Of a stretch of DNA of 64,000 bases, positions 1 to 64,000 are shown piece by piece. The position numbers and the translations under genes were made by a program. The number at the start of each line of letters is the position of its first letter. Position 1 is the stretch's first letter. Below the pieces are notes generated by a model. That model had not been told where the DNA came from. It saw only the letters and a list, made by a program, of their open reading frames with translations, and made no database searches. Source of the stretch: Dyella sp. GSA-30 (lineage in GTDB: Bacteria > Pseudomonadota > Gammaproteobacteria > Xanthomonadales > Rhodanobacteraceae); assembly GCF_027924605.1 (NCBI RefSeq), contig NZ_AP027042.1, positions 1,155,524-1,219,523 on the forward strand. The letters are read 5' to 3'.

Positions 1-114
1 ACCGGAGGGGCCAAGCAACGCAAGGAACTCGCCTTGCGCGATATCCAGGCTGACGTTGTCGAGCGCGGCCGATCCGGCAAAGCGGCGACTGAGATGGGAA
101 AGTTTCAGCGTCAT
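1..114 (-). CDS. cysA: Sulfate/thiosulfate ABC transporter ATP-binding protein CysA (N-terminal fragment)
   Basis: Only the first 38 codons are inside the window; the gene continues beyond base 1. The reading frame starts at an ATG read from 114 downwards, opens MTLKLSHLSRRFAG and ends at LLGPSG, the beginning of a Walker A loop, as expected for an ABC ATPase N-terminus. It lies 8 bases downstream of cysW on the same strand, in the usual sbp-cysT-cysW-cysA order, so it is the ATPase energising sulfate import at the inner face of the cytoplasmic membrane. Family identity rests mainly on context plus the Walker A start. The signature motif and the regulatory C-terminal domain cannot be seen. 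Confidence 0.9.
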   Translation of the reverse strand, partial: MTLKLSHLSRRFAGSAALDNVSLDIAQGEFLALLGPSG

Positions 115-122
115 CGATTTTC

Positions 123-980
123 TCAGTGCCTGGCGGCGTTATGCGAGGCGATCTGGTCGCCGTAGCGCCATTCGAGCACGGTCTTCAACGTCAGGGTCAG
201 CAAGGCCAGCATCGCCAGCAGCGAAGCGACGGCAAACGCACCGACATAGTCGTATTCGTTATAGAGCACCTCGACCTCCAGCGGCATCGTGGTGGTCAAC
301 CCGAGGATATGCCCGGAGACCACCGAGACCGCACCGAACTCGCCCATCGCGCGCGCATTGCACAACAGCACGCCGTACAGCAACGCCCAGCGGATATTGG
401 GCAGCGTCACGCGGAAAAACATCTGCCAGCCATTGGCGCCGAGCACGCGCGCGGCTTCTTCCTCTTCGGTGCCCTGGGCCTGCATCAGCGGGATCAGTTC
501 CCGTGCGACGAAAGGCAGGGTGACGAATACTGTGGCCAGCACCAGGCCGGGAACGGCGAAGATGATGTCGATATTGTGCTTGTCCAGCCACGGCCCGAAC
601 CAGCCATGCGCACCGAACAGCAAGACATAGAGCAGGCCGGAGATCACCGGTGATACGGAGAATGGCAGGTCAATAAAAGCGCCGAGAATGGATTTGCCGG
701 GAAAGTCGAAGCGCGCCATCGCCCAGGCCGCGGCAACGCCGAACACGAGGTTCAACGGCACGGCAATGGCTGCCACCAGTAAGGTGAGCCGCATCGAGTC
801 CAGGGCTTCGGGCTGCGCCATGCCATGAAAATAGGCCTTGAACCCTTGTTGCAGGGCTTCGTAGAAGACCGTGGCCAACGGCAGCAACAGAAACACGATC
901 AGGAAAATCAGCGCCACGCCGATCAGACCGGCATGCGCGAGTTTGCGCGGCCACGCCGTGGGGCGGGTGGTCGGCTTCAT
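123..980 (-). CDS. cysW: Sulfate ABC transporter permease CysW
   Basis: A 285-residue inner-membrane permease, normal length for CysW. Hydrophobic segments start at about residue 15, and the cytoplasmic coupling (EAA) loop [18 protein letters not shown] lies around residues 173-190, where it should contact CysA. Together with CysT it forms the membrane channel for sulfate or thiosulfate. Its ATG overlaps the TGA of cysT (ATGA, 977-980), implying translational coupling, and cysA follows after 8 bases. CysW is chosen over CysT because of its position next to cysA and its [10 protein letters not shown] and [13 protein letters not shown] segments. The CysT/CysW split is based on family knowledge and gene order. 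Confidence 0.94.
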
Positions 981-1801
981 CGGCGGATCTCCGTCCAGCG
1001 TTGGCTCCAGCGCTGCAACCGCGAGACGGCAATCAGCAGCAGCAGGGAGAACGCGAGCATGACGACGCTAAGCGCGGCGGCGCCGGCGTAGTCGAACTGT
1101 TCGAGCTTCTGCACGATCAGCAGCGGCGCGATCTCCGAGCGCTTCGGGATATTGCCGGCGATGAAGATGACCGAACCGTATTCGCCGACAGCTCTAGCAA
1201 GTGCCAGGGCAAAACCGGTGAGCAGCGCCGGTACCAGCATCGGCAGGATCACCCGGAAGAAGGTCTGCGCACGCGTGGCGCCCAGGCTCATGGCAGCCTC
1301 TTCGACATCGTTCTCCAGCGCTTCGAGTACCGGCTGCAAGGTGCGCACCACGAAAGGAAAGCCGACAAAGATCATCGCCACCAGCACGCCAAGCGGCGTA
1401 TAGGCGACATGGATGCCCAGCGGCTCCAGCCAGCGGCCGAGCCAGCCGTTGGGCGCATAGATCGCGGTCAGGGCGATGCCTGCCACCGCGGTGGGCAGGG
1501 CGAACGGCAGGTCGATCAAGGCATCGAGCAGGCGTCGGCCGGGAAAGCGATAACGCACCAGCACCCATGCCACTAGCAAGCCGATGGCGGCATTGATCAA
1601 TGCGGCGACCAAGGCGCCGCCAAAGCTGAGCTTCAGCGCGGCAAGCGTGCGGCCGGAGCCGAGCAGGTGGGTCAAATCATCCCAGCCGATACCCGACGCC
1701 TTGGCGATCAGCGCCGCCAGTGGCAGCAATACGATCAGGCTCAGATAAACGATGGTGTAGCCGAGGCTCAGACCGAATCCCGGCAGCAGGCGGCGCTTCA
1801 T
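977..1801 (-). CDS. cysT: Sulfate ABC transporter permease CysT (CysU)
   Basis: A 274-residue permease paralogous to the CysW next to it, with an EAA loop [20 protein letters not shown] at about residues 167-186. The open frame extends upstream to 2323, but the start is placed at the ATG at 1801 ([10 protein letters not shown]). That codon overlaps the stop of the binding-protein gene (TGATG), and the extension would cover the real sbp gene in another frame. It ends in an ATGA overlap with cysW. It works with CysW as the heteromeric sulfate channel of the inner membrane. Confidence 0.94.
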
Positions 1802-2808
1802 CAAAAGCCTCCGTTCGCGCCGAAATGATCGAACACGCCACCATCGCGAAAGAATTTGTCCTGCGCCTGCTGCCAGGTGCCGAACATCTCGCTCAGCGTG
1901 AAGGTGACGATCGGCGGAAACTGCGCGGCATATGCGCCAGCGGCACTCATCGAACGCGGGCGATAATAGTTTTTCGCCGCGAGTAATTGCCCTTGCGGTG
2001 AATACAGGAACTGCAGGTAGGCCTGTGCCAGCGCACGCGTGCCATGGCGTTCGACGTTCTTGTCCACGATCGCCACCGGTGGTTCGGCCAGGATGCTGAT
2101 CGACGGTCGGATGATTTCGAAGTCGTTCTCGCCCAGGCGTTGTTTCGCGAGCATGGCTTCGTTCTCCCACGCCAGCAGTACATCGCCGATGCCGCGTTGG
2201 GCAAATGTGCTGGTTGCGCCGCGCGCACCGGCATCCAGCACGGGTACGTGCTTGTACAGCGTACGCACAAAAGCGCGCGTCTCGTCTTCGTTGCCGTGGT
2301 ACTTCTTCAGTGCATAGCCCCATGCCGCCAGGAAGTTCCAGCGCGCGCCGCCTGAGGTCTTCGGATTGGGCGTGATCACCTGCACGCCGGGTTTGACCAG
2401 ATCATCCCAGTCGTGGATGCGCTTCGGATTGCCTTTGCGCACCATGAAAACAATTGTCGAGGTGTACGGGGTGGCGTGGTCGGGCAGACGCTGCTGCCAG
2501 TTTCTGGCCAGCCAGCCGCGTGCCGCGATGGCATCGATATCGTAGGCGAGCGCCAACGTCACCACGTCCGCGCGCAAGCCTTCGGAGACGGAACGGGCCT
2601 GCTTGCCCGAACCGCCATGGGACATGTGAATCGATACATCGTCGCCATGTTGTTGCTTCCACTGCGCGGCAAACGCTTCATTGATGTCCCGATACAGTTC
2701 ACGCGTCGGGTCATAAGACACATTGAGCAGGCTCACATCCGCCGCCCGCGAAGCTGTCGCCGCAAGGCACAGGGCGAGCAGAGCGGTGGATACAAGACGA
2801 GGCAGCAT
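1801..2808 (-). CDS. sbp: Periplasmic sulfate-binding protein
   Basis: A 335-residue secreted protein with a signal peptide of about 22 residues ([23 protein letters not shown]) and the typical start of mature sulfate binders ([22 protein letters not shown]). Motifs [12 protein letters not shown] and [20 protein letters not shown] line the anion pocket in this family. It delivers sulfate or thiosulfate to CysTW. It is the first gene of the four-gene operon, and its stop codon shares a base with the cysT start. Sbp and CysP are close paralogues, so which anion is preferred cannot be decided from sequence alone. Confidence 0.92.
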
Positions 2809-2912
2809 GCGGTTCCCGGGGTGAAAGGCGCGAGTCGGCGCGGCGATTCGCCGGCCCAGTTATCGCCGATGTTCCCGATCCGGATGTTAAGCGTGGGTTG
2901 ACGCTATCGTGA

Positions 2913-3938
2913 TCAGCGAAATGCGAGCGCCAGTACGATGCCGATCCATAGCACCATGCCCAGCCAGTTGTTGTTGCGAAAGGCCGTCAGGCAGGCCTGG
3001 CGATCGCGCGTACGAATCGACCAGAGCTGCCAGGCGAACAGACCGAGTGCGGCGACCAGCGCCAGCCAGTACAGCCAGCCGAGGTTCGCGCGTTGGCCGA
3101 CAAACAGCATGGCTAGCGCGAATGTTCCCATCAGGATGCCCAGAATGGGCAGATCCGCGTCGCCGAAAAGGATTGCGGTGGACTTCGCCCCCGCCTTGAT
3201 GTCCTCGTCGCGATCGACCATGGCGTACTGGGTGTCGTAGATCACCGACCACAGGATGTTGGCGATAAACAACAGCCACCCCAGCGGCGGCACGGTGTTT
3301 GAAACAGCCGCGAAGGCCATCGGAATGGACCAGCCGAACGCGGCGCCCAGCACCACCTGCGGGAGATTCGTATAGCGCTTGGTGAAGGGATAGATCGCCG
3401 CCAACGCGGCACCGCCGAACGACAGCAGTATCGTGAACTTGTTGGTGAACAGCACCAGCACGAACGCGAACACCAGCAGCGCGGCAAAGACGATCAGCGC
3501 TTCGCGCGGCGTCACGCGCCCGCTGGCGATCGGCCTGCCCGCCGTGCGTGCCACCTGGGGATCGAGCTTGCGGTCGGCAAAATCGTTGATCGCGCAGCCG
3601 GCCGCGCGCATCGCGAACACGCCCAAGGTAAAGATCACCAGCAATTTGACCGGCGGGAAATCGCCCGCCGCCAGCCATAGCGCCCACCAGGTCGGCCACA
3701 GCAGCAATAGCGCGCCGATCGGCCGATCCATGCGCGTAAGCACCAGATAGTCCAACGCCTTCTCGCGCACCCGCGGCGGCAACTTCTGCAGCAGCCAGTC
3801 CAGCACGCGCGTGGCGCGCGTGGAGCTATCGGCCGGGCGTACGGCCGTTTTCTTCGCCGGTGGCGTTCCAACCCGCGCACGTGGTGCGTTAGCAGGGGCC
3901 GGGGTACGTCTTGGGCGCTTGCGTGGAGTCGGAGCCAT
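2913..3938 (-). CDS. ubiA: 4-hydroxybenzoate polyprenyltransferase UbiA
   Basis: This inner-membrane prenyltransferase joins the polyprenyl tail to 4-hydroxybenzoate in ubiquinone synthesis. The two Asp-rich motifs are visible: NDFADRKLD at residues 118-126 and YDTQYAMVDRDED at about 234-246, with several membrane segments between and after them. At 341 residues it is about 50 longer than the usual 290. The excess is an N-terminal tail rich in Arg, Pro and Ala (residues 1-45) that precedes the conserved start near LLQKLPPRVREKALDYLVLTRMDRPIG. The tail may be a genuine cytoplasmic extension, or the true start may lie further in; an ATG codes for Met at residue 70 but would cut conserved sequence. 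It is a single gene with no obvious operon partners. Confidence 0.95.
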   Translation of the reverse strand: MAPTPRKRPRRTPAPANAPRARVGTPPAKKTAVRPADSSTRATRVLDWLLQKLPPRVREKALDYLVLTRMDRPIGALLLLWPTWWALWLAAGDFPPVKLLVIFTLGVFAMRAAGCAINDFADRKLDPQVARTAGRPIASGRVTPREALIVFAALLVFAFVLVLFTNKFTILLSFGGAALAAIYPFTKRYTNLPQVVLGAAFGWSIPMAFAAVSNTVPPLGWLLFIANILWSVIYDTQYAMVDRDEDIKAGAKSTAILFGDADLPILGILMGTFALAMLFVGQRANLGWLYWLALVAALGLFAWQLWSIRTRDRQACLTAFRNNNWLGMVLWIGIVLALAFR

Positions 3939-3997
3939 GGAACGGATTTTAGCCTGGGATGCTCTGGCGAGGTGTGACCGATCGGCGGTATCCCAGA

Positions 3998-4471
3998 TCA
4001 GTCGTCGGACCGGATATGTTCGAAATCCACGATGTCACCGCGATCGCCATAGATATAAAGGCGCTTTTTCACGTGCGGGTAATCGCAGATATCCTGTTCC
4101 AGGCGTTGCCCGGCCACCAGCATGGTCAGGGGTTCCGAGCCGGTGTTCTTCAGGACATGCGCGACGCCGCCACGCGGAAAGCCCAGGAAATCACCGGGAC
4201 CGACGGCATGGATCTGCTCGTCGATAAGCGCTTCGCCGACGCCCGAGAGCACGTAGACGAATTCTTCTTCGTAAAGGTGGCGGTGATATTCGCTCGACTC
4301 GTGCCCGGGCATCAGCGTAATCAGATGCGCGCCCAGCTGGGTCAGGCCGGTGAGGTCTCCGAGCGACTTTCGCAGGCGGACGGCGTTGGGGTTGAGCGTG
4401 TGCGGCCGGACTTGCGCTTCCATCGCGGCGATGGCTTCGGCCTTCAACAGTTCGCGTGGTGTGTTCGACAT
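3998..4471 (-). CDS. Cupin-domain protein
   Basis: A 157-residue soluble protein with one cupin barrel. Motif 1 is seen as PGHESSEYHRHLYEEEFVYVLSG (His63, His65 and Glu70 as likely metal ligands), and a second motif region as GDFLGFPRGGVAHVLKNTG with another His. The first residue is set by ATG at 4471 (MSNTPRELLKAE). The substrate is unknown; proteins of this type are often annotated only as cupin or mannose-6-phosphate-isomerase-like. It stands alone between ubiA and a cluster of REP-like repeats, so context does not suggest a pathway. Confidence 0.85.
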   Translation of the reverse strand: MSNTPRELLKAEAIAAMEAQVRPHTLNPNAVRLRKSLGDLTGLTQLGAHLITLMPGHESSEYHRHLYEEEFVYVLSGVGEALIDEQIHAVGPGDFLGFPRGGVAHVLKNTGSEPLTMLVAGQRLEQDICDYPHVKKRLYIYGDRGDIVDFEHIRSDD

Positions 4472-4524
4472 GCTGGACCTGACGGCAGGCAGGAGTCCAA
4501 CACATTAGCAGCGTGGGGAGGGCG

Positions 4525-4630
4525 GTCGCGACTGAAGTCGCTCCAACAAACTGAGGAAGGCCCCGCTATCTTGTAGGAGCGGCTTCAGCCGCGACCAGCC
4601 GTGACGCGACTGAAGCCCGCCCCCACAAAC
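4525..4630. repeat. Cluster of three REP-like repeats
   Basis: Three related palindromic units lie in the gap between the cupin and lipoprotein genes. The central one (about 4571-4595) contains GTAGGAGCGGCTTCAGCCGC. The flanking ones (about 4525-4548 and 4606-4630) are degenerate copies in the opposite orientation, for example GTCGCGACTGAAGTCGCTCC. Alternating orientation is the pattern of BIME-type REP clusters. The GGAGCGGCTTCAGCCGCGA core is a familiar extragenic repeat in xanthomonads and pseudomonads (established knowledge). No RAYT transposase is present in the window. Confidence 0.75.
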
Positions 4631-4635
4631 GCCGA

Positions 4636-5100
4636 TCAGCCCTTCTTGCAGATCGACTTCTTGTCCGGATACGTCTTCACGCACCAGTCCTGCCATTCCT
4701 TGCGGTTGGTGGCGCGCGTGGCCGGATCGGAGCCGTTGTAGACGAACTCGAAACTCTTGCCGGTGATCTGGTTCAGCAGCGCGGCGAGTGCGTCATGCAC
4801 CACTTCGGGCGAGTACATGCGCTGACCCTGCTCGGTTTTCTTCGAGTCGACGATCACGATGTTCTTCAGCGTCATGTTCTTGTCGCCGAGCGGACGCATG
4901 TCGCCCAGGTGGCTGACCAGATAAGGCACGCCGTTTTCGCCGTACGACTCCAGGCGCAGGAAGGCATCCGCTTCGGTCTGCGAACTGGTGGTCTGGTCTA
5001 CCAGCGTCGATATCTGGCTGGCAAGCGTCGTGCGCTTGGTATTGCCGCAGCCGGCAAGCAATACAGCGGTAACAGACACGAGCAGGACAAGCTTCTTCAT
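4636..5100 (-). CDS. Small lipoprotein of unknown function
   Basis: A 154-residue protein with a lipoprotein signal (MKKLVLLVSVTAVLLAGC; the lipobox LAGC gives Cys18), so it is predicted to be anchored to a membrane in the envelope. The frame is open upstream to 5394, but the start is set at 5100, where an AGGAGT Shine-Dalgarno sequence precedes the ATG and the signal peptide begins. The mature part contains a helical stretch (ADAFLRLESYGENGVPYLVSHLGD) resembling one HEAT-like repeat, followed by a Lys/Cys-rich end (DWCVKTYPDKKSICKKG) whose two cysteines may form a disulfide. I do not recognise a family and assign no function. Confidence 0.8.
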   Translation of the reverse strand: MKKLVLLVSVTAVLLAGCGNTKRTTLASQISTLVDQTTSSQTEADAFLRLESYGENGVPYLVSHLGDMRPLGDKNMTLKNIVIVDSKKTEQGQRMYSPEVVHDALAALLNQITGKSFEFVYNGSDPATRATNRKEWQDWCVKTYPDKKSICKKG

Positions 5101-5641
5101 GGGTACTCCTTTACGACACTGTATGAAAGAACGAAACGGGCGCTGCCAGCCGTGTGCAGCGGCGGGCAGACATGGAAGAACAAAAGGGGGGGGCGCGGCG
5201 ATGCAAGACGCCGACGGAAAACGTTGTAATAAAGCGCGACGCCGACCGGGGGTCGGTATCGTCGGTTCGCATCCCATCGTTGTTGGCATCTCGTTCCATG
5301 ACGCTATCCACCCTGATCGCACATAAATCCGATGGGGCGGCGCCAGGCGTCCGCTCGATGAGCCATCAGATTTCCCCTGGCGCGTGCCGATCAAGCTACG
5401 GGCACGTCTACATTCGACGCCCGGATAATGCCATGGAATGAGCGGCCATAGGCAAGACCCCGTTCCGCAAATAACCGGCCCGAGCGGCTATCTACCGATC
5501 CGGCGCCATGGTGGCGGATCGCCCTTGAACCGGAAAATGGCTACCAGAATCAGGTTAATGGCGTTGTTCGGGCCTTCCAGGGCTCCCGGTAGCCCAACCC
5601 TGGACCGCAGTTTTTTGCGGGGTGCCAGTGGCCAGGGATAT
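5101..5641. other. Non-coding gap of 541 bases
   Basis: No convincing gene lies here; the open frames in this stretch lack coding features. On the minus strand it should contain the promoter of the lipoprotein gene (near 5101-5300) and the 3' end of the long ilv-leu transcript (near 5570-5641). A pure G run of eight bases occurs near 5187-5195. A hairpin with arms CCAGGG/CCCTGG sits near 5577-5606 but has no T tract, so I cannot name an intrinsic terminator for the ilv-leu operon. Confidence 0.6.
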
Positions 5642-7204
5642 TCAATCCTTTAGCAGTAGACGGTAAGCCGGATTGGCGGTTTCGTTCTTGTACGGATAGC
5701 CGAGCCTGGAAAGGAACTGGGTAAACACCCCGCGCTCCTCCGTCGGCACCTGGATACCCACCAGGATGCGGCCGTAATCGGCACCGTGGTTGCGGTAATG
5801 AAACAGGCTGATATTCCAGTCCGGATGCATATGATCGAGAAAGCGGGTGAGTGCACCGGGACGTTCGGGAAAATCGAAGCGGTAGAGCTGTTCGTCGTGG
5901 GCCAGCGCGGAACGACCGCCGACCATATGGCGCAGGTGCAGCTTGGCCAGTTCGTCGTCGGTCAGATCGAGGGCGGCGAAGCCTTCGGCCTTGAACGCTT
6001 GCAGCAGCGTGGTGTTCTCCGCATGGTTGCGCGTCTGGATGCCGACGAAGATATGCGCATCGGTGGCATTACCGATGCGGTAGTTGAACTCGGTGATGTT
6101 GCGATCGCCAAGCGTTGCGCAGAAGCGGCGAAAGCTGCCGCGCTCCTCGGGAATGGTGACGGCAAAAATGGCCTCATGGCGTTCACCGACCTCCGCGCGC
6201 TCGGCAACGAAACGCAGGCGGTCGAAATTGAGATTGGCGCCGGAAACGATCGCGGCCAGGGTTTCGTTGCGCACCTGCGTACGTGCGACATATTGCTTGA
6301 GCCCTGCCAGCGCCAGGGCACCGGACGGTTCGGGAACGCTACGCGTTTCGTGGAAAATATCGCGAATCGCCGCACATATCGCATCCGTGTCCACGCGCAG
6401 GACCTCATCGACATACTTGCTGCACAAGGCGTAGGTCCGTTCGCCGGGCTGCTTTACGGCGGTACCGTCGGCGAACAGTCCGACTTCATCCAGCGCGATG
6501 CGTTTTCCCGCCTCCAGCGAGCGCGCCATGGCATCGGCATCGTTGGCCTGCACGCCGATGATGCGTATCTCCGGGCGCAGTGCTTTTACATAGGCTGCGA
6601 TGCCGGCAATCAGACCGCCGCCGCCGATCGGTACGAAGATCGCGTGCAGAGCCTTGGGGTGTTGCCGCAGTATCTCCATGCCGATCGTGCCCTGGCCGGC
6701 AATCACGTCCAGGTCGTCGAACGGATGGACCAGGGTGAAATCATGCTGGGTCTGCAGTAACGCCGCGTGCGCCTGGGCGTCGCTATAGGAATCGCCGGCC
6801 AGCACGACAGTGACCGATGACCCACCGAAGCGTCGCACCGCGTCGACTTTTACCTGCGGCGCCGTCACCGGCATCACGATGGTCGCGCGTACACCGAGCC
6901 TCGCTGCAGCCAGGGCGACGCCCTGCGCGTGATTCCCCGCGGAGGCCGCAATGACGCCGCGTGCCCGTTGAGCATCGTCCAGCGTAGCCATCTTGTTGTA
7001 GGCGCCGCGCAGCTTGAACGAGAACACCGGCTGCTGGTCTTCGCGTTTGAGCAGAATGTGCTGGCCCAGGCGCGCCGACAGCAGCGGCGCCTGTTCCAGC
7101 GCCGTCTCACGCGCTACGTCGTAGACCTGAGCCGACAACACGCGACGCAACAAGTCATGCTGCGTATCGGCGAGATCGACCGTGTCGTCGGCAAGTGCGC
7201 TCAT
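5642..7204 (-). CDS. ilvA: Biosynthetic threonine dehydratase IlvA
   Basis: Deaminates threonine to 2-oxobutanoate, the first committed step to isoleucine. The N-terminal PLP domain shows SFKLRGAYNK with the Schiff-base Lys64, SAGNHAQG at 88-95 and a glycine-rich phosphate loop VPIGGGGLIAG near residue 190. The C-terminal third (from about residue 330, EERGSFRRFCATLGDRNITEF and ERPGALTRFLDHMHPDWNISLFHYRNHG) carries the two ACT-like regulatory repeats that bind Ile/Val. Full length is 520 residues, typical of the long allosteric form. It is the last gene of the leuA-to-ilvA unit and overlaps ilvM by four bases (7201-7204). Confidence 0.96.
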   Translation of the reverse strand: MSALADDTVDLADTQHDLLRRVLSAQVYDVARETALEQAPLLSARLGQHILLKREDQQPVFSFKLRGAYNKMATLDDAQRARGVIAASAGNHAQGVALAAARLGVRATIVMPVTAPQVKVDAVRRFGGSSVTVVLAGDSYSDAQAHAALLQTQHDFTLVHPFDDLDVIAGQGTIGMEILRQHPKALHAIFVPIGGGGLIAGIAAYVKALRPEIRIIGVQANDADAMARSLEAGKRIALDEVGLFADGTAVKQPGERTYALCSKYVDEVLRVDTDAICAAIRDIFHETRSVPEPSGALALAGLKQYVARTQVRNETLAAIVSGANLNFDRLRFVAERAEVGERHEAIFAVTIPEERGSFRRFCATLGDRNITEFNYRIGNATDAHIFVGIQTRNHAENTTLLQAFKAEGFAALDLTDDELAKLHLRHMVGGRSALAHDEQLYRFDFPERPGALTRFLDHMHPDWNISLFHYRNHGADYGRILVGIQVPTEERGVFTQFLSRLGYPYKNETANPAYRLLLKD

Positions 7205-7449
7205 GAGTGCAGCAGGGATACCGGGCGGCTGACCTCGATGACATCGACCAGCTTGCGCGTCTGCTCGATGATCTGCTGCACGGTACCTTCCGCGCCATGC
7301 ATGACCAGTGTCAGCTGGGACACACCGGGGTCCTGGGTGATCGCTACCGTCAGCGAATCGATATTGCAGTTGCGCGCGGCAAACAGTCCGGCGACGCGAA
7401 CCAGGGCGCCGGCTTCGTTCTGCAGCAAAATGGAAAGTGTATGTTTCAT
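7201..7449 (-). CDS. ilvM: Acetolactate synthase small subunit (IlvM type)
   Basis: An 82-residue single ACT-domain protein (MKHTLSILLQNEAGALVRVAG... NCNIDSLTVAITQDPGVSQLTLVMHG), the short regulatory subunit that partners the catalytic ilvG product just upstream. The start at 7449 is preferred over the open extension to 7494 because a GAGG ribosome site lies just before it in the 7-base gap after the ilvG stop, and because the ACT fold begins at once. Its stop overlaps the ilvA start as ATGA. Length fits IlvM/IlvN rather than the about 160-residue IlvH. Feedback sensitivity cannot be read from the sequence. Confidence 0.9.
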   Translation of the reverse strand: MKHTLSILLQNEAGALVRVAGLFAARNCNIDSLTVAITQDPGVSQLTLVMHGAEGTVQQIIEQTRKLVDVIEVSRPVSLLHS

Positions 7450-7456
7450 GGTCGCC

Positions 7457-9328
7457 TCAGAACATGTCGGTCGTGGAGGCGTGCGCGGCTGCACTGTCGC
7501 GCGCAGCGATAAAGTCGCCGGTAATCATCTGCGCGTAGCTGGCACCAGGGCCGACCATCGGATACACGCCGGCATCCGGATCGATCAGCACCTCCAGGAA
7601 AGCTGGCCCGGGGAAGGCGATGAACTCGGCGACCATGTCGGCGACCTCTTCGGGACGCTCCAGTCGTTTGGCCCATTCGAAGCCATCGGCTTGCGCCGCC
7701 TTGATGAAGTCCTTGCGATGCAGGCTCTTGTCCGACGAGGCAAAGCGACCCTTGAAAAACAGCTTCTGCCATTGCCGCACCATGCCGTCGCCAAAGTTGT
7801 TCAGCACGACAATCTTGACCGGCAGTCCGTAGGTGGTCACGGTTTCCAGCTCGCCGAGATTCATGCGGATGCTGGCATCGCCGTCGATATCGATCACGAT
7901 GCTGTCGCGCCGCGCGAACTGCGCGCCGATGGCGGCGGGAAGGCCAAAACCCATCGTGCCCATCGAGCCGGAGCTGAGCCAGTGACGCGGCTCACGGAAA
8001 TCGAAGTACTGCGCCGACCACATCTGGTGCTGGCCGACGCCGGTACTGATGATGGCGCGGCCCTGCGTATGGCGGTTGATCTCCTCGATCACCGCATAGG
8101 GTTGCACGAGGGAGCTGTCGCGGTCATAGCCCAGGGCATGGATCTGCTTCAGCTCGGCAATGTGCGCGTGCCAGGGCGCATAACGTGTCGCGCTGTCACG
8201 ATGCAGGCCATGTGTTTGGCCGTAGTCGCAGAGCCGATGCAGCGAGCTGCGCAGGTCGCCGATATGCCGCCAGTCGACGGCCTTGACCTTGCCGATTTCG
8301 GCCGGGTCGATATCGATCTGTGCCACCGTGCGTGCACGTGGCGCAAACTGGTCGGGGACACCGGCGACGCGATCGTCAAAGCGCGCGCCGAGCGCAAAAA
8401 GAAAATCACAGTCCTCCACCGCATAGTTGGCATACGCGGTGCCGTGCATGCCCAGCATGTGCAGGGCCAACGGCTCGGTGGTGTCGTAAGCACCCAACGC
8501 CATCAAGGTGGTGGTGACGGGAAAGCCGAACGTATCGACGAAACGCTTCAGTGCATCGGCCGCACCGGAAGCGATCACGCCGCCGCCGGCATAGATCAAT
8601 GGGCGTTTGGCGGTGGACAGCGCCTGGAAGAATGCCGCGCATGCCTCATCGCTCAGATACGCTTCGTCGATGGCACGCAGGCGCGCCCGGTAACCGGGAA
8701 TGGGCAAGACCCCGTGGCCTGCAAAGGTCAGCGGCGCGTTTTGTACGTCCTTCGGGATATCGACCACCACTGGGCCGGGTCGCCCGCTGCGTGCGATCTC
8801 GAATGCCGTACGCAGCGTGACTTCCAGTTGTGCCGGGTCGGTCAGCAGAAATACGTGTTTAGCGCACGAACTCATGATGTTGCTGATCGGTGCCTCTTGA
8901 AAGGCATCGCTGCCGATCGCCGTCGTTGGCACCTGGCCGCTGATCACCACCATCGGGATCGAGTCGGCCATCGAATCGCGTACCGGCGTCACCATATTGG
9001 TGGCGCCCGGACCGGACGTGACGATCGCCACGCCGACCTTGCCGGACGCGCGCGCGTAACCGGCGGCCATAAAGCCGGCACCTTGTTCGTTCGCCGGCAC
9101 GATCAATGGCATCGGTTCGCCGCCATCAGGTCCGATATGCGTGGCGTTATAGCGGAACACAGCGTCATAGACCGGCAGGATGGCGCCGCCGGAATAACCA
9201 AACAGAACATGCACGCCTTCGTCGGCCAGTACCTGGACCACTACTTCGGCGCCGCTCATGGTTTGCCCGGCGAGCGGGTGCTCGCTTTGCGTGGGTTCCG
9301 TTGGCGTGATGTGCAGTGGGGCCTTCAT
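7457..9328 (-). CDS. ilvG: Acetolactate synthase large subunit
   Basis: The ThDP-dependent catalytic subunit making acetolactate and acetohydroxybutyrate for Val/Leu and Ile. Visible features are the N-terminal ThDP glutamate region VLADEGVHVLFGYSGGAILP, the central FAD/CoA-type domain, and the C-terminal ThDP/Mg motif GDASIRMNLGELETV followed by NNFGDGMVRQWQ. With the start at ATG 9328 (MKAPLHITPTEPTQ) it has 623 residues, somewhat longer than the usual 550-590, the excess being at both ends. The frame is open to 9412, but no start with a good ribosome site exists there. An AAGGA lies 13 bases before the chosen ATG, a long spacing. It is separated from ilvC by a 111-base gap holding a large inverted repeat. 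Confidence 0.94.
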   Translation of the reverse strand: MKAPLHITPTEPTQSEHPLAGQTMSGAEVVVQVLADEGVHVLFGYSGGAILPVYDAVFRYNATHIGPDGGEPMPLIVPANEQGAGFMAAGYARASGKVGVAIVTSGPGATNMVTPVRDSMADSIPMVVISGQVPTTAIGSDAFQEAPISNIMSSCAKHVFLLTDPAQLEVTLRTAFEIARSGRPGPVVVDIPKDVQNAPLTFAGHGVLPIPGYRARLRAIDEAYLSDEACAAFFQALSTAKRPLIYAGGGVIASGAADALKRFVDTFGFPVTTTLMALGAYDTTEPLALHMLGMHGTAYANYAVEDCDFLFALGARFDDRVAGVPDQFAPRARTVAQIDIDPAEIGKVKAVDWRHIGDLRSSLHRLCDYGQTHGLHRDSATRYAPWHAHIAELKQIHALGYDRDSSLVQPYAVIEEINRHTQGRAIISTGVGQHQMWSAQYFDFREPRHWLSSGSMGTMGFGLPAAIGAQFARRDSIVIDIDGDASIRMNLGELETVTTYGLPVKIVVLNNFGDGMVRQWQKLFFKGRFASSDKSLHRKDFIKAAQADGFEWAKRLERPEEVADMVAEFIAFPGPAFLEVLIDPDAGVYPMVGPGASYAQMITGDFIAARDSAAAHASTTDMF

Positions 9329-9339
9329 GGATAAACGCG

Positions 9340-9436
9340 TGTCCTTGGAATAGGAGTGAGAAGTAAGGAGTGAGGAGTGAGTTCGGGGGAGCGAGTGGCT
9401 TTCTCTCGCCACTCACTCCTCTTCACTCACTTCTTG
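9340..9436. repeat. Imperfect inverted repeat in the ilvC-ilvG gap
   Basis: Two GA-rich arms of about 23 bases (about 9356-9380, with GTGAGGAGTGAGT, and its complement near 9413-9436) enclose a smaller hairpin GAGTGGC/GCCACTC. On the operon (minus) strand this forms a long interrupted stem between ilvC and ilvG, without a T tract. The same GAGTGAGGAGTGAG unit recurs after the LtaS-like gene near 32322-32352, so it is an extragenic repeat. It may affect mRNA stability between the two genes (inference). Confidence 0.6.
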
Positions 9437-9439
9437 CTC

Positions 9440-10465
9440 TCAGCCTGCTTTCTTCAGCGGCTCGGCCGCCGCCGGCTGCGCCGCACCCGCATTCAACCAG
9501 GGCATGCGCGCACGCAGCTTGGCGCCGACCTGCTCGATCGGGTGATCCAGATCTGCCTGCTTCAGTCGCTTGTAGTTGGGCAGGCCGGCCTGGTATTCGG
9601 CGATCCAGTTGCGCGCAAAGGTGCCGTCCTGGATATCGGTCAGCACGGCCTTCATGCGCTGCTTGGTTTCCTCATCGACCACGCGCGGGCCGCTGACGTA
9701 GTCGCCGTACTGCGCGGTTTCGGAGACGAATTCGAGCATGCGCTTCAGGCCGCCTTCGTAGAACAGGTCGACGATCAGCTTCAGCTCGTGCATCACTTCG
9801 TAATACGCGATCTCCGGCTTGTAGCCCGCTTCGACCAGCGTCTCGAAACCCTTGATCACCAGCTCGCTGGCGCCACCGCACAGCACGGCCTGCTCACCGA
9901 ACAGATCGGTCTCGGTCTCTTCCTTGAAGTCGGTTTCGATCAGCAGCGCGCGGCCGCCACCGATGCCGGCGGCATACGCCTTGGCCTTGGCTTCGGCTTG
10001 GCCGGTGGCGTCCTGCTCGACGGCGAACAGGCAGGGCACGCCGCGGCCGATCTCGTACTCGCGGCGCACCAGTGCGCCCGGGCCTTTCGGCGCCACCAGC
10101 ACGACGTCGATGTCCTTGCGCGGATCGATCTGCTTGAAATGCACGTTGAAGCCGTGCGCGAACAGCAGCGCCGCGCCGGCCTTGATGTTCGGTGCGATGG
10201 CATCGCGATAGATCGCCGGCTGAGTCATGTCTGGCGTCAGCACTGCAACCAGGTCGGCATCGCGCACGGCATCGCCGGGCTCGGCCACGTTGAAGCCTTC
10301 GGCGCGCGCGCGCTCCCAGGACGGGCCTCCCTTGCGCAGGCCGACGACGACGTCGAGGCCGGAGTCGCGCAGGTTCAGCGCATGCGCGCGGCCCTGGCTG
10401 CCATAGCCCAGGACAGCGATGCGGGCATTGGCAAGTTGGTCGGTAGTAGCGGCGGGTTGGCTCAT
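9440..10465 (-). CDS. ilvC: Ketol-acid reductoisomerase
   Basis: Converts acetolactate/acetohydroxybutyrate to dihydroxy acids with NADPH. The N-terminal Rossmann motif [20 protein letters not shown] (from about residue 17) is followed by GLRKGGPSW, the cofactor-specificity loop. Acidic metal ligands occur in [14 protein letters not shown], and the short class I knotted domain follows. The start is ATG 10465 ([11 protein letters not shown]), which overlaps the ilvD stop as ATGA; the open extension to 10645 lies over ilvD and is not real. The protein is 341 residues, with a short Ala/Pro/Lys-rich tail ([14 protein letters not shown]) beyond the conserved core. Confidence 0.95.
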
Positions 10466-12195
10466 GCGATAGCTCCAGTCAGGGCAGGGTTGGAAGTGGT
10501 GGTGTGGGTGGCAGTCGAAGCAGCGTTGGAATCGTTGGTGTCGTTGTCGAAAGCGCGCGTGACCGCGCCATCGGAAGCGGAACTGACCAGACGCGCGTAC
10601 TTGGCGAGTGCGCCGCGCGTGACCTTGGGTGCGGGTGCACGCCAATGCTTGCGGCGTTCGGCCAGGTCGGCATCGGTCGAGATCTCGCGCGTGCCGGCAT
10701 CGATACGGATGCGGTCGCCTTCCTGCAGCAAGGCAATCGGGCCGCCACGAACGGCTTCCGGCGCGATATGGCCGACCATGTAGCCGTGCGTCGCGCCGGA
10801 GAAGCGGCCGTCGGTGATCAGCGCGACATCGTCGCCCAGACCGCGTCCGATCAAGGCGGCAGTGACGCCGAGCATCTCGCGCATACCGGGGCCACCGGCA
10901 GGTCCTTCGTTGCGGATCACGATTACATCGCCCTTGACGATGTTGCCGGACTGCACCGCGGCGAAGGCTTGTTCTTCGCTTTCGAACACGCGGGCACGGC
11001 CGTCGAAGTGACCCGCGCCCTTGCCGGCGAGTTTGAGAATGCAGCCCTCAGGTGCGAGATTGCCGTAGAGGATCGAATAGCCGCCGCGCGGTTTCAGCGG
11101 CTGCGTGGTCGGGTGCACGACGTCCTGTGCCTCGGCGCGGGGCGCGGCGCTGGCCTCGTCGAACAGGCTGCGCCCGGTCACGGTGGGCGCATCGTCGAGC
11201 ATGCCCGCTGCAATCAGTTCTTGGGCTACGCGCGCGCTGCCACCGGCACCGAACAGTTCCACCGCGGTGTAGCGACCGCCGGGCAGCAGATCGGCAATGA
11301 CCGGGGTGTCCCTGGATGCGGGCTCGAAATCTTCCAGTGTCCACGGCACACCGGCTTCGCGTGCGATCGCCAGCAGATGCAGCACGGCGTTGGTCGAACC
11401 CGCCGTCGCCGCAACCATGCGTGCGGCGTTGCGCATCGCCGTGACAGTGATCAGTTCGCGCGGGGTGCGCTGCTCGCGCAGGCATTCCATCGCCAGCTCG
11501 CCGCTGCGAAAGGCGGCCTGGGCCTTGGCCGGGTGCGTCGCGGGGATATCGTTGAAGCCCATCGGCGACAGGCCCAGCGTGGTCAGCACCATCGCCATGG
11601 TATTGGCGGTGAACTGGCCACCGCAGGCGCCGGCGCCCGGGCAGGCATCGCGTTCGACCGAGGTCAGTTCGGCATCGTCGATCTTGCCGGCGCCATGTGC
11701 GCCGACCGCTTCGAATACCTGCTGGATGGTGATCGGATGATTGTCGTGGGTGCCATGCGCGATGGTGCCGCCGTAAAGCGCGACACCGGGGATATTCAGA
11801 CGTGCCAGCGCCATGGCCGCGGCGGGAATGGTCTTGTCGCAACCACACAGCACCACCATCGCGTCGAGACAGTGGCCGTCGACAGCCAGCTCGATCGAAT
11901 CGGTGATCACCTCGCGGCTGATCAGCGAGGCACGCATACCCAGCGTGCCCATGGCGATGCCGTCAGTCACCGCGATCGTATTGAACTCGATGGGCGTGCC
12001 GCCGGCCGCGCGTACACCGGCAGCGGCATGCTCGGCCAGTTCGCGCAGGTTGAGGTTGCAAGGGCTGACGTTGGACCAGGTATGCACGATCGCCACCAGC
12101 GGCTTGGCGATGGCTTCGTCGTCCAGCCCGGTGGCGCGCAACATCGCGCGTGCGGGCGCGCGGTCGGGGCCGGTCTTGATGAGATCACTGCGCAT
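10462..12195 (-). CDS. ilvD: Dihydroxy-acid dehydratase
   Basis: Dehydrates dihydroxy acids to the 2-oxo acid precursors of Val, Leu and Ile. The three iron-sulfur cluster cysteines of the family are present: Cys46 (SPCNLN), Cys119 ([10 protein letters not shown]) and Cys191 ([13 protein letters not shown]). It is 577 residues, full length. It starts at ATG 12195 with only a weak ribosome site (GGAA), and is preceded by a 138-base gap containing a terminator-like structure, so its expression may be partly uncoupled from leuB upstream. It overlaps ilvC by four bases. Confidence 0.95.
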
Positions 12196-12213
12196 GAAAG
12201 ATTCCGTCGAAGG

Positions 12214-12322
12214 AAAAAAAGTTGCCGCTGCTACGCGTACGCGTCGAAGGGGTGAGGGGGGACGACATGTCCTCGGGGCGAGAGAGACATGCCGTTCCGG
12301 CCCGCACGCGTAACAGCAGCAA
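12214..12322 (-). terminator. Terminator-like structure between leuB and ilvD
   Basis: On the operon strand, a 17-base arm (12322 down to 12306, TTGCTGCTGTTACGCGT) can pair along its full length with ACGCGTAGCAGCGGCAA (12238 down to 12222), with two G-U pairs. A run of seven T (12220-12214) follows after one base. The 67-base loop itself holds a CATGTC/GACATG hairpin. Position and T tract resemble an intrinsic terminator that would let only part of the transcripts pass into ilvD-ilvA, but the large loop makes its strength uncertain. A 19-codon frame inside (from the ATG near 12291) is not rich in branched-chain codons. Confidence 0.5.
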
Positions 12323-12333
12323 GGAGAGAACCA

Positions 12334-13431
12334 TTAGCCGCAGGCTCGCGCGCCGGAGAAGAACGCCGCCGAATTGCTTGCGTGTTCTTCCAGGGCGGTC
12401 AGCACCGCTGCCTGCACTTCAGCGGTACCGGCGGTGCCGCCGATATCGCGGGTATGCGGGCCATCGCGCAGTACTTCGTCGATCGCCGCTTCCACCGCAT
12501 TGGCTTCCTCTTCCAGCTCCAGCGAGTGGCGCAGCAACAAGGCGACAGACAGAATGGCGCCGGTGGGGTTGGCGACATTCTGGCCCGCGATATCCGGTGC
12601 GGAACCGTGGATCGGCTCGTACAGGCCGTTGAATCCATCGCCCAGCGATGCCGAAGGCAGCAGGCCCAGCGAACCGGCCAGTGCCGCCGCTTCGTCGGTC
12701 AGGATGTCGCCGAACAGGTTTTCGGTGACGACGACGTCGTAGCGGCCGGGCTGGGTCAGCAACAGCATGGCCATCGAATCGACCAGCTGGTGTTCCAGCT
12801 TCACGTCCGGATACTCGGCCGCGATGCGCTGCACGGTGCTGCGCCACAAGCGCGAGGTTTCCAGTACGTTGGCCTTGTCCACCGAGGTAACGTGGCGGCG
12901 GCGCTGGCGAGCCAGATCGAACGCGCGGCGCGTGACGCGCTCGATTTCGGCGACGGTGTACTTGCACTCGTCTGTGGCCGTGTCGGCGGTACGCGTCTTC
13001 GCGCCGAAATAGGCACCGCCGGTGAGTTCGCGGACGAACAGCACGTCGACATGCTTGAGCTTTTCTTCTTTCAGCGGCGACAGCCTGGCCAGGGCCGGAT
13101 GCACCTGCAGCGGACGCAGGTTGGCGTAGACGCCCAGTGCCGCGCGCAGTGCCAACAAGCCTTGCTCGGGCCGAACCGGCGCATTCGGATCGGACCACTT
13201 GGGGCCGCCGACGGCGCCGAGCAGAACCGCGTCGGCCTTCTTGCAGGCTTCCAACGAGGCTTTCGGCAACGGTTCGCCGTGCGCGTCGATGGCGCAGCCG
13301 CCGATCGCATGCTCTTCGAAGGTGAATTCATGGCCGAAGTGCTCGGCGACCGCATGCAGCACGGCAACCGCGGCCGCGGTGACTTCGGGACCGACGCCGT
13401 CGCCGGGCAGGGTAACGATATGCGCTTTCAT
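12334..13431 (-). CDS. leuB: 3-isopropylmalate dehydrogenase
   Basis: Oxidatively decarboxylates 3-isopropylmalate in leucine synthesis. Motifs: [10 protein letters not shown] at the N-terminus, the substrate loop [10 protein letters not shown] (134-143), catalytic Lys186 in [13 protein letters not shown], and [12 protein letters not shown] with the metal-binding aspartates (from 238). The start is ATG 13431, which overlaps the leuD stop (ATGA); the longer open frame runs over leuD. It has 365 residues, normal length. It is the last gene before the terminator-like gap that precedes ilvD. Confidence 0.95.
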
Positions 13432-14021
13432 GCAGCCTCCTGGCGGGCTTGCGTGGTGTGTTCGTAACGGGTGATGGCGTCGTGGTTCTGCAGCAGGTAG
13501 CCGAGCTGGTCGACACCGTTGAGCAGGCAATGACGGGCGAAGGGTTCGAGCTGAAAGCCGATGCGGCCACCGTCGGGCAGCGCGATGTATTGCTCGCGCA
13601 CGTCGATAATCAATTCGACGCCCGGGTGCTCCAGCAGCCAGCGATGTTCGGCCTCGTCGATGACGATGGCGAGCAAGCCGTTCTTCAGCGCGTTGTTGCG
13701 GAAGATGTCCGCGATCTCGCTGCAGATCACCGCGTTGATGCCGTAGTCGAGCAGGGCCCAAGGCGCGTGCTCGCGCGAGGAGCCGCAGCCGAAGTTGCGT
13801 CCGGCGACGATGATCGAGCAGCCCTTGGCTTCGGGGCGATTCAGCGGGAACGCAGGGTTATCGCTGCCATCGGCCTGGTAGCGCCAATCGTTGAAACACA
13901 GCTTGCCCAGGCCTGCGCGTTCGGTGGTGGTCAGAAAGCGCGCGGGAATGATGCGATCGGTATCGATGTTTTCATCGGGCAGGACGGCGGTGCGCGAGTG
14001 GATGCGGGTCACGGGTTTCAT
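13428..14021 (-). CDS. leuD: 3-isopropylmalate dehydratase small subunit
   Basis: The small swivelling subunit of the isopropylmalate isomerase, partner of LeuC encoded just upstream. It opens [30 protein letters not shown], and carries the conserved [17 protein letters not shown] segment and the [10 protein letters not shown] region. The length is 197 residues. The start at 14021 is set by the ATGA overlap with leuC. The frame is open to 14231, but that part lies over leuC and is not coding for LeuD. Confidence 0.95.
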
Positions 14022-15430
14022 GCGGCCACCTCGGTCAGATATTCGCGCGGATCGGCGATGACACCTGCCAATGCCGACGCGGCAGCGGTCGCGGGACTGG
14101 CCAGCACAGTGCGAGCCCCTTTGCCCTGGCGACCTTCGAAATTGCGGTTGGACGTGCTGACGACCAGTTGGCCCGGTTGGGCCAGATCGCCATTCATCGC
14201 GATGCACATCGAGCAACCCGGGATGCGCCATTCGGCACCGGCTTCGGTAAAGACCTGATGCAGGCCTTCGCGTTCGGCATCGCGGCGTACTGCTTCGGAA
14301 CCCGGCACGACCAGCATGCGCACGCCATCGGCGACGCGGCGGCCGCGCAGCACCTGGGCCGCTTCACGCAGGTCCGACAGGCGCGAGTTGGTGCAGCTGC
14401 CGACAAAGACCACGTCGACCGGCGTGCCGCGCATCGGTTGGCCGGGTTTGCTCTGCATGTAGTCGAGCGCGCGTTTCTCTTGTGCGTTGCGCGCGGCGGG
14501 AACCGGGGCATCCATCGCGATCGCCATGCCCGGATGCGTGCCGAACGTGACAGTGGGCCGCACCTTGCTCGCATCGATATGCACTTCGCGGTCGTAGCTG
14601 GCGCCATCGTCGGTGCGCAACGCGCGCCATTGCGCGACAGCCGCATCCCAGGCTGCGCCCTGCGGCGCGCGTGGACGGCCTTTCAGCCAGGCGAAGGTGG
14701 TTTCGTCCGGCGCGATCAGGCCGGCGCGGGCACCGGCCTCGATCGACATGTTGCACACCGTCATGCGCTCTTCCATCGACAGCGCCTCGATCGCGCCGCC
14801 GCGGTATTCGATGACATGCCCGGTGCCCCCATCGACGCCGATCTCGCCGATGATGTGCAGGATCAGATCCTTGGCGCCGACGCCGTGCGGCAGGTTGCCG
14901 TCGACATGAATCGCCAGTGTCTTGGCCTTGCGCTGCAACAGGCATTGCGTGGCCATCACGTGGCCAACCTCGGTCGTACCGATACCGAAGGCCAACGCGC
15001 CGAAGGCACCGTGCGTGGAGGTGTGGCTGTCACCGCAGACGATCGTCATGCCGGGCTGGGTGGCGCCAAGCTCCGGCCCGATCACATGGACGATACCGCG
15101 ATCTTCGCTATCCCAGCCGTGCAGCTCGACGCCGAACTCGCGGCAGTTTGCTTCAAGCTGCGCGACCTGCGCCTTCGCTTCGGCATTTGCATAGGGACGC
15201 TCGCCATCGGCGCCCGCTGCCAGCGTTGGCGTGGAGTGATCCAGTGTTGCCAGCATGCGATCGGGACGGCGCAACGACAGGCCACGTTCGCGCAGTTCGG
15301 TGAACGCCTGCGGCGAGGTGACTTCGTGCACCAGATGCAGGTCGATATACAAAATTGCCGGCGTATCGGCGGTTTCGGGCGCGACGACATGCGCGTCCCA
15401 TAGTTTCTGGAACAGATTGCGCGGACTCAT
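14018..15430 (-). CDS. leuC: 3-isopropylmalate dehydratase large subunit
   Basis: Aconitase-family subunit that isomerises 2- to 3-isopropylmalate. The three [4Fe-4S] ligands are seen as Cys346 in [10 protein letters not shown] and Cys406/Cys409 in [11 protein letters not shown]. The [12 protein letters not shown] and [13 protein letters not shown] blocks are also typical. It has 470 residues, normal length, with four-base overlaps to ilvE upstream and leuD downstream, so LeuC and LeuD should be made together. Confidence 0.96.
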
Positions 15431-16365
15431 GCGGCTTCCAGGGTGGCAGTGGTGTGGACGGGTGTGAGCCAGCCGCGCGTGTCTTGCGTGCGGCCGTCGA
15501 ACAGGCCGAAGAAGCAGTCGCGCAGGGCCTGCGTGATCGGGCCGGGCTTGCCGTTGCCGACCGGCTTGCGGTCGACCGAGCGCACCGGCGTGATCTCGGC
15601 GGCCGTGCCGGTGAGAAACATTTCGTCGGCGGAGTACAGCGCTTCGCGCGGCATCTCGCGCTCTTCGACCTGGTAGCCCAGATCGGCCGCCAGCTCCATC
15701 ACCGACTCGCGCGTGATGCCGGCCAGGATGCCGGCGCTGGCCGGCGGCGTGTAGATGCGACCGCGCTTGACCACGAACACGTTCTCGCCGGCACCTTCGC
15801 TCAGCAGACCGTTCGCGCCCAGCGCGATGCCTTCGTCATAACCGCCGCGACGTGCTTCCAGGCAGATCAGCTGGCTGTTGAGATAATTGCCGCCAGCCTT
15901 GGCCCAGCTCGGCACGGTGTTCGGCGAAGGGCGATGCCACGAAGACACGCACACATCGGCGCCACGTTCGGCCGCTTCGCCCAGATACGCGCCCCAGTCC
16001 AATGCCATGATTGCGACGTCGACCGGCGCGCCGTCCTTGGGCAGTACGCCCAGACCGCCGGCGCCGCGGAACACGATCGGGCGCACATAGGCCGACTTCA
16101 TGCGGTTGGCGCGAATCAGTTCCAGGCAGGCATCGTTGATCTCGTCTTCGCTGTAGCCGATATCGATCTCATAGACCTTGGCCGATTCGAACAGACGGCG
16201 AGTATGTTCCTGCAAACGGAAATACGCAGGGCCATCGGGTGTGGCGTAGACACGCTCGCCTTCGAATACCGACGAGCCGTAATGCAGCGCGTGGGTACTG
16301 ACGTGGACGGTGGCTTCCGTCCAGGGACGAATTTGTCCGTTATGCCACAGAAAAGGCGTACTCAT
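15427..16365 (-). CDS. ilvE: Branched-chain amino acid aminotransferase
   Basis: Class IV PLP transaminase performing the last step to Leu, Ile and Val. The PLP lysine is Lys156 in [16 protein letters not shown], and [16 protein letters not shown] and the glutamate-containing [15 protein letters not shown] are the other family blocks. It has 312 residues. The start at 16365 ([12 protein letters not shown]) overlaps the leuA stop. Having ilvE inside a leu cluster, second gene after leuA, means all three pathways share their final enzyme on one transcript. Confidence 0.95.
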
Positions 16366-17945
16366 GCCACAGCTCCTTGCACTTTTGGATGGGTCCCCGT
16401 GGTCGGGGCCTGGCGCGCGATGCGATTGACGATGACCAGCGCCGCCAGTGCGGTGGCCTCGACGATGTCCGTGCTGATGGCCTGACCGCGCCACTCGCGG
16501 TCCTGGTTGCGCGCGGTCAGTTGCGCCTGGCCTTGTGCGTCGCCGCCTTCGCTGACGCCGCGTACCTGGAAGTTGGTCAGCTCCAACGGTGTGCCGGTGG
16601 CGCGTTCGATCGCGCGCAGGACGGCATCGACCGGGCCGTCGCCGATCGCCGCTTCACCGATCTCGGTGCCGTCTTCGTGAGACAGTCTTACCGATGCGGA
16701 CGCACTGCCGCCCAGGTGCGAGCTGCTGTTCAACTGCACCAGATGCCACGGGCCGACAGCCTCCGGATCATGACCAAGCGCGATGGCCTCCAGATCGTCG
16801 TCGTGGACTTCGCGCTTCTTGTCGGCCAGCGCCTTGAAGCGGGCAAAGATGTTCTCCATCTCCGCGTCGTCGGGCGTGTAGCCCATCGTCTGCAGACGTG
16901 AACGCAGCGCATGGCGACCCGAATGCTTGCCTAGCACCAGCTTGGTTTCGGCGATGCCGACATCCTGCGGATGCATGATTTCGTAGGTGCCGCGGTGCTT
17001 GAGCATGCCGTGCTGATGAATGCCCGACTCATGCGCGAAGGCGTTCTCGCCGACGATCGCCTTGTTGCGCGGCACGTTCTGGCCGGTCAGCAGGCTCAGC
17101 AGGCGCGAGGTCGGATACAGCTTGCGCGTGTCGATGCGGGTGTCGACGCCGAAGTGCGGCGCACGCACCTTCAAGGCCATGACGATTTCTTCCATCGCCG
17201 CATTGCCGGCGCGTTCGCCGATGCCGTTGATCGTGCATTCGACCTGTCGCGCGCCGGCACTCACAGCGGCCAGGCTGTTGGCCACCGCCATGCCCAGGTC
17301 GTTGTGGCAGTGCGAAGAGAAGATCACCTTGTCGGCGCCTTGCACATGGCGTCGCAGATAAGCGAACAGCTCGCCCATCTCGCCGGGCGTGGTGTAGCCG
17401 ACGGTATCGGGGGCATTCAACGTCGTTGCACCGGCGGCCACGGCCGCGTTGAACACCTCGACCAGGAATTCCGGCTCGGTGCGTAGCGCATCTTCGGCGG
17501 AAAACTCCACCTCATGGCACAGCCCGCGCGCCAGCTCGATCGAGCGCACCGCCGTATCGATGACCTGCTGTTTGCTCATGCCCAGCTTGTGCTCGCGATG
17601 CAGCGGGCTGGTCGAGAGAAACACGTGGATGCGCGAGCGCTGCGCTTTCTCGATGGCGCGTGCGGTGGTCTCGATATCGCCGGGCTGGCAACGCGCCAGG
17701 CCGCAGACGGTAGCGTTGCGCAGCATGCCGGCGATTTCCGAGACGGCCGCGAAATCATCCGGCGAAGCCTGCGGGAAGCCGGCTTCGATGATGTCCACGC
17801 CAAGCGCCTCCAACGCGTGCGCGAGCCGGAGCTTGGCGCGTCGATCCATCGAAAAACCGGGCGCCTGCTCGCCGTCGCGCAGGGTCGTGTCGAAGATGCG
17901 TACATGATCTTCGGCGTCGGTACTGGTTTGCTGATCGGGTGTCAT
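16362..17945 (-). CDS. leuA: 2-isopropylmalate synthase
   Basis: Condenses acetyl-CoA with 2-oxoisovalerate, the committed step of leucine synthesis. Motifs: RIFDTTLRDGEQAPGFSM near the start, the metal-binding HCHNDLGMA, and GIGERAGNAAMEEIVMAL. The C-terminal region (about residue 390 on) is the LeuA allosteric domain that binds leucine. It has 527 residues, the long LeuA1-type size. It is the first structural gene after the attenuator: the leader-peptide stop is 113 bases upstream and the terminator hairpin ends about 40 bases before the ATG. Confidence 0.96.
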   Translation of the reverse strand: MTPDQQTSTDAEDHVRIFDTTLRDGEQAPGFSMDRRAKLRLAHALEALGVDIIEAGFPQASPDDFAAVSEIAGMLRNATVCGLARCQPGDIETTARAIEKAQRSRIHVFLSTSPLHREHKLGMSKQQVIDTAVRSIELARGLCHEVEFSAEDALRTEPEFLVEVFNAAVAAGATTLNAPDTVGYTTPGEMGELFAYLRRHVQGADKVIFSSHCHNDLGMAVANSLAAVSAGARQVECTINGIGERAGNAAMEEIVMALKVRAPHFGVDTRIDTRKLYPTSRLLSLLTGQNVPRNKAIVGENAFAHESGIHQHGMLKHRGTYEIMHPQDVGIAETKLVLGKHSGRHALRSRLQTMGYTPDDAEMENIFARFKALADKKREVHDDDLEAIALGHDPEAVGPWHLVQLNSSSHLGGSASASVRLSHEDGTEIGEAAIGDGPVDAVLRAIERATGTPLELTNFQVRGVSEGGDAQGQAQLTARNQDREWRGQAISTDIVEATALAALVIVNRIARQAPTTGTHPKVQGAVA

Positions 17946-17980
17946 GTTGGCTCCGCTTTGGATGCGTCGCCGAGGGCAAC

Positions 17981-18010
17981 AAAAAACCCCGCTCCGTTGC
18001 CGGTGCGGGG
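17981..18010 (-). terminator. Attenuator terminator of the ilv-leu operon
   Basis: On the minus strand the RNA would fold CCCCGC-A-CCG, tetraloop GCAA, CGG-A-GCGGGG (18010 down to 17987), i.e. six plus three base pairs around a single A-A mismatch closed by a GNRA loop. A T6 tract (17986-17981) follows directly. It sits between the leader peptide and leuA, the classical place of an attenuator. The 5' arm CCCCGCACC (18010 to 18002) is complementary over eight bases to GGTGCGGG (18069 to 18062) at the end of the leader ORF, giving an alternative antiterminator. Confidence 0.9.
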
Positions 18011-18057
18011 TTCTTCGGGTGGTTCAGGTTAGTTCTGCTTTACCTGGACACGCGCCC

Positions 18058-18195
18058 TCAGCCCGCACCTCCGTTGATAATAAGGAGTACGAGTACGAGG
18101 GTAAGAAGGAGGTTGCCGTGGACCTGCAAGCGTCCCGGAACCGTCAGGAGACGGATCTTTTCGGTGACGTGAAGGTGGCTGTTGCGCTGCGGCAT
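18058..18195 (-). CDS. ilv-leu operon leader peptide
   Basis: A 45-codon ORF (ATG at 18195, TGA at 18060-18058) too short to be noticed by usual gene length limits. It begins MPQRNSHLHVTEK, and near its end reads NLLLTLVLVLLIING, a run of 12 codons containing only Leu, Val, Ile and one Thr, which are the end products (and Thr precursor) of the operon it precedes. This is the signature of a ribosome-mediated attenuation leader. Its last codons GGT GCG GG are the antiterminator strand. There is no Shine-Dalgarno sequence: the predicted transcription start lies on the ATG (see promoter). Family logic is established; the regulatory switch is inferred. Confidence 0.88.
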   Translation of the reverse strand: MPQRNSHLHVTEKIRLLTVPGRLQVHGNLLLTLVLVLLIINGGAG

Positions 18196-18202
18196 GTCGT
18201 CG

Positions 18203-18232
18203 ACCCTAACGGTGGCCGACAAGTCATGTCAA
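18203..18232 (-). promoter_or_regulatory. Promoter of the ilv-leu operon
   Basis: On the minus strand: -35 TTGACA (18232-18227), an 18-base spacer, -10 TAGGGT (18208-18203). The leader-peptide ATG begins 7 bases after the -10, exactly where transcription should start, so the leader mRNA would be leaderless. The thr operon has the same geometry. Upstream, at 18290-18309, lies a 20-base palindrome-like sequence that could be a regulatory site. Confidence 0.75.
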
Positions 18233-18289
18233 CAGTTTCGTTTGAAATTTTCTATCGATCCAGGAAAATGCGATGCCGTGGACGTTTGG

Positions 18290-18309
18290 ACGTCCAGATG
18301 TCTGGACGT
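18290..18309. repeat. Near-perfect palindrome with GGACGT repeats
   Basis: ACGTCCAGATGTCTGGACGT has 9-base arms around a TG centre, and is preceded by another GGACGT (18280-18285). It lies 7 bases beyond the end of the tetR gene and about 60 bases upstream of the ilv-leu -35 box. It has no T tract in the tetR direction, so a binding site is as likely as a transcript end. No regulator can be named. Confidence 0.5.
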
Positions 18310-18315
18310 TTTCAG

Positions 18316-18939
18316 TCACGCATTCGCAAGATCGTCCAGGTACAACCAAAGCGTGCGGCGAAGCTGCGTCTGTGCGGTCGTGCGGGCGGTCGATGCGGTT
18401 TCGGCATGCAGGGCGACCGCGGCCTTCATCATGTACTGCACGACGGTCGCGCCGGCCCGGACCTGCGCGGTCGGCAGGCCGGGGTAGCGGCCGCTGAGCA
18501 GTCCGATCAGTTCATCGCGAATACGCATGCGTATGGTCAGTGCCTCTCCCTTGGGCACCGAGGCAGGCACCTCGGTAAGCACCACGAACGAGGGTTGCTG
18601 ACGACGGAAATCCACGAACAGGCGGATCAACTGCCCCGCCAGCTCGTCGTTGCCCCATTGCGCGGCTCGCGCGGTCAGTTGGCCGATCCGGGCGTACAAG
18701 GCCTCGGCGTGGCCGCCCATCAGCGCCTGCGCCACCGCTTCCTTGGTCGGGAAAAACTGGTACAGCGAGCCGATCGAGGCACCCGCCCGGGCAGCGATTT
18801 CGGTCATTGTTGCCGCGTCGTAGCCCTTTTCCACGAAGGTATCGGCAGCCGCCGAAAGCAGGGACGCCACCCGTTCATGACCGCGTTTGCGCTGTGGCGC
18901 GCGCGCCGGCGGACTTGTTTTTTGTGAGGGCATCCTCAT
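18316..18939 (-). CDS. TetR-family transcriptional regulator
   Basis: A 207-residue regulator. An N-terminal basic stretch is followed by a TetR-type helix-turn-helix (AADTFVEKGYDAATMTEIAARAGASIGSLYQFFPTKEAV, about residues 31-68); the remainder is the variable ligand domain with the FRRQQPSFVVLTEVP segment often seen in this subgroup. It is divergent from the isochorismatase-like gene with 59 bases between the starts. Two copies of the palindrome GTGAGGRCATCCTCAY flank or overlap its start, suggesting that it represses itself and its neighbour. The start at 18939 could equally be the second ATG two codons later. Confidence 0.9.
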   Translation of the reverse strand: MRMPSQKTSPPARAPQRKRGHERVASLLSAAADTFVEKGYDAATMTEIAARAGASIGSLYQFFPTKEAVAQALMGGHAEALYARIGQLTARAAQWGNDELAGQLIRLFVDFRRQQPSFVVLTEVPASVPKGEALTIRMRIRDELIGLLSGRYPGLPTAQVRAGATVVQYMMKAAVALHAETASTARTTAQTQLRRTLWLYLDDLANA

Positions 18940-18965
18940 AAACTCCTAAGTGAGGACATCCTCAC
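18924..18965. promoter_or_regulatory. Twin palindromic operator of the TetR/isochorismatase pair
   Basis: Two near-identical inverted repeats: GTGAGGACATCCTCAC at 18950-18965 (7-base arms, fully symmetrical) and GTGAGGGCATCCTCAT at 18924-18939, the latter overlapping the tetR start codon. They are 26 bases apart centre to centre, about 2.5 helical turns. Size, symmetry and position between divergent genes are those of TetR operators. Binding by this regulator is inferred. Confidence 0.7.
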
Positions 18966-18998
18966 ATTTCTCGTATTTTGCCGGACCCGGAGACTTCG

Positions 18999-19568
18999 AT
19001 GGAAAAGCTCGACCCCCGCACCACGGCCCTGGTGCTTATCGACCTGCAGTTGGGTATCGCCCCGTTTGCCGGCGGCCCATACACCTCGGCTGAAGTGTAC
19101 GAGCGCGCGGGCCGGCTTGCCGCTCGTTTTCGTGAACTGGGCTCGCCGGTGGCCCTGGTACGCGTCGGTTTCTCGCCTGACCATGCCGACGCGCTCAAAC
19201 CCCCGGTCGACGCGCCATCGCCGCCCCGCAAGCTGCCGGACAACTGGCTGGACTATGCCCCCGAGCTTCATGCCTGCGACTCGGATATCCACATCATCAA
19301 ACGGCAATGGGGTGCATTTTATGGCACCGAGCTGGAGTTGCAGATGCGTCGTCGCGGCATCCAGACGCTGGTGATGGGGGGTGTTTCGACGAACATCGGC
19401 GTCGAGTCGACGGCGCGGGTGGCGTTCGAGCTGGGCTTTTCGCAGGTGCTGGTGGAGGACGCGATGAGCTCTTCCGATGCGGATATGCATGCGTTTGCGG
19501 TGGGGAAGATTTTTCCGCGGTTGGGGAGGGTGCGTAGTACTGAGGAGGTCTTGGGGATGTTGGCGTGA
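18999..19568 (+). CDS. Isochorismatase-family protein lacking the catalytic cysteine
   Basis: A 189-residue cysteine-hydrolase-fold protein. The catalytic Asp is Asp15 (LVLIDLQLG) and the Lys is Lys101 (IIKRQWGAF). The usual nucleophile position in the cis-peptide block is Gly134 ([16 protein letters not shown]) instead of Cys. Loss of Cys to Gly is also seen in true isochorismatases such as EntB, so the protein may hydrolyse a vinyl ether or similar bond rather than an amide. The start at 18999 is chosen over an in-frame TTG at 18978 because GGAG lies 6 bases before it. Probably controlled by the divergent TetR regulator. Substrate unknown. Confidence 0.85.
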
Positions 19569-19589
19569 GTGCTCAATGAGGACTTAAAG

Positions 19590-19650
19590 CCTCCCTCAAC
19601 CTAGCCCTCTCCCCCGGCGGAGCCAGGGGAGAGGGTTGGGGTGAGGGAGG
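19590..19650. repeat. Long GA/CT-rich inverted repeat
   Basis: CCTCCCTCAACC-T-AGCCCTCTCCCC and GGGGAGAGGGTTGGGGTGAGGGAGG form a stem of about 25 bases with few mismatches around a short loop. It lies between the convergent isochorismatase-like gene and thrC. This CCTCTCCCC/GGGGAGAGG type of extragenic repeat is common in xanthomonads; a shorter relative occurs at 59710-59738. It may act as a bidirectional transcript end, but has no T tract. Confidence 0.65.
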
Positions 19651-19691
19651 CGGGGCTCGCGGAGACATCGCCTACCAAGCAGATCTGCCCC

Positions 19692-21020
19692 TCAAGCCCG
19701 CGACAACTCCACCGTCTCCCGCAGCAACCACTCCTTCAGCGCGCCCTCGTCAGCCGCAATCGCCTCAGCGCTCGCCGACCGGTAAAGCATCGCCGCAAGC
19801 GGCCCCGGTACATCCGGCGAAAAACCAAGCAAGGGTTCCAGCACGGTTTCGAACTTGGCCGGGTGTGCGGTTGCCGTCACCACGCGTGGCAGGCCATCGT
19901 CGGGGAGGTTGTCCAGTACATGCATCGCCGTTGCGGTGTGCGGGCAGAACACGTTGTCGTGTGCCTTCGCATGGCGGGTGATGGTTTCGCGAATCGTCGC
20001 ATCGCTCACGCTGGAGGCAGTCAGCTGTCCGCGCAGTTCGTTGTCGTATGGGAACGTCCAGCGCAGGCGCTCGAAATTGCTGGGCGCGCCGACGTCCATC
20101 GCATTGGCCAGGGTGGCGATGGTGCGGTGGGCGGCATAGTCGGCACCGGCGAAATAGTCGGGCAACGTGGTGTTGGCGTTGCAAGCTAAATGAATCGAGC
20201 CGATCGGCAAACCCATCTCGCGCGCCCACACACAGGCCAGCGCATTACCGAGATTCCCGGTCGGAACGATGAAATTGGCCTCGGTCCCGTGCGTGCGCCA
20301 GATAGCCAGCGATGCTTGCGCGTAGTAGCTCATCTGCGGCAACAGGCGGCCCAGACTGATGCTGTTGGCGGACGATAGCGGCCGCTGCGCCTGCAGTTCG
20401 GCGTCGCCGAGCATGGCCTTGGCCATGCGTTGGCAGTCGTCGAACGTGCCGTCGACCCGCAGTGCCTGTACGTTGTCGCCAAAGCAGCCGAGCTGGTGAG
20501 CCTGACGCGGCGAGACGCGTCCGTCCGGGTAGAGGATCACCACCTGGATACCGGGCTGCTGATGCAGCGCGGCAGCGACTGCGGCACCGGTGTCGCCGGA
20601 CGTGGCGACCAGAATGGTCAGCAGCGGTTGCGCACTGTCGCCACGCAACTGACGTGCGAGGCAGGCGGCGAGAAAACGCGCACCGACATCCTTGAACGCC
20701 GCGGTGGGGCCATGAAACAGCTCCAGCACATAGGCGTTTGTGCGTTGCGCGAGCGGCTTCAGCGGCGTATCGAAGCTCAAGGATTCCGTGCAGATATCCG
20801 GCAACGCGCCCGCCAGCGTGCTGCCGGCAAAGAACGGTTGCAGCAGCACCGTCGCGACTTCGGCCAACGTGCTGGCATCGGCGAATGCGTCGATGCTCAA
20901 GCGCGGCAAGGCTTCGGGTACGTAAAGGCCGCCATCCGGGGCGAGGCCCGCGCTGATCGCCTGTTCAAGCGTTGCCGAGCCGGCGCCGCGCGTGCTGTGA
21001 AAGAGCAATGGTTCGCTCAT
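19692..21020 (-). CDS. thrC: Threonine synthase
   Basis: PLP enzyme converting O-phosphohomoserine to threonine. The Schiff-base lysine is Lys110 in [17 protein letters not shown], and the phosphate-binding block [16 protein letters not shown] follows. The N-terminal [30 protein letters not shown] is typical of this threonine synthase class. It has 442 residues. It is the last gene of the thr operon, overlapping thrB by four bases (21017-21020). Confidence 0.96.
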
Positions 21021-21997
21021 GCGTCCCTACCTTCCTCCAGAAGATGCGCCGCCGGTCCGTCGATGGGCGACACGAATGAGTCACTTTGCAAACCCGCCGC
21101 AGCAAAAGCGGCAGACATCGCCACCGCAGCTGCCTGGGCATCGCCGCGGTTTTCGTACCAGCCGAACACGCTCGGGCCTGCGCCGGAAATGCTCGCACCC
21201 ATGGCGTGATGATCGAGTGCTGCCTGCTTCACCTTGGTGAACTGGGGCACGAGTGACGCGCGCCGTGGCTCGACCAGGACGTCTTTCAGGCCATCGCGCA
21301 CCAGGGCCGCCTCGCCGCGATAGCAGCCGGCCAGGACCAGGGCCAGGTTGGCGCTCTGCGCGACAAACTCCGAGAGTGCGTAGTCGCCCGCCAAGGCCGC
21401 ACGTGCCTTGCGTGTTTCCAGCACGACGTGCGGATGCACCAGCGCGCAATACCAATCGGCCGGTACCGGGATGCGCACCATCCGGTCGCGCGTGGCAAGG
21501 ACCAGGCCACCAAGCAGCATGCCGCCGATGTTGTCGCCGTGCCGGCCGCCGCTGGCGACCGCTTCGCCTTCCAGTGCGAAACCGTACAGCGCTTCGCGTG
21601 GCAACGGGCGGTCGAGCAGGGCATTGGCGGCGATCAGTGCGGCGACGCAGGAAGACGCCGAGCCGCCCATGCCCGAACCCAGAGCGATGCCTTTATGCAG
21701 CACCAGCTCGAAGCCGTGCGCCAGGCCGAGCGCCTTGCGCAGGGCGAGCAAGGCCGCGCCGGCGGTGTTCGCGCGCGCTTCGGTCGGTAGCGGATGGGCG
21801 GCGCCATGGATGGCGGTAATGCGCACCTCCGGCTCGGCGATGCGCCGGACTTCGGCACGGTCTCCGGCACCTGCCAGGCTGTGTCCGAGAATGTCGAAAC
21901 CGACGCCGATATTGCCGACGCTGGCATAGGCAATGGCTTGAGCTGCTTGCATGGCTGACGTTGCGCGCCTTGGAGAGAGCTCCAATTGTGCATTCAT
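21017..21997 (-). CDS. thrB: Homoserine kinase
   Basis: GHMP-family kinase phosphorylating homoserine. The ATP loop is [10 protein letters not shown] at residues 107-116, and [14 protein letters not shown] lies near the start. It has 326 residues, against 310-320 in most relatives; the first about 20 residues precede the conserved core ([11 protein letters not shown]), so a start at the internal Met16 is possible, although ATG 21997 makes the ATGA overlap with the upstream gene and is preferred. Confidence 0.95.
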
Positions 21998-23145
21998 GGC
22001 CTGAACTCCAGCGTGTCGGCGATGCGCAACAGGTCGGAAAAGATGCCCGCAGCGGTCACTTCAGGCCCGGCGCCGGGCCCCTGCACCAGCATGGGATTGT
22101 CGTGATAGCGCTGCGTGGTGAACTGCACGACATTGTCGGTCAGGCGCGAATGCGCGAAAGGATGCGCAGCCGGCAGCACGCAAAGCGAGACCTTGGCCTT
22201 GCCGTGCGCATCGAGACTGGCGACATGCCTCAATACGCCGCCATGCGCGCGGGCGTTGGCTAATTGCGCGGCCATCGGGGCGTCGAGCTCGCTCATGCGC
22301 TCCATAAAGTCGTCCAGCGACAGGTCGGCCAGCGCGGCGGGAACCAGACTTTGCACGTCGATATCTTCCAATGAAAGCTGCCAGCCTGCTTCGCGCGCCA
22401 GGATCACCAGCTTGCGGGCAACGTCACGGCCGGAGAGGTCGTCACGCGGATCGGGCTCGGTATAGCCCAGCGCGTGGGCTTCGTGCACGAGGGCGGAAAA
22501 GGGGCGACTGCCGTCGTATTGATTGCACAGCCAGGCCAGGGTTCCGGAAAACATGCCGTCGACGGCGAGCAGCCGGTCGCCGGTGTCGAGCAGATCGCGC
22601 AGGGTCTGTACGACCGGCAGGCCCGCACACACGGTGGCTTCGTAGCGGAAGCGGGAGCCGGAAAGGCAGGCGTTGCGGATGGCCTGCCAGCGATCCAGCG
22701 GGCCGCTGCCGGCCAGCTTGTTCGGCGTGACCACGTGCACGCCCGAAGCCAGCCAGCCGGCATAGTGCGCGGCGACATGGTCGTTGGCGCTGCAGTCGAT
22801 CAGCAGTGCGTGGCGGCCGTCCATGCCGCGTACGTGTTCGGCGAAAGCATGCAAGTCGGCCGGTCGCCAGGTCTGCGCGCCATCGTGCCGGGCATTGAGA
22901 TCCGGGTCGTCGCTATCGAGCCACATGCGCTTGCTGGCGGCGACGCCACAGAGCTTGAGGTCCAGTCCCATGCCGGAGAGGCGCGGCTGCGCGGTGCGCA
23001 GTTGAGTGAGCAGGGCGCTGCCGACGCGGCCGGGGCCGATCAGGCCCACGGCCAGCACGCGGCGACGGGCGGATATCGCCGGCAGCGCTGCGCCATGTGG
23101 CGGAAGCAAGGGTTCTTTAGCGGGTTGTGAAATACACACGTTCAC
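21994..23145 (-). CDS. Homoserine dehydrogenase (ThrA C-terminal type, no aspartokinase domain)
   Basis: Reduces aspartate semialdehyde to homoserine. The sequence follows the dehydrogenase half of enterobacterial ThrA/MetL: NAD-binding [14 protein letters not shown] near residue 33, [25 protein letters not shown], and the catalytic block [26 protein letters not shown]. It is only 383 residues, with no aspartokinase domain and no room for one upstream, where the attenuator lies. The start codon is GTG at 23145, preceded by AAGGAGG with 5-base spacing. It is the first gene of the operon, coupled to thrB by ATGA. The aspartokinase must be encoded elsewhere. Confidence 0.93.
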
Positions 23146-23207
23146 GATGACCTCCTTGAGATTAGGGGGCCCCGTCTTCAGTGTGTAGGCGGTTCGGAGT
23201 ATGCCGG

Positions 23208-23228
23208 CCCGCCTCTTGTGAGGGCGGG
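23208..23228 (-). terminator. Attenuator hairpin of the thr operon
   Basis: Minus-strand RNA folds CCCGCC-C-TC, loop ACAA, GAGGCGGG with one bulged C, between the leader peptide and the homoserine dehydrogenase gene. There is no T tract after it, so it is not a canonical intrinsic terminator; it might act with Rho or by RNA-polymerase pausing. Its 5' arm CCGCCC (23227 to 23222) is complementary to GGGCGG (23269 to 23264) inside the leader ORF, and its 3' arm AGGCGG can pair with a CCGCCT further down (23192 to 23187), giving alternative folds. Confidence 0.6.
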
Positions 23229-23245
23229 ACCGTTGCGGTATTGCT

Positions 23246-23377
23246 TTACTCGCGCACGGACATCCGCCCAGACCTGGTTCCGGTAGTGGTAATAGTGGTC
23301 GTGGAGGCGGACGGCATGACGGTCCCGGCGGTTGCCAGGGCGATGGGCATGCAAGATGGCAGGCTGATCGGCGTCAT
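23246..23377 (-). CDS. thrL: thr operon leader peptide
   Basis: A 43-codon ORF from ATG 23377 to TAA (23248-23246). It contains STTTITTTGTRSG, i.e. a run TTTITTT of threonine and isoleucine codons, as in the enterobacterial ThrL. It precedes a homoserine dehydrogenase-thrB-thrC operon, so ribosome stalling for lack of Thr-tRNA or Ile-tRNA should favour the antiterminator. There is no Shine-Dalgarno sequence, and the predicted transcription start falls on the ATG. The codon run is a direct observation; the regulatory role follows from established attenuation logic. Confidence 0.87.
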   Translation of the reverse strand: MTPISLPSCMPIALATAGTVMPSASTTTITTTGTRSGRMSVRE

Positions 23378-23384
23378 GGTGTCG

Positions 23385-23414
23385 ACATTAGGTGCGATGC
23401 TGCGGTGCAGTCAA
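23385..23414 (-). promoter_or_regulatory. Promoter of the thr operon
   Basis: Minus strand: -35 TTGACT (23414-23409), 18-base spacer, -10 TAATGT (23390-23385). The leader-peptide ATG starts 7 bases after the -10, so the mRNA should be leaderless. The layout, including the CTGTTGAC preceding context and GTCGAC after the -10, matches the ilv-leu promoter. Confidence 0.75.
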
Positions 23415-23441
23415 CAGGTTCATTTGCAACCTTTTCCATGT

Positions 23442-23455
23442 TTGTCGGTCGACAA
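23442..23455. promoter_or_regulatory. Palindrome upstream of the H-NS-like gene
   Basis: TTGTCGGTCGACAA has perfect 6-base arms around GT. It lies in the divergent gap between the thr promoter (23414) and the H-NS-like gene (23580), followed by an AT-rich stretch ATATATAT. It could be a regulator site for either gene; no binding protein can be named. Confidence 0.4.
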
Positions 23456-23579
23456 ATACGTCATATATATGTCGAGTGCGTCTAAACTGACACATTAGTT
23501 GCCATCTCGCCCTGGTTTTACCCCCTGTCTTTTGGCAACCTCAATCACGCAATTCTTTTAAAACACCATAGGAACATCC

Positions 23580-23993
23580 ATGGCTATTGATCTGAAGTCC
23601 CTTTCGCCCTCCCAGCTCCAGTCTCTTATCGCCAATGCGGAATCGCAAATGCACGAGGCCCGGGCCAACCATATTCAGGACGTCCGGAAGAAGATCGACG
23701 CGCTCTTGGGCAATAGCGGGCTGACCCTCGCTGACGTTTACCCCACCCGTGGACGTGCCGGAAAGGGCACGGGCAAGCGTTCGGCGGTGGCGCCGAAGTA
23801 CCGCAATCCGGAAAACCCGGCCGAAACCTGGTCCGGTCGCGGCCGCCAGCCGCTGTGGCTGGCCCACGCCCTGAAGCGTCGCGGCAGTAGTATCGAAAAC
23901 TTCCTGATCGAAGGCGCCACCAAGGCAAAAGCGCCGGCCAAGAAGACGACTCGGGTCGCGAAAAAAGCCACCCGCAAGAAAGCCCGTCGTTAA
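23580..23993 (+). CDS. H-NS-family nucleoid protein with a basic tail
   Basis: A 137-residue DNA-binding protein. The N-terminal half (residues 1-45) is a helical oligomerisation region. Residues about 70-100 contain the H-NS DNA-binding motif (KYRNPENPAETWSGRGRQPLWL). The last 30 residues form a Lys/Arg/Ala tail (KAKAPAKKTTRVAKKATRKKARR) resembling histone-like tails found in xanthomonad and Burkholderia relatives. It probably compacts DNA and silences AT-rich genes. A clear terminator follows. Confidence 0.92.
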   Translation: MAIDLKSLSPSQLQSLIANAESQMHEARANHIQDVRKKIDALLGNSGLTLADVYPTRGRAGKGTGKRSAVAPKYRNPENPAETWSGRGRQPLWLAHALKRRGSSIENFLIEGATKAKAPAKKTTRVAKKATRKKARR

Positions 23994-24023
23994 CCGCTAT
24001 CGGCTTTTAAGTGTGATTCGACC

Positions 24024-24053
24024 AAAGCCTCGTGGGTTAACCACGAGGCTTTT
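24024..24053. terminator. Bidirectional terminator after the H-NS-like gene
   Basis: AAAGCCTCGTGG-GTTAA-CCACGAGGCTTTT forms a perfect 12-base stem with a 5-base loop, followed on the plus strand by TTTGTTT. It is 30 bases beyond the H-NS-like stop codon. It also sits 2 bases past the end of the EAL gene on the other strand, for which the tail is weaker (only TTT). Confidence 0.9.
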
Positions 24054-24055
24054 GT

Positions 24056-26296
24056 TTAGATGATCGCCGCTTCGTTGACACGCTTGATGGCTTCGTCGAT
24101 GGGCAGCGGCGTTGCAAAGAAAAACCCCTGCGCCCAATCCACATTCAAGGCGCGCAACGCCTGCGCGGTGTCGGCATCGGCGACGTGTTCGGCAACGGTT
24201 TGTGCCTTCAGTTCCTGCGCGATCATGACGGTGGCGCGTACGACCGCCAGATCATAGGCCGAGCGCGTCATGTCGCGCACGAAACTGCCGTCGATCTTGA
24301 TAACGTCGGCGGGGATTTGTTTAAGGCGTTCGAACGATTGAAAGCCGACGCCGAAATCGTCGATACCGATATGGCATCCGCGCTCGCGCAATTGCTCAAA
24401 GAGCGTCAACGATTCGGCTTGATAAGCAATCGCGGCGGTTTCCGTGACTTCAAAACACAACCGATCGGCCGGCAGTATGAAGGTATCGAGTTGAGCAAAC
24501 AGCTCGCGGGCAAAGCCTCGCGAAGCAAGCGACTGTCCAGCCAGATTGATGCAGAAACGGCCGATGCCGGGCATCAGCGCTTCATGTTCGTGCAGCCAGC
24601 GATTGAGCTGGCGGACCATGGCAAGGTCCAGCTCCGCCATGCGCCGGTCGGCTTGTAGCTGTTCGACGAACAGGTGCGGCATGATGATGCGCCCATCGCG
24701 GTCGCGCAGGCGACAGAGCAATTCGCCGTTGATGTTGGCGCTGGCAGCGGCTTCCGATAGCGGCACGAACGGTTGCAGATACAGTTCCACTTCCATCGCG
24801 CGAATCCGCGACAGCACGGTGGTCGATAGCTCCAGGCCGCGTTTGTGCTGCTCGCGCGGGTCGGCGTGTGACGCGGCGAGGGTCAGCTGCACCTGGGATT
24901 CTCCGCGTGTGCGCGCTTCGATAGCGGCATCGGAGGCGAGGGTAATGCGGGTGTCGAGCGTGGCGTGCGCCAGCGCCGGTTCGGTCACGCCCAGGTAGGG
25001 CAATACATGAAAGCGCCGCTCCTGCCACACGAATTCCTGCTGTTGCAAACGGTGCAATACGTTTTCCCAGGACATGTCGCCATCGCGCAGCAAGACGACA
25101 AACTGGCCGGTGCCAATATGAAAGACCTCGGCGATGTCCTCCAGTTGCGCGGCAACCCAACTGCTCATCGCCGCCTGCGCCTGCAGGCCGAAACTGGCGG
25201 AAACTTTTTCGGCGCGGTCCAGTATCAGAAAGCCCAGCGGGAGATCGGTGCGGTGTCCATATCGCTGACGCAGCGCGGAGAGATTGGGCAGGCCACTCAA
25301 GGGCTCGATCAGGCTGGCCTGCTGATACTGTGCCAGGGCGCTGTCGCGCTCGCGGCTATAGAGATAGAGCAGCAGCACCATCAGTTCCAGTGTCATGCAT
25401 TCCAGCGCGATGCGCGCCAGGTCGAGCATGTCGGGCAACTCGCTGGAGCGATCGACGTACCGCGACAACGCGGTGGCAAAACTGAACTCCACCAGCACCA
25501 GCAGGGTCATGCTCCAGCGCAGCGGCAGCTTGAACGACGCCCATACCACCAGCACCGCAATCAGCAACCGATTTTGCAGCAGCACGTCGAGAATGTTTTC
25601 TATATCGAACTGTTGCCGGCTGGCGAGCTTCAACAGCAGTGCGGGCAGCAGCACGCCGAACAGCACCGGTTGCCAGGGCAGGGAGCGCTGCCACCAGGGC
25701 CGGATAGCGTGCGTGGGGTTTTCGGTCTCCAGGACCAGGATCGGCAATGCCAGGATCAGCGTGCCGAAGAACTTGGCGAAAAATACCTGCACCGTATCGC
25801 TGGCGACTGCGGCCCAGTCAGGTGCCTGCAGCGGCGATACCAGCATCAGGTTGCCCAGCGCGTAGAAACCAGGCAACACCAGCAACGCAGCGAACAGAAA
25901 CCGTGGAATGTGCCGCGCACTGAAGACGGCGTCGCTGGCATGGCCCCGGTAGACGAAGCCACGCATCCACAGCATCAGCCAGTACACGCCAAGGGCCAGG
26001 AGCAGGCCCATCAGACCGGGCACCAGCGGCGCATGCTCGGTATGGAACATGCGAAAAAGCCAACACACGGTAATCGTGAGCAGGCACATGCGTAGCGCCG
26101 AACGTTCGCGATAGGCCAATGCGGACACGACCAGCGCGCCGGTGGCAAGGTGCGCCAGGGAAGCCATGCCACGTACGCCGAAGAAGTCGGCGCGGTAGCT
26201 CATGTTGATGCTGAAGAGCAAAGCCGTGGCAAGAACGAGCAGCACCGCACGCAGCCAGTAGCCGCCGGTATAGAACCTGTGCGATGCATGTGCCAT
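24056..26296 (-). CDS. Membrane EAL-domain protein (probable c-di-GMP phosphodiesterase)
   Basis: About 747 residues: eight or more hydrophobic segments in the first 310, then a degenerate GGDEF-like domain (SGLPNLSALRQRYG; no GGDEF signature), then an EAL domain (about 500-745). EAL-type residues are largely kept: GELLCRLRD (Glu of the EAL position, though not literally EAL), FCINLAG, FEVTET, IDDFGVGFQSF, DVIKIDGSF, VAEHVADAD and AQGFFFATP. It therefore probably hydrolyses c-di-GMP. The first ATG is at 26317 but its ribosome site GGGGGAG lies after it, so the ATG at 26296 is preferred. It lies on the same strand, 153 bases after pgaD, suggesting control of the PgaCD synthase. Confidence 0.85.
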   Translation of the reverse strand: MAHASHRFYTGGYWLRAVLLVLATALLFSINMSYRADFFGVRGMASLAHLATGALVVSALAYRERSALRMCLLTITVCWLFRMFHTEHAPLVPGLMGLLLALGVYWLMLWMRGFVYRGHASDAVFSARHIPRFLFAALLVLPGFYALGNLMLVSPLQAPDWAAVASDTVQVFFAKFFGTLILALPILVLETENPTHAIRPWWQRSLPWQPVLFGVLLPALLLKLASRQQFDIENILDVLLQNRLLIAVLVVWASFKLPLRWSMTLLVLVEFSFATALSRYVDRSSELPDMLDLARIALECMTLELMVLLLYLYSRERDSALAQYQQASLIEPLSGLPNLSALRQRYGHRTDLPLGFLILDRAEKVSASFGLQAQAAMSSWVAAQLEDIAEVFHIGTGQFVVLLRDGDMSWENVLHRLQQQEFVWQERRFHVLPYLGVTEPALAHATLDTRITLASDAAIEARTRGESQVQLTLAASHADPREQHKRGLELSTTVLSRIRAMEVELYLQPFVPLSEAAASANINGELLCRLRDRDGRIIMPHLFVEQLQADRRMAELDLAMVRQLNRWLHEHEALMPGIGRFCINLAGQSLASRGFARELFAQLDTFILPADRLCFEVTETAAIAYQAESLTLFEQLRERGCHIGIDDFGVGFQSFERLKQIPADVIKIDGSFVRDMTRSAYDLAVVRATVMIAQELKAQTVAEHVADADTAQALRALNVDWAQGFFFATPLPIDEAIKRVNEAAII

Positions 26297-26449
26297 CGAA
26301 AACTTTGTCTCCCCCATTCAGCAAGCGACGTCTTGTCGGCCTGCTGCCACTGTGCCCGGTATAGATACCACACTCATCGGTTAGACCAAGACACGGATGC
26401 CCTGGCACCGGGCCACCGGGCCGCAAGAACTTGTCATCCGTGGCGAGCG

Positions 26450-26896
26450 TCACTCTTCTCGCAGTACCTCCACACGGACAGGTACCGCCGATTCGTCCAG
26501 TAAAACCCGAATAATGCGATGCCTTCGCAGGCGCTCGCCGAGCACATGATCGGCGCCCAGGCGTTCGTCGACCGTGCTTTCCAGGACATCGCGCCGACGT
26601 CGCCGACGGTCGGCGTCGGCGAATCGAAAGCGGTTGTATTCGGCCCAACCAATCAATACGAGAGCGCAGAGCAGCGCGATGACGGGCAACGCCAGGACGA
26701 TGAAGGGGTCGAGGGCATGCTCGTCTACATAAAGTCGCTGGTAGGCCGTCCGGATGCCCAGGAACCATGCGAAAAGAGTCAGCAAGGGCACCCACAAGCA
26801 GGCATAGAGCAACCAGGCAGCCGTGGCTATCGCCCCCCAGAGGGTGCGACGCAAGCGGGTCAGGCGGTCGGGTCGATCGATCAGCGGAGGGTTCAT
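26450..26896 (-). CDS. pgaD: Poly-N-acetylglucosamine synthase accessory subunit PgaD
   Basis: A 148-residue protein with two membrane segments (about 20-45 and 68-88) and an Arg-rich cytoplasmic segment RRRRRRDVLES, the layout of PgaD/HmsS. In E. coli, PgaD forms with PgaC the c-di-GMP-dependent PNAG synthase. Similarity is weak, as usual for PgaD, so the call relies on topology and on the ATGA overlap with pgaC (26893-26896). Confidence 0.82.
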   Translation of the reverse strand: MNPPLIDRPDRLTRLRRTLWGAIATAAWLLYACLWVPLLTLFAWFLGIRTAYQRLYVDEHALDPFIVLALPVIALLCALVLIGWAEYNRFRFADADRRRRRRDVLESTVDERLGADHVLGERLRRHRIIRVLLDESAVPVRVEVLREE

Positions 26897-28230
26897 CGCA
26901 CACCTCGGTCCGGGCTGGTCCAGCGCGCACGCCGGTCGCTGCGATTGGCGATCGTGCGCGGCAGGGCGATCACGGCGGTGAGCATGCCGATGATCCAGAA
27001 CGCCAACGGATACCAGATGATCCAGTAGAAATGGCGCGCCAGCGGTCGCTCATAGCGGCGCTCGATCACCAGGCTGGTAAAAAACTGCAGCATGCAAACC
27101 GTCGCCAGCACCACGCCGTGCCATCGCGGCAGAATAGTGTCGACGTACAGCGAAGGCGGCAGAGGCAGAAAATTGCCCAACACCCAGAGCACGATCAGCG
27201 TCAGCATGACGTAAGCCCAGGCCAGGCTGGCGAGATATTCGAACAGAACGCCCCACATGCGCCGCTTGCGCCACGTCAGCACACTGCGACCATGACTGAG
27301 CAGCACCTCCACGCCACCACGCGCCCAACGCAGGCGCTGGCTCCATAAGCCGCCGAGGGTTTCCGGCATGAGGATCCAGCAAAGCGCGTTGGGCTCGTAG
27401 CGAATTTCCCAACCGTCCAGCTGCAGGCGCCAGGAAATGTCGATGTCTTCCGTGACCATGCGATCCGACCAATAGCCAATGCGATTGAGCGCCGTCTTGC
27501 GAAACGCGCAGATCACGCCCGACACGGTAAATAGCTGCCCATAAACGCGCTGCGCGCGTTTGATCAGGCCGATGATCGCGGAGAACTCACCCACCTGCAT
27601 GCGCGCCAGCAGGGTCGTGCGGTTGCGCACGCGCGGGTTGCCGGTAACGCCGCCCACTCGCGGTCCATCCATCAAGTGGCCGACCATCCAGCGTGTGGCG
27701 TGCGTGTCGAGGATCGCATCGGCATCCACGCAGATCAGGTATTCCGAGCGCGAGGCCAAGGCGCCCACGCGCAGGGCGTTGGCTTTCCCATGATTGCTTT
27801 CAAGGTGCACCACCCGAAGCTGCGGCACCTGTTCGACCAGCTCGGCCAGGCGCTCGACGGTGTCATCCGTGCTGCCATCGTCGATGGCAATGATCTCGAA
27901 ATCCGGATAAGCCTGGGCCGCGATGGCCGCGATGGTTTCGCCGATACGTTCGGCCTCGTTGTAGCAAGGCACCAGCACGCTGACGAAAGGGCTGTCGCGT
28001 AGCGGCGGCGGCTCGTCGTGAGGCGGCGTACCGCGTTCCCGCCGGAGGTAGTAGTACACGCCGCCGATCATCCAGAAAAAAGCCATCACGATCGGATAAA
28101 AAAACGCGAAATCAAACAGCGCGACGATTAGCGCAGGGCCAGAAGCCGCGTGGCTAGTCGCCAGTGCTCCCGTCCCGACGGGGACCAGGAGAAGGCGCTT
28201 GAAAACGTGCGCACGACTAGCGTGCGGCAT
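26893..28230 (-). CDS. pgaC: Poly-beta-1,6-N-acetylglucosamine synthase PgaC
   Basis: A 445-residue family 2 glycosyltransferase in the inner membrane. Motifs closely follow E. coli PgaC: VPCYNEAERIGETI, DDGSTDDT, VDADAILD, the catalytic TEDIDISWRLQ, the QRLRWARGG (QxxRW) site and the terminal ARWTSPDRG. Membrane segments are at the N-terminus (about 28-60) and from about 310 on. It polymerises UDP-GlcNAc into PNAG. No pgaA (export barrel) or pgaB (deacetylase) is near. The ATG at 28230 lacks a ribosome site and is overlapped by an 11-codon upstream ORF that has one, so the start may depend on coupling. Confidence 0.93.
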   Translation of the reverse strand: MPHASRAHVFKRLLLVPVGTGALATSHAASGPALIVALFDFAFFYPIVMAFFWMIGGVYYYLRRERGTPPHDEPPPLRDSPFVSVLVPCYNEAERIGETIAAIAAQAYPDFEIIAIDDGSTDDTVERLAELVEQVPQLRVVHLESNHGKANALRVGALASRSEYLICVDADAILDTHATRWMVGHLMDGPRVGGVTGNPRVRNRTTLLARMQVGEFSAIIGLIKRAQRVYGQLFTVSGVICAFRKTALNRIGYWSDRMVTEDIDISWRLQLDGWEIRYEPNALCWILMPETLGGLWSQRLRWARGGVEVLLSHGRSVLTWRKRRMWGVLFEYLASLAWAYVMLTLIVLWVLGNFLPLPPSLYVDTILPRWHGVVLATVCMLQFFTSLVIERRYERPLARHFYWIIWYPLAFWIIGMLTAVIALPRTIANRSDRRARWTSPDRGVR

Positions 28231-28252
28231 AAAAATGCAGCATGGCGGTCAT
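28217..28252 (-). CDS. Eleven-residue upstream ORF overlapping the pgaC start
   Basis: ATG 28252 to TAG 28217: MTAMLHFYAAR, with a good AAAGGA ribosome site 5 bases before it. It is in a different frame and spans the pgaC start codon (28230), which itself has no Shine-Dalgarno sequence. It could recruit ribosomes to pgaC by coupling, or it could be chance. Nothing in the peptide itself suggests a function. Confidence 0.35.
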   Translation of the reverse strand: MTAMLHFYAAR

Positions 28253-28377
28253 GCTTGTCCTTTCGCAGCAGGTAAGTTGGCCGTCGTCCGCTTACCTTGC
28301 AAAGGCGCGCGTCAAGACAATGTTTTTTTTGGAGCGCCAAATGAACGGCAACTCAGCATGGACGGTTTTGTTGCGAA

Positions 28378-28407
28378 CAAAAAAAAGCGCCGGGCATGCC
28401 CGGCGCT
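28378..28407 (-). terminator. Terminator of the CpdB-like gene
   Basis: AGCGCCGGGCATGCCCGGCGCT (28386-28407) is a perfect 22-base palindrome. On the minus strand it is followed by a run of eight T (28385-28378). It lies 28 bases after the CpdB-like stop codon and separates that gene from pgaC. Confidence 0.92.
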
Positions 28408-28434
28408 TCGCTAGCCAAGTCGATGCGAGTGGGC

Positions 28435-30435
28435 TCAGCGGCTCAGATCGATCGCGTAGATGGCCGTACCGTCGCCGTTGTCCTTGAGCAACGTAATATT
28501 TTTCAGGCCTACGGCATGCGCAATATCCTGTTTGCCCGCGGCCGCCTTGAACACCACCGGGCCGCGCGTCTTCAGCGGCGCGAATCGCCAGGAGGTCGCC
28601 TCCAGGTCTTTCGCCTTGATCTGCTTGTGCTGCTGCAGCCACTTGGCGAGGATCTCGCGCGCGCCATCGGGCGCGGCCAGTACGATGTTGCTGCCGTCCA
28701 GGCCGGGGAAATTGCCGCCGCCGCTGGCGCGGTAGTTATTGGTGGCGACAATGAAATTCTGCTCCGGCTTGACCGGCTTGCCCTTGTAGGTGAGATGGAC
28801 GATGCGCTCGCCCTTGGGCTTGGACACGTCGATGACGTAATGCAGGCCGCCCTGGATCTGATCGAAGTTGTAACCAGGCAGGCCCTTGCCAATCAGCTCC
28901 TGTTCGCCGGTCTTGTTCGGGTCGATCTGGTTGAAGCGTTCGGCCGATTTCTCCAGCCACGCCTTCAGGCCGGTGCCGCTGACTTTCACCGCATTGAGCG
29001 TATTGGGATAGAAATACAGATCGGCCGCGCTGCGCAGGGTGATCGGGCCGGGTACGACATCGGTGTAGTCGTCGGGGCCGCCGAAGCCGGTACGGAAGGC
29101 GGCAGCCGCCGAGAGCACCGGTAGCTTGGCCAGCTCCGGATGCTGATGCGGCAGTTCGGCGCTCACGTATTCGCGCTGCGCAGCATTGATCGCGGCGAGC
29201 CCGGTCATATTGCCCTGGTCGGCAAAGTAGCTGCTCATGCGAACCTTGGTATCGCCGATCGGGGTGTTGACGTACGCCACGGCGGCATCGTGTGCCTTGG
29301 CAACCAGCGGCGCGATCGCCGGATCAGCGGGCACACAGTCGGTCTTGGTCGGGCAGATCGGGCGCACTTCGCTATGCGTCTTGTCCTTGTTGATCACCCA
29401 GCGACCGTCACGCCGTTCCAGCGCAAGCTCGATCACGCCCAGGTCCTTGCCGAAGAACCCGCCCATCACCGCCGGCGTGCCGCGCACGAAACCGCGCTTG
29501 GCATCGACGTCCTTCATGCCCTGGTAGTGCGGACCGGGAAACTCGGTATGCGAATGGCCCAGCAGCAGCACGTCGACGCCCGGCACCGCGGCCAGGTACC
29601 AGCCGCCGTTTTCCATCTCGGAGGTATAGGTGTCGGTGTTGAGGCCGCCATGCAGCACGGCCACGATCAGGTCCGGATGCTGCGCCTTCAGTTCGGGTAT
29701 GTACTTGTTGGCGGCCTCGACCACACCGGTGACGGTGACCTTGCCGGCCAGGTTCTGCTTGTCCCACTCCATGATCGGCGGCGGGGTGAAGCCGATGATG
29801 CCGACTTTCAGTGTCACGCTGCGCTTCTTGCCGTTCGGCGCGTCGACCTGGATGGTCTTTTCCACCACCGCCCAGGGCTTGAAGATCGGCTGCCCGTCGC
29901 GCGCGCTGAACACGTTGGACAGCACCAGCGGGAAATGCGGGCCGGCGCAGCGGTCGGTATGGCCGCCGTCGACGTTCATCGGCGTCCCGGTGACCTGCGA
30001 CAGGAACGGCAGGCCGTAGTTGAATTCGTGGTTGCCGGCGGTGCCGCCGTCGTAGCCGATCGTGTCCATCGCCTGGTAGATGCCCAGTTCTTCCTGGCAG
30101 CCGATCTTCTGTACCTGGGCCTGATAGTCGGCCAGCACGCTGCCCTGGATGGTGTCGCCGCTGTCGAACAGGAAGGTATTGGCGTACTGCTGGCGCGCCC
30201 GGCGGATCAGCGTGGCCGTGCGCTCGTAGCCCAGGCTGCTGTCCGGCTTGAGCTTGTAATAGTCGAAGCTCAGCACATTGGAATGGATATCGGTGGTTTC
30301 CAGGATCGCCACCTGCGCATGGCTCCCGTCTGGTGCGACGGCGGGTTTCTGCGAGGTCGTGGCGCAGCCGGCAAGCAGGGCCAGGGCCATGGCGGCGGGC
30401 ACGGCGGCCCGGATCAAGGTGGAGCGCAAGGGCAT
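28435..30435 (-). CDS. cpdB: CpdB-like 2',3'-cyclic nucleotide phosphodiesterase/3'-nucleotidase lipoprotein
   Basis: A 666-residue calcineurin-type phosphoesterase followed by a 5'-nucleotidase C-terminal domain. Metal motifs in order: ETTDIHSN, FDSGDTIQGS, GNHEFNYG, VAVLHGG and LLLGHSHTEF. The substrate-domain block ASGGGNFPGL is in the C-terminal half. The N-terminus (MPLRSTLIRAAVPAAMALALLAGC) is a lipoprotein signal with Cys24, unlike the soluble periplasmic E. coli enzyme. The start at 30435 is chosen for its AGGAA site; an ATG ten codons upstream lacks the signal context. It releases nucleosides and phosphate from nucleotides in the envelope, and divergently neighbours the LtaS-like gene. 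Confidence 0.88.
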   Translation of the reverse strand: MPLRSTLIRAAVPAAMALALLAGCATTSQKPAVAPDGSHAQVAILETTDIHSNVLSFDYYKLKPDSSLGYERTATLIRRARQQYANTFLFDSGDTIQGSVLADYQAQVQKIGCQEELGIYQAMDTIGYDGGTAGNHEFNYGLPFLSQVTGTPMNVDGGHTDRCAGPHFPLVLSNVFSARDGQPIFKPWAVVEKTIQVDAPNGKKRSVTLKVGIIGFTPPPIMEWDKQNLAGKVTVTGVVEAANKYIPELKAQHPDLIVAVLHGGLNTDTYTSEMENGGWYLAAVPGVDVLLLGHSHTEFPGPHYQGMKDVDAKRGFVRGTPAVMGGFFGKDLGVIELALERRDGRWVINKDKTHSEVRPICPTKTDCVPADPAIAPLVAKAHDAAVAYVNTPIGDTKVRMSSYFADQGNMTGLAAINAAQREYVSAELPHQHPELAKLPVLSAAAAFRTGFGGPDDYTDVVPGPITLRSAADLYFYPNTLNAVKVSGTGLKAWLEKSAERFNQIDPNKTGEQELIGKGLPGYNFDQIQGGLHYVIDVSKPKGERIVHLTYKGKPVKPEQNFIVATNNYRASGGGNFPGLDGSNIVLAAPDGAREILAKWLQQHKQIKAKDLEATSWRFAPLKTRGPVVFKAAAGKQDIAHAVGLKNITLLKDNGDGTAIYAIDLSR

Positions 30436-30561
30436 GGGACGTTCCTGAACGGGTATCAAGCCGGGCAACCTAGCAGATTGGTATGAAATTTCACGCTCAA
30501 CGGCGGCTGAACCCTGCCGAGAGTCATGCCTTCCGTTAGCCTTGCAGCAGGCTAGTCGCAG

Positions 30562-30592
30562 CTAACATGTCGCTTTCATTACAACATGTTAG
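30562..30592. promoter_or_regulatory. Inverted repeat in front of the LtaS-like gene
   Basis: CTAACATGT (30562-30570) and ACATGTTAG (30584-30592) are perfect 9-base arms with a 13-base spacer. It ends 21 bases before the sulfatase-like start codon in the divergent gap with cpdB. Fit is better for an operator or an mRNA hairpin near the ribosome site than for a terminator, since no T run follows. Confidence 0.5.
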
Positions 30593-30613
30593 AGAACAGG
30601 GGCCAGCCGTCCG

Positions 30614-32326
30614 ATGTCATCATCTGTGTTTCGCGTCGCCAGAGGCAGCGCGGCCTGTCTGCTCGCGCTCGTCTTCTTCGGGTTTTGTATCGATGTGGCC
30701 GTCATGGGTGAACCCGGCTGGCCGCAGCGCGGTTTCATTCTTGCCCTGATGCTTTGCACCTTCGGTGCGTTCGTGTTCGCGTTCGGTCGCGTGGCCATCG
30801 CGCTGGTGCTGAGCGGTGCGTTGTTCCTGTTACTGCGTGTGCTGTCGGTATTGAAGCTGCGTTATCTCGACTCGCCGCTGATGGCCGCCGACTTTGTCTA
30901 CTACGCGCGCACCAGCCTGCTGGAGACCTTGCGGCATTACCCTCACCTGTTCGGCGTCAGCGTCACCGCCTGTCTGTTGGTACCGCCGTTGCTGTGGCTG
31001 ACATGGCGTTTCGACTGGCATCTGCTGGGGCGCCGCGTGCGCAAGTGGCGCGTCGCCGGCTTTATCGCCTGCGTGGTGGCGTTCTGGATCTGCCTGTTGC
31101 CTAACGGTCCGTTCGCGGTCGTCCATGCGCGGGATATCTGGGACAAGCTTTCCGACGAAGCGTCCGCGCAGCTCACCAATTTCTTCGTGACATTCAGCGA
31201 GTCCGGCGTGCAGATGCCGGCGCAATCGAGCGAGACCGATGCCGAGCAGACATGGAGCGCGACGGCCAGCGGTACGCCGGGCGTGGCGGCCAAGGCCACC
31301 TATCCGGACATCGTCGAGGTACTGGAAGAAAGCACCTTCGATCCGTCGTACTTCAATGGCTGCAATGTGCCCGAGTGCCATGTGCGCATGCTTCAGGCCG
31401 ATGCGCAGACACGCTCGCACGGCTTCATGCGCGTGCACACTTGGGGCGGCGGTACCTGGATGAGCGAGTTCGCCGCGCTGACCGGCATGCCGCATGATAT
31501 TTTCGGGCCGGCCGGCATGTACGCGCCGTACGTACTGGCGCCGCATGTACGCGACTCGCTGCCGCTGCAGCTGCAGCGCCTGGGTTACCTCACCGTGGCC
31601 GTCTATCCGACCAACGGCAATTTTCTCAACGGCCGCAATGCATACAAGGCGTATGGTTTCGATCGGTTCTTCGACGCGCAGGAACTGAAGCTCGACGAGT
31701 GGGAAGAAACCGACGCGCAGATGTTCGACGCGGTCAAGCGTGCCTATGCCCAGGTGAAAAAACCCGGCCAGCCGGTATACATCATGGTGCTCACGCTCAA
31801 CCAGCACGGCCCGCACGACACCGACCCGCTGTCCACGCTGCCGCTGCCCTTCAGCCAGAACCCGTTGAAGAACCTGCCGGACAAGCAGTCACTGAACATG
31901 GTGACGTATCTGGCGCGCCTGCACGATTCGGACACCGCCATGACGCAACTGGAACACGAGTTCCTGGCGCGAGCCGAACCGACCCTGATCCTGCACTTCG
32001 GCGACCACCAGCCATCGTTCAGCGGCGTCATCCGCGAGATGGGACGCAGCGTGCCGGACGGCGCGCAAGCAGAGCAGAACTATCTGACGTACTACATGCT
32101 CAAGAGCAACTTCGAAGGCCCCGCATTGCCGACGTATCCGGTGCTCGATATCGCCTACCTGCCGACAATGATTCTGCAGGCCGCAGGGTTGCCGGCCGAT
32201 CCTTATTTCTCGGCGTCGATAGCGTTACGCGATCGGTGCAAGGGGACGTACAGCGATTGCAAGGAGCCGGGGTTGCTGGAGTCGTACCATGCGTGGATTT
32301 TTCAGAAGCTGCATGTGTATGAGTGA
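30614..32326 (+). CDS. Membrane sulfatase/LtaS-type phosphatidylglycerol-transferase-like protein
   Basis: A 570-residue inner-membrane protein: about five hydrophobic segments in residues 12-180, then a periplasmic alkaline-phosphatase-superfamily domain. The nucleophile block is VEVLEESTFDPSYF (Thr after EES), then GGGTWMSEFAALTG, LNQHGPHD and HFGDHQPSF with metal-binding His and Asp residues. These match LtaS/OpgB-type phosphoglycerol or phosphoethanolamine transferases rather than true sulfatases. It may modify an envelope glycan or lipid; the substrate is unknown. An inverted repeat lies just upstream, and a repeat-rich gap follows. Confidence 0.82.
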   Translation: MSSSVFRVARGSAACLLALVFFGFCIDVAVMGEPGWPQRGFILALMLCTFGAFVFAFGRVAIALVLSGALFLLLRVLSVLKLRYLDSPLMAADFVYYARTSLLETLRHYPHLFGVSVTACLLVPPLLWLTWRFDWHLLGRRVRKWRVAGFIACVVAFWICLLPNGPFAVVHARDIWDKLSDEASAQLTNFFVTFSESGVQMPAQSSETDAEQTWSATASGTPGVAAKATYPDIVEVLEESTFDPSYFNGCNVPECHVRMLQADAQTRSHGFMRVHTWGGGTWMSEFAALTGMPHDIFGPAGMYAPYVLAPHVRDSLPLQLQRLGYLTVAVYPTNGNFLNGRNAYKAYGFDRFFDAQELKLDEWEETDAQMFDAVKRAYAQVKKPGQPVYIMVLTLNQHGPHDTDPLSTLPLPFSQNPLKNLPDKQSLNMVTYLARLHDSDTAMTQLEHEFLARAEPTLILHFGDHQPSFSGVIREMGRSVPDGAQAEQNYLTYYMLKSNFEGPALPTYPVLDIAYLPTMILQAAGLPADPYFSASIALRDRCKGTYSDCKEPGLLESYHAWIFQKLHVYE

Positions 32327-32360
32327 GGAGTGAGTGGAGAGGAGTGAGGAGTTAGTGAGA
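32322..32360. repeat. GAGTGAGGAGTGAG extragenic repeat
   Basis: A short GA-rich tandem-like stretch (GAGTGAGGAGTGAGTGG, then GAGTGAGGAGTTAGTGAGAG) begins at the last codon of the LtaS-like gene. It resembles the arms of the ilvC-ilvG inverted repeat at 9356-9380. Its function is unknown. Confidence 0.5.
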
Positions 32361-32397
32361 GCGCACCTCCCCACATTTCACCTCACCCCACCCATTC

Positions 32398-32503
32398 GTC
32401 ATTCCGGCGAAGGCCGGAATCCACTCCTCAGTTTCCCACTCATCAGACAACGTTTCTCAAGCGAATGCGCTGAGGAGTAGATTCCGGCCTTCGCCGGAAT
32501 GAC
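32398..32503. repeat. 106-base element with 33-base terminal inverted repeats
   Basis: GTCATTCCGGCGAAGGCCGG...CTCCTCA at 32398-32430 is repeated in inverted orientation at 32471-32503 with a single mismatch, enclosing 40 unrelated bases. Each arm contains the small palindrome ATTCCGGCGAAGGCCGGAAT. A further shortened copy (ATTCCGGCCTGCGCCGGAAT type) lies at 32821-32846. The ATTCCGGCGAAGGCCGGAATCC motif is a widespread extragenic repeat in proteobacteria. A MITE-like origin is an inference; no target-site duplication was established. Confidence 0.75.
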
Positions 32504-32696
32504 GAGAGGGGTAGGAAGACTGTGGCGAGCATCGAGCGCGCTTTAAGTCCTCAGCGCCAAGACGCCTCGCGCACAGATTCGGCGCACCTCAGAAGCGCCT
32601 GAAGTGTCCCCTATCGATTCGAGTAGGCGGCACGGACGGTTTTATCTCTCAATGCTGCTCAGAGCTCTGGCTCCAAAGGCCATTCTCTCTTTGGTT

Positions 32697-32749
32697 ACTT
32701 TCTCTTTGGGCCAGCAAAGAGAAAGTGACTCGCTCGCCGGCAGGCGAGT
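32697..32749. repeat. Tandem hairpins in the nagA-LtaS gap
   Basis: ACTTTCTCTTTG-GGCCAG-CAAAGAGAAAGT (32697-32726) is a perfect 12-base stem with a 6-base loop. ACTCGC...GCGAGT (about 32728-32747) forms a second hairpin beside it. This pair, with the neighbouring GCCGGCAGGCGAGTG sequence, resembles an extragenic repeat often mis-annotated as small proteins in xanthomonads. The stretch 32327-32866 holds no gene I can support. Confidence 0.6.
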
Positions 32750-32820
32750 GAAACGCCCGCTGCGTAAGCGGCCAGATCGCCCGAACACCCAGGCAAGAAC
32801 CATACCGTCACGTAAAAGGC

Positions 32821-32846
32821 TTCCGGCCTGCGCCGGAATGACGAGA
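32821..32846. repeat. Solitary partial copy of the CCGGAATGACGA repeat
   Basis: TTCCGGCCTGCGCCGGAATGACGAGA matches one arm of the 32398-32503 element, with CTG replacing CTT in the loop. It lies 20 bases beyond the nagA stop codon. Confidence 0.6.
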
Positions 32847-32866
32847 TAGGGGAGGTCACAACAAGA

Positions 32867-34027
32867 CTAAGCCACCGGGTAAGCAACCCCACCCACCCAA
32901 GTCTCACGCACCACAACCCCATCATCCACCACAGCAAAATCCGCCCGCTGCCCAGCAACCAACTGCCCCTGCACCCGATCACGTCCAATCCAGGCCGCAG
33001 GATAACTACTGGCCATGCGCGAAGCTTCAGCCAACGGCAACCCAATCACCTGCACCGCATAACGCACCGCACTGGCCATATCCAACGCCGACCCGGCAAG
33101 CACGCCAGCGTCACTCTGACAAACCCCATCACGCGCCGTAATGATCTCGCCATTCAACACATAACTGGGATTATCCGACCCGACCGGAGGCATCGCGTCG
33201 GTGACAAGAACACTCTTGCCCCGCGCCTTGGCAGCAATGGCAATACGCAAAGCCACCGGATGCACGTGGTGTCCATCGGCAATCAAACCGCACCAGCTAT
33301 GCGGATCGTCCAATGCGGCACCCACCACACCAGGATCGCGACTACCCAACGGCGTCATCGCGTTATACAGATGCGTGAACCCGCTGACACCCGCATCGAG
33401 CGCGGCACGAACCGTGGTGTAGTCGGCCGCCGTATGACCGGCAACCACCACCACCCCCGCCTGGCTGAACTGACGAATGGTATCCATCGGCACCTGCTCG
33501 GGCGCCAGCGTCAACATCACCACGCCGCGGTTGCCGGCAGTCAGCGCCAGCACATCTTCATGCTCTGGCAGGCGAAACAGACTGGCGTCGTGAATGCCCT
33601 TGCGTGCCGGTGCCAGGAACGGGCCCTCGACGTGGATACCCAGAATGCCCGGCACGCCCTGATCGATCGCATCGTTGACGGCCTTGAGCGCCGCACGCAT
33701 TACTTCAGGCGTATCGGTAATCAGCGTCGGCAACATTCCGGTGGTGCCGAACTTGCGATGCGCAGCGGCGATGCTGGCCAGCGCTTCGACGGTCGGTGTT
33801 TCGTTGAACAACACACCACCGCCGCCATTGACCTGCACGTCGATAAAACCCGGCAGCAGCAGATGACCGTGCAGGTTGTGTTGTTTCGCTTGTGCAACGC
33901 GAGGATCGTCCTGCGCCACGATTGCGACGATATGAGCGCCCTCGACCAGTACGGCCTGGCCTTCGCGCGGGCCGTGCTCGCCGAGCACGCGTCCATTGAC
34001 CAGGGCGAGCATGCTTTGCGTTGCCAT
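32867..34027 (-). CDS. nagA: N-acetylglucosamine-6-phosphate deacetylase
   Basis: Removes acetate from GlcNAc-6-phosphate in the cytoplasm. Family blocks: PGFIDVQVNGGGGVLFN, HVEGPFLAPARKGIHD, VVVAGHTAADY, FTHLYNAMTPLGSRDPG, LIADGHHVHP and TDAMPPVG (catalytic Asp). It has 386 residues. The start is ATG 34027, which overlaps the stop of the NagB-II gene (TGATG); the longer frame lies over that gene. It is the last gene of the minus-strand nag arm. Confidence 0.95.
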   Translation of the reverse strand: MATQSMLALVNGRVLGEHGPREGQAVLVEGAHIVAIVAQDDPRVAQAKQHNLHGHLLLPGFIDVQVNGGGGVLFNETPTVEALASIAAAHRKFGTTGMLPTLITDTPEVMRAALKAVNDAIDQGVPGILGIHVEGPFLAPARKGIHDASLFRLPEHEDVLALTAGNRGVVMLTLAPEQVPMDTIRQFSQAGVVVVAGHTAADYTTVRAALDAGVSGFTHLYNAMTPLGSRDPGVVGAALDDPHSWCGLIADGHHVHPVALRIAIAAKARGKSVLVTDAMPPVGSDNPSYVLNGEIITARDGVCQSDAGVLAGSALDMASAVRYAVQVIGLPLAEASRMASSYPAAWIGRDRVQGQLVAGQRADFAVVDDGVVVRETWVGGVAYPVA

Positions 34028-35061
34028 CAGACCGTCTCCGTCACCTTGTTCAGATGCGGCGGTACGTCCGGGTCGTAGCCGCGTGCCAATGCGAGCGCGC
34101 TGGCAGCGCGATAGAAACTCTGCACGGCCAGCAGCGGGGTTACGATCGGTGCGATGTTGTTGGGTAGCGGCAACGCATCGGTGCCGCTGGCGCCGGGCGC
34201 GGCGACCCACACGCGTGCGCCGCGCGCACGAAATTCGCTGGCGACCGCAAGCGTGTTGTCCAGCGTGCCGTCGTCCTGGCCGAAGAACAGCACCGGGAAG
34301 CCATCGCCCACCAGGGCCATCGGGCCGTGCTTGACCTCGGCAGCGCTGAAGGCCTCGGCATGCAAGCCGCAGGTTTCCTTCAGTTTCAAAGCCGATTCAA
34401 GCGCGGCGCCGAAGCCGTAGCCGCGACCGACCACGAATAGATTTTGCTTGTCGCGCAGGCCCTGCTCGAGTGCACTCCAATCGCTATCCCAGCCACGGCG
34501 CAGATCGTCGGGGAGCCGTGCGATCACGCCGTGCAGTTGGGCGTCGTCACTCCAATGCGCGGTCAACTGCAGGATCGCGGCCAAGGTCGCGAGGTAACTC
34601 TTGGTGGCAGCGACACTACGCTCAGGGCCGGCGCGCAACGGGATGACGGTGTCGGCCAGTTCCGCCAAGGGCGAGTCTTCGACGTTCACCATCGAGATGA
34701 CATAGGCGCCGGCTTTCTTGGCCGCTTTAGCGCTGCGCAACAGGTCGGGGCTCTTGCCCGACTGAGAGATGGCGACAAACAGTGCACCGTCCATTTTCAG
34801 GTCGGCATCGTAGATCGAGGAAATCGACGGCGACGCGGATGCGGTCATCAAACCGAGGCGCGTTTCGAACACGTACTTGGCATAGGCAGCGGCGTGATCG
34901 GAACTGCCGCGTGCGCAGGTGGCAATGAAGCGCGGCGGATGGGCGCGCAGATGCTTGCCGAGTTTGGCCAGCAGCTCCGCATTCTGTTCGAGTTGGCGCG
35001 CGACCACATCAGCGGTTTCGGCCGCTTCGCGGTACATCAGGGTGTCGCTGGAAGATTTCAT
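34027..35061 (-). CDS. Glucosamine-6-phosphate deaminase, NagB-II type (SIS domains)
   Basis: A 344-residue protein with two SIS domains, like the isomerase half of GlmS but without the glutaminase. Motifs: ATCARGSSDHAAAYAKY, VAISQSGKSPDLL and ERSVAATKSYLATLAAI in the first domain, then GRGYGFGAALESALKLKETC, AEAFSAAEVKHGP and a C-terminal HLNKVTETV. In Shewanella and xanthomonad nag loci this protein (NagB-II) replaces classical NagB and converts GlcN-6-P to fructose-6-P and ammonia (established for the family). It is coupled to nagA and lies downstream of the LacI regulator. Confidence 0.9.
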   Translation of the reverse strand: MKSSSDTLMYREAAETADVVARQLEQNAELLAKLGKHLRAHPPRFIATCARGSSDHAAAYAKYVFETRLGLMTASASPSISSIYDADLKMDGALFVAISQSGKSPDLLRSAKAAKKAGAYVISMVNVEDSPLAELADTVIPLRAGPERSVAATKSYLATLAAILQLTAHWSDDAQLHGVIARLPDDLRRGWDSDWSALEQGLRDKQNLFVVGRGYGFGAALESALKLKETCGLHAEAFSAAEVKHGPMALVGDGFPVLFFGQDDGTLDNTLAVASEFRARGARVWVAAPGASGTDALPLPNNIAPIVTPLLAVQSFYRAASALALARGYDPDVPPHLNKVTETV

Positions 35062-35101
35062 GGATCTCTCGATAAAAGTCGGGCGCCGTTCGAACGAACG
35101 C

Positions 35102-36154
35102 TCAGCCCTTGCGTGGCGCGGAGCCGCGTGGCGGCGCGGTGGAGCCGCGGACCACTAGTTCCGGTGAAAAACCTTCGTTACTGGGAATCTCGGCGCTGCC
35201 GTTGTTCTTGCGCTGCAAGTCATCCATCAGGCGCAACGCGGCGTGACGGCCGATATCGCCGGTGGATTGGCGCGCGGTGGTGAGCGCCGGCCACGCCTGC
35301 TTGGAGAACGGGTTGTCCTCGAAACCGGCGATCGACAGATCCCACGGCACGTCCAGTCCCGCCGAGCGTGCCGCAGCCAGCACGCCGGCGGCAATTTCGT
35401 CGTTGCTGCCGAAGATCGCGGTAGGCGGCTCCTTCGATGCGAGCAGCTTGCGCGCGCGGCGAAAGCCATCGTCGAAGGCATAGCTGCCGGGCAGCACGAT
35501 CTTCTTGTTGAGTGCGATGCCGTAATCCTTCAGCGCGTCCGAATAACCCTGGAAGCGCTCGGGGCTGGAACGGTGATGCTCCTCGCCCCACAGGAAACCG
35601 ATGCGCGTATGACCGAGCTGGATCAGATGCTCGGTGATCGCATAAGCCGCATCGCGGTCGTCGACATAGACGCAGGGCGAGCCGTCCCTGGGATCTTCGC
35701 GCGCGGCGATGATGCGTACGAAGGTGATGTCTTCGCTTTTCAGCGTGGCGATCAGGTCGTCCTGCTCGGACATCGGCGGCGCCAGCACCAGGCCGGCCAG
35801 GCGCGAGCGCTTGACCAGCGAACAGAGCTCTTCGGCCAGGTCAGGCGCGGACGAATCGCAGGGATGAATCTGCAGACCGAAGCCGCGCTCGCGACATGCC
35901 GACAGCACGCCTTCCTGCATGCTGATGACGTAGTGCGCGTTCGGGTTGTCGTAGACCAGGCCGATTGCATAGGCGTGCGTACTGCGCAGGCCGCGGGCGG
36001 ACGGATTGGGCCGGTAGCCGAGAGCTTCAATGGCGCGTTCGACTTTTTCGCGCGTGTCGGCACGCACGGAAGTCTCCCGGTTGATCACCCGGGAGACGGT
36101 CTTGAGCGATACGCCAGAACGCTTGGCGACGTCCTTGATGGTGGGGCTTTGCAA
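35102..36154 (-). CDS. LacI-family regulator of the nag locus (NagR-like)
   Basis: A 350-residue repressor: N-terminal helix-turn-helix TIKDVAKRSGVSLKTVSRVINRE with the hinge ALGYRPNPSARGLRS, then a periplasmic-binding-like effector domain (SNDEIAAGVLAAARSAGLDVP, IAGFEDNPFS). It sits between NagP and NagB-II on the same strand. LacI-type operators (TGACAACGTTGTCA and a one-mismatch copy) overlap the two divergent promoters at 37589-37869, so this protein is the natural candidate for binding them. The inducer is presumably GlcNAc-6-P or GlcN-6-P (inference). Confidence 0.9.
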   Translation of the reverse strand: MQSPTIKDVAKRSGVSLKTVSRVINRETSVRADTREKVERAIEALGYRPNPSARGLRSTHAYAIGLVYDNPNAHYVISMQEGVLSACRERGFGLQIHPCDSSAPDLAEELCSLVKRSRLAGLVLAPPMSEQDDLIATLKSEDITFVRIIAAREDPRDGSPCVYVDDRDAAYAITEHLIQLGHTRIGFLWGEEHHRSSPERFQGYSDALKDYGIALNKKIVLPGSYAFDDGFRRARKLLASKEPPTAIFGSNDEIAAGVLAAARSAGLDVPWDLSIAGFEDNPFSKQAWPALTTARQSTGDIGRHAALRLMDDLQRKNNGSAEIPSNEGFSPELVVRGSTAPPRGSAPRKG

Positions 36155-36222
36155 CGGCAGAACTCCGGTAGCGCGGTTAACCGGGCATCGTAGCCCAGGC
36201 TTGGGTCATCGGGATGGCGGTC

Positions 36223-37509
36223 TCAGGTCCCGTGCTGGCCTACCCGGTGGCCGCGCGCGCCGTAGTAGAGGATGTACAGGTAGCAGGGCACCATCAGCAC
36301 GGCGAACACCAGCTGGAAGTTGAAGTGCGCCTTCAGGTGCGCGAACAACTGCGGCAGGATCGCGCCACCGACGATGCCCATCACGAGCAAGGCCGAACCC
36401 AGCTCGGTGAATCGGCCCAGGCCCTTGATCGCCAATGGAAAGATCGCCGGCCACATCATCGCATTGGCGAAGCCCAGTGCCGCAACGAAGCCGACGGAGA
36501 CATAGCCGTGGGTGACATACGCGCCCAGGGTAAACACCATGCCCAGTACCGCGGACAGCGCCAGATAGGACTGCTGCGAGATGACCTTCGGGATCAGCGC
36601 AAGGCCGGCCAGGTAGCCCACCAACATGCAGATGAGGGTGAACGACGTGAAGTGCGCGGTTTCGCCCGGGGCCAGACCGAAGCCCTGGCCATAGGTGCCG
36701 ATAGCGTCGCCAGCCATGACCTCGACACCCACGTAGAGGAACAGGCACAGCACGCCCAGCCACAGGTGCGGAAAGCTGAAAATGCTGCCCTTGCTGTGGC
36801 CGATCGAGCGCTCGCTGTTGGCGCCGGACGGCTTGATTTCAGGTAGCGAGGAAAACAGGATCCAGGCGGCTACGACGACCAGCAGCGCAGCGAGTGCCAT
36901 GTATGGCCAGAACACGCGCGATGCGAATTCAGTGAGCAAGGCATCACGCGAAGGGCCGACCTCCATGGCGCTTATCCGGCCCAGGAATGCATCGATGCCG
37001 CTCATCACCAGCGCGCCGAAGGCGAATGGCGCGATCGCGCCGGCCACCTTGTTGCAGATGCCCATCAGCGCGATGCGCTGCGCGGCGCTTTCGATCGGGC
37101 CGAGAATGCTGATGTACGGGTTGGAAGCCGTCTGCAGCAGCGACAGGCCCGCGCCGATCACGAACAGGCCGGTCAATGCGCCGGGATAAATGCGAATGCG
37201 CACGAACTCGCCGAACAGTGCCGCGCCGATCGCCATGATGAAAAGGCCCAGCACCATGCCTTTCTTCATGCCGGTGCGCTTGAGCACCGCGCCCGCGGGC
37301 AGCGCCAGCACGAAGTAGGACACGTAAAACGCAAACGGCACCAGGAAGGCGTTGATGTCGTCGAGCGTAAAGGCGACCTTGACGAACGAGATCAGCGGCC
37401 CGTTGAGCCAGGTGAAAAATCCCATGACAAAAAACAGCAGGCCGATGATCAGCATCGGTACCAGGCTGGATGTGCGCGGTGCGTCCGCGGTGACTGTTGT
37501 GGATGACAT
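36223..37509 (-). CDS. nagP: N-acetylglucosamine permease NagP (FHS family MFS)
   Basis: A 428-residue major-facilitator protein with 12 likely membrane segments. FFVMGFFTWLNGPLISF, FFAFYVSYFVLALPAG-like sequence (FAFYVSYFVLALPAGAVLKRTG) and LGAGLSLLQTASNPYISILGP-type blocks (GLSLLQTASNPYISILG) define the FucP/GluP/NagP group. In nag loci with TonB receptors it imports GlcNAc across the inner membrane unphosphorylated, which fits the sugar kinase gene across the divergent promoter. It is first in the minus-strand nag arm. Confidence 0.92.
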   Translation of the reverse strand: MSSTTVTADAPRTSSLVPMLIIGLLFFVMGFFTWLNGPLISFVKVAFTLDDINAFLVPFAFYVSYFVLALPAGAVLKRTGMKKGMVLGLFIMAIGAALFGEFVRIRIYPGALTGLFVIGAGLSLLQTASNPYISILGPIESAAQRIALMGICNKVAGAIAPFAFGALVMSGIDAFLGRISAMEVGPSRDALLTEFASRVFWPYMALAALLVVVAAWILFSSLPEIKPSGANSERSIGHSKGSIFSFPHLWLGVLCLFLYVGVEVMAGDAIGTYGQGFGLAPGETAHFTSFTLICMLVGYLAGLALIPKVISQQSYLALSAVLGMVFTLGAYVTHGYVSVGFVAALGFANAMMWPAIFPLAIKGLGRFTELGSALLVMGIVGGAILPQLFAHLKAHFNFQLVFAVLMVPCYLYILYYGARGHRVGQHGT

Positions 37510-37588
37510 GATGCTTTTCGTGGCTCCCCGCCCATGGCTTTGGTAACGCTTAAAGATAGCCCGATGGGCCGACCTTCCCCAGGGGTGT

Positions 37589-37618
37589 TTTATCCGCGCT
37601 AACTAGCAACGTTGTCAA
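37589..37618 (-). promoter_or_regulatory. Promoter and LacI-type operator of the nagP arm
   Basis: Minus strand: -35 TTGACA (37618-37613), 18-base spacer, -10 GATAAA (37594-37589). The imperfect palindrome TAGCAACGTTGTCA (plus strand 37604-37617) overlaps the -35 and spacer and differs at one position from the perfect copy in the other arm. Repression by steric block is expected. Confidence 0.65.
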
Positions 37619-37840
37619 TTGTTGTCCTTCGACGAGACATTTTCTGACGCCCGGCATCCGTGACGGATGACACGGGCCGGTTTTGGCCATGGCGCGATGC
37701 GCCAAAACCCTTGGCCCGTCACTATTGATCGATCTAAATGGCTTTGGGCTGCGGATTTGACCTGTATGGCCCAAAAACTGCCGGAGAATGATCATGCTGC
37801 ACTGCAAAATAACAAATCGACCCGACTTCGAAATGTCCTG

Positions 37841-37869
37841 TTGACAACGTTGTCATCCGTTCGCAGACT
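37841..37869 (+). promoter_or_regulatory. Promoter and LacI-type operator of the kinase/TonB-receptor arm
   Basis: -35 TTGACA (37841-37846), 17-base spacer, -10 CAGACT (37864-37869). The perfect palindrome TGACAACGTTGTCA (37842-37855) covers the -35 box. The two operators are 238 bases apart, compatible with looping. The remaining gap from 37510 to 37927 shows no gene. Confidence 0.68.
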
Positions 37870-37927
37870 CCGGCCGAACAAGGGTGCGTTTTACAAAAAC
37901 GTTACGGGGATTTGACGGGGGTATGGC

Positions 37928-38959
37928 GTGGCGGACGTGGTCAACCACAGCAGGGCGAATGGGTCGTCACCGGCCGGCGCTATGTTTCTAGCGGCCGATG
38001 TGGGCGGTACCCATGCGCGCGTCGGCCTGGTGAGCCAGCGTCCAGGCGAACGCCAGACGATTACGGTGCACCAGTATCAGCGCTATGCCTGCGCGGACTG
38101 GCCGAGCCTTACTGCCGTCTTGAAGGATTTTGTCGCGCATCTGGACAACTCGGTTCGGGTCGACCAGTGCGCGGTGGCCAGCGCCGGCTATGTGCTGGGC
38201 GACGCCATCGTCAACGACAACCTGCCCTGGCCGGTGTCGATTCGCGATATCCGCGACAGCCTCGGTATCGATCAGCTGACCGTGGTCAACGATTTCGAAG
38301 CGGTGGCCTATGCCGCGCAGTTCCTCGCCCAGGCCGACACCACGCCGGTAATCGAAACCCGTGCCGAACCGGTCGAGGGGCCGGTGCTGGTGATGGGTCC
38401 GGGCACAGGGCTGGGTTCGGCGGTGCTGTTTCCAGGCAAGCCGCGCGCCAGCGTGCTGGCGACCGAGGCCGGGCAGATTTCGCTGGCGCCGGGCAATGCG
38501 CTGGAGATCGACATCCTGCGCTGGCTCGCCCGGGATCGCCCGCACGTGTCGTTCGAAGACGCCTTGTCGGGTCCGGGCCTGCTTAATCTTTATCAGGCGA
38601 TCGCGCATCTGCGCGATCGCAGTGTTGCGCTGACTTTGCCGAGCGAGATTACCCAGGCGGCTCTCGACGGCAGCGATGTCACGGCCGTCGAGGCGCTGGA
38701 TGTGTTCTGCGGCCTGCTCGGCAGCTTCGTCGGCGATCTGGTGCTGCTTTACGGCGCACGCGGCGGCGTATTTCTCGCCGGCGGCATCCTGCCGCAGATT
38801 CGCGAAAAGCTGCTGACCAGCAGTTTCGCCGAGCGCTTTTTCAACAAGGGCGTGATGCGCGCCTTCTTGCAACAGGTTCCCGTTCGGTTGATGGAACACG
38901 GCCAACACGGGGTGATCGGCGCAGCCGGGTTGTATCTGGATAGCCGGCCCATCCGGTAA
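37928..38959 (+). CDS. Glucokinase-family sugar kinase, probable GlcNAc kinase
   Basis: A 343-residue kinase of the Glk (non-ROK) fold: AADVGGTHARVGLV phosphate loop near residue 22, VVNDFEAVAYA with the catalytic Asp, GPGTGLGSAV, and the C-terminal FLAGGILPQI. Because NagP brings in unphosphorylated sugar, this enzyme most likely makes GlcNAc-6-P, although glucose is the classical substrate of the family. The start is GTG 37928; an ATG at 37982 is the alternative and gives a more compact N-terminus (MFLAADVGG). It begins about 60 bases after a promoter overlapped by the perfect LacI-type operator. Confidence 0.88.
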   Translation: MADVVNHSRANGSSPAGAMFLAADVGGTHARVGLVSQRPGERQTITVHQYQRYACADWPSLTAVLKDFVAHLDNSVRVDQCAVASAGYVLGDAIVNDNLPWPVSIRDIRDSLGIDQLTVVNDFEAVAYAAQFLAQADTTPVIETRAEPVEGPVLVMGPGTGLGSAVLFPGKPRASVLATEAGQISLAPGNALEIDILRWLARDRPHVSFEDALSGPGLLNLYQAIAHLRDRSVALTLPSEITQAALDGSDVTAVEALDVFCGLLGSFVGDLVLLYGARGGVFLAGGILPQIREKLLTSSFAERFFNKGVMRAFLQQVPVRLMEHGQHGVIGAAGLYLDSRPIR

Positions 38960-38972
38960 GGAAACATCAGCC

Positions 38973-39053
38973 ATGCAGCACGCTTTCGCATCGAACGATA
39001 AGCAAGCCAACAAGAAGCAGCACCGCAATCACGCCACTACCAACCGCTGTTGA
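38973..39053 (+). CDS. Possible 26-residue small ORF
   Basis: ATG 38973 to TGA 39053 encodes MQHAFASNDKQANKKQHRNH plus six more residues, polar and Lys/His/Asn-rich. A GGAAA lies 8 bases before the ATG, just after the kinase stop codon. It has no signal peptide or known motif, and could be chance. It lies between the kinase and the TonB receptor, 24 bases before the latter. Confidence 0.25.
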   Translation: MQHAFASNDKQANKKQHRNHATTNRC

Positions 39054-39076
39054 TTCGCCTCTGAGGGGAGGAAACC

Positions 39077-41818
39077 ATGTCCTATCGAAAGACTCTACTT
39101 GCAGCCAGTATCGTCGCCAGTCTCTGTCTAGCCGGCAACGTGTTTGCCCAGGACACGGCACAGCCGACGCAGTCCAAGCAGCAGTTGGGGCCCGACGGCA
39201 AGCCCGTCAAGGACCTCAACACCGTCACTGTCATCGGTATCCGCGATAGCGAAGCCGAATCGCTGAACCTGAAAAAGGCTGCCGATTCGCACGTTGAAAT
39301 CGTGACCGCCGAAGACGTCGGCAAGCTGCCGGCCAAGAACGTGGCCGACACGCTGCAGCGCTTGCCGGGCGTCAACATCAGCTCGTCCAGTGCGAGCGAA
39401 GGTGGCTTCGACGAAAGCGATCGCGTGAGCCTGCGCGGCACCAATCCCAGCATGACTCAGACCCTGGTCAACGGTCACACCATCGGCACCGGTGACTGGT
39501 TCGTGCTGAGCCAGGTGCAGACGGTCGGCCGCAGCGTCAGCTATAGCTTGCTGCCGTCGGAAATCGTCAGCGAAGTGGTCGTGCACAAGTCTTCCGAAGC
39601 CAAGCTGCAGGAAGGCGGTGCCGCCGGTACGGTCGACATCATCACGCGCAAGCCGCTGGAGTTCGCCAAGCAGTACACCACCCAGGTGTCTGTCGGTGGC
39701 GTGTATTCGGACCTGCCGAGCGACACCAAGCCGCAGTTCAGCGGCCTGTTCAATTACAAGAGCGACGACAATACGTTCGGCGTGATGGCGCAGGCGTTCT
39801 ACGAGAAGCGCAGCCTGCAGCGCGACGGCCAGGAAGTGGTCGGCGGCTACAACAAGATCAATGCAACCGATCCGATCGCTGTGGCCCATCCGGACCTCGC
39901 GGGCGTCTACTATCCGAATGAAACTGGCCAGACGTTCTTCACCCAGACGCGTACGCGCAAGGGCGGTTCGATCGACCTCGAGTGGAAGCCGCTCGACAAC
40001 CTGACGCTGAACCTCAACAGCTTCTACTCCAAGCTGAAGGCCGACAACTTCAACCGCAACTACATGATGTGGGCGAGCCAGTTCGTGCCGGGCGGCGTGG
40101 GCCTGCAGCCGGGTTACCAGGTCAAGGGCAATGTGCTGACCAACGCCAACTTCGCGGCGGTGCCGGGTAGCACCACGCCGTATGGCGTGTACGACCAGAT
40201 CTCGCGTCCGGGTGCATCGTCCTCGTCCGCCTACACCACCCTGGACGCCGAATGGCGTGCGACCGACCACCTGACCTTCACCGGCCAGATCGGTACCACC
40301 CAGGGCAAGGGCGATAGCCCGACCCAGGATGTGAGCGAACTCGGTTTCGGTGCGGGCGCGGGTGCGGGTTGGGATATGCGCGGCACCGGCAAGCCGATCA
40401 ACTGGTCCATGGGCGGCGACAACAGCTCACCGTCGGGCATCATTCCTTCGGCCGGCTGGATCTTTGGCGACCAAGACATCCACGTCAAGGACAAGGAAAA
40501 CTTCTTCCAGGGCGATGGTTCGCTGGCGTTTGACGATATCCCGCTGTCTTCGCTGGATTTCGGCGTGCGCTACTCCACGCATACCCGCCAGAACAAGAGC
40601 GATATCGGCCAGGGCCCGGCCGGCGATTGGCAGAATCCGGCCAACTATCCGCAGTCGTGGCAGAACTATCCGGGCGGCTTCAATGGCGATCTGGGCGTTA
40701 CCGCTCCGGGTTCGGTCTGGTATTACAGCCCGGCGCAGCTGGCCGCATTCGATCGCCTGTACACCACGCGTGATCCGATCGCCCGCTACAACTGGCAGAA
40801 CATCTACAAGGTGAAGGAAGACGTCTACGCGATGTACCTGCAGGCCAACTTCACGGGTGACCGTTGGAGCGGCAATGTGGGCGTCCGTTACGTCCACACC
40901 AAGGACGACATCAACTACAACACCAGCTCGGTGTCCGACTTCACCGTTTCCGGCCCGTATACCGGCTCGGCCTTCGGCGACTACTACAAGAACAACTACA
41001 ACAACGGCTCGGGCCGCTTCCTGCCCAGCGCCAACCTGAAGTTCAACCTGACCGACGACTTGCTGGCCCGTGTCTCGGCGTCGCAGACGATGACGCGTCC
41101 GGATTACTCGGCGCTGGCCGGTTCGTACGTGCTCGACGACCTGACCCACACCGGTACCGGCGGCAATCCGCAGCTGAAGCCGCTGATCTCGACCAACTTC
41201 GATGCGTCGATGGAGTGGTATTTCGCGCCGCGCGGCCTGGTGTCGGCGGGCGTGTACAACATGTCGCTGGACAACTACGTCAACTTCGGCAACCAGAACA
41301 TCCAGTTCAAGGATGTGCAGGCCAGCACCAACGCCGGACACGATGTCTTCGCCACCTATCAGGTCAGCGTTCCGACCAACGTAGGCGGTAACGTCAAGGG
41401 CGTGGAGCTGAACTACATCCAGCCGATCGGCAACAACTTCGGCGTGCAGACCAACTACACCTTCGCCAGCGGCCATGCCGACGGCGGCGGTCCGTTGCAG
41501 GGCACTTCGAAGAACACCTACAACGTGTCGGGTTACTTCGAAAACGAGCGTTTCAACGCGCGCCTCAGCTACACCTATCGTTCTTCGTTCTACGCGGGTG
41601 TGAGCCGTTCCGATACGTTCTTCCAGGGCGGTATCGGTACGCTGGCGGCATCGGTCAGCTACAGCATCAACGAGTGGATGTCGATCGCGCTCGATGCGAT
41701 GAACCTCAACAGTCCGAAGTTCAAGTACTACACCGTCAACCCCGCCTACGGTCGTCAGCCGTATGCGTTCTACGACAACGGTCGCCAGTACTACGTCAAC
41801 CTGCGCTTCAAGTTCTAA
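39077..41818 (+). CDS. TonB-dependent receptor of the nag locus
   Basis: A 913-residue outer-membrane receptor. Signal peptide of about 25 residues (MSYRKTLLAASIVASLCLAGNVFAQ), TonB-box-like segment LNTVTVIGIRDS near 48-58, plug domain (VTAEDVGKLPAKNVADTLQRLPGV... DRVSLRGTNPSMTQTLVNGH), then a 22-strand-type barrel ending in YYVNLRFKF. A strong AGGGGAGGAA ribosome site precedes the ATG. Its place between the kinase and two beta-hexosaminide-type hydrolases suggests uptake of chitooligosaccharides or GlcNAc-containing glycans. A strong terminator follows directly. Confidence 0.93.
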   Translation: MSYRKTLLAASIVASLCLAGNVFAQDTAQPTQSKQQLGPDGKPVKDLNTVTVIGIRDSEAESLNLKKAADSHVEIVTAEDVGKLPAKNVADTLQRLPGVNISSSSASEGGFDESDRVSLRGTNPSMTQTLVNGHTIGTGDWFVLSQVQTVGRSVSYSLLPSEIVSEVVVHKSSEAKLQEGGAAGTVDIITRKPLEFAKQYTTQVSVGGVYSDLPSDTKPQFSGLFNYKSDDNTFGVMAQAFYEKRSLQRDGQEVVGGYNKINATDPIAVAHPDLAGVYYPNETGQTFFTQTRTRKGGSIDLEWKPLDNLTLNLNSFYSKLKADNFNRNYMMWASQFVPGGVGLQPGYQVKGNVLTNANFAAVPGSTTPYGVYDQISRPGASSSSAYTTLDAEWRATDHLTFTGQIGTTQGKGDSPTQDVSELGFGAGAGAGWDMRGTGKPINWSMGGDNSSPSGIIPSAGWIFGDQDIHVKDKENFFQGDGSLAFDDIPLSSLDFGVRYSTHTRQNKSDIGQGPAGDWQNPANYPQSWQNYPGGFNGDLGVTAPGSVWYYSPAQLAAFDRLYTTRDPIARYNWQNIYKVKEDVYAMYLQANFTGDRWSGNVGVRYVHTKDDINYNTSSVSDFTVSGPYTGSAFGDYYKNNYNNGSGRFLPSANLKFNLTDDLLARVSASQTMTRPDYSALAGSYVLDDLTHTGTGGNPQLKPLISTNFDASMEWYFAPRGLVSAGVYNMSLDNYVNFGNQNIQFKDVQASTNAGHDVFATYQVSVPTNVGGNVKGVELNYIQPIGNNFGVQTNYTFASGHADGGGPLQGTSKNTYNVSGYFENERFNARLSYTYRSSFYAGVSRSDTFFQGGIGTLAASVSYSINEWMSIALDAMNLNSPKFKYYTVNPAYGRQPYAFYDNGRQYYVNLRFKF

Positions 41819-41841
41819 CTTTTAGGCAATCCTCCCCGCCA

Positions 41842-41872
41842 GGGCCCGGCACACTTGCCGGGCCCGATTTTT
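41842..41872 (+). terminator. Intrinsic terminator after the nag TonB receptor
   Basis: GGGCCCGGC-ACACTT-GCCGGGCCC is a perfect 9-base stem followed by GATTTTTC, 23 bases after the receptor stop codon. It should reduce read-through into the GH9 gene that starts 40 bases later. Confidence 0.9.
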
Positions 41873-41912
41873 CTTCGCGGGGCCTGAAGACTCGCTGGGA
41901 AAGTCTTTCTGC

Positions 41913-43733
41913 ATGAAGCATCGTTGCCGCGTCATCGCCGTACTCTGTGTCCTCGCCGCGCCAGGCGTAGAAGCCGCTACGTCGAAGATCCTGGTCGATC
42001 AGGTCGGTTACGACACGCAGGCACCCAAGCAGGCCGTGGTCATGCTGCAGGCCGCGGATGGTGCGAAGACCTTTCGCATTGTCGATGCCGATACCGGCAA
42101 ACAGGTGCTGCAAGGCGAGCTGTCGGCAACCACGACCGTCGCTCACTGGCGCGATCGCTACGCCGTGGCCGATTTCAGTGCATTGAAGACGCCAGGGCAT
42201 TACTACGTCGACGCCGACGGCAGCCATTCCTGGACTTTCATCGTTCAGGACAATGTGCTCGAACGCAACACGCTGTCCAATGTGATCTATTACTTCAAGG
42301 GTCAGCGCTCCAGCGGTCTGCTCGAGAAAGCCGATCGGCATCTGGCGCGCCCGGATGGGCAGCCCGGCACGCTCGATCTGCATGGCGGCTGGTACGACGC
42401 CACCGGCGACTACGGTATTCACTTGTCGCATCAGAACCCGACCAGCTACTTCAACACCCAGCAACTGCCGCTGGTGGCGTGGAGCTTGTTGCGTACCTGG
42501 CAGCAACTGGATGCGCGCCACGATCCGAATTTTCGTGAATACCAACGCCGTCTGCTCGACGAAGGGCTCTACGGCGCGGACTTCCTGGTGCGCGATAAGC
42601 GCCTGGACGGCTCCTTCTACCAATCCATCGACGGCTCGGGTGCTGCCAAGCTGCCACAGGATCGCCACATCGGCGATCCGAACTGGCGCACGCAGATCAA
42701 GCAGAAGCCCGGTGACACCACCGAACAGATTCAACAACCGGCACGTGGACCGCATGCTTTCGAGGCGAGCTTTCGCGCTGGTGGCGGCATGGCCATTGCG
42801 GCCCTGGCTCTGGCTGGCCGCATGGACGCCGAGGGTGATTACACACGCCAGGATTACCTGAAGGCTGCCGAAGACGCCTATCGCTTCCTCGACGCGCACA
42901 ACAACGAGCTGACCAACGACGGCAAGGACAACATCACGGACGACTATTGCGCGCTGCTGGCCGCGGTGGAGCTGTATCGCAGCACGCACGACGAGGCATG
43001 GCGCAAGGCGGCCGATGCGCGTGCGGACAAACTGCTCGCGCGCCTGATCAGTCACGGGGGTTATCGCGACTACTGGCGCGCGGATGACGGCGTGCGACCG
43101 TTCTTTCATCCGTCGGATGCGGGCTTGCCGGTGATTGCCTTGACCGAGTACGCCAGCATCGTCGACGGCAAGCGCCTGGCGCAGGTTCGCGATACGGTCA
43201 AGCGTTCACTCGCCTTCGAGCTGCGCACGACTGCCGATGTCGCCAACCCGTTCGGCTACGCCCGCCAACTGGTCCGTAATAAACAGGGCGATCTGCGTAC
43301 CGCGTTCTTCTTTCCGCACGACAGCGAAGCCGCGCCGTGGTGGCAGGGCGAGAACGCGCGCCTGGCATCGCTGGCCGCCGCAGCACGTCTGGCTGCACCG
43401 TTGTACAAGGGTGACCCCGCGTTTCAGCGTCAGCTGCAAGGCTATGCGTGGAACCAGCTGCATTGGATACTCGGCCGCAATCCGTACGACAGCAGCATGC
43501 TGATGGCCAGTGGGCACAATAACGCACAGTACATGTTCTTCGATTCCTACGCGTATACCAGCGCGCCCGGTGCGATCATCAATGGCATTACCAGTGGGCT
43601 GACGGATGAAGATGGCATCGCGTTCGACCTGGGCTATGCGCAAACCGGTAAGGACGACGACTGGCGCTGGACCGAGCAATGGTTGCCGCACGATGCGTGG
43701 TATCTCTTTGCCGTCAGCATTCCCCGCGATTAA
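41913..43733 (+). CDS. Glycoside hydrolase family 9 protein with N-terminal Ig-like domain
   Basis: 606 residues: signal peptide (about 1-21), the CelD-type N-terminal Ig-like domain (SKILVDQVGYDTQAPKQAVVML to about residue 105), then an alpha/alpha barrel. GH9 catalytic elements appear as GGWYDATGDYG (Asp pair) and DDWRWTEQWLPHDAWYLF near the end (Glu general acid). GH9 enzymes are mostly cellulases, but some in chitin loci act as exo-glucosaminidases on chitobiose. Because the neighbours are a GH20 hexosaminidase and nag genes, a chitooligosaccharide role is more likely than cellulose (inference). It is secreted, probably periplasmic. Confidence 0.85.
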   Translation: MKHRCRVIAVLCVLAAPGVEAATSKILVDQVGYDTQAPKQAVVMLQAADGAKTFRIVDADTGKQVLQGELSATTTVAHWRDRYAVADFSALKTPGHYYVDADGSHSWTFIVQDNVLERNTLSNVIYYFKGQRSSGLLEKADRHLARPDGQPGTLDLHGGWYDATGDYGIHLSHQNPTSYFNTQQLPLVAWSLLRTWQQLDARHDPNFREYQRRLLDEGLYGADFLVRDKRLDGSFYQSIDGSGAAKLPQDRHIGDPNWRTQIKQKPGDTTEQIQQPARGPHAFEASFRAGGGMAIAALALAGRMDAEGDYTRQDYLKAAEDAYRFLDAHNNELTNDGKDNITDDYCALLAAVELYRSTHDEAWRKAADARADKLLARLISHGGYRDYWRADDGVRPFFHPSDAGLPVIALTEYASIVDGKRLAQVRDTVKRSLAFELRTTADVANPFGYARQLVRNKQGDLRTAFFFPHDSEAAPWWQGENARLASLAAAARLAAPLYKGDPAFQRQLQGYAWNQLHWILGRNPYDSSMLMASGHNNAQYMFFDSYAYTSAPGAIINGITSGLTDEDGIAFDLGYAQTGKDDDWRWTEQWLPHDAWYLFAVSIPRD

Positions 43734-43749
43734 CGCCGTGAGAGTTTCG

Positions 43750-46059
43750 ATGAGAACGATTCGCTACATGCTTTGCCTGGGCCTGCTTGGGCATGCCGTC
43801 ATGGGGCAGGCCGCAACACACGCTGCCCCAACGCTCGATCTCATTCCGATGCCAGCACAGGTGGCAAAGGGGCAGGGCGCGTTCGAGGTGAATGCGCAGA
43901 CGCCGGTCGTGATCGGCGCAGGCGATGCGCAAGCGAAGCTGAGCGCAGACTATCTGGTTGCGCAGCTTGCACAGGGCCATGGCCCGGCATTGAAAGTGCA
44001 GGACACGCCGGCCGGTGCGCCGGCAATCGTATTCAAGCGCGATGCCAGCGCGGCGGTCACCAGCCCGGAAGGCTATCTGCTCGACGTCACCCCGCAAGGC
44101 ATTCGCATCACCGCACGCGACGATGCCGGCCTGTTCTATGGTGCGGTCACGTTATGGCAGTTGTTGACCGCTGCCGGCGACAAGAACGACGTGAAGCTTG
44201 CGGCAGTGCATATCCAGGATCAGCCGCGGTTTGTGTGGCGTGGTCTGATGCTCGATTCCGTACGTCATTTTCAGACGACCGATGAGATACGCACGATCAT
44301 TGACCAGATGGCGCTGCACAAGCTCAATGTCTTGCATTGGCATCTCACTGACGATCAGGGCTGGCGCATCGAGATCAAGCGTTACCCCGAGCTGACCCGC
44401 ATCGGCGCTTGGCGTACGCCGCCCGGCGCGGGCGCCGATGGTGAGCCCAAACAATACGGTGGTTTCTACACGCAGGATGAAATTCGCCAGATGGTGGCGT
44501 ATGCCGCCGAGCGGCATGTGACGATCGTGCCGGAACTCGATATGCCTGGGCACGCGCAGGCGGCCGTGGCTGCCTATCCCGAACTTGGCGTTACCGGCAA
44601 GCGCCCGGCGGTGTCGACCGATTGGGGCGTCAATCCCTATCTGTACAACACCGACGAGCACACCGTGCAGTTCCTCGAGAACGTGCTCGACGAAGTGATG
44701 ACCTTGTTTCCGTCGCAATACATTCACCTGGGCGGCGACGAGGCGATCAAGGACCAATGGCAGGCGTCCGCGCCGATCCAGGCGAAAATTCACGCGCTTG
44801 GACTCAAGGACGAGAACGCCTTGCAGAGCTGGATGATCGAGCACTTCGGCAAGTATCTGGCTGCGCATGGTCGCCGCCTGATCGGCTGGGACGAGATTCT
44901 CGAAGGCGGTGTGCCGCCGAGCGCCACGGTCATGTCCTGGCGCGGCATCAAGGGTGCGGTCGATGCGGCGCGGCAAGGCCATGACGTGGTGCTGTCGCCG
45001 GCACCGGATCTGTATTTCGATAGCGTGCAAAGCACGCGCGACGACGAGTTCTCCGGCCGCTTGCCGGCGATGGATCTCGCGCACATCTATGCTTTCGAAG
45101 CGGTGCCCAAGGAACTGAATGCGGCGCAGGCCAAACATGTGCTGGGTTTGCAGGCCAATGTATGGACGGAGCACCTGCCCACGATACGGCACGTGCAGCA
45201 TGCGATCTTTCCGCGCATGGACGCCATCGCCGAAGCGGGTTGGTCGACCAAGAGCGCGCGCAAATGGAACAGCTTTGTCGCGCGGTTGCCTGCGCAGTTC
45301 GAGCGTTATCGCAGTGCAGGGGTGGAGGTGGCTGACAGCGCGTTCGCACCGTCATTCGATTTCGATCGCAATGCAGCCATCGCTACCGGTAAGGCCAAAC
45401 TCAGTCTGAGCAATCAGGCGCACGCCGGCGTACTGCGCTATACGCTGGACGGTAGCGAACCGACCGCATCGTCTCCGCGCTATACGCAGCCGCTCGCCGT
45501 GAATCTGCCGACGACCGTGCGTGCTGCGACGTTCTCGACTGGCGGTACTGTTCTGGCGTCGGCGCGCGAGCGTATGCTCGACCGCGATAGCCTGCTCACC
45601 CGCAACAGCGGTGAGCTGCTCAATTGCCCAGGCAGCGATTTCACCCTGCGTGTGCAGCCCATGCCCGATGCCACCGGCGTCGCGCCGGTCTATAACCTCA
45701 ACGTCTTCGATGCTTGCCGTCGTTATCCGACCGCGCGCCTGGATGGGGTGCAGTCGATTCGCGTCGATGTCGCGCGCTTGCCGCGCAACTATGCGCTGGC
45801 GCACGAGGCCAAGCTGGTGAAGTCGCATCCGGCAGCCACTGCCCATGGCGAGTTGGTGGTCAAGCGCGATCGTTGCGATGGGCCGATTGTGGCGACCTTG
45901 CCGTTGCCAGCGGTCGACGGACCGCGCAACTTCACTCTTCAGGGAGCGATGGCGCCGACCAAGGGCACGCACGATCTGTGCCTGATCTTTACCTCGCCCA
46001 TCGAAGGCCCGCTTTACGCCATCGACAAGGCCGCGCTGCGAGTGGAACCCACACCGTGA
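43750..46059 (+). CDS. Beta-N-acetylhexosaminidase, GH20
   Basis: A 769-residue secreted enzyme that cleaves terminal GlcNAc from chitooligosaccharides. Signal peptide MRTIRYMLCLGLLGHAVMGQAATHA, GH20b domain, then the catalytic barrel with the Asp330-Glu331 pair in HLGGDEAIKDQW and HWHLTDDQGWR at about 197. A chitobiase-type C-terminal domain (TLDGSEPTASSPRYTQPL, about 560-610) and a further C-terminal domain of about 150 residues follow. The start at 43750 is chosen for the signal peptide; the open frame begins earlier inside the GH9 gene. A GTG at 43738 is possible. Its TGA overlaps the GTG of the next gene. Confidence 0.93.
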   Translation: MRTIRYMLCLGLLGHAVMGQAATHAAPTLDLIPMPAQVAKGQGAFEVNAQTPVVIGAGDAQAKLSADYLVAQLAQGHGPALKVQDTPAGAPAIVFKRDASAAVTSPEGYLLDVTPQGIRITARDDAGLFYGAVTLWQLLTAAGDKNDVKLAAVHIQDQPRFVWRGLMLDSVRHFQTTDEIRTIIDQMALHKLNVLHWHLTDDQGWRIEIKRYPELTRIGAWRTPPGAGADGEPKQYGGFYTQDEIRQMVAYAAERHVTIVPELDMPGHAQAAVAAYPELGVTGKRPAVSTDWGVNPYLYNTDEHTVQFLENVLDEVMTLFPSQYIHLGGDEAIKDQWQASAPIQAKIHALGLKDENALQSWMIEHFGKYLAAHGRRLIGWDEILEGGVPPSATVMSWRGIKGAVDAARQGHDVVLSPAPDLYFDSVQSTRDDEFSGRLPAMDLAHIYAFEAVPKELNAAQAKHVLGLQANVWTEHLPTIRHVQHAIFPRMDAIAEAGWSTKSARKWNSFVARLPAQFERYRSAGVEVADSAFAPSFDFDRNAAIATGKAKLSLSNQAHAGVLRYTLDGSEPTASSPRYTQPLAVNLPTTVRAATFSTGGTVLASARERMLDRDSLLTRNSGELLNCPGSDFTLRVQPMPDATGVAPVYNLNVFDACRRYPTARLDGVQSIRVDVARLPRNYALAHEAKLVKSHPAATAHGELVVKRDRCDGPIVATLPLPAVDGPRNFTLQGAMAPTKGTHDLCLIFTSPIEGPLYAIDKAALRVEPTP

Positions 46060-47129
46060 GCGGAGTGTTGCGCCGGCTGGCGTCGGTCGATGCGTTACGC
46101 GGCTGCACGGTGGCGGCCATGCTGTTGGTCAACGACCCCGGTGATTGGGATCACGTCTATGGGCCGCTGGAACACGCGACCTGGCACGGTTGCACGCCAA
46201 CCGATCTGATCTTTCCGTTCTTTCTGTTTGTGGTTGGCGTGTCGGTGGCGCTGGCGATCGAGCCGCGCATCGCGATGGGCGCGGACAAGGGCAGCCTGAC
46301 ACGTACCGCCTTGCTGCGCGCGTTGCGTATCCTGGTACTGGGCGTGGCGATCAATGTGCTGGCCTGGATGATCATGCCCGGTGCGCATCTGCGTTTTCCC
46401 GGTGTCTTGCAACGCATCGGACTGTGCTTCGCCGGGACGGCGCTGTTTGCGATCTACACCAGACCGCGTGTCCAGTGGGCAGCCATCGTCGCCATTCTGC
46501 TCGGCTATTGGGGGCTGCTGCTTGCGGGCGGTTCGCTTGAGCCTTTCATCAACATAGTCAGCCGATCCGATAGCGCGATCTTCGGTCGGTTCGTGTATCT
46601 GATCGACCCGGCAACGGGCCGTGGTCACGATCCAGAGGGACTGCTTGCGTCGCTGCCTTCCCTGGCAACCTGCCTGCTTGGGTTATGTGCTGGCCGCTGG
46701 CTGCGCGATGGGCAGATGAAACCGCTGTGGATCGCCGGTGTCACCGGGATCCTCCTGGGCGCGCTATGGTCGCTGCTGCTTCCGTTCAACAAGAATCTTT
46801 GGACACCATCGTTCGTGCTGTGGTGCGCCGGATGGGCAGCGCTGTTGCTGGGTGTATTTCATCAGCTGATTGACGAGCGCGGTTGGCCGGCATGGGGGCG
46901 CCGCTTCGGCGTCAACGCGGTGGCGGCGTATGCAGGCTCCGAATTGATGCAGATTCTGTTGCCGGGCCTGGGACTGCAAGAGCCGATCTACAACCACGCC
47001 TTTGCTGGCTGGATCACGCCCGTGGCAGGTGCCTATGTGGCGTCGCTGGCCTTCGCCGTGGTGTTCGTCGCGGTGTGGTGGGTCATCGTGTGTGTGCTCG
47101 ATCGACGCCGGATATACATCAAACTGTAA
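46056..47129 (+). CDS. nagX: NagX-like membrane protein (DUF5009/HGSNAT-type acyltransferase)
   Basis: A 357-residue multi-pass membrane protein. RRLASVDALRGCTVAAMLLVNDPGDW and HGCTPTDLIFPFFLFVVGVSVALAI are the hallmarks of the family related to the lysosomal heparan-alpha-glucosaminide N-acetyltransferase. In proteobacterial nag loci this gene is called nagX; its exact role is unresolved, possibly acetylating glucosamine derivatives across the membrane. The start is GTG 46056, forming a GTGA overlap with the hexosaminidase gene; no ATG gives the conserved N-terminus. It is the last gene of the plus-strand nag arm. Confidence 0.88.
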   Translation: MSGVLRRLASVDALRGCTVAAMLLVNDPGDWDHVYGPLEHATWHGCTPTDLIFPFFLFVVGVSVALAIEPRIAMGADKGSLTRTALLRALRILVLGVAINVLAWMIMPGAHLRFPGVLQRIGLCFAGTALFAIYTRPRVQWAAIVAILLGYWGLLLAGGSLEPFINIVSRSDSAIFGRFVYLIDPATGRGHDPEGLLASLPSLATCLLGLCAGRWLRDGQMKPLWIAGVTGILLGALWSLLLPFNKNLWTPSFVLWCAGWAALLLGVFHQLIDERGWPAWGRRFGVNAVAAYAGSELMQILLPGLGLQEPIYNHAFAGWITPVAGAYVASLAFAVVFVAVWWVIVCVLDRRRIYIKL

Positions 47130-47193
47130 GCAAGATCTTGCGATTCATGGGCTATGATCGGGCGCTTCACGGTTTCATGCCCGCGGGATATCC

Positions 47194-48921
47194 ATGCGTT
47201 ATCGCAGCTGCCTCGTTCTTTCTTTCGCCCTGCTGGCGGCTTGCGCCAGCCAGACAGTGACGTCGCCGCGGCCGGCCACGATCGACATTCCGGCCATCCA
47301 GCGTCCCTCGGGCGAGACAGCGCAATGGTGGTTCCGTAACGGCGCGGCGCAGGCCGCGCAGCACTCGGCGCAGGCGGTATCGACACAGAAAGCCAGGAAC
47401 GTGATCGTCTTTCTTGGCGACGGCATGAGCATCACAACGATCGCTGCCGCACATGTGCTGGCCGGGCAGCGCAAGGGCGTGGACGGTGAAAGCTATCGCC
47501 TGAGCTTCGAGAGTTTTCCTTTCAGCGCGCTCAGCCGTACCTACGAAACCGATCAACAGACGCCCGATTCGGCCGGCACCATGACCGCCATCATGACTGG
47601 GGTAAAGACACGCGCCGGCTTTATCGGCGTCTCGCAGCTACCCAAGCGTCAGGACTGCGCCGCCAGCAAGGGCCAGGAACTGGTCACCACGCTGGAGCTG
47701 GCATCGGCTGCCGGCATGAGTACAGGCGCGGTCACCACCACGCGCATCACGCACGCCACACCGGCGGCGACGTACGGGCATTTGCCCGAGCGCAACTGGG
47801 AAGTCGACACCGCACTCAGCACGCAGGCGCGTGCCGATGGCTGCAAGGATTTCGCAGCCCAACTGGTCGATTTCCCAGCCCGCGCCGGTCTGACCGTGGC
47901 CATGGGTGGCGGTCGCACCGAGTTCATGCCCAGCAATGCCGCTGATCCGGAGTACCCGAACAAGCACGGCCAGCGCGCCGATGGACGCGACTTGCTGGCG
48001 GAATGGAAAGCCAGGTATCCGGGTGGTGCCTATGTGTGGAATCTCAAGCAGCTCGAAGCTCTCGATCTGGCGCATACACCGCAACTGCTCGGCCTGTTCG
48101 AGCCCTCGCATATGAACTACGAACACGATCGCCCGCATGACGCCGCGGGCGAGCCGAGCCTGGCGCAGATGACGACCAGCGCCATCGAGGTGCTCAAGCA
48201 AAACCCCAACGGCTTCTTTCTGATGGTCGAAGGCGGTCGTATCGACCATGCATTGCATGCGGGCAATGCCTATCGCGCGCTCGACGAAACGGTGGCGTTT
48301 GCCGACGCCGTACAAGCCGCGCTCGACCACACCGATCCGGCCGAAACCTTGATCGTCGTCACTGCCGACCATAGCCACACGCTGACGTTTGCCGGCTATC
48401 CCAAGCGCGGCAACGATATCCTAGGCCTGGTGGCCGGGCCGACCGACAGTTACGACGAAGAGGGCGGCCCGGGCCTCGCGCACGACGCCACTGGCAAGCC
48501 ATACACCACGCTGAGCTTTGCCAACGGCAGCGGTTACACCGGTGCGAGCGATAGCCAGCCCGAAGGTTCCAAACGGTTTCCGCACGCGCCGAAGAGCTAT
48601 CGCGGCAGCACCCAGGGTCGTCCCGATCTGACTCATGTCGCCGTCAACGATCCGAACTACCTGCAGGAAACCATCGTCCCGCTGAAGGAAGAAACGCACG
48701 GCGGCGAGGATGTGGTGATCTTTGCCACGGGGCCCGGTGCGTCTGCCTTCCATGGCGAGATGGAGCAGAACGCGATCTTCCACATCATCGTGCAACACGC
48801 GCCGCGCATCGGCGAGATGGCCTGCCGCCTGCAGGCGTGCAATGCCGATGGTGTGCCGGTCGACCGGCCTATCTATGAGGCCTGGTTACGGCAAGTCAGC
48901 AAAGACGCTCTTTTGCGCTGA
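47194..48921 (+). CDS. PhoA-type alkaline phosphatase, lipoprotein
   Basis: A 575-residue periplasmic or outer-membrane-anchored phosphatase. N-terminal lipobox LLAAC with Cys17; metal site NVIVFLGDGMS; nucleophile Ser126 in QTPDSAGTMTAIMTG; then MVEGGRIDHALHAGN and VTADHSHT with further zinc ligands. It liberates phosphate from phosphomonoesters. It starts 64 bases after nagX, with a TATGAT sequence in between that could be a -10 element. It opens a run of four genes devoted to phosphorus scavenging. Confidence 0.93.
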   Translation: MRYRSCLVLSFALLAACASQTVTSPRPATIDIPAIQRPSGETAQWWFRNGAAQAAQHSAQAVSTQKARNVIVFLGDGMSITTIAAAHVLAGQRKGVDGESYRLSFESFPFSALSRTYETDQQTPDSAGTMTAIMTGVKTRAGFIGVSQLPKRQDCAASKGQELVTTLELASAAGMSTGAVTTTRITHATPAATYGHLPERNWEVDTALSTQARADGCKDFAAQLVDFPARAGLTVAMGGGRTEFMPSNAADPEYPNKHGQRADGRDLLAEWKARYPGGAYVWNLKQLEALDLAHTPQLLGLFEPSHMNYEHDRPHDAAGEPSLAQMTTSAIEVLKQNPNGFFLMVEGGRIDHALHAGNAYRALDETVAFADAVQAALDHTDPAETLIVVTADHSHTLTFAGYPKRGNDILGLVAGPTDSYDEEGGPGLAHDATGKPYTTLSFANGSGYTGASDSQPEGSKRFPHAPKSYRGSTQGRPDLTHVAVNDPNYLQETIVPLKEETHGGEDVVIFATGPGASAFHGEMEQNAIFHIIVQHAPRIGEMACRLQACNADGVPVDRPIYEAWLRQVSKDALLR

Positions 48922-48972
48922 CTGTCACAGAGTTTTCTTACCCTGGGCGCGAAACGCCCATGGAGTCCTTGC

Positions 48973-50070
48973 ATGAAATCGTTAAGCTGGGCCATCGCCC
49001 TCACCGCCGGGATTCTGGTCATGTCCGCCCCTCTTGCTGCCAAGGAAGCGCCCATTGCGGCCAAGGTGCTGGTCATCGGCCACCGTGGCGCCAGCGCGCT
49101 GCGCCCGGAGCACACACTGGCCTCCTACAGCAAGGCGATCGCCGATGGTGCCGACTTCATCGAGCCGGATCTGGTGATGACCCGCGACGGTGCGCTGGTC
49201 GCCCGGCACGAAAATGAAATCAGTGGCACCACCGATGTCGCCAAACACCCGGAGTTCGCGGGGCGCAAGACCACCAAGAGCGTCGACGGAAACAACGTCA
49301 CCGGTTGGTTCACCGAGGACTTCACGCTGGCGGAACTGAAAACCCTGCGTGCGCGCGAACGTCTGCCGCAGTTTCGCAGCACGCAGTACGACGGCCAGTT
49401 CCAGATTCCGACGCTCGACGAGATCATCGATTTCGTAGCGGCGCAGTCCGCGACCTATGGGCGTCCCATCGGCATCATTCCCGAGATCAAGCACGGCACC
49501 TATTTCCAGAAGATCGGTCTGCCGATGGAGCAACGCGTACTCGGTACGCTCGATGCACATGCCTATACCCGCACGGCGCCGGTGGAAATCCAGTCCTTCG
49601 AGATTACCAACCTGCGTTACCTGCGCGGCAAGCTCGGCAAGAACCATCCCAATATCCGCCTGCTGCAGCTGATCGATGACGCCGACACGCAGCCGTTCGA
49701 CGTGGTCGTCGCAGGCGGCAAGCTGCGCTACGCGGATATGCTCACGCCGGCGGGATTGCGCGACATCGCCACGTACGCCGATGCGATTGGCCCAAACACT
49801 CGCGCAATCATTCCATTGGCAAGCGATGGCAGCCTGGGCGAGCCCACGTCGCTTGTGCACGACGCGCATGCCGCCAAACTCGAAGTGCATCCCTATACGT
49901 TTCGCCCCGAGAATCATTTTCAGGCGAAGAACTTCTGGCAGGGCACGGATCCGAAGCAGTTCAACGAGAACGGCTCGGTGGCCGAAATCCGCGCCTATCT
50001 CGATGCCGGTATCGATGCTTTCTTTACCGACGATCCTGCCTTGGGTCGGCGCGCACTGGACACGCGATAA
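48973..50070 (+). CDS. glpQ: Periplasmic glycerophosphodiester phosphodiesterase (GlpQ-like)
   Basis: A 365-residue secreted GDPD: signal peptide (about 1-23), GHRGASALRPEHTLASY with catalytic His37, IEPDLVMTRDG with metal ligands Glu64 and Asp66, and HENEISGTTDV with the second catalytic His79. The about 50-residue GDPD insertion and a C-terminal FTDDPALGRRAL are as in GlpQ. It hydrolyses glycerophosphodiesters from phospholipid breakdown to glycerol-3-phosphate. A CTGTCAC about 45 bases upstream may be half of a Pho box (weak). Confidence 0.93.
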   Translation: MKSLSWAIALTAGILVMSAPLAAKEAPIAAKVLVIGHRGASALRPEHTLASYSKAIADGADFIEPDLVMTRDGALVARHENEISGTTDVAKHPEFAGRKTTKSVDGNNVTGWFTEDFTLAELKTLRARERLPQFRSTQYDGQFQIPTLDEIIDFVAAQSATYGRPIGIIPEIKHGTYFQKIGLPMEQRVLGTLDAHAYTRTAPVEIQSFEITNLRYLRGKLGKNHPNIRLLQLIDDADTQPFDVVVAGGKLRYADMLTPAGLRDIATYADAIGPNTRAIIPLASDGSLGEPTSLVHDAHAAKLEVHPYTFRPENHFQAKNFWQGTDPKQFNENGSVAEIRAYLDAGIDAFFTDDPALGRRALDTR

Positions 50071-50147
50071 GTTTACGACACGCGCCTGTCATGGCCTTGT
50101 AGCGCGCAACCGCAAGCATCTACGGTTTCCATCAGGGGATGTTTCGG

Positions 50148-51482
50148 ATGCGCGCATTGTTGCGAGGCAGTTTGCTGGGTCTTTCGTTGATGCTGGGTGC
50201 GGTGCCCGCGATAGCCGCACCGGTCCTGCTGATTTCCATCGACGGACTTCGTCCGGATGACATTCTGCAGGCCAAGCAGCGGGGTCTGACCCTGCCGAAC
50301 CTGACGCGCTTCGTGACGCAGGGCAGTTATGCGAGCGGCGTGACCGGTGTGCTGCCGACCTTGACCTATCCGAGCCACGTTACGCTGCTGACGGGCGTGA
50401 CGCCGGCCGTCCATGGCGTGGGCGGCAATCTCACTTTCGATCCGCTCAACAAGAATCAGTACGGTTGGGACTGGTACGTCAGCGACATCCGCGTGCCGAC
50501 GCTGTGGGCCGCTGCACGCGCGCAAGGTTTGAGCACGGCCAATGTGCATTGGCCGGTAAGCGTCGGCGCGCCGGCGGATTGGAATCTTCCGCAGATCTGG
50601 CGCACCGGAACGCCTGACGACCGCAAGCTGTTGGCTGCCCTGGCAACACCGGATCTGTTGCCCGGTCTGGAAAAAGACCTTGGGCCTTATCCGCTGGGCA
50701 TCGACGAATCGCTGGACGGCGATGTACGTCGTACACGCTTCGCGGTAGCGCTGCTGAAGCAACATTCGCCGGCCTTCATGACGGTGTATCTGGCATCGCT
50801 GGATCACGAAGAGCATGCCAAGGGGCCCGGTACGGCGGATGCCAATCGCGTTCTGGAACAGCTCGATGTTCAGATCGGCCAGTTGGTCCAGGCCGCGCAA
50901 CAGGTGCATCCGGACGGCATCGTGGCTGTGGTGTCCGATCATGGTTTTGCATCGGTCGAGCACGACGTCAATCTGTACGCGCCGTTTATCAAGGCCGGTT
51001 TGATATCGGTCAAGGACGGCGAGGTAACCGATTGGCAGGCTGCCGTCTGGAACGATGGCGGCAGTGCGGCGATCGTATTGAAGAACCCGGATGATGCCGC
51101 GCTGCAAGCACGCGTGAGTGCATTGCTGAAAACGTTGGCAGCCGATCCGGCCTATGGCATCGACAACGTGATGGATCGCGCGAACATCGCCAAGAAGGGC
51201 GGAGCAACCGAGGCAAGCTGGTTCGTGATCTTCAAGCCCGGCTTCGAAATGGGCATCAAACCCGACGCACCGCTACCGGCGCCTTCGCACTATCTGGGCA
51301 TGCATGGTTACGATCCAGCGCGTGTCGATCAACGCGCGACGCTTTTGATCCAGGGCAAGGGCGTTGCCGCGGGTCGCAACCTCGGCTTCGTGGATATGCG
51401 CGATATCGCACCGACACTCGCGATGTGGCTTGGCGTCAGCTTGCCGCAAGCTCAAGGCAAGCCTCTGGACATCAAGCAGTAA
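50148..51482 (+). CDS. Periplasmic NPP-type phosphodiesterase/nucleotide pyrophosphatase
   Basis: About 444 residues, alkaline-phosphatase superfamily, type I phosphodiesterase group. Signal peptide MRALLRGSLLGLSLMLGAVPAIA; metal block LLISIDGLRPDD; nucleophile Thr in LPTLTYPSHVTLLTGVTPAVHG; SLDHEEHAKGPGT, VSDHGFASV and MHGYDP supply the other ligands. An ATG at 50139 directly abuts the AGGGG ribosome site, so the ATG at 50148 (spacing 9) is preferred. It would release nucleotides or phosphoesters for the neighbouring phosphatase. Its substrate is not determined. Confidence 0.9.
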   Translation: MRALLRGSLLGLSLMLGAVPAIAAPVLLISIDGLRPDDILQAKQRGLTLPNLTRFVTQGSYASGVTGVLPTLTYPSHVTLLTGVTPAVHGVGGNLTFDPLNKNQYGWDWYVSDIRVPTLWAAARAQGLSTANVHWPVSVGAPADWNLPQIWRTGTPDDRKLLAALATPDLLPGLEKDLGPYPLGIDESLDGDVRRTRFAVALLKQHSPAFMTVYLASLDHEEHAKGPGTADANRVLEQLDVQIGQLVQAAQQVHPDGIVAVVSDHGFASVEHDVNLYAPFIKAGLISVKDGEVTDWQAAVWNDGGSAAIVLKNPDDAALQARVSALLKTLAADPAYGIDNVMDRANIAKKGGATEASWFVIFKPGFEMGIKPDAPLPAPSHYLGMHGYDPARVDQRATLLIQGKGVAAGRNLGFVDMRDIAPTLAMWLGVSLPQAQGKPLDIKQ

Positions 51483-51672
51483 AGAAGGCAATTCATCGAC
51501 GGCGTTGTCATTAAAGTCGTGCGGTGCGCGTGCGAGACGACATATCAATGTAAGCGCAATTTCATAAACCTTCCGCATGCTTTCACGATCCATCGCTTGG
51601 GGGATGGATCACGACACCTTTGTCCAATAAATGACGCGGCTACGTTCGTAGCCGCGCTGGGGATGCGCACGC

Positions 51673-53997
51673 ATGTCGAACCGCCTGTTGTCTAGCCGCC
51701 GCGCCACGTTGGCGCTGGCTCTCATGATCGCATTGCAAGCCAACGCATACGCTGCCGACGAAACAACGCCGGCAACCGATGCCGCGCCGGCTGCGGATGC
51801 ATCGGTAAAACGCCTGGAAGCGGTTTCTGTTATCGGACAGGGCGAAACGCGTCAGATTCAGCGTATTACGGTCGACGACGTCAAGGCGCTGCCGCCGGGA
51901 ACGAGCCCGCTCAAGGTGCTCGAATCCAAGCCGGGCGTGCATTTCGAATCGGCCGATCCATTCGGCAACTACGAGTGGTCGACGCGCATCAGCCTGCGTG
52001 GTTTCAACCAGAACCGACTGGGCTTTACGCTCGACGGTATCCCGCTGGGCGATATGAGCTACGGCAACCAGAACGGCTTGCATATCAGCCGCGCCTTGAT
52101 TGCCGAGAACCTCGACGGCGCCGAACTTGCCGAAGGTATCGGCGCACTGGGTACCGCATCGACCAGCGATCTGGGTGGCACCATCCAGTTCTATTCCAGC
52201 GATCCGACCCCGCAGTATGGCGTGACGGTCGCGCAGGGTTTCGGTACCGATTCGGCGCGCCGCACGTACGCGCGTCTTGATACCGGCGATCACAACGGCT
52301 TCGCCATGTATCTGTCGGCCGCCTATTCGGATGTCGACAAATGGAAGGGCGACGGCGAGCAGAACCAGTCGCAGTTCAATGCCAAGGCGGTCTACAACTT
52401 CGGCGACAGCAAGATCGGTGCGCTGGTCACCACGTCGAGCCGCGACGAGAACGACTACCAGGATCTGTCGCTGGCGCTGCAGCGTCGCAATGGCTGGAAC
52501 TGGGACAACTTTCGTCCGGATTGGAGCCGTGCATTACGCGTGGCCAATCAGTATCAGACGACTGGAATCGTGTCCGATGGCAATGTGCAGACGCCGGACG
52601 ATGCGTATTACGATGCGCGCGGCCTGCGTGACGACACGATCGCCAGCGTGTTCGGCGACTTCGCGCTGAGCGACACCGTGCGATTGAAGGCGACCGGTTA
52701 CTATCACAACGATCGTGGCCAGGGACATTGGTTCACGCCCTACGTGGTCTCGTTCCCCGGCACGCCGCAGCAGACGCCGATTTCGATCCGTACCACCGAA
52801 TACGGCATCGATCGTGCCGGCGTCACCGCCGCGTTGAACTGGGATATCGGCATCCATCATCTGGAAGCCGGGTTCTGGTACGAAGATTCCAATCACAACG
52901 TACAGCGCAACTACTACTACATCACCGGCCCGCTCGACGATAACTATTTCCTCAGCGATCCGGATCTCCGTCAGTTCTACCAGCACTACGAAACCGAAAC
53001 GCGCCAGTTCTATGTGCAGGATAGTTTCCGCCTGCTGGACGATCGCCTGAGCGTCGACGTCGGCTTCAAGTCGCCCGATACCAAGGTGACCGCGCGCGAT
53101 GTCCCCGGCACGTTGACCTATGGCACGCCCGGCGCCTACGCCAACGGCGAGCTGACCGCGAAGAAGAACTTCCTGCCGCAGGTCGGCGCCAGCTATCGCA
53201 TCGGCGGCGGTTGGGAAGTCTTCGGTTCGTACGCCAAGAACATCGCGGCCTACCAGGCCGGCATTACCGGTCCGTTGGCAACGACGCAGGCGGCGTTCGA
53301 CACCTTCGGCAAGCAGCTCAAGCCGGAACAGTCGCGCACCATCGAAGGCGGCTTGCGCCAGGTGACGGATTTCTACGAAGCCTCGCTGGCCGTCTACGAC
53401 GTCAAGTTCAGCAATCGTCTGCTGGTGATCTCGCAGTGCGCGGGCATCATCGGTTGCGCGTCCGCTTATGCGAACGTGGGCTCGGTGACGAGCCGTGGTG
53501 CCGAGCTGGCCGTCAACTTCAAGCTGGCGCAGGACTGGCGCTGGACCAACTCGCTGTCCTACAACCGTGCACGTTACGACGACAATTACATAAATGGCGT
53601 CGATGGCCAGGGCCAGCCGGTGGTCGTGCCGACCAAGGGCAAGACCGTGGTCGACAGTCCCAAGCAGTTGCTCGCCTCGGAAGTGATCTGGACGCCGGGC
53701 CCGTGGGATATGCGTCTCTCGGCGCACTACACGGGCAAGCGCTATTACACCTACATCAACGATGCAGGCGTCCCCTCGTACTGGATTTTCAACGCGGCCG
53801 TGGCGTACGACTTCGGCAAGCTCAGCATGGCCGACGACCTCAAGCTGGCACTGAACGTGACCAACCTGGCCGACAAGCACTACTTCGCCACCGTGGGCTC
53901 CAACGGCTTCGTGGTCAGCGACCCGACCGGTACGTTCCAGACGCTGCTGCCCGGTGCACCGCGTGCGGCGATGTTGACGGCGACCATCCGCTTTTGA
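51673..53997 (+). CDS. TonB-dependent receptor of the phosphorus-scavenging block
   Basis: A 774-residue outer-membrane receptor: signal peptide of about 27 residues, TonB-box-like KRLEAVSVIGQG, plug (ITVDDVKALPPGTSPLKVLESKPGVHF... TRISLRGFNQNRLGFTLDGIPLG), and a barrel ending AAMLTATIRF. The preceding genes are three phosphoesterases on the same strand, so the cargo may be an organic phosphate or a nucleotide-like compound (inference). The 190-base gap before it holds an AT-rich stretch with TTTCATAAACC that only loosely resembles a Pho box. Confidence 0.92.
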   Translation: MSNRLLSSRRATLALALMIALQANAYAADETTPATDAAPAADASVKRLEAVSVIGQGETRQIQRITVDDVKALPPGTSPLKVLESKPGVHFESADPFGNYEWSTRISLRGFNQNRLGFTLDGIPLGDMSYGNQNGLHISRALIAENLDGAELAEGIGALGTASTSDLGGTIQFYSSDPTPQYGVTVAQGFGTDSARRTYARLDTGDHNGFAMYLSAAYSDVDKWKGDGEQNQSQFNAKAVYNFGDSKIGALVTTSSRDENDYQDLSLALQRRNGWNWDNFRPDWSRALRVANQYQTTGIVSDGNVQTPDDAYYDARGLRDDTIASVFGDFALSDTVRLKATGYYHNDRGQGHWFTPYVVSFPGTPQQTPISIRTTEYGIDRAGVTAALNWDIGIHHLEAGFWYEDSNHNVQRNYYYITGPLDDNYFLSDPDLRQFYQHYETETRQFYVQDSFRLLDDRLSVDVGFKSPDTKVTARDVPGTLTYGTPGAYANGELTAKKNFLPQVGASYRIGGGWEVFGSYAKNIAAYQAGITGPLATTQAAFDTFGKQLKPEQSRTIEGGLRQVTDFYEASLAVYDVKFSNRLLVISQCAGIIGCASAYANVGSVTSRGAELAVNFKLAQDWRWTNSLSYNRARYDDNYINGVDGQGQPVVVPTKGKTVVDSPKQLLASEVIWTPGPWDMRLSAHYTGKRYYTYINDAGVPSYWIFNAAVAYDFGKLSMADDLKLALNVTNLADKHYFATVGSNGFVVSDPTGTFQTLLPGAPRAAMLTATIRF

Positions 53998-54036
53998 TGT
54001 CCGACGGGAAAGGGATTTCCCAACGCTAAAAAGGCG

Positions 54037-54056
54037 GCCCGGCGTCGACGCCGGGC
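54037..54056. repeat. Perfect 20-base palindrome after the TonB receptor
   Basis: GCCCGGCGTCGACGCCGGGC is fully symmetrical. A5 precedes it on the plus strand, giving T5 after the hairpin on the minus strand. It probably ends plus-strand transcription of the receptor gene weakly, or antisense transcription more strongly. Confidence 0.55.
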
Positions 54057-54080
54057 CCGCCCCTCGGGTTCGCCGAGCGT

Positions 54081-54111
54081 TTGAAATCGAAAACGCGATC
54101 AGCGCTACACT
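54081..54111 (+). promoter_or_regulatory. Probable promoter of the AGMO-like hydroxylase gene
   Basis: TTGAAA (54081-54086) and TACACT (54106-54111) are separated by 19 bases, about 35 bases upstream of the start codon. The spacing is longer than optimal. Confidence 0.35.
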
Positions 54112-54146
54112 CGGCTCGCCTGGACCGGGGAGGGCGCAGTTTGAAC

Positions 54147-55406
54147 ATGCAGGAAATCATCATCACCTGGGCGACGCCGGTGTTCTTTGTGCTGATCGCG
54201 CTGGAACTGCTGATCGCCCGGTGGCAAGGCAAGCGGGTTTATCACAGCAGCGACGCGATCAACAGTTTGTCGCTGGGCGTGATCTCGCAGATCGCCGCCG
54301 TATTCACCAAGCTGCTGACACTGGGGATCTATGCCTGGTGCGCGCAGCATCAGGCGTTGTTGCATCTGCCGGCCGATAGCGTGTGGGTATGGGTGAGCGG
54401 GTTGTTGCTGTATGACTTCTGCTATTACTGGCTGCATCGCTTTGGTCATGAGGTGAATATCCTCTGGGCCGCGCACGTGGTGCATCATCAAAGCGAGGAC
54501 TACAACCTGAGCACTGCCCTGCGCCAGACCGGCAGTGGTGCCTTGCTCGGCTGGCTGTTCTATCTGCCGATGGCGATCATCGGCTATCCGCTGGAAGTGT
54601 TCGTCGTCGTTGCGCTGATCGATCTGCTTTATCAGTTCTGGGTGCATACCGAAGTAGTGCGCCGCCTGGGCTGGTTCGACCGCGTGTTCTGTTCGCCATC
54701 GAATCATCGGGCGCATCATGCGGTGAACGACAAGTATCTTGACCGCAACTACGGTGGGGTATTGATCATCTGGGATCGCCTGTTCGGCACGTTTATCGAA
54801 GAGGACGACAACGACCCGCCGATCTACGGCACGCGTTCGCCGCTGCGTAGCTGGAATCCGCTCTGGGCGAATGTCGAGGTGTATTGGGCGACCTTGAAGG
54901 ACGCCTGGCACGCGCGCCGCTGGCGCGACAAGCTGCTCATATGGTTCAAGCCGCCCGGTTGGCGTCCGGCCGATTTGGCCGAGCGCTTTCCGAAAAGCGC
55001 GTTCGATATCAGTCGCGAGCGTTTCGCACCGCCGTTGCCGACCCCGCTGGTGATCTACAGCCTGATTCAGTTCGCCCTGCTGCTGGCCATGGGCGTGCAT
55101 TTTCTCGACCTGGCCAAGCACATGCCTGCGTCGAGCCTGCTGGGTTATGCCGCCTTCCTGCTGCTCAGCCTTTATGCCCTGGGCGCGATGACCGAACTGC
55201 GTCGTGGCGGCAGTGGGCTGGAGCTGCTGCGTCTGGCGGCGACCGCCGCGATTCCGTTGGTGACCGGTGGATGGTTCGGCGTGACGCAGCTAGACGCACG
55301 CGTATGGTCGGCATTGGTCGCGGTGCCGGCAGCCAGTGCTCTTGTATTCCTTTTACTCATATGGGGCGTGCGCCGACATCGTGTAGGGCGCGCCATTTCG
55401 GGCTAA
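54147..55406 (+). CDS. Fatty acid hydroxylase/sterol desaturase family membrane protein (AGMO-like)
   Basis: About 419 residues, integral membrane di-iron enzyme. The histidine clusters are HRFGH (about 94), HVVHHQSED (about 108) and SNHRAHHAVN (about 190). The last 130 residues add four more hydrophobic segments, as in alkylglycerol-monooxygenase-like proteins. It probably hydroxylates or desaturates a lipid; the substrate is unknown. ATG 54147 is used, but a TTG two codons upstream (54141) has the better-spaced GGAGGG site, so the true start may be there. Confidence 0.87.
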   Translation: MQEIIITWATPVFFVLIALELLIARWQGKRVYHSSDAINSLSLGVISQIAAVFTKLLTLGIYAWCAQHQALLHLPADSVWVWVSGLLLYDFCYYWLHRFGHEVNILWAAHVVHHQSEDYNLSTALRQTGSGALLGWLFYLPMAIIGYPLEVFVVVALIDLLYQFWVHTEVVRRLGWFDRVFCSPSNHRAHHAVNDKYLDRNYGGVLIIWDRLFGTFIEEDDNDPPIYGTRSPLRSWNPLWANVEVYWATLKDAWHARRWRDKLLIWFKPPGWRPADLAERFPKSAFDISRERFAPPLPTPLVIYSLIQFALLLAMGVHFLDLAKHMPASSLLGYAAFLLLSLYALGAMTELRRGGSGLELLRLAATAAIPLVTGGWFGVTQLDARVWSALVAVPAASALVFLLLIWGVRRHRVGRAISG

Positions 55407-55476
55407 AACGCAATTGCAGCATGGCGCGACCGGAGTGAGCGGTTATGATCGCTCGACTTCGTTCTAGGATGTTGCG

Positions 55477-56910
55477 ATGAGTTTCTTGAGCAAATTGGTC
55501 CGCCACAAGCCGGTGGAGATGTTGCAGGCCGAGGCGGGCAAGCGCGGCGACTTCCGTCGCGTGCTCGGCTTGTGGCAGCTCACCGCGATTGGTATCGGCG
55601 GCATTATCGGCGTCGGCGTGTTCGTGCTGGCCGGTCAGCAGGCCGCACTCAACGCCGGGCCCGCCGTTGTGCTGTCTTTTCTGATTGCCGGTATTGCCAG
55701 CGCGGCGGCCGCGCTTTGTTATGCCGAATTCGCGGGCATGATTCCGGTCACCGGCAGCGCCTACACGTACGGGTATGCGGTGCTTGGCGAATTGGCCGCG
55801 TGGCTGATCGGTTGGGACCTGCTGCTGGAATATGCGTTGATTGTCGCGGTGGTGGCGATCGGTTGGGCCGGCTATGTGCAGTCTGCGCTCGGCACCCTGG
55901 GCATCCACTTGCCCGTGTGGGCGCAAGGCGCCATGGGTACGGGAGACGGTCACGTTTTCAACGTGATTGCCGCACTGGTAACGCTAGGCGTGTCGGCGTT
56001 GCTGATCTTTCGCACCGAATGGGGCGCACGCTTCAATACCCTGGTGGTGATCATCAAAGTGTTGGCGGTGGCATTGGTGATTGGCGTCGGCGTGTTCTAC
56101 GTCAACCCGGCGAACTGGGTACCCTTTATTCCGGCGCGCGCGATCGGACCCGATGGCATCGGACATTTCGGCTTCCAGGGCGTAGGGACTGCGGCGGCCG
56201 TGGTGTTCTTCGCTGTGTTCGGCTACGACACCCTGACCACCGCAGCGGAGGAGTCGAAGAACCCGCAACGCGACCTGCCACGTGCCGTGCTGTTGTCGCT
56301 GGGTATCTCGATGACCATGTATCTGGCCGTGTCCATGGTACTGACGGGTATTGCCCACTACTCCAGCCTCAACACGGATGCGCCGGTGGCCGATGCCTTC
56401 AAGGGACTGGGCCTGCATTGGGTGGCATTGACCGTATCGGTCTCGGCGGTGTTCGGCCTGATCAGCGTCTTGTTTGCCTTCATGCTGGGCGCGACACGCA
56501 TCTGGTTTGCGCTGTCACGCGATGGCTTGCTGCCGGCCTGGTTCGCCAAGGTGCATCCCCGTTATGGCACACCGCATCGACCCACAGTGGCATTGGGTGT
56601 CTTCACCGCGCTGGTGGCGGGCCTGTTTCCGCTGGGCGAAGTGGCCAAGCTGGTCAACATTGGCGTGCTGTCTGCTTTTATCGTGATCTGCACGTCGATC
56701 ATCGTGTTGCGCGTGCGCCAGCCGGGCATCCATCGTTCGTTCCGCACGCCGTGGGTACCGCTGGTGCCGATCGTCGGTATCGCCTTCTCGATCTGGCTAC
56801 TCTCCGAGTTGCCATTGGCCACCTGGGAGTTGTTTGTCGTGTGGACGGCGCTGGGTCTGCTGGTCTACTTCGGTTACGGGATCAAGCACAGCAAGCTCGA
56901 AGCTCAGTAA
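55477..56910 (+). CDS. APC-family amino acid permease (cationic amino acid transporter type)
   Basis: A 477-residue inner-membrane transporter with 12 probable membrane segments. GLWQLTAIGIGGIIGVGVFVLAGQ is the substrate-binding unwound helix 1 of the APC/CAT group. FFAVFGYDTLTTAAEESKNPQRDLPRA (helix 6 onward) and the loop ALSRDGLLPAWFAKVHPRYGTPHRP are also typical. Which amino acid is moved cannot be told. A strong terminator follows. Confidence 0.9.
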   Translation: MSFLSKLVRHKPVEMLQAEAGKRGDFRRVLGLWQLTAIGIGGIIGVGVFVLAGQQAALNAGPAVVLSFLIAGIASAAAALCYAEFAGMIPVTGSAYTYGYAVLGELAAWLIGWDLLLEYALIVAVVAIGWAGYVQSALGTLGIHLPVWAQGAMGTGDGHVFNVIAALVTLGVSALLIFRTEWGARFNTLVVIIKVLAVALVIGVGVFYVNPANWVPFIPARAIGPDGIGHFGFQGVGTAAAVVFFAVFGYDTLTTAAEESKNPQRDLPRAVLLSLGISMTMYLAVSMVLTGIAHYSSLNTDAPVADAFKGLGLHWVALTVSVSAVFGLISVLFAFMLGATRIWFALSRDGLLPAWFAKVHPRYGTPHRPTVALGVFTALVAGLFPLGEVAKLVNIGVLSAFIVICTSIIVLRVRQPGIHRSFRTPWVPLVPIVGIAFSIWLLSELPLATWELFVVWTALGLLVYFGYGIKHSKLEAQ

Positions 56911-56911
56911 G

Positions 56912-56939
56912 AAAAAGGGCGCCGAGGGCGCCCTTTTTT
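56912..56939. terminator. Bidirectional terminator between the permease and the outer-membrane barrel gene
   Basis: AAAAAGGGCGCC-GAG-GGCGCCCTTTTTT: a 12-base perfect stem with a 3-base loop and T/A tracts on both sides, directly after the permease stop codon and 18 bases past the end of the convergent gene. Confidence 0.93.
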
Positions 56940-56957
56940 ATCGCGTTGCCGAATCGC

Positions 56958-57529
56958 TTAGAAGCGATACTCGTAAGACACCGAGTAGGCAGCGATGTTG
57001 GCTGCGCCGCGGCCATCACCCTTGCGGCCTACCTTGACGTGGTAGTTGTCGTAGTTCAGGCCGAGGCTGGCGTTCGAGGTCAGGTTGTAGCCCACGCCCG
57101 CGCCACCGTACCAGCCGTTGTTCCAGCTGCGCGACTTGGCGGTGAAGTCGCCGTCGGTGCCGGTAACGATCGAGCGCGTGCGTAGCCGGCGTGACCGGTG
57201 ACATACCAGTTCGGCACGAAGTCGTACTTGGCGGTGACGCCGACCGTGGCGGTCTGGGTCTTTACGCTGGTGGATGCATCGCCGATATCGAGCTTCGGAC
57301 GACCCAGGTAGGCATAACCGACTTCCGCGCCGACGATGCCATTCCAGCGCCAGCCGAAGCGGACGTTCTGGAACACGCTGTTCTTGTGCGTGAAGCTGTC
57401 GCGCAGATTGGACTGGCCGAGGTTGCCGGCAACAAAGAAGTCGTTGGTTTGGCTGGAGGCGTCGGCCTGAGCGGCGAACGGCAACACAGCGGCGACGGCC
57501 AAGGCGGCCGTGATCAAGGTCTTTTTCAT
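56958..57529 (-). pseudogene. Outer-membrane beta-barrel protein gene with a frameshift
   Basis: The N-terminal frame (57529 to about 57175) encodes a signal peptide MKKTLITAALAVAAVLPFAAQA and barrel strands (VRFGWRWNGIVGAEVGYAYLG, VGVTAKYDFVPNWYVTGHAGYA). The frame then turns to nonsense, while the next frame continues in good barrel sequence (IVTGTDGDFTAKSRSWNNGWYGGAGVGYNL, then AAYSVSYEYRF, TAA at 56958). The switch lies in GCACGCGCTCGATCG near 57170-57183; total length is 3n+2, so one base is missing or two are extra. Joined, it would be about 190 residues of the Ail/OmpX/OmpA-barrel type. Sequencing error, recent inactivation or phase variation are all possible. Confidence 0.85.
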
Positions 57530-57783
57530 GAGAACTCCGTCTCTAGTTTTGATGATTCCCGCTGCACCGCCTAAGAGGCTGCCGCGGCACTGCGTCGGGG
57601 ATACGCAGCCGAAGGATTATACGATTTCCACCTTCCCACGGCCTTTCGGCCGCATTGGACAAAGCGTCGCGGTGCTGTCGTGACCTCTGGCAGGGGGTGC
57701 TGAAGGTCATGGCGGTCTAGCATCGCCCGGTCAGATTGTGTACAGCCGGCGACTCCGGCTTCCGTGTCCATGGGAGACCTCTT

Positions 57784-59682
57784 TTGAAAGCTTCGCGCCT
57801 TGTTTCCGCCATGGTTGTTTCGGCCCTCGGGCTGAGCAGCTTTGCCGCCGTCGCCGACGTGCCCGCACCGCAGAACGTGCCTTACCAGGGCACGCTGAAA
57901 ATCAATGTCGACGCCACCGATATCGGGCGCCGCATTTTTCGCGTGCACGAGACGATTCCCGCGCAAGCCGGTGCGCTGACGCTGCTGTACCCGCAATGGC
58001 TGCCGGGCAACCATTCGCCGACCGGCCCGATCGACAAGTTCGCCGGCCTCAAGGTCACGGCCAATGGCAAGGTGCTGCCGTGGGTGCGCGATCCGCTCAA
58101 TGTCTACGCGTTCCACGTCGACGTGCCGCAGGGCGCGAGCAGCGTGGAAGTGGATTTCCAGTTCCTCTCGCCGCAGGACCAGCGTCAGGGCCGCGTCGTG
58201 ATGACCCCGGAAATGCTCAACCTGCAGTGGAATACCGTGTCGGTCTATCCGGCCGGCTACTACAGCAGCCAGATCAAGGCCGAGGCCAGTGTGACTTTCC
58301 CGGCGGGCTGGCAGTTCGGCAGCGCGCTTGAAGTGGCTTCGCGCAATGGCGACACGGTGAACTTCAAGGAGATCGACTACGACGACCTGGTCGACTCGCC
58401 GATCTACGCCGGCAAGTACTTCAAGCGCGTCGATCTCGATCCGGGTGCGAAGACGCCGGTATTCCTCAACATCGTAGCGGACGATCCGAAGTATCTGGAG
58501 ATCAAGCCCGAGCAGTTGAAGGTGCACCAGAACCTGGTGCAGCAGATGTACAAGATGTACGGCGCGCATCATTACAACCACTACGACTTCCTGCTCTCGC
58601 TCAGCGACAAGATGAGCGGCAACGGTCTGGAACATCACCGCTCCAGCGAGAACGGCGTCGGTCCGAGCTACTTCACCGAGTGGGACAAGAACACGGTCGA
58701 GCGCGACCTGCTCTCGCACGAATTCAACCATTCGTGGGACGGCAAGTACCGTCGCGGCGCCGACCTGGCCACGCCGAGCTTCAACGTGCCGATGCAGGAC
58801 AGCCTGCTGTGGGTGTACGAAGGCCAGACCCAGTTCTGGGGCTATGTGATGGCCGCGCGTTCGGGTTTGTGGAAAGACGACCAGGCGCGCGACATGCTCG
58901 CCTATGTCGCCGCCACCTACGAGAAGGGCCGCCCGGGCCTGCAGCAGTGGCGCAACATCCAGGACACCACCAACGACCCGATCATCGCGATGCGTCGCCC
59001 GTTGCCTTTCCGCAACTACCAGATGAGCGAAGATTATTATTCCGGCGGCCAGATGATCTGGCTGGAAGTCGACGCCAAGCTGCGTGAGCTGTCGGGCAAC
59101 AAGAAGTCCATCGACGATTTCGGCAAGTCGTTCTTCGGCGTGAAGAACGGCGAGTGGGACGTCAACACCTACACCTTCGAAGACGTGGTCAAGACGCTCA
59201 ACGACATCCAGCCGTTCGACTGGGCGCCGTACCTGCGCGAGCGTCTGGACGGCCATGGTCCGATCACCAACGGCATTGCCGCGCACGGTTGGAAGCTGGT
59301 CTATAACGACAAGCCCTCGGACATGGTCAAGGGCGTGGAAATGCGCCGTGGCTCGACCGACCTGACCTATTCGCTGGGCGTGTCGATCGGCAAGGGTGGC
59401 GACATCAACGACGTGCTGTGGGACGGCCCCGCATTCAAGGCCGGCCTGTCGCCGGGCATGAAGCTGATCGGCGTCAACGGCAAGGAGTTCTCCGGCGACG
59501 CGCTGAAGGATGCCATCACCGCATCGGCCAAGGACAAGAGCAAGCCGGTCGAACTGCTGGTCAAGAACTTCGACGAGTTCCAGACCCTGCGCATCGACTA
59601 CCACGACGGCCTGAAGTACCCGCACCTGGAGCGCGACACCGGTACCAAGGACACCTTGTCCGACCTGCTCAAGGCCCGTTGA
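57784..59682 (+). CDS. M61-family metallopeptidase with PDZ domain
   Basis: A 632-residue secreted peptidase. Signal peptide of about 24 residues (MKASRLVSAMVVSALGLSSFAAVA), an N-terminal beta domain, zinc motif HEFNH at 312-316, downstream glutamate in LLWVYEGQTQFWG, and a C-terminal PDZ domain (about 515-605, SLGVSIGKGGDINDVLWDGPAFKAGLSPGMKLIGVNG). These are the features of glycyl aminopeptidases (M61). The start is a TTG at 57784, where the signal peptide begins and GGGAGA lies 9 bases upstream; the frame extends to 57736 but without a signal-like sequence. Confidence 0.92.
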   Translation: MKASRLVSAMVVSALGLSSFAAVADVPAPQNVPYQGTLKINVDATDIGRRIFRVHETIPAQAGALTLLYPQWLPGNHSPTGPIDKFAGLKVTANGKVLPWVRDPLNVYAFHVDVPQGASSVEVDFQFLSPQDQRQGRVVMTPEMLNLQWNTVSVYPAGYYSSQIKAEASVTFPAGWQFGSALEVASRNGDTVNFKEIDYDDLVDSPIYAGKYFKRVDLDPGAKTPVFLNIVADDPKYLEIKPEQLKVHQNLVQQMYKMYGAHHYNHYDFLLSLSDKMSGNGLEHHRSSENGVGPSYFTEWDKNTVERDLLSHEFNHSWDGKYRRGADLATPSFNVPMQDSLLWVYEGQTQFWGYVMAARSGLWKDDQARDMLAYVAATYEKGRPGLQQWRNIQDTTNDPIIAMRRPLPFRNYQMSEDYYSGGQMIWLEVDAKLRELSGNKKSIDDFGKSFFGVKNGEWDVNTYTFEDVVKTLNDIQPFDWAPYLRERLDGHGPITNGIAAHGWKLVYNDKPSDMVKGVEMRRGSTDLTYSLGVSIGKGGDINDVLWDGPAFKAGLSPGMKLIGVNGKEFSGDALKDAITASAKDKSKPVELLVKNFDEFQTLRIDYHDGLKYPHLERDTGTKDTLSDLLKAR

Positions 59683-59709
59683 TCCGAGGCTGGCCTCAAC
59701 GCAATGACT

Positions 59710-59738
59710 CTTCTCCCCTGGCTTCGCCGGGGGAGAAG
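59710..59738. repeat. REP-like hairpin
   Basis: CTTCTCCCCTGGC-TTC-GCCGGGGGAGAAG forms a 13-base stem with one T-G pair, 27 bases after the M61 peptidase gene. It is related in sequence to the large CT/GA-rich inverted repeat at 19590-19650. No T tract follows. Confidence 0.65.
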
Positions 59739-59857
59739 ATGCCGGCAGGCAGATGAGGGGGTAGCCCTCAGGCTGGGCCTGACCGCCAAGCTCCGCTATA
59801 CTCGCTCCCCTGCCATCGGGCCGCCTCGCGACCCATCCATGCATGGCAGCGCATCAT

Positions 59858-59934
59858 GCGCCCGTAGCTCAGCCGGATAGAGTAGTGGCTTCCGAAGCCA
59901 TTGGTCGGGGGTTCGAATCCCTCCGGGCGCGCCA
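59858..59934 (+). tRNA. tRNA-Arg (anticodon CCG)
   Basis: A 77-base cloverleaf with encoded CCA. Acceptor GCGCCCG/CGGGCGC, D arm GCTC...GAGT, anticodon stem GTGGC/GCCAT with loop TTCCGAA (anticodon CCG, decoding CGG), T arm GGGGG-TTCGAAT-CCCTC, discriminator G. A TATACT -10 element lies at 59797-59802. No integrase or att duplication is seen next to it, so it is not a visible island boundary. Confidence 0.96.
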
Positions 59935-60134
59935 TTTCGCCGACATCGCCGTATCGATGTATGTGCGACCTCGATAAATCCCGCTTGTCATGAACCCGTC
60001 CCGAGCCGGCTGCACCTGTATGTGCCCGTTCGTCATGCCTGCGTAGCCGCTCATCACAAAACTGCGGCGAGCCGATCGTGCTCTCCCGATCATGGGGCAG
60101 GTCACATCGACCGCCATTCGACGGAGAAACAAGC

Positions 60135-61109
60135 ATGAAGTTGCGCGCAATCGTCTGGGCCTCAGCGTTGGCCCTGGGTTTCATCGGTTCGGTGAATGCC
60201 GCGGAGCTGCTCGGCCCGGGCGTGATTTCAACCGGCATGCAGGAAACCACCGCGGCTTTTTCCCCCGATGGCGAGACGCTCTACTTCATGCGTTCCGACC
60301 TGGCCGAAACCGACGACACTATTCTTGTTTCGCATCGCCATGGAAGCAGCTGGTTTGTGCCGGAGGTTGCATCGTTCTCGGGGCAGTGGCACGACTCCGA
60401 GCCGGCTTTCTCGCCGGACGGCAAGCGTCTGTACTTTGTCTCCAATCGGCCCGTGCACGCCGGCGATGCACCGGTGACCGCCAGCATGCTCGGCCAGACG
60501 TTCGCCGGCACCAACCTCTGGTACGTCGAGCAACAGTCGAATGGACGCTGGAGCGAACCCACACATGTGGACGGTGCGCTCAACGAGGGTGCCATGCTCT
60601 ACAACCCTTCGATCGCGGCGAGCGGCGATATCTATTTCTCCGCGCATCGCCCCGATTCCGGCGATCACTATCAGATCTATGTGGTGCATCCGACGGCTGA
60701 CGGCTATGCCGCGCCGCAGCGGGTCGATCTGGGCGACGTATCGCATAACCGCATGGATCCCTGCATCGATCCGCAGGGCCGCTTCCTGTTGTTTGCCGGC
60801 AATGAAGGCGACTCGCTGGGCAGCGCGGATATCTACATCGCTTTTCGCAACGCTGATGGCAGCTGGAGCAAACCCGAGCATCTGGGTGGCGACGTGAACA
60901 GCAAGAGCCTGGAAAACGCACCGACACTTGGCCATGCATTCGGCGAGCTCTATGTGTCCAGCAATCGCCAGGAAGACGTGCGGTTTCCCAAGCCGCGTGA
61001 CACCGCAGCCTCCCTGCAGAAGAAACTGACCGGTCCGTTCAACGGGTCGCGAAATATCTGGCGCGTGGACATCGCCGATGTGCTGCGTGCGCATGGGATC
61101 AAGGATTAG
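60135..61109 (+). CDS. Secreted PD40 beta-propeller protein
   Basis: A 324-residue protein with signal peptide (MKLRAIVWASALALGFIGSVNAA) and repeated TolB/PD40-type blades, e.g. TTAAFSPDGETLYFMRS, EPAFSPDGKRLYFVSNR, MDPCIDPQGRFLLFAGN and NAPTLGHAFGELYVSSNR. Such propellers bind partners or ligands; no enzymatic motif is seen. ATG 60135 is chosen because GGAG lies 8 bases before it and the signal peptide begins there. It follows the tRNA after 200 apparently empty bases, and is not obviously co-transcribed with its neighbours. Confidence 0.85.
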   Translation: MKLRAIVWASALALGFIGSVNAAELLGPGVISTGMQETTAAFSPDGETLYFMRSDLAETDDTILVSHRHGSSWFVPEVASFSGQWHDSEPAFSPDGKRLYFVSNRPVHAGDAPVTASMLGQTFAGTNLWYVEQQSNGRWSEPTHVDGALNEGAMLYNPSIAASGDIYFSAHRPDSGDHYQIYVVHPTADGYAAPQRVDLGDVSHNRMDPCIDPQGRFLLFAGNEGDSLGSADIYIAFRNADGSWSKPEHLGGDVNSKSLENAPTLGHAFGELYVSSNRQEDVRFPKPRDTAASLQKKLTGPFNGSRNIWRVDIADVLRAHGIKD

Positions 61110-61239
61110 CCGGACGAGCTGGCCGTCGCAGCGGCTGGGCTCACCTTGAAGGCCGTGATGTTTCCCCATCAGAATGCCGCTTGATCCCGCCTGGCGGTTC
61201 GGGGCGGCCAGGCTGGAAGCTTGAACAGGGGAAGTGAGC

Positions 61240-62646
61240 GTGGCCAGGAAATACGTGAAGTCGCACGCCCGCGCGTTCGTACTGCGTGGGAGCCTGATGC
61301 TTCTTGGATGGTTCGGCGCAACGGTTGCGATGGGGGCGGATGCGCCCCAGGCAACGCGTGTGGTCATCGAATCGGACTGGGGTGGTCTGAGTCCGGATAT
61401 GCCGCTTCTGACCCATATCGCTATCGAGCGACGTGGAGACACCTACGAGCTCAGCGGTGGGCAAAGCAAGCATCATCTGGGTAAACCGCAGCCGGAGCAG
61501 CCATTTCCTCTTCAGGCGATTCCGGCGGCGGCTATCCAGCGCCTGGTCGCAGCCATGCAGGCTCCACCGCAGTCGCAGATCGACCTGACCGTGTTGCGAC
61601 CGGCGGTCGATAAGGTTCAAGCGCAGATCGATCAGATGTTCACAGAAATAGATCTACCCGATCCGCCGCCCATGTTTCACGAAAAAATGGCCGCCTGGCG
61701 AGAGACGCTGCGCAGCCCCGACACGCTATCCAAGGCATTGACCAAGGGTTTCGGTGCGAGATACAGCGATGATTATCCGTTTATCAAGGTCGACGTCACG
61801 TTGTCGGACGGCTCGATGTTGTCCGCGCGTTCGGGCTCCCAGCAATATCTGATGCTTCCCTGGAAGCGGGCCGGTTCCGGGCCCACCTATTCCGCCGAGC
61901 TGTCTGGTGCGATAGATGCGCTGCTCCCCGCGGAGGCGACCAACAAGGAACGCCTTGAAGGGCCCATAAGTCCAGATAGCCTCGACGTGCTCCTCGATTT
62001 CGGGCTGGAATCGGACGCGTCCCGTTTACTCGCCGAAGCCGGTGCGCCCGATGCACTAAGGCTGCTGGAGTCGCGCTTCGAGGTGAAGGATGTCGAGGTC
62101 GTCAACTGGCATGGGCGCCATATCGCCGCCACGTTAAAACTGCCCGGTGGGCCGGCGAACCTGACGTTGGCAACGCGGCTGCTGCTGTCGCAAACGGCAC
62201 TGGCCGACAGTCATGAAGTCGATCGGATTCAACAACAGTTGACGCTGGCGCAGACGTCTCCCGGGATGGCGGCACAGATGCAGGCCAAACCGAACACCGA
62301 TTTTCTTATTCAGGACAACTTCGGCTGGGCCTGGTTGAACAAGAAGACGGTTGATCAGTTTGTCCAGCAGATGCGCGCCATGAGGAAACTGCCGGAACTG
62401 AAAACCGATCCATCCCTGATGCAGGGCGCCGTGATGATCACGGAAGGACAGTCGCCAGTTTATTGGATCGTGCTTTCCGACGGTCGCGCAGTGCGTTGGA
62501 AGGAATACGCATCCAGTAAAGATATAAAAAAGAGCGAACGTTGCGAGGGCATTCTCCACGACGATGACGACCCGCCCAGTCTCCCTATAACGGATAGATG
62601 TCTTGGCGATGTGTACGAAATCGACACCGGCATAAAATCTCATTAA
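61240..62646 (+). CDS. Secreted protein of unknown function
   Basis: A 468-residue protein with an N-terminal signal or anchor segment (about residues 13-33, FVLRGSLMLLGWFGATVAMGA). I recognise no domain. It is rich in alpha-helical, Gln/Ala/Leu-containing stretches (AIPAAAIQRLVAAMQAPP, VDRIQQQLTLAQTS) with a C-terminal beta-like part ending in an acidic HDDDDPPS. The start is placed at GTG 61240 with AGGGGA 7 bases upstream; a GTG at 61234 is too close to that site. It is followed after 31 bases by another unknown gene on the same strand, probably an operon. Confidence 0.75.
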   Translation: MARKYVKSHARAFVLRGSLMLLGWFGATVAMGADAPQATRVVIESDWGGLSPDMPLLTHIAIERRGDTYELSGGQSKHHLGKPQPEQPFPLQAIPAAAIQRLVAAMQAPPQSQIDLTVLRPAVDKVQAQIDQMFTEIDLPDPPPMFHEKMAAWRETLRSPDTLSKALTKGFGARYSDDYPFIKVDVTLSDGSMLSARSGSQQYLMLPWKRAGSGPTYSAELSGAIDALLPAEATNKERLEGPISPDSLDVLLDFGLESDASRLLAEAGAPDALRLLESRFEVKDVEVVNWHGRHIAATLKLPGGPANLTLATRLLLSQTALADSHEVDRIQQQLTLAQTSPGMAAQMQAKPNTDFLIQDNFGWAWLNKKTVDQFVQQMRAMRKLPELKTDPSLMQGAVMITEGQSPVYWIVLSDGRAVRWKEYASSKDIKKSERCEGILHDDDDPPSLPITDRCLGDVYEIDTGIKSH

Positions 62647-62677
62647 AGGCCGTGGTGGCTTTTGAAAGGGGGAGACG

Positions 62678-63481
62678 ATGCGTTCCAGTCATAGCCGACG
62701 TTGGTGGCCCATGGCTTTGGCGATCCTGTCGGGGTCGCTGTTGCTCGGTTTCGGGCTGTATCGCTACACCAGGCCTACACCCGTCGTACCAACACCTCCG
62801 ACGCTGGCGCCGGGAAGCCACCAGGTCAGTGAGGCAACGATCAGGGGCGATCTGTTGCGTGTTGTGATGTTGGAGCGGTGCAACGCCAATGACCTCGATT
62901 TCCTGGATGGCAGCATGGACGACCGGCTTGGTCTGGGTCAGACCCGGTGGCCCTCCAATGGTGCGCGACAGGACGTCATAGGGGTCATGCCCATGATCTA
63001 CGACATGAAGTTGCAGAACATTCGCTTGGCCTTGCAAAAGGAACGAAGCCTTGTGGCAGCGTTACCTGGCGATCAGACGCAAAATGCGTTGAAGCTGTAT
63101 ATCGCTGCCCAGCAAACGTTGGCCAACTTGTATCAGCAGGAGTTCGTGGCCAGGCAACCCATGCTGCAAACCGCAGCGAAGCTGCTCGGTTTGATGGCCG
63201 ATGCGAGATTGCATCATGTCGAGCCCGCGACCCAACCCGGTTGGATAGATGCGGTAGCCACCTTGGGCTCCCAAAAGAAGTTCTATCAAGCACAGGCATC
63301 GCCGTTGCTCGAAGACATCAATCATCAGTGGGGCGACCTCAGTCGCCTGGCAGGCGTCGATGCCTTCGTTACCGAGCCGAGTACCGAACATTGCCCGCCA
63401 AGGCCCAATGTCGTCGGTTCCAGCGAATTCATGGTGGCCATCTATTATCGTTGGAAGACATTTCCGGACCTGGAGCGGTAA
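62678..63481 (+). CDS. Membrane-anchored protein of unknown function
   Basis: A 267-residue protein with a single N-terminal membrane segment (about 11-30, PMALAILSGSLLLGFGLY) preceded by Arg residues, then a Pro-rich linker (RPTPVVPTPPTLAPG) and a helical periplasmic domain. Two cysteines (in LERCNAND and EHCPPRP) could form a disulfide. A strong AAAGGGGGAGA ribosome site precedes the ATG. Its stop overlaps the ATG of the next gene (TAATG), so the two are translationally coupled. No family is recognised. Confidence 0.75.
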   Translation: MRSSHSRRWWPMALAILSGSLLLGFGLYRYTRPTPVVPTPPTLAPGSHQVSEATIRGDLLRVVMLERCNANDLDFLDGSMDDRLGLGQTRWPSNGARQDVIGVMPMIYDMKLQNIRLALQKERSLVAALPGDQTQNALKLYIAAQQTLANLYQQEFVARQPMLQTAAKLLGLMADARLHHVEPATQPGWIDAVATLGSQKKFYQAQASPLLEDINHQWGDLSRLAGVDAFVTEPSTEHCPPRPNVVGSSEFMVAIYYRWKTFPDLER

Positions 63482-64000
63482 TGAACATCTTCAAGCTGCG
63501 TCAAGGCGAACATCACAGCGTCACGCTGACGGCGAGCAATTTCCACACCGAAACCGGCAAGAAGGCGCCGTGGTTTCAGCGTCGTGGCGACAAGATGATG
63601 CACTACGCGGTGTGCCCGGAGTGCGATAACCCGATGAACATCGTCAATCTCGATGTCGATCGCAAAGTCGATCTGGGCGAACGGCCGTTGCCGCTCTATG
63701 CCAAGCATGCGATCAGTTCGGTCGAGGGCATTGGCGAATATGATCGGGAAGCCTACGAGGATTGCAGTCTGCGCGATCCCTCGTCGTTCAACGGCAAGTC
63801 GAGCAAGCGCAAGCCGGGCAAGGTGGCCAACGGTATCGTCCAGGCGCTGATCGATCGCGCCGATGCCGTGCATTTCTTCATCGAGCGCTTCCTTGGACTG
63901 GATATCACCGACGCGCTGTTCGAATCCCTGCTGCGGGAATTTCATAAGCAGGATGGACAACTCTATCGTGCGGCCAGCACGTCGAATCTGCCCTACGCCT
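63481..64000 (+). CDS. Unknown protein with CPxC motif (3' end outside the window)
   Basis: 173 codons are visible (MNIFKLRQGEHHSVTLTASN... AASTSNLPYA) with no stop before base 64000. There is no signal peptide, so it is probably cytosolic. YAVCPECDNPMNIVNLD contains a CxxC pair typical of a zinc knuckle, followed by PLYAKHAISSVEGIGEYDREAYEDC with a further Cys and His; together these could form a metal site. It starts on the TAATG overlap with the preceding gene. I cannot assign a family or function. Confidence 0.75.
   Translation, partial: MNIFKLRQGEHHSVTLTASNFHTETGKKAPWFQRRGDKMMHYAVCPECDNPMNIVNLDVDRKVDLGERPLPLYAKHAISSVEGIGEYDREAYEDCSLRDPSSFNGKSSKRKPGKVANGIVQALIDRADAVHFFIERFLGLDITDALFESLLREFHKQDGQLYRAASTSNLPYA

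Follow-up and report, generated by a model that had tools for sequence, protein, structure and literature searches.

The stretch of DNA analysed here, referred to as the window, comprises 64,000 nucleotides from Dyella sp. GSA-30. Its minus strand carries a ten-gene branched-chain amino acid unit, leuA-ilvE-leuCDB-ilvD-ilvC-ilvB-ilvM-ilvA, which covers the pathway from threonine and pyruvate onward. The first gene, leuA, occupies positions 16362-17945 (NCBIfam NF002086, 721 bits), and the remainder of the unit, namely ilvE, leuC, leuD, leuB, ilvD, ilvC, ilvB, the gene for an ilvM-like ACT protein and ilvA, extends over positions 5642-16365. Within it, ilvB encodes the acetolactate synthase large subunit, and the ACT protein (97 aa, 7201-7494) was named ilvM by eye. 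The spacing of the ten genes suggests that they form a single transcript.

Ahead of leuA, and on the same strand, lies a leader ORF (18058-18195; MPQRNSHLHVTEKIRLLTVPGRLQVHGNLLLTLVLVLLIINGGAG) of 45 codons followed by TGA. Direct reading of the sequence confirmed both the coordinates that the original prediction had given for this ORF and its Leu/Val/Ile run. The latter, the control run, corresponds to codons 29-40 and ends five codons ahead of the stop. A gene for a TetR-type regulator (18939-18316, minus strand) is found directly upstream of the leader. It is followed by a hydrolase gene on the opposite strand (18978-19568, plus strand; PRK11440 model, 280 bits), and these two genes stand between the ilv-leu unit and a thr unit.

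Distribution of the leader and its control codons

A DNA search of 60 relatives plus the window's own genome gave a match in 47 of 61. Among the 30 best of these matches, the window's own included, every locus had a Leu/Val/Ile-rich leader ORF ahead of leuA, and these 30 rows were used to build a covariance model, R1. At E <= 0.001, R1 matched 205 of the 233 genomes of the family, in 25 of 26 genera, leaving 28 family genomes with no match, and 211 of the 299 genomes of the order, in 70 of 86 genera; the weakest of the matches so counted may be due to chance. At the level of the class, 47 of 274 genomes matched, three of them belonging to the order, and the other 44, at 38.4 bits or less, were taken as chance terminators.

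For comparative analysis, 100 loci were aligned to R1, namely, the 30 loci of the DNA search, 10 of 49 R1 loci and 60 further fetched stretches; they were chosen with the same model that aligned them, and related sequences among them are not independent. These loci are what a stricter cut left of 126 matches. The 26 excluded, all of them weaker second matches, were read as mirror images of terminators. Motifs identified the first gene behind the element as leuA in 59 loci, ilvC in 22 and ilvD in 16. Sixteen loci were unassigned at first and three after the use of looser motifs, and these last three were named by eye: an acetolactate synthase gene in one case, and an ACT-domain and transaminase pair in two. 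Since branched-chain genes lie behind all 100 loci, the leader appears to stay with the pathway while the first gene differs between families. The leader run and the paired segments described below, on whose conservation the original prediction had staked itself, are both conserved in relatives.

Searched with 4227 Rfam models at gathering scores, the window returned only a tRNA. With an E-value threshold the sole leader-type match was Thr_leader, at 21.3 bits against a gathering score of 55, and 20 fetched loci gave no Rfam match. Among the titles returned by a literature search, none concerned branched-chain attenuation in the Xanthomonas group. A comparative study of attenuators in proteobacteria, published in 2004, may already cover Xanthomonas, and thus we make no claim to a first report.

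In all 98 leaders compared, six to nine codons of the densest nine-codon window encode Leu, Ile or Val, and the commonest leader end among the 30 loci reads LALVLVLLIT(N/S)GGAG-stop. Codon bias was counted in this nine-codon window of each leader (n=98) and set against leuA of the 30 loci, with the following results. First, CUC and CUU make up 95% of the Leu codons in the control windows and CUG 3%, compared with 23% and 71%, respectively, in leuA. Second, GUA accounts for 73% of the Val codons versus 3.4% in leuA. Third, AUU accounts for 94% of the Ile codons versus 6.7% in leuA. That is, the control run shuns CUG and prefers CUY, GUA and AUU. The genome regions scanned for tRNA-Leu contain one gene per anticodon for five anticodons, including GAG. 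In theory, the sensitivity of an attenuator is set by its codon choice, as stated in an earlier study (PMC1183508). The bias may instead be partly a product of the pairing between segments 1 and 2.

Pairings among four RNA segments

All of the segments lie on the minus strand. Segment 1 (CCCTCGTACTCGTACTCC, 18084-18101) consists of control codons, and segment 2 (GGAGGTGCGGGCTGAGGG, 18055-18072) contains the stop codon and the core GGTGCGGG (18069-18062). A linker (18013-18054) follows, which carries a small hairpin, CAGGT/ACCTG, with 82.3% of cells paired and no clear covariation in the 30 loci. Segment 3 (AACCCCGCACC, 18002-18012) is both the 5' arm of the terminator and the partner of segment 2, and segment 4 with its U-tract (17981-17992) supplies the 3' arm, GCGGGG (17992-17987), and T6 (17986-17981). 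The terminator as a whole extends from 18012 to 17981, with CCCCGCACC at 18010-18002 and a GCAA loop. Thus, the complementarity of GGTGCGGG to the terminator 5' arm, and the T6 terminator itself, are found by direct reading where they had been predicted; the proposed GNRA cap is present in the window as the GCAA loop, but by eye it is not conserved in relatives. As a separate observation, GGCAAC in the terminator loop (18001-17996) can pair with GTTGCC past the U-tract (17980-17975), and once 2:3 is enforced in the fold a longer form of this hairpin occupies part of the U-tract; by eye, the hairpin is inconsistent among relatives.

The terminator pairing, 3:4, is formed by 100% of cells in the 100 loci, with 17 cells changed on both sides, at four pairs, versus 1.1 in shuffles. 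The antiterminator pairing, 2:3, has a duplex energy of -16.8 kcal/mol in the window, which 192 of 3000 synonymous-codon randomisations reach, and from the window alone its standing above chance is only suggestive. Across the 100 loci the comparative case for 2:3 is firm. Although R1 did not contain this pairing, 94.7% of its cells are paired, versus 34-62% when the segments are slid, and none of 2000 partner permutations gave duplexes as good as those with own partners, whether in all rows or in the 45 lowest-scoring. Nine cells are changed on both sides, versus 1.5 (sd 1.1) in shuffles, all at a single pair that varies between U-A, A-U and C-G. Shuffled data contain no fewer doubly changed pairs (1 observed) or additional pair types (6 observed), because the remaining positions hardly vary and the changes are confined to that pair. 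Covariation between GGTGCGGG and the terminator arm, suggested as a check when the switch was proposed, is therefore found in the 100 loci, at one pair only.

The original prediction had also held that a pair of competing helices suffices for the switch, in place of the classical four segments. This is unsupported, and it is the only point at which that description is wrong: in the minimum free energy fold of the window the control codons pair with segment 2, CCCTCGTACTCGTACTCC with GGAGGTGCGGGCTGAGGG over 16 bp, which gives the usual 1:2, 2:3 and 3:4 scheme. A minimal switch, with 2:3 against 3:4 alone and no functional 1:2, so that an untranslated leader would read through, is an alternative that we consider unlikely. 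In its favour, the energy of 1:2 in the window is not below the nulls, as 1776 of 3000 synonymous and 805 of 3000 codon-permuted sequences are as low. In the 30-row MAFFT alignment, which is not structure-fitted, 1:2 lacks clear covariation, but 91.5% of its cells are paired, compared with 35-54% when slid. In the 100 loci, in an alignment fitted to that helix, 91.0% of cells are paired, and 65 are changed on both sides versus 20.8 (sd 7.4) in shuffles. When the segments of each row were scored with their own and with swapped partners, none of 2000 permutations equalled the own pairs over the full set of 100 rows; in the 45 rows with the lowest scores 255 of 2000 did, and the advantage of own partners is not clear there. 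Taken with its place in the predicted fold, the 1:2 pairing is likely, although not proven, to be real, and would presumably form in vivo; it is the least firm part of the scheme.

The putative promoter and the predicted leaderless start

The putative leader promoter (18203-18232, minus strand) consists of TTGACA (18232-18227), an 18-nt spacer and TAGGGT (18208-18203), the last of which ends 7 nt before the leader ATG. Counted from the first T of TTGAC, an in-frame ATG follows at 35-38 nt in 98 of the 100 loci, namely, at 37 nt in 55 loci, 36 in 30, 38 in 8 and 35 in 5. The start codon is ATG in all 98, although the search also accepted GTG and TTG. The remaining two loci come from one genus and show no TTGAC at this place. 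An SD-like motif 4-14 nt upstream of the leader ATG was found in none of the 98 loci. Together, this spacing and the absence of an SD-like motif lead us to predict that the leader is leaderless, with transcription beginning at the ATG or within a few bases of it. The original prediction had the ORF right and overlooked this feature of its start.

The RNA could instead start farther upstream, or translation at an internal start codon, so that the leader would not be leaderless. Such an arrangement is quite unlikely given that the ATG and its distance from TTGAC are kept in nearly all loci and SD-like motifs in none, but some observations speak for it: the -10 of the window matches only three of six consensus bases, and a simple scan of the window does not list the leader promoter. 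The leader terminator is not listed by such a scan either, and both of these calls rest on conservation.

The predicted leaderless leader also has a distinctive beginning. Its first seven codons, M-x-Q-R-N-S-H (18175-18195, minus strand), are conserved in the family, and in codons 2, 4, 5 and 6 this extends to the third position, which holds 1.6-2.0 bits of information in 55 family rows, against 0.5 at codon 3, 0.9 at codon 7 and 0.2-0.6 at codons 12-14. This conservation, assessed in 97 of the 98 leaders (locus L121 omitted), is weaker in 24 rows of a second family and absent from 18 rows of other families. It hints at a constraint at the nucleotide level. Candidate explanations for the conservation are promoter escape, an element for initiation, and a role in trans of the peptide or the RNA. 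Leaderless translation is favoured by CA-rich starts. Pairing of the first codons with the stretch behind the terminator was considered and dropped, as several relatives, examined by eye, do not have it.

A second leader ORF of leaderless type, one of three hits of a window-wide scan, occurs at 23377-23246 on the minus strand. It has a Thr/Ile run, STTTITTTGT, and a TTGAC 37 nt before its ATG, and it precedes genes for homoserine dehydrogenase (23145-21994), thrB (21997-21017) and thrC (21020-19692). Leaders of this thr type were present in 21 of 30 fetched loci, amounting to 18 distinct leaders with that of the window counted. No U-tract follows the thr leader. In the consensus fold of the 18 leaders, the end of the ORF pairs with CGCAACGG..CCCGCCC, which could alternatively pair with GAGGCGGG directly 3' of it, and a hairpin GGCCTCC..GGAGG masks the SD. 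As modelled, the thr leader would possibly act by translational rather than transcriptional attenuation. A more general proposal, which we regard as possible though doubtful, is that amino acid attenuators of the order, for ilv-leu and thr alike, are as a rule built on leaderless leader ORFs; that attenuation would also sense the capacity for leaderless initiation; and that the first seven codons, rich in CA, would act at the nucleotide level in such initiation or in promoter escape.

Proposed mechanism and known attenuators

The locus combines a run of product codons, a terminator between the leader and the first gene, and an antiterminator that uses the 5' arm of that terminator. We estimate a probability of roughly 0.9 that it controls the ten-gene unit as a transcription attenuator operated by the ribosome, in the manner of the classical leu/ilv attenuators and with a leader ORF that is leaderless. 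That attenuation of this unit would operate through a Leu/Val/Ile leader, as first proposed, is strongly supported by comparison across relatives. That the terminator ends the upstream TetR gene constitutively, next to an ORF present by chance, is extremely improbable: it does sit between that gene and leuA, on the same strand, but the run, the promoter, the pairings and the gene neighbours are all widely conserved.

We infer stalling and regulated termination to proceed as follows. First, a ribosome that reaches the stop codon would cover segment 2, so that terminator 3:4 forms and the RNA ends near 17981. Second, when charged tRNA-Leu or tRNA-Val is scarce, a ribosome would stall at codons 29-38 and cover segment 1, leaving segment 2 free, so that 2:3 would form first and the polymerase would continue into leuA to ilvA. 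Third, if the leader is not translated, 1:2 would form and 3:4 would terminate.

This attenuation scheme was explored by folding the RNA that remains downstream of a ribosome placed at codon 29 and from codon 33 onward, on the assumption that its edge lies 14 nt beyond the first nucleotide of the codon in the A site. With the ribosome at codon 29 and at codons 33-38, the RNA left exposed as far as segment 3 folds as the antiterminator (-30.5 and -29.5 kcal/mol). The antiterminator is weaker at the Ile codons 39 and 40 (-22.6 and -16.4 kcal/mol) and gone at codon 41 or later. When the whole terminator is included, with the ribosome at codon 35, the terminator state is 2.3 kcal/mol more stable; the switch must therefore be kinetic, the order of synthesis being what decides. 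The codon mix matches the products of the unit, as had been pointed out, but a ribosome on Ile codons 39-40 already covers part of GGTGCGGG, and hence, under the model, scarcity of Ile is predicted to evoke a smaller response than scarcity of Leu or Val.

What this offers is a testable model, common to much of an order, in which a whole branched-chain pathway would be controlled from one site, by an element that no Rfam model matched. As judged from sequence comparison, the mechanism would be ordinary and well conserved, with the predicted leaderless leader as its unusual feature, providing a natural test of a leaderless ORF as the sensor of an attenuator.

The enteric leu, ilvGMEDA and ilvBN attenuators have a leader ORF, segments 1-4 and a terminator ahead of the first gene. 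The element described here has in common with them a Leu/Val/Ile leader ORF, the four predicted segments, the terminator before the first gene and a biased codon choice. It differs in its predicted leaderless leader of 45 codons, with a run that ends five codons before the stop, in combining leu with ilv genes in a single unit, and in the lack of an Rfam match at gathering scores. An earlier study names leu, ilvGMEDA and ilvBN as attenuated operons, and for the leu attenuator of S. typhimurium it describes CUA codons, in contrast to the CUY, GUA and AUU found here (PMC1183508). The ilvBNC attenuator of Corynebacterium glutamicum, for which a three-hairpin model has been described, shares a branched-chain operon and three hairpins, a likeness drawn from description and in a distant lineage (PMC11857589). 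Finally, the trpL attenuator RNA of S. meliloti has the leader ATG at its very 5' end, and this provides a precedent for a leaderless leader peptide, albeit one with Trp codons, of 14 aa and from an alphaproteobacterium (PMC7298713).
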